NCBI GenBank assembly: GCA_027596945.1
Contig: JADGJH010000689.1
Span: 1 to 15,283 of the forward strand
Origin: Physocladia obscura
Lineage: Eukaryota; Chytridiomycota; Chytridiomycetes; Chytridiales; Chytriomycetaceae
DNA length: 15,283 nucleotides
Reading direction: 5' to 3'
Shown here: piece after piece, positions 1 through 15,283 of the stretch
Position numbering within the stretch: position 1 is the first letter of the stretch
Layout: every line of letters starts with the position of its first letter
Made by a program: the position numbers and the translations under genes
Notes under the pieces: generated by a model
The model's database searches: none
What the model was told of the DNA's origin: nothing
The model's input: only the letters and a program-made list of their open reading frames with translations

Positions 1-16
1 CCTTTATTTTTTCCCT

Positions 17-3000
17 TCAAAAACGACAATGAATCACAGACGGAGTCCCAAATATAAAAAATGCAGCTCCACCTCCAAAAACAGCCATTGCAACTGCAAC
101 TCCGATAAACATGGCCGCAGAAGAAGCGCCGCGTCTACTACCAACAATCCACTTCCAAACACGTCTCAATCCCCAAGAACCGCGGGCTTCTGGCACAGCA
201 GCAGTAACAGCGGTAGTTGCAGCAGTAACGGGAACTGCGGCAGCTGTTGCCGCATTTTGCCTTCTCGCGTGTTCAACACACCATTGCTCATAACTCATCA
301 AGACGGCTGGTAATGGTTCACTTGCACCATTTGCTGTTGCTGTTGTTGTCGCTGATACAATTTCGTCCCTTACGTCGACGTCAATCACTGTTGCAAGGCG
401 TGTTGTCATTGCCGCTGCTTCCATTGCCAACATTGCTTTTGTGACAGCAGCAGTAGAAGAAGAGGAAGAAGATTCATGCATTAGTCGGCGGTGTTGGTGG
501 TGGTGCTGTTGGTGTTGGTGTTGGTGTTGTTGTTGTTGTTGTTGTTGTTGTGTCGGACTACTTTGTTGCAGAAGCTGATGCAGCTGTTGCTGTTGCTGAA
601 ACTTTTGTTGCTGCTGTTGTTGTAGCTGCTGCTGGAAAATCTGTTGTTGCTGCTGTTGCACTTGATGCATATGCTGTGCTTGCTGCATGTTTAAAAGCTG
701 CAGCTGTTGCAGATTATGTAACGAGACAAAAAGATCTCCATTACTGCCTGGCGCCCGTACAGTGATTCCGAATTGAATTGCGTTTTTTTGTACTTGTAAT
801 GGTAGTTGCGCAAGCGGAATTAATTTGTTCACAGCTGCTGCTCCCTGAGGGTTGAGAAGAGATTGCTGCAAACCTAATTGTTGTTGCTGCTGATGCGGCT
901 GCGTTCCTCCAGGTATAACTACGGACTGATTTGACGACTGCTGTTGGTGCAATTGATGTTGTTGGGATGATAGTAAAGCAAAAGATTGACTGTTTTGCTG
1001 TTGTTCAGGAGAAAGTGTTTGCTTATACTGCTGTTGCTGTTGTTGCTGTTGTTGTTGTTGTTGTTGCTGTTGCTGCTGCTCCTGTTGCGTTTCTTGACGT
1101 TGCAACAACTGCTGCTGTTGTGCATTTGAAATAACTTGCTTTCGTTGAAACTGTTGCATAGCTTGCGCTTGATTTGCCTGCGCTTGCTGCTGTTGTTGCT
1201 GGAGAAACTGACTTTGTTGTTGTTGGAGAAATTGTTGTTGTTGTTGCTGTTGCTGTTGTTGCTGCTGCTGAATTGGTATGGTATTTTGCGCCACATCAGC
1301 ATTTTTGGAAAATGCATTTGGTGGCGGTGATGGGACAACAACAACAACAGGCGAAGAAGATACAGCAGCAACTGTTGCTGCCGCCGCCGTCACTGCCGAA
1401 GAAGAAGAAATACTTCCACGACCTTTTTTCTCTTGCTTAATTTTTGACTGCACCATTGGCGGAGATTTGGTTGTTGTTGCTGTTCTTTGTTTACCACCTC
1501 CGCCACTATTTCCCGCTTTTTGTTGCTGAACTGCTGGCAGTGTTTGAGGCAGTGGCGCTGTTTGTGATTGTTGAATTTGAGGCTGTTGCTGTGTTTGAGG
1601 TTGGAGTTGGAGTTGCGGCGATTGTTGGACTTGTTGTTGTTGCAGCTGCAGTTGCAGTTGTGCTTGTTGCGGCTGCTGCTGCTGCTGTTGCAATTGTTGT
1701 TGTAACTGTTGTTGCTGTAACTGCTGCTGTTGCAACTGTTGTTGTTGCAACTGCTGCTGTTGCTGATGCTGGAATTGTTGAACTAAATGCTGATGCTGTA
1801 ACAACGCGTTCGAAAAGTTGAATGGCGAGACACTCGGGTTACCAGAAACAGGCAATCCAGATAGCAAAGGATGTTGAAGTTGCTGTAGCTGTTGTTGTTG
1901 CTGTTGTTGTTGCAGTGAATATTGTAAGCTTTGACCAACAATTGTTGGTTGAGGAATTAATCTGTGGGAAAGACATATCAGGTTAAATAATAATAAAATA
2001 ATGATAATAATAATACCCGTACGGTATAGCCCCATTGCCAGTCATATTCACATTTGCAACAGCACCGTTCATCAAATCATTTCCAGACAGCGACCGAATC
2101 GGGTTATTCAAAAGCCGTTGTCGGAACGGCTGAGTCGGCGGTGAGATTGAATTATTGGGCGATTGCGGGAGAACAACAGAATTTCCATCAACGCCTGCAA
2201 CAGCAGCGCTACCTATACTATTACTCAGCATCGGAATAGTTGGAGTCATGATCGGAGGCGGCGTTGCAACAGTCGCGATGGTCGCGGCTAATACCATCCC
2301 TGACGGAACGGGGGCAGTCGCAGGTGCTACTACTAGCGGTGGGGGCACTAGATGTGCCTTGAGATTTGTTTTACCACGCCCGGATATTTGATGCACCGGC
2401 GCTGCCAGTGCGAGATCAGCTGCTGCCGATGCAGCGACAGCCGCTGCAGCACGTTTCGCGGCACCTCTTTTTGGAGGCATTCCTTCCTTCGGTACAGAAA
2501 CTGGAACAAGAGTAGCGGCGACAGCCGCAGTAACAGCTGTACTGGAAGGCACATTTTTTTCTGAACCAATCGCTGCAGCTGTAGTTCATCAAATTCAGAA
2601 TAAATTAAAATAAATGAAAAAATAATTCAGCTCATACCTGTTTCAATTATCTCTGCGCCATAATTTTCCGTTTGCATGTGATCAGTGGTCGTTGCAATTC
2701 CGTTTGAAAGTGTAGAAGTCACTACAAAAGATTTTCCTGCACTGTCAGCAGGTTCGGTTATATCACTGTTACCAGCAAAGGCAATTACTTCCGCAGAGCC
2801 AAAGTTTACCACTGCACTACTATCTTCAACCACCACAGAAAATTTCTTCTTTTTCTTTTTTACATCGCCAGGAGCAGCAACAACAGGAATGGCGACACCA
2901 ACAGCAATATCGCTAAAATCAGTCTGCGACGAGCTTTCTCTCTGAAGTTGCTGTTTCCGTTCAAGCGTCTGCCGCATCTCTTCAAGATCCTGTGCCTGTT

Positions 3001-5222
3001 TTTTCAAGGCATTATTGGCAGCCAACAGTGCCTCGTTTTCACCAGTGAGACGCGCGTTCGCGGAAACAACAGCATCGCGATCAATCGATAAATTTGTCTT
3101 CTCATCAATCAAATTCTTGACTTGATTCTGTAATATTTCTTGTTTGGCTGTGCTATCAGTGACATAATTCGTGTTTGTTTGGTGCAATGACTCGACCTCG
3201 AGCGCGAGGAAAGCTTTCTCGAGGACGAGAGCCTTGTTTGTTTCAGTCAGTTCTTTGACCGTTTCAAGCAAAGATTGGTGCGCGAGAGTTAAAGAGTCGT
3301 ATTTTTGTAATGTATCGTTGTTGGCGTCAGTCAGATTCTTGTTTGTTTCGGTAAGAGTGTTACTTGATTCGGTCAGTTCTTTGCTTGACTGCATCAAATC
3401 GTTATTCTGCTGCGATAAATCGGTGACGTTTTTCAGTAAAGCTTCATTTTCGAGTGCCAAAGTGTGGCACTTCTCGTCCAAGGCTTCAGCGTTTTCAACA
3501 AGAAACCTCTTTTGTTTTTCCAGTTCAGCTTTTTCTACAACCAGCAATTCGGAATCTTCAAATAATTGCTGTACGCGATGAGTCAAACTCTGATGCTCTT
3601 GCCCCGCAAATTCGACCTGTTTGTGCAAATCCAACTTCTCTTGAACCAACGTCTCATTTTGCAATACGAGATTTTGGTTTCGCTGCGTAAAATCGGCCAG
3701 TTTATCAGCAATGGATTTGTTTTCCACCAAAATCGTGTCGCGTTCATATAATACTGCGTTGAATTTGGCCGCGTATTCAGACAGAATCGTGTTGTGTTCG
3801 GACAAAGTTGTATCGTATTTGGCTGTAAAGTCTGCCAATTTTTCGGTCAAAGCATTGTTTTCGTGCGCGAGCGATAATATACGTGAGTCGGACTCGGCGC
3901 AATTTGAATCGAGCAAACGCGCAGAAATTTGCAAGTCTGCGGAAAGAGAGGAGTTTTCCGCCTCGAGTAATTCTACGCGAGATATTGACTCAGATTGCAA
4001 AAGTGATAAATCTTGAACAGTTTTCTAATTGGAACATTAAAATTTAGTTGTTTGTTTGTGGTGTGTGTATGTAAGCGTGCATGTTGTAACAATAAAGAAA
4101 CCAACCAACCTCAAGACGAATAACATTATCAAAAGCATTAAGGGCATAATCAGAAAAAACAACATGTAAACCGGCCAGGAGAATATGTTCCGCCGGTACC
4201 GTGTGACTGATGGTAACAGGATCTGATGCTTCGGGGTCAGGTTGCTCGTCGAAACCACCGCGATCGTGTGATTCGACGCCAGATAATGATGAAGCGGAAG
4301 AATAGGTTCTCTTTTTTTTCCCGTTCGCCGCCGTGTTTGCTTTGGAAGGCATCACATCTGGGTGAGGTGGAGAAAGTGATAGTGGAGAACGAATTGCGCT
4401 GGCAGTAGCACCAGCAACAATAGAACGCTTGCGTTTCTGCGAACCTTTAACAGCAGAAGAAGAATTATATGTATTAGATTGAGGCGGTGGTAGTTCAGAA
4501 AAAAGAAGCAGATGGCCAGCATCTTCGGCGGAAAATCGGGAATCTTTTATGTTGCTTTGCTTTGCAGCTGATGCAGTGAGATTTGAGGAATGATTGGCGT
4601 CATTGGTATTGATGAAATCACTTGCTTCACGCACAATCAGGTTGTTAAGGTTACTGCTATTATCGTTGTCTTCACTGCTGTTTTTGGTGACTTGTGACAG
4701 CGGTACGGAATCGGACGATAGGGGTAGGGCGAGACTTAATTGAAGCAAAGGACGACCGCGCGCATCACTAAATGCAGCGCGGGCAGTCCGAGCAGCTGCC
4801 GATGCATCTAAACTGGTAGTAGTTGATGGGAATGCAGGAGCAGGTGATGTAGATTCAAAATGTTGTTGCTGATGCTGATGCTGATGCTGTTGTTGTGTTG
4901 GCTGTACTTGTAGTTGTTGTTTCTGTAACGGCGGTGATGGCGCTGATGAGGCTAACTGCTGGACGCCGACAATAACACCGTCTTTGAGTGCCCCTGCCCC
5001 AGCCACGAAAGCCGCAGTCGCCCCAGCTCGCTGGCTCTGACTTCGATGATCTCGGTCTCGCCCACGCCCCCGACTGGGCAGTGGCACGCCAACCACTCCC
5101 AGTCCACCTGCCACCGTAACAGTCCCAACCGCAACTGCCTCTCCAGAACCAGCACCGACTCCAGCTCCAGATTTGTCAATGTGCTTGTCCTTTTGCCGCT
5201 GCTGTCGCTGCAATGTGTCCAT
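17..5222 (-). CDS. Large coiled-coil, glutamine-rich, predicted tail-anchored protein (4 exons, 1668 aa)
   Basis: I do not recognise the family. Exons on the minus strand are 5222-4110, 4024-2638, 2578-2017 and 1961-17. The introns are 85, 59 and 55 nt (GTTGGT..TTAG, GTATGA..ACAG, GTATTA..ACAG), and the junction phases 0, 1 and 2 all match, giving 1668 codons plus TGA. The ATG at 5222 is the first in its frame after an upstream stop at 5318-5316. Order of regions: residues 1-371 are low-complexity with basic clusters QKRKR (262-266) and KKKR (302-305) and an RGRP AT-hook-like core near 155; 383-735 form a coiled coil; 834-1020 are Ala/Pro/Thr-rich with a PKRGAAKR motif; 1032-1510 are Gln-rich; 1637-1658 are hydrophobic. 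Inference: a membrane-tethered scaffold, possibly on the nuclear envelope because of the basic motifs. A golgin-like or ER/vesicle tether would also fit. A further undetected intron near the 3' end cannot be excluded. Confidence 0.8.
50..115 (-). other. C-terminal transmembrane segment (tail-anchor)
   Basis: Residues 1637-1658 are an uncharged stretch of about 22 residues rich in Ala, Val, Gly, Phe and Ile (AMFIGVAVAMAVFGGG followed by AAFFIF). A basic, tryptophan-containing segment precedes it (GLRRVWKWIVGSRRG) and only ten residues follow before the stop. There is no N-terminal signal sequence. This is the layout of tail-anchored proteins inserted post-translationally with the bulk of the chain in the cytosol or nucleoplasm. 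The lumenal tail does not end in the PPX motif of KASH proteins. Confidence 0.7.
493..1930 (-). repeat. Glutamine-rich tract (mixed CAA/CAG), with Leu and His interruptions
   Basis: Residues about 1032-1510 of the minus-strand protein are dominated by Gln. The longest pure run is 17 Gln (1028-1078), followed by runs such as the one near 1220-1270. An LQQQQ-type short repeat lies around 1680-1790, and a Gln/His stretch closes the region near 493-545. The tracts mix CAA and CAG rather than a single pure triplet. Lys/Ser/Val/Pro-rich islands interrupt them near 1320-1530. On the plus strand the same DNA reads as (GTT/GCT/TTG)n and creates many false open frames. Confidence 0.95.
2933..3991 (-). 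other. Coiled-coil region with heptad-like internal repeats
   Basis: Residues about 383-735 are rich in Leu, Glu, Lys, Asn and Gln, with Leu at seven-residue spacing and almost no Pro or Gly. Several units repeat: KLADFT occurs twice about 45 residues apart (residues 434 and 479), and KELTE occurs twice (around 587 and 628). Three consecutive LTE/LTD heptads lie near residues 588-606. This is the signature of a parallel dimeric coiled coil. It ends before a Ser-rich segment and a run of six lysines near residue 763. Confidence 0.85.
4110..4193 (-). other. Non-repetitive block before the coiled coil
   Basis: Residues 344-371 (AEHILLAGLHVV... to ...FDNVIRLE) are the only high-complexity, hydrophobic-patterned stretch in the first exon. 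They run straight across intron 1 into the coiled coil (KTVQDLSLLQ). The contrast with the surrounding Ser/Ala/Gln-rich sequence suggests a short folded or binding module. I cannot name it. Confidence 0.4.
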
Positions 5223-5292
5223 TCTGAGTAATTCGATTAAGGTTCGATTAAGTGGATTGATGCGATTGCGATCGATTGGTTGCGCTTTTTGG

Positions 5293-5436
5293 TTACTCGC
5301 TTGTTCGCTTGCTCGCTAGCTCGTACGTCCGTTCGCTTATTTTTTTCGCTCGTTCGTTCGTTTGTGCGTGCGTTCGTAAGCTCGTTTGTTTGGCGGTTGT
5401 CTTTTGGCTGAATTCAATGAAGGATTTTTGATCCAT
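5293..5436 (-). other. Candidate upstream ORF (47 codons) in the leader of the minus-strand gene
   Basis: An ATG at 5436-5434 opens a frame that starts MDQKSFIEFSQKTT, runs through the CGAA repeat without a stop, and ends with TAA at 5295-5293, 70 bases before the main ATG. A second short frame (ATG at 5461-5459, TGA at 5416-5414) overlaps it in another frame. If transcription starts upstream of 5461, both could reduce translation of the main protein. The transcription start is unknown, and the composition is repeat-driven, so a functional peptide is doubtful. Confidence 0.3.
5296..5388. repeat. Degenerate TTCG/CGAA tetranucleotide repeat
   Basis: About 90 bases consist mostly of variants of TTCG, CTCG and TGCG (for example CGTTCGTTCG at 5351-5360). 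They read CGAA/CGAG on the minus strand, where they would lie in the 5' leader of the minus-strand gene. The copies are diverged, so this is an old or interrupted microsatellite. Confidence 0.75.
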
Positions 5437-5724
5437 TCGACGGACAAAAACACGTCGACATCACAAAGTCAAACAAGACGAAAATTTTGGAAATGATATT
5501 ATTTACTGCAATAATCAGCTTGGGGCCACAGACCCATGTATGTTGTGATTACTCATCTCATGTGGATTGGAAAATGAAAAAAGAAAAAAAGAAAAGAAAA
5601 AAATGATCTTTTTTTTTTTTCTCGAACAATGCACAATGAAAATGAAATGCATTATTCTTTCTCCTTTTCTTCCGAACATTCCAAACAATACCTTTCTTTG
5701 CTTTTTTTTCATTCCAAAATCACA

Positions 5725-8254
5725 ATGGCCCACAAAGTTTTAGCGTCGGCAACTGATGCCTCCATCGCGTCCGCCTCTGCTGCAACTTCTTCTGCTAGGG
5801 CTGTTACCAAATCCAGTGCCATCAATAACTTCTCAAATGAAGACTCTTCTGCAAATAATAATTACGGCGGAAATGCCAAAAATCTGATTCAATCAGAAGC
5901 TTCGCTGCTTGGCGCCACAACAATCAGTAATTCCACCGGTGGTGTTGGTATAAAGCAGCATCAGTCTTTAATTGCTGCTGCCAAGCTCACAGCAACAAAA
6001 AACATTGTTGCAAGCACCACTCCTGCTAGTCGCGTTTCTCTCACACCAAATAGCTCTCCAGGTACTTCGAAAGCAATTCTTGGACGTGGCAGAATTTCCG
6101 ATCTTGAGTCGGTGGATTTTGGTAATGAGATTGAAGAGGAAAGTGATGGCAGTGTCACCGAAGATGCAAAAGCGACACACAAGGAGGTGCAATTTTTGGA
6201 AAGCTTGGGCGAAATGAAGAGTATTTTGAGGGAAGGAAGTGGTAAGCTTGTTTATTTCATGCATGTGATTGACGAAATTGGCAGGCGGACAGACAACAAA
6301 AGCACTTGACTTGTGTTGCGGGCAGGGGCGGCGTACACTGCTTCTGAGCAAGAAATACCCAGGCGTGCACTGGTACGGACACGACCAGTCGGCACGCCTG
6401 ATTTCATTGGCGGAGCACGAACAGAAACAACACGGCAGACAGGCGGGCGCCAACGTGGTTTTCACGGCCGGCGCCACCACGCAACTCCAACTGCCGCACG
6501 CCGACGCCACCTTCGACGCCGTGCTTCTTCTGGGCAACGCATTGGGCCGAGCCGGTGACGACGGGGCTGTTTTTCTGCACGAAGTCGCACGCGTGCTGCG
6601 TCCCGGCGGCCGCGTTGTTGTCGACGCCGCCGACGGGGCAGCCGCACGTGCCGCCCTCGCCCTTGACAAACAGTCGCACACCTGGCAGTGGATCGACGAC
6701 GCCTACTTCGTGTGCCGTGAGCGCCAGCTGAGCGCCGACGGCAAGCGCCTGACTGTGCGCGAACTAAGAACCTCCGCCTCCTCCAATTCCACCGGTGCTG
6801 TTGTTCGCGACCAATTCTATCGTTTGCGTTTGTATGCCCGCGACGAGCTTGTCGCTGTTTTGCGCGAGGCCGGTCTTGATGTTGTCAATCCCAACGAGGA
6901 CAGCGCAATTGAGACGAACCCGCTGGATTTGCATTGGGGAATCTCTGTACCGCGTATTATTGTCACGGCGTTCAAAAATCCAGACAAATTCCCGCCGACC
7001 GTCCATGCTGCCCTACGCTCTGCCAAAGACCTCCAGCACCCAAAGTCACTTTTCGATAACTTACACGCAACTGAAAGCGCGGCTGTGCCGAAAAAGACGC
7101 ACAAAGACGACCTTTTCGAGTCGCTCGTTGTCATTCTCGGCGATCCCTCCCAGCCATGCGTTGGCAAACTCAACAACACATGGAATGCCGAAGATTTCAA
7201 CACGCGTGAAAAACTCGTCAACGCGCTCGTCGAACTTGGATATTCCACCGAAACAAATCTCTCTGTTCTTGACTCGCATGAATCTCTCCACGAGTCCCTC
7301 AAACGTCTCACAAAGAAAAAGCAACACTTTATTTTTAACCTTTGCGACGAAGGCTTCGATAACGAGGCCCTCAAAGAACTGCACGTACCTGCAATTCTAG
7401 AAATGATCCGTCTGCCATACTCGGGTGCCGGCCCTAACTGTCTTGCCTACTGTTATGACAAGGGCCTTGTCAACAGAACAGCTGACGCTCTCGGCGTTCC
7501 AACCCCGCGCGAGACATTCTTCCTCTCGGACGTCGGAACTCCCGCCGTCGCAACACTCGCCAAGCTCGACAATGTAATCCAAGAGCAAATAAAATACCCA
7601 GCCTTCATCAAACCCATTAAAGGCGACAACTCTCTTGGTATTACGCCACGCTCGATCGTGCATAACGCACGCGAGCTTGAGTCGTACATGTCGGAGTTGC
7701 ACAGTATAGGAATACGCGACGTTGTCGTGCAAGAATACTGCCAAGGCACTGAATACGGCGTGGGTATGATTGGAAACCTCGCGACCGGGTTCCATTTTTT
7801 CCCTGTGCTTGAAGTCGACTATACGAAAATCGTAGCGAGGAATCTCGCACCGATTTTAGGATTCGAGTCAAAGTGGGATCCCGCATCGCCGTACTGGTCG
7901 GATATTTCTTACAAGCCTGCGACGATTACCGATAAGGTGAAGGCTGACTTGCACGCGTGGTGTATTGTTCTGTGGGAACGGTTTGGGTGCCGTGATTACG
8001 CGAGATTTGACTTTCGAAGCGATTATGGCCGTGGCGATGGGTTTGAAAAACCCAGTGAACGAAAAGGTACAATAAAGCTGCTCGAAGTTAATCCTAATCC
8101 GGGATGGTGTTGGGATGGCAAGTTTTCGTACATGGGGAAATTTGAAGGGTTGGACTATAAGGATGTTTTGGGGCTTATTTTGAAGGCGGCCCGGGACCGC
8201 ACAACTCTTGATGAAAAAAAGGAAGCTGCGATGAGTTCCCAGCAGCAGCAATAA
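5725..8254 (+). CDS. SAM-dependent methyltransferase / D-Ala-D-Ala ligase-like ATP-grasp fusion protein (828 aa)
   Basis: Two exons, 5725-6241 and 6285-8254, flank a 43-nt intron (GTAAGC..GCAG) and join in phase to give 828 codons plus TAA. Residues 1-170 are low-complexity Ser/Ala/Thr/Asn with no clear signal. Residues about 175-400 are a class I methyltransferase and about 450-815 an ATP-grasp ligase, followed by a short Gln tail. The pairing implies one bifunctional enzyme that methylates and ligates (amide or peptide bond formation with ATP hydrolysis) the same small substrate; that substrate cannot be read from the sequence. The start at 5725 is chosen for its context (CACAATGG, A at -3 and G at +4). 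An in-frame ATG at 5629 would add 32 Phe/Ser-rich residues translated from a pyrimidine-rich leader, which looks less likely. The gene is probably cytosolic. Confidence 0.9.
6242..6284 (+). other. 43-nt intron at the edge of the methyltransferase domain
   Basis: Donor GTAAGC follows the codon for Ser172 plus one base, and acceptor GCAG precedes 6285. Removing it joins EGSG directly to GQTTKALDLCCGQG, about six residues before the SAM-binding motif. Reading through the intron in the upstream frame meets TGA at 6307-6309, so splicing is required. It is the shortest intron in the window. Confidence 0.88.
6294..6960 (+). other. Class I SAM-dependent methyltransferase domain
   Basis: The SAM-binding glycine motif ALDLCCGQG covers residues 179-187. 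The acidic residue ending the second strand is in YGHD (Asp206). FDAVLLLG (249-256) corresponds to the motif IV strand, and VLRPGGRVVVD (276-286) is the typical post-motif loop and strand 5. A late segment LRLYARDELVAVLREAGLDVV matches the strand 6-7 end of Methyltransf_11/25-type enzymes. The substrate is not indicated. This stretch is clearly richer in G and C than the rest of the window. Confidence 0.88.
7122..8218 (+). other. ATP-grasp ligase domain, D-Ala-D-Ala ligase type
   Basis: An N-terminal subdomain starts SLVVILGDPSQPCVGK. NLCDEGF (524-530) and LPYSGAGPN (549-557) follow, in the positions of the family's conserved Asn/Gly and IPYTG motifs. The ATP-binding lysine and glycine loop are in FIKPIKGDNSLGI (613-625), and VVVQEYCQGTEYGVG (652-666) is the adenine-pocket strand with glutamates. 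CRDYARFDFR (741-750) and LLEVNPNPG (771-779) carry the Mg2+-binding Asp, Glu and Asn. All core ATP-grasp residues appear intact, so it should be active. Peptidoglycan is absent from fungi, so the acceptor is more likely another amino acid, peptide or secondary metabolite intermediate. Confidence 0.87.
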
Positions 8255-8567
8255 GCTGAAGTTCAATTTCTAATTTTTAATTTTTTTAAATTATTTTATT
8301 TTATTCCAGTTTGGTTTGAGAAGTGTCAAATCACAAATTTACAAATTTAATACACAAATTTTGACAAAAAACTATTCAACCAAAGCAACCTTGCGAAAAA
8401 TCGAAAGTAATCAGTGCAAAAGGCTCATAAAACAAAGCACACTGTTGGATCACGGAGAGACAGTAAACACGCATCAAATTTTGAGCCTTGAATCCAACTG
8501 GGAGAAAAGCGTGAATCATACCAACCAAGCTCAAATTCTACACAACCCAAAAAAAATAGCTAGATAA
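8255..8567 (+). promoter_or_regulatory. Intergenic spacer: 3' end of the fusion gene and promoter/leader of the TFIIIC gene
   Basis: This 313-base, A/T-rich spacer holds the T-rich likely 3' UTR/termination area just after the stop (8266-8308) and then A-rich sequence up to the next start. No canonical AATAAA is visible. There is no ATG on the plus strand in the whole spacer, so the ATG at 8568 is the first one a scanning ribosome would meet. An in-frame TAA sits immediately before it (8565-8567). Confidence 0.6.
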
Positions 8568-11500
8568 ATGGACGACTTTATTGCCAGCTGTGTTGACGAA
8601 GTAGCTCTCGAGGGTCCACAAGGTTTGGCTCCACTAGTTGTTGTTATTTTAATTTTGTTTTGGGATCATTTTTTGACAGGTTTCTTTCTTCAGGTTGCAC
8701 ACTGGATCGTTTATGGACACTGATTGCAACGAAATGGCAGGCAGATGGACCCGTTGATGTCGAACGTTTAGCAACAGGAGCAGAACCACCTGCGTTCACT
8801 GGTTTGGTTGTTTTTTCTTTTTTTTGTGTGGACTACACCACAGAATTTTTTTTGAGTTTTGGTTTTTGTAGAGATGGATGAATCTTTGCGTAATTATGTC
8901 TGGCCGTACCTTCTTAGTGACGAATCTATTTCGATCGAGCCTGATAATGTATATCCTCTTTTTTTTTCTTTTTTTTCTCGTCCTGATATACATTTTCAAG
9001 GTTTCGAAAGAAGAGCTTTCCGCTAAAAAACAGGAACAAGTGATGATCGAATATCCGCGTTTGCGCATTATTGCGTGTGAATCTGCGCGACACTTTGCGC
9101 TTGGAATTTCAAATGTACCTCTATCATACTCCTGCGTAATTTTAACCTAACCAAAAAAACACACACACACACACACACAACAGATAAAGCTCATTAGTGA
9201 TGTCAATGTCAAAACTTTGACTATAATTGCAAAATATAGAGTTGGTGGAATCACTCAGTTTGAGCTCGCGAAATTTTTGGGAATGGATCCTCGAAACTTG
9301 TTTCATCAAATCAAAGTATTGCTACAATTGAAACTAATGTACGCAATTTTAAAATATCTTTCATCAGTCTTTTTTGGGAAAAAAAAAATTGACTTTGAAA
9401 GTGCAAACACAGTGTCAAGGCACCGGCGACCATCAAAGGCTCTCATTCAAATCTTTGCTTGCATAAACGTTTTGCGCATAAAAACGCGCATTATGTCACG
9501 TTTTTGAATTCGCAAAAAGTCAAGCACACTGACGAGATTGATCAAATCGATGAAAATGTAATCAAAGAACAAATTCAGGCAATTATGGATGCGCGCAATG
9601 TAGAGCGCAAGGCCAAAGCAGTCTATAGTGGAATTGGGCTGAGAACTTTTCAATGCGAAATTGTCAGGCATCGTGTCACAGTGTTACTGGCTGGTGCAAA
9701 CAATCATGCCATGTTAGCTCAGGATGTGATGGATATATTGGTAAGCTAGAGGGGCGGGGTTTCTTCATTTTTTCAATTTTTTATATCCTCCATATGCTAA
9801 CCTTGTTTTCATGCATTAATTATAATAATGGTTCAGATTGGCCCAAAGATTGAACGAATAGAGCGAAAAATGTTCAACAAAGTCTTGAACTCACTTTCTG
9901 ATAAAGGTTATGTTGAAGTATTTGAAACACCGATTCCAAAACCAGCACCAACTTCAACCGGAGAGCAAGTTTCTTACAACCGGTGTATCCGTTTGCTCCA
10001 ATTGTACAATACTGCCGGCAGCACCTCAAAAATTTCGCCCGAAAATCGTGGGGTTACTGGAACAAGTGACACGGGAAATAACGCAGATACATCGTTGAGC
10101 GGAAAATCATATCGCGAAAAAATGCAGCAAGAGCCCGAAAAACAGAAAGTTCTTGGCGGCGGTGCAGTTTGCGTAGACCTGCCCATAGAATACCAAGTAT
10201 ACAATTTGATTTGTCTGAGCGGCACATCGGGCACAACTGCCGGAGTAATAATACGATCCCTGTCGAATCTCGAAGGCCGAATTCTTGAACGGATACTAAA
10301 GCGACTTCAAAAACCGCCATCGTCCGGTCAAGAAGCTCCGATAAAAAGCGATCTGGAGTTTCAAGGTCGCGAAAGGCGGTACCGGTATTTTTCAACAGAG
10401 AATTATTATTTGGCAAAAGGAACGGCCGAAGAAAATGCAGTACAAACTTTTCGTATAACCAGCGCGTTGGAGGCGTTGTCGCCATTCTTGGCGGCAGACT
10501 CGCCGACTCGTATTGGGCGAAGTATAAAAGCAACGCGAGCTGCGCTACCGCTTTCGCGGAAAAGAAGGTTTGAAGTTGGCGATGATGAAGTCGATGGTGA
10601 TGGTTCAAGCGGGGATAGTGAGGGAGAAGTTTTTTCGACTGCGAATATTGATACTCCGCGATCATTAAGAGAGCGTAAAAAACCGATTTCGTTTGTTGTT
10701 GACTTGGAGATTTCGGATCATGAAGGTGTGCAATTTCAATTTGGCTTTTGTTGATGAATTAATTTATATTTATTTCCAGTTAATGATAGTGACGTACGGC
10801 TTTGAATTTTTCCAGATACTTATTTTGTATTTCTTTTGTCTGAATATATAATTTTTATCAGGCAGATCAAATTGTATGTGCTGGCTGCAACGAAGACAAA
10901 GACGATGAATTAATCCTCCTCTGCGATCATTGCGACAAAGGAATACATACATATTGCGCAAATCCACCCCTCGATAAAGTTCCTGATGATGACTGGGTAG
11001 GTGTTCCGAATAGTTTATTCTCTTGATGTTGACAAAAAAAAAAGTTTTGTTCCGATGACTGCAAAAACAAAGGAAAAAAAATATTAGAGCCACTTGCACG
11101 ACCGCCATCCAAAAAATCGAAAATTAGAATGGGTTCTGATGACGAAGAGTCTGATTTTCATGAAGACGATATTGCAGTTTCTTCGGACGAAGATTCAGAA
11201 GTAGTAGAAGAAATATTTCCTCCGCGTCCTACTCTTTCTCTGAGCAACTCAAATTTGACAGGTAAGACATTATCGAGCCCATCGACACCAATCAACAGAT
11301 CCAAAACCAAGAGCGCGCTTTCTGAAAATTTGTCAACAGAAAACGCAGCTTCTCTTGCCAAAACCCCGTCGTCCGCTGCAAATAGTGAGCTTCAACCGAC
11401 TCCCGGACATGAAAGTGCTGTGTCAGAAGTTAATGCGCCGACATCCGTTGAACCGCTGGGCAAAATAAAAGGGAAGGGACGGTCAGGAACACACGCGTCA

Positions 11501-14500
11501 GAAAAAAAACGACAAGAAACACGCATAAAACCAGTAAAAAAAGACCACACAATGAAATCAGCGGAATCCGTGAATCGCACGAAACGGGAAAAAATTATTT
11601 TGCAAATGATTGAAACGCACCGAATTCTAGAACTCAATATGGCGATGGCCGAGATTATTCAGTATTTGGTCATGCCAGACAGAACTGAAGGTGATGTGCG
11701 CTTTGCGCTGGATAAACGCACTGTTCGACGTGATGGAGTCATTTTGGCTGATCGCGGCTTACTGAAGAAGATTATGGTACAAGTTCCAAAATTGAACGGA
11801 AGGTCGGACACAAAAGAATTTTTTATTCACCCGTCTTTGAGTTCTGATCATCCTGAAGTCCTTAGTTATATTGGTAATTTCACTTTCTTTCTTTTTTTTT
11901 TTTTTTTGACATCATTTCTCTTGGACAGCAACACGGTCTGAAATGAGTTTGAATGTTCACACCTCGAAACCTGCGTATTATGAACGAGAAAAAGTGGAAG
12001 ATCTTGATAGTGCCGAAGACATGAAGCGACGATTTGGAAATCCATCCGCCGAAGCCAAAAGTATCGCAGATTCGCAAAATCAAACTCCGTCAATTGAAGT
12101 ACAGCTTCAGACCATTGCACAACCGGATCCATTTCGATTTTGGCTGAATACTGCCAAGAAGTATGGCTACGTGATGGCTAAAGTTCTTCGAGTCAAGATT
12201 ATTCATGAATGGATGTTCAAGGAGTTTGTTTTGAAACAAAATTCTGACAGCACGCGTGAACCTGGTCTTTTCACACCCCTAGAACTGTATCATCGTATGT
12301 CATTAGATGTATTTATGAAAACGATTGGTATAAGCGTCGAATCACCGGCTTTAGACGAATATCTTTCTCAACATGACAGCTCTGAATGTGGCTTGAGAGA
12401 TCTTCCCGAAAACTTGAGGCAATCAATTCTTTCAAAGACTTACAAACTCAAGTCGTCAGTTTTGAGCTATTTAGACTATTTACTCGCGTTGGGAATTGTG
12501 GCAATAAAAATTAAAAACTCACAAGCAGAGAACATTGATCGAACTGTAGGTGTAGCTGTACATGATGAATTGGTCGTCAATACCAGAATTCTGATATTTG
12601 ACTATCGAAAATTGCCACCAACATTTGTGAAGACATGTGTTGTTGAAACCGACGAAAATTTGCGGCAATATTGGCTTCAAATGGAACTAATTTATAGAAA
12701 ACTTTTGCAATATGATCCAAGCATTTTTGCCAACAGTAATAGTTCGGACCCGCCCTTGAAAAAAAGGAAATTAGCTAAGCATTATATTTACCCAAACTCG
12801 AGCTCAGAAGTCGCGAAGATTCTCACGCTTCTTCAACCTCGTAATTGGCAATCAAGTTATCTTTTTTCGCCGGAAGAAACTGCTGTTTTGGAAACACATA
12901 TCGATCGAAAAAATGGAGCTTTTCCGACTGAGGACAATGCTAAAATAAAGGATATTGCCCAAGAGCTTGGCATTGCTGCTGCCCACGTGAAATATTACTT
13001 TCATAGAGCTCAGCAGAACTATGAAGTGCGGTTATTGACAATGCGAGACAAACAAAACGAAAAGGCGAAAAAATATGCAAAATCTTCTTTCTCTGTGGAA
13101 AGCAACAGAGATTTACTTGAGAGAAATAGACAAAAAGTCCAAGAAGTTTTAAATCGTACAAGCAAATCAATTAAATTTGCATCTGGTGGGCTCAGTCTAC
13201 ATGCAGCTTCTAATCTACACGTATCTTCATCTGTGTCTGGATTACAAATTATCAACCGCAAAATCCGAAACAGACTGATTTGGCCCACTGAAGATGAAGA
13301 TAAGTTAATGCATGCTTACGCCATCGTCAGGCATTTGTCGATTTCAAGGAATACACGATTCAGTTGGGTTCCAATCGGGAAAGTGCTTGGAGCGCATCGT
13401 GAACTATGCCGACGATGCATGCTCAGGTTATTAAAAATAAAAGCTAACGAGGAGCGGATAAATTTTCTGGTTGCTGAGTGGGATGATAAGTTTGCGGAGG
13501 CGGTGGACAACGGAAGTTTAGAAAGTTTTCCCGTCACAAATGACTTGAGTTCCATTAATATTTCTGAGCACGCGAAATATTACCGAGAACACTCTGGAAA
13601 AGTTGGGAGGTTAAAATTTTTATGTATGTCTGTATATCTAAAGCTAACGTACACGAAATGTAATTTTCTTTTTTTTTTTTTTGTAACATAGCATAAAATC
13701 CGAAAACAAAGAAACACAAATGACATCGAATTTTTTGCCTTTGCCTGCAAATGTTGAGTCTACGTATCAGATTTACCGAGTCTATAATTTTGTTGGAACG
13801 TCTGTAAAAGAAACGTCATTCGTTGACCATTTGGGAAATGTGCCCACAGTTAGAGCCAAAATGTCCATTCTCTACAGTCACAGCGGCCTGTTGGACGTAG
13901 GAAATCGTCAAATCACAGACTTTTTCTTTCATGATGAGACTTCAGATCATGAAATCAATATTATCAAATTCATGGCATGTGTAAAGGTAAGTGTGTTTGT
14001 GAATACTTGTTTAAAATACAAGAATTGATATATGTTCATCTTTTAGACAGTAATGATAACGCCAGAAGTTCGATATGATTCAGACAAAGCATTTCGCTTG
14101 CTTTATCAATTTGCAACCACCATTGTGAACGAAGGAACCGATAGACTTGTTAGTGACGGAACTTTGGTCAAATTTAAAAAGGGCCACAAAGATCGAATTA
14201 TGCCAGGCCGTTCCTTGACTTTTTCCGACAAGTAAGGATTTTTGTCACTATTATTGCAATTAATCAGTAAATGAACATGCTGTTAGGTTTTTTCAAACCT
14301 TAATTGGTATTTATCCACCGAGATTAATTCCACAGTGTTTAGTGGCGATCAGTAAATTGGATGAATATGATCTGGAAGCAAGAAATCCTCCTAATTTGAC
14401 TGGCGGTACGATGTGTGTGATGCTGGATATGGCTTCTCGGAAGGAATTACAGTTTATTCCCACATTCGCTGATAGTGGAGGTATTTTTTGCCAAATATTA

Positions 14501-15283
14501 TATTATCATCACGAATTTTTTGGAATTAATTTTTGCCTATCATAGATGAAACTCCAGATATTCTTATCCGCAATGACAACGTTGAATCAAAGATGGAACT
14601 GGATACATCGTTGACGAATTTAGAAACTTTGGACACTTGGAGCAAAAATTACGACCACGAAATTGAAGCTGCAGTTTCGAAAATCGCTCAAAACATTCGA
14701 GCTACAGCATCGATAATAAATAATGTGATTTGTTTTTCAAAAAAAGACGGTCTTGGGATTATGGAAATCAAAGTTTGTTGTTTGATTCTTAGAAACCCAA
14801 AATTAAATTTTATTTCTCCCAGAAAAATGCAATCGAAGTAAATCCAAACTTGACAGATTCCCAAATTTCAGAAGCTATCAATGTATTGCTTAAAACTCGT
14901 CTTTTCAGATCAGATATTCCAATCATTTCACGTGTCGGACAAAAAGCTCCTCGATTTGTGTCCGCAAAATACTTGAAACTGTGGTTTACGTCCATTCATC
15001 CAGACCCAGAAGTCTCCATGTTCGATCCTTCAAACTCGGCGACAAGCTTTCCTTTGCGTCTATGGTATGATATTCATGGAAATATCATTCAAAGTGCATT
15101 GAGAGGATGTTTGGAGTGTGCTATGGGTCACATTATAGAGCGCCCTGGTATCACAGAGGTGCGTTTGTACTAATTTTTTTTTTTTTTTTTTTTTAAAAAA
15201 TTGGGAGTTACAGATTAATTTTTTGGTAGGAGTGAAGCCGATTATGAATGAAGGAGAGTTGAGTGACGGGTTGGAAATGGGGA
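8568..15283 (+). CDS. TFC3: TFIIIC largest subunit, B-block binding (GTF3C1/Tfc3/Sfc3 homologue), 3' partial
   Basis: TFIIIC binds the A and B boxes of tRNA-type genes and recruits TFIIIB and RNA polymerase III; this subunit contacts the B box. The start MDDFIASCVDEVALEGPQG is typical of the family. A B-block winged helix lies near 119-170, further winged-helix stretches follow near 390-460 and 800-900, and a conserved central block starts near residue 965. The C-terminal half ends, at the window edge, in the family's motif ERPGITE plus a GVKPIMNEGELSDGLE helix. About 1897 residues in 17 exons are visible, close to family length (yeast about 1160, human about 2100). Two features stand out: a PHD finger (586-631) in the acidic linker and a homeodomain-like helix-turn-helix near 1207-1270. 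Basic clusters (KRRFE near residue 520, KKRKL near 1183) suit nuclear import. The assignment is strong and the accessory domains are a separate question. Confidence 0.95.
9159..9178 (+). repeat. (AC)10 microsatellite in an intron
   Basis: Ten perfect AC units lie in intron 4 of the TFIIIC gene (9115-9183), directly before the acceptor ACAACAG. The repeat occupies the place of the usual pyrimidine tract, so length variation could affect splicing. Confidence 0.95.
9184..9500 (+). other. TFC3: B-block-binding winged-helix region of TFIIIC
   Basis: Residues 119-170 (LTIIAKYRVGGITQFELAKF, then a DPRNLFHQIKVLLQLKL helix) form a winged helix. The wing continues across intron 5 into LIVKAPATIKGSH. 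This is the segment that aligns with the B-block domain of GTF3C1/Tfc3, where the equivalent human stretch reads as a helix-turn-helix followed by a hydrophobic 'nGLI' strand. It is the DNA-recognition module for B boxes. Confidence 0.85.
10780..10793 (+). other. TFC3: Predicted 14-nt microexon before the PHD exon
   Basis: Fourteen bases lie between acceptor TTCCAG (ending 10779) and donor GTACGG (from 10794). They take the frame from phase 1 to phase 0 and encode the tail of V plus NDSD, joining SDHE to ADQIVC. Both flanking introns (54 and 68 nt) then have normal length. The alternative is one 132-nt intron from a GTGCAA donor at 10728, which is also in frame but uses a poorer donor and would be the longest intron here. 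Confidence 0.6.
10862..11062 (+). other. TFC3: PHD finger inside the TFIIIC subunit
   Basis: Zinc ligands follow the C4-H-C3 order: C586-x2-C589-x11-C601-x2-C604-x4-H609-x2-C612-x14-C627-x3-C631. The core CDHCDKGIHTYC and the PPLDKVPDDDW stretch before the last pair are textbook PHD. The last spacing is x3 rather than the usual x2. Exon 9 (phase 0-0) carries six ligands and Trp625; exon 10 supplies the last two cysteines. The acidic DKDDELILLCD strand and the Gly in place of the cage Trp resemble PHD fingers that read unmodified H3K4 rather than H3K4me3. That specificity is inference. Acidic Ser/Asp stretches flank the finger on both sides. Confidence 0.9.
11892..11907 (+). repeat. T16 run in an intron
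   Basis: Sixteen T within intron 10 of the TFIIIC gene (11874-11928) lie upstream of a TTGAC branch-like site and the GGACAG acceptor. This is an ordinary pyrimidine tract at extreme length. Confidence 0.9.
12843..13034 (+). other. TFC3: Homeodomain-like helix-turn-helix
   Basis: Residues about 1207-1270 show FSPEETAVLETHI (helix 1), GAFPTEDNAKIKDIAQELGI (helix 2) and AAAHVKYYFHRAQQNYEVR (helix 3). The hydrophobic pattern and the VKxxF core are those of a homeodomain. The invariant Trp48 is Tyr, and the DNA-contacting Asn51 position is Arg, so it is either a divergent DNA binder or a structural relic. A basic KKRKLAKH segment lies about 30 residues upstream. Confidence 0.6.
13272..13445 (+). 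other. TFC3: Myb/SANT-like segment of TFIIIC
   Basis: Residues about 1350-1407 run RLIWPTEDEDKLMHAYAIV, then SWVPIGKVLGAHRELCRRCM and RLLKIK. The pattern W-x-EDE-L followed by W-x-x-I and a basic helix is Myb-like. It corresponds to the 'TWSMQED...VGRRARYIVK' part of human GTF3C1, so it belongs to the conserved scaffold and not to an insertion. Confidence 0.65.
15174..15194 (+). repeat. T21 run in the last visible intron
   Basis: Twenty-one T followed by six A lie within intron 16 (15159-15213). The exact length is prone to sequencing and replication error, but it is outside coding sequence. Confidence 0.9.

Follow-up and report, generated by a model that had tools for sequence, protein, structure and literature searches.

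The largest subunit of TFIIIC in the chytrid fungus Physocladia obscura (Chytridiales, Chytriomycetaceae) contains a complete PHD finger of the C4HC3 type. The finger (residues 586-631) is encoded in frame at bases 10877-11062 of the window, by which we mean the whole stretch of DNA analysed here, that is, the entire 15,283-nucleotide contig JADGJH010000689.1 (C654). The finger is real and conserved, and it gives a known subunit a new architecture. We believe that it is probably a tethered reader of histone H3 with unmodified lysine 4 (K4me0), through which TFIIIC would gain a hold on histones at Pol III genes; the binding itself is deduced from the sequence and the predicted core fold of the finger.

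The gene and its product

The gene, an orthologue of GTF3C1/Tfc3, lies at 8568..15283 on the forward strand, as do all of its features given below. Our model, built by hand and combined with Pfam domains, has 17 exons; the splice sites were picked from reading frames and GT-AG signals, without a gene finder. After splicing, an open frame of 1897 codons leaves the contig at the end of the window; the 16 introns are 48-96 nt long each, with GT-AG borders throughout. In an exon-by-exon search of the genome, the C-terminal part of an orthologue matches another contig (C1111).

The order of the Pfam domains is WH1, B-block, PHD, eWH and, C-terminal to the latter, DUF6581. Apart from the PHD finger, this order, from the N-terminal WH through B-block and eWH to the C-terminal DUF6581 region, is shared by GTF3C1 (TFIIIC220) and Tfc3 (tau138). 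Three domains score above the family cut-offs: WH_GTF3C1_N (PF23704, residues 1-116, 36.6 bits vs 27), B-block_TFIIIC (PF04182, residues 125-192, 68.8 bits vs 22) and the extended winged helix eWH_GTF3C1 (PF24101, residues 800-900, bases 11567..11869, 56.6 bits vs 30). DUF7599 (residues 256-343) remains slightly under its cut-off of 27 with 26.3 bits, and DUF7646 (residues 392-469) is under the same value with 18.1 bits.

The core of the B-block winged helix (WH2) is encoded by exon 5 (9184..9338), which carries the PF04182 match. Exon 7 (9837..10725) encodes WH4, the DUF7646-like region at about residues 392-469, and the beginning of the linker; the correspondence of this region to human GTF3C1 is supported by a profile built from PHD-less relatives. 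Exon 8 is a microexon of 14 nt (10780..10793), modelled from the frame and the splice sites, which together with one base of exon 7 encodes VNDSD. The NCBI model of the gene also uses this microexon and has the same residues, and an alternative model without it likewise leaves the PHD finger in frame.

In a six-frame search of the Physocladia genome, PF04182 has a single match. This family alone is not specific, since it also matches in four of 14 prokaryote control genomes. Searched with a profile made from six PHD-less relatives, the solved structures yield human GTF3C1 (8cli_A) with E 9.1e-51 and yeast tau138 with E 1.9e-24. The profile of seven chytrid orthologues matches 8cli_A with E 8.8e-11 for the whole chain; here the best stretch is C-terminal, and no single stretch is significant by itself. 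Judging by the family cut-offs and by the similarity to the solved GTF3C1 and tau138 outside the PHD finger, the product of the gene is the largest TFIIIC subunit. A second copy without the finger was not found in the genome by six-frame and exon-by-exon searches.

The window contains further open reading frames. One ORF at 6269-8254 (forward strand) combines a class I methyltransferase with a D-Ala-D-Ala-ligase-like ATP-grasp domain, as found by Pfam. Long ORFs at 17-2041, 2627-4024 and 4044-5315 (reverse strand) have no Pfam match at E 0.001, and the first of them is very glutamine-rich.

The PHD finger

Exon 9 (10862..10996) encodes the core of the finger with six of the eight zinc ligands, namely C586 (10877), C589 (10886), C601 (10922), C604 (10931), H609 (10946) and C612 (10955), as well as the acidic wall D595/E596 and D602. 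In our hand-built model it is followed by an intron of 48 nt inside the finger (10997..11044, between W625 and F626). Exon 10 (11045-11873) then starts with FCSDDC (11045..11062), which supplies the last two ligands, C627 (11048) and C631 (11060-11062).

A sequence-only reading of this DNA had proposed a complete C4HC3 finger in frame at 10862..11062. This is confirmed, as all eight ligands are encoded and PF00628 matches residues 586-628 with E 8.6e-9 and 35.7 bits (cut-off 24). When the genome is searched in six frames, the raw exon reaches 40 bits and is one of 14 PHD matches; the C4HC3 pattern was found in none of 20000 shuffles of the protein. The last Cys pair is spaced C-x3-C, and the spacing is identical in nine of nine chytrid fingers; the usual spacing of this pair in PHD fingers, BAZ2A and BAZ2B included, is C-x2-C.

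The same reading had called the core exon symmetric, a form that suits domain insertion. Exon 9 does have the phase 0-0. However, the symmetric exon alone is not the whole finger, because the last Cys pair is in exon 10. Shuffling of the whole domain on one symmetric exon is therefore unsupported.

Elsewhere in the genome, two PHD fingers are found in one frame of 436 aa (G000:C908:7565-7954, reverse strand, L011). This contig holds the sole other genome match to the TFIIIC finger (61% over 38 residues, which is too short for a tree).

The NCBI model of the same gene (HK100_011325, P0001) is 99% identical to the protein of the window. In this model the intron extends to 11089 (acceptor 11090), so that FCSDDCKNKGKKILE and the last two Cys are lost; in addition, FFQTLIGIYPPR is missing further on and the last exon differs. 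The motif W-F-C-S-x-x-C is kept in seven of seven other Chytridiales orthologues, and for this reason the truncated finger is most likely an annotation slip. The comparison with the orthologues favours the splice of the sequence-only reading over the NCBI acceptor. Potentially, the truncation may be a real alternative splice instead.

Distribution and conservation

We retrieved 24 TFIIIC-alpha homologues (P0001-P0008 and P0021-P0036), all of which have PF04182; twelve BAZ2B proteins of fish (P0009-P0020) that were also hit are left out of the TFIIIC counts. Each of the protein searches scored the 7986-7992 candidates with the most shared words. A search of homologues for PF00628, which the sequence-only reading had suggested as a check, separates the set clearly: by Pfam and by pattern, the finger is present in 9/9 homologues from Chytridiomycota and in 0/15 others. 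The carriers are Physocladia, Obelidium, Entophlyctis, Chytriomyces sp. MP71, Podochytrium, C. confervae, C. cf. hyalinus, C. hyalinus and Synchytrium endobioticum; Chytriomyces and Podochytrium are taken by us to belong to Chytridiales. Physocladia was counted from the model of the window, since the database copy P0001 is truncated and fails the full pattern.

The position of the finger in Physocladia is between WH4 and the extended winged helix, in a linker of about 330 residues, and it has the same location in the seven other Chytridiales orthologues and in Synchytrium. The earlier assignment of the finger to a place between two winged helices of one TFIIIC-alpha protein therefore holds. 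The homologues without the finger are that of Hyaloraphidium (Monoblepharomycota) and that of a relative (P0026), seven which we take to be from Basidiomycota (P0008, P0024, P0027-P0031), two of presumably plant and green-algal origin (P0025, P0032), and the four sequences P0033-P0036. In P0022 and P0026, about 103 residues separate WH4 from eWH, and these linkers contain 0 and 1 Cys, respectively. Spizellomycetales, Rhizophydiales and Blastocladiomycota are not among the named sources of the retrieved proteins, which does not imply that the finger is absent from these groups. On this sample, the distribution of the sequences indicates that the finger predates the split of Chytridiales and Synchytriales. 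It may either have arisen after Hyaloraphidium split off, or have been lost by Hyaloraphidium.

The finger is strongly conserved in Chytridiales, while the flanking linkers diverged. Among eight Chytridiales sequences, three of which (P0006, P0007 and P0021) are closely related and lift all values alike, the mean pairwise identity of the finger is 71.5%, compared with 42.1% for the preceding and 29.8% for the following linker. The values for WH4, the B-block and eWH are 70.7%, 68.9% and 46.2%, respectively. When the alignment of these eight is scanned in 46-residue windows, the top five out of 1850 start at residues 586-592, that is, on the finger.

The combination of PHD and TFIIIC already sits in the databases, as the automatic UniRef names of two orthologues (P0006 and P0023) start with "Zinc finger PHD-type". 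In the titles and abstract openings of the open-access articles found by searching for this architecture, a PHD finger in TFIIIC is undescribed, and a recent TFIIIC review (PMC12409998) contains no word beginning with "PHD".

The class of the finger

Compared by sequence with solved structures, the finger is closest to the PHD finger of BAZ2B (E 2.8e-14), followed by BAZ2A, Ehd3, KDM5A and KDM5B PHD1. Human GTF3C1 and yeast tau138 are absent from the best 60 of the 63 solved chains that match the finger, in agreement with the earlier statement that the human and yeast proteins lack a PHD finger.

We calculated AlphaFold2 models for the contiguous 45 residues of exon 9 with eight orthologue rows, so that the last Cys pair lies outside the model. 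The best model has a mean pLDDT of 79.5 and a pTM of 0.56; the mean pLDDT of the other four goes from 69.8 down to 48.4. A short helix is found at 595-597, ahead of the first strand. In a Foldseek search, the PHD fingers of BAZ2B and BAZ2A are the best matches by E-value (2.6e-5 to 8e-4), while the TM-scores of UHRF1 (0.88) and ATXR5 (0.86) are slightly above those of BAZ2A/B (0.78-0.85 by query length). An AlphaFold model had been another check suggested earlier; it gave a PHD-like core for exon 9, although the five models varied widely.

The residues that would contact H3 can be compared with those of BAZ2A. At the positions of D1688 and E1689 of BAZ2A, an acidic pair is found in 8/8 Chytridiales (D595/E596 here, Asp-Asp in some). 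Also present in all eight are the equivalents of L1692 and P1714 and the Asp of the CD-x-C motif (D602 here), which has a role in H3 contact, and the column of the Trp that recognises methylated K4 is Gly in all eight. If the subclass is defined by an Asp or Glu at the position of E1689 together with the lack of this Trp, all eight fall into it. The roles of D1688, E1689, L1692, P1714 and the Trp are described in the excerpts of PMC5415848 and PMC4291147. According to the former, D1688 and E1689 lie on a 3-10 helix and form the acidic wall, and H3 binding drops 17-fold when both are neutralised. Fingers with this wall mostly lack the methyl-K4 Trp, as the two occur together in five of 36 human fingers (PMC5415848).

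Both the PHD fingers of BAZ2A (TIP5) and BAZ2B and that of Physocladia thus have the acidic wall and lack the methyl-lysine Trp. The former adjoin a bromodomain, unlike the TFIIIC finger, and BAZ2A belongs to the NoRC complex, which represses rDNA (excerpts of PMC4291147). By sequence and by its predicted core fold, the finger groups with the type of BAZ2A/B, KDM5-PHD1 and UHRF1. The term "histone H3 reader", which the sequence-only reading had used, can be kept as a prediction: the closest structures, the acidic wall and the missing Trp form a signature that suggests H3 binding with a preference for unmodified K4. The selectivity for K4 may be mild, since BAZ2A binds K4me1 as well as K4me0 (both about 2.5 uM, K4me3 28 uM; excerpts of PMC4291147), and since, according to the entry titles, the structure of Ehd3, a close match, contains H3K4me1 and that of one UHRF1 entry an H3K4me3 peptide.

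The Synchytrium finger is different. It is found at the same place (P0023, residues 701-747) and scores 25.2 bits against the cut-off of 24. Its acidic wall is replaced by Ala/Thr, with the Thr at the position of E1689, so that the acidic residue is missing; the CD Asp is replaced by Ala, and the DW motif with its Trp is gone. Acidic-wall reading of H3 can therefore not be what keeps the finger in Synchytrium.

Proposed function and alternatives

In human TFIIIC220, WH4 (367-437) and eWH (612-714) touch the B-box, as do WH4 (334-416) and eWH (550-640) of yeast tau138, and in the human complex WH3 and eWH become ordered on DNA (excerpts of PMC11811891 and PMC11724288). As described there, the linker between WH4 and eWH is plain in human (437-612) and in yeast (416-550), whereas in Physocladia it has about 330 residues and contains the PHD finger. 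Since the profile of PHD-less relatives supports the correspondence with the human and yeast domains, the finger hangs between two domains that contact the B-box.

From this position, the finger would grip the N-terminal H3 tail with K4 unmodified or little methylated, in the acidic-wall mode. TFIIIC anchored at the B-box could simultaneously grip a flanking nucleosome, and the finger would supply a weak, histone-dependent affinity, as a second grip at sites found through the B-box. The occupancy of tRNA genes and other B-box sites would then become sensitive to H3K4 methylation. The outcome might be that the finger helps opening, that it holds TFIIIC at silent genes, or that it marks extra TFIIIC sites. 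In human cells, H3K4 methylation accompanies active tRNA genes (excerpts of PMC11346459), so that the role of a K4me0 reader might be holding or repression just as well as activation; a K4me0 reader that promotes activity does not fit simply with this observation.

The H3 tail of Physocladia itself is unreadable in the assembly, because the H3 matches (G000:C335:2721-2975, L017; C915:1-159; C1049:1-123) are either cores cut off by the edge of a contig or a divergent copy.

On the other hand, the finger could be a protein-protein or structural module, which binds a non-histone peptide (of another TFIIIC or a TFIIIB subunit, or of a silencer) or gives the WH4-eWH linker its shape, with histone contact absent or minor. 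The host protein is already a DNA binder, Synchytrium retains the finger without the residues that contact H3, and UHRF1 PHD structures exist with the non-histone ligands PAF15 and Stella (entry titles). However, the residues kept in Chytridiales include the acidic pair, the equivalents of L1692 and P1714 and the CD Asp, and the closest structures are those of H3 binders, and we regard such a module as rather unlikely.

Whichever of these holds, the finger might be present only in some transcripts, with splicing switching the reading on or off. Skipping of exon 9 keeps the frame and gives no stop, and use of the NCBI acceptor (11090), which has the right phase, removes the last Cys pair in frame. 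Yet the skip would leave two orphan Cys, and the whole finger is found in the protein models of seven other Chytridiales, which makes a splicing switch improbable in our view.

Hardly more can be said for a reader of H3K4me3 that draws TFIIIC to active chromatin. The example would be TAF3 of TFIID, likewise a general transcription factor subunit with a PHD finger of its own and a known H3K4me3 reader (PMC3770614), and the H3K4me marks at active human tRNA genes (PMC11346459) would fit. But in 8/8 Chytridiales the methyl-K4 Trp is replaced by Gly, and the same eight have the acidic wall that is largely exclusive with this Trp, so that we consider such a reader very improbable. Finally, although the NCBI model P0001 breaks the finger, an artefact (two adjacent genes, a misjoined exon or a pseudo-exon taken as one protein) has next to no probability and a two-gene or misassembled origin is rejected, since orthologues in other genome records are single models with the finger in the same position, the matches of the contig are collinear with a single Obelidium protein, and the finger is the most conserved stretch.

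Compared with the tethered H3K4me0 reader proposed here, TAF3 belongs to the Pol II system and reads H3K4me3, whereas the finger described here belongs to Pol III and has the signature for unmodified K4, and would have the opposite methyl preference; homology between the two is claimed for the PHD finger alone. As to its history, we see an even chance that Chytridiomycota built an H3K4me0 reader into TFIIIC, by which B-box DNA and nucleosome would be read out in combination and tRNA genes and extra TFIIIC sites discriminated by chromatin, and that the residues for this reading were later lost in the Synchytrium lineage.

In the usual view, TFIIIC locates its genes via A-box and B-box DNA, with chromatin mostly left to partners. 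If the proposed reading is true, the choice of Pol III genes by chromatin would become directly testable via one domain in the DNA-binding subunit. Furthermore, the parallel with TAF3 would point to separate origins of histone reading by basal factors, one in the Pol II and one in the Pol III system.
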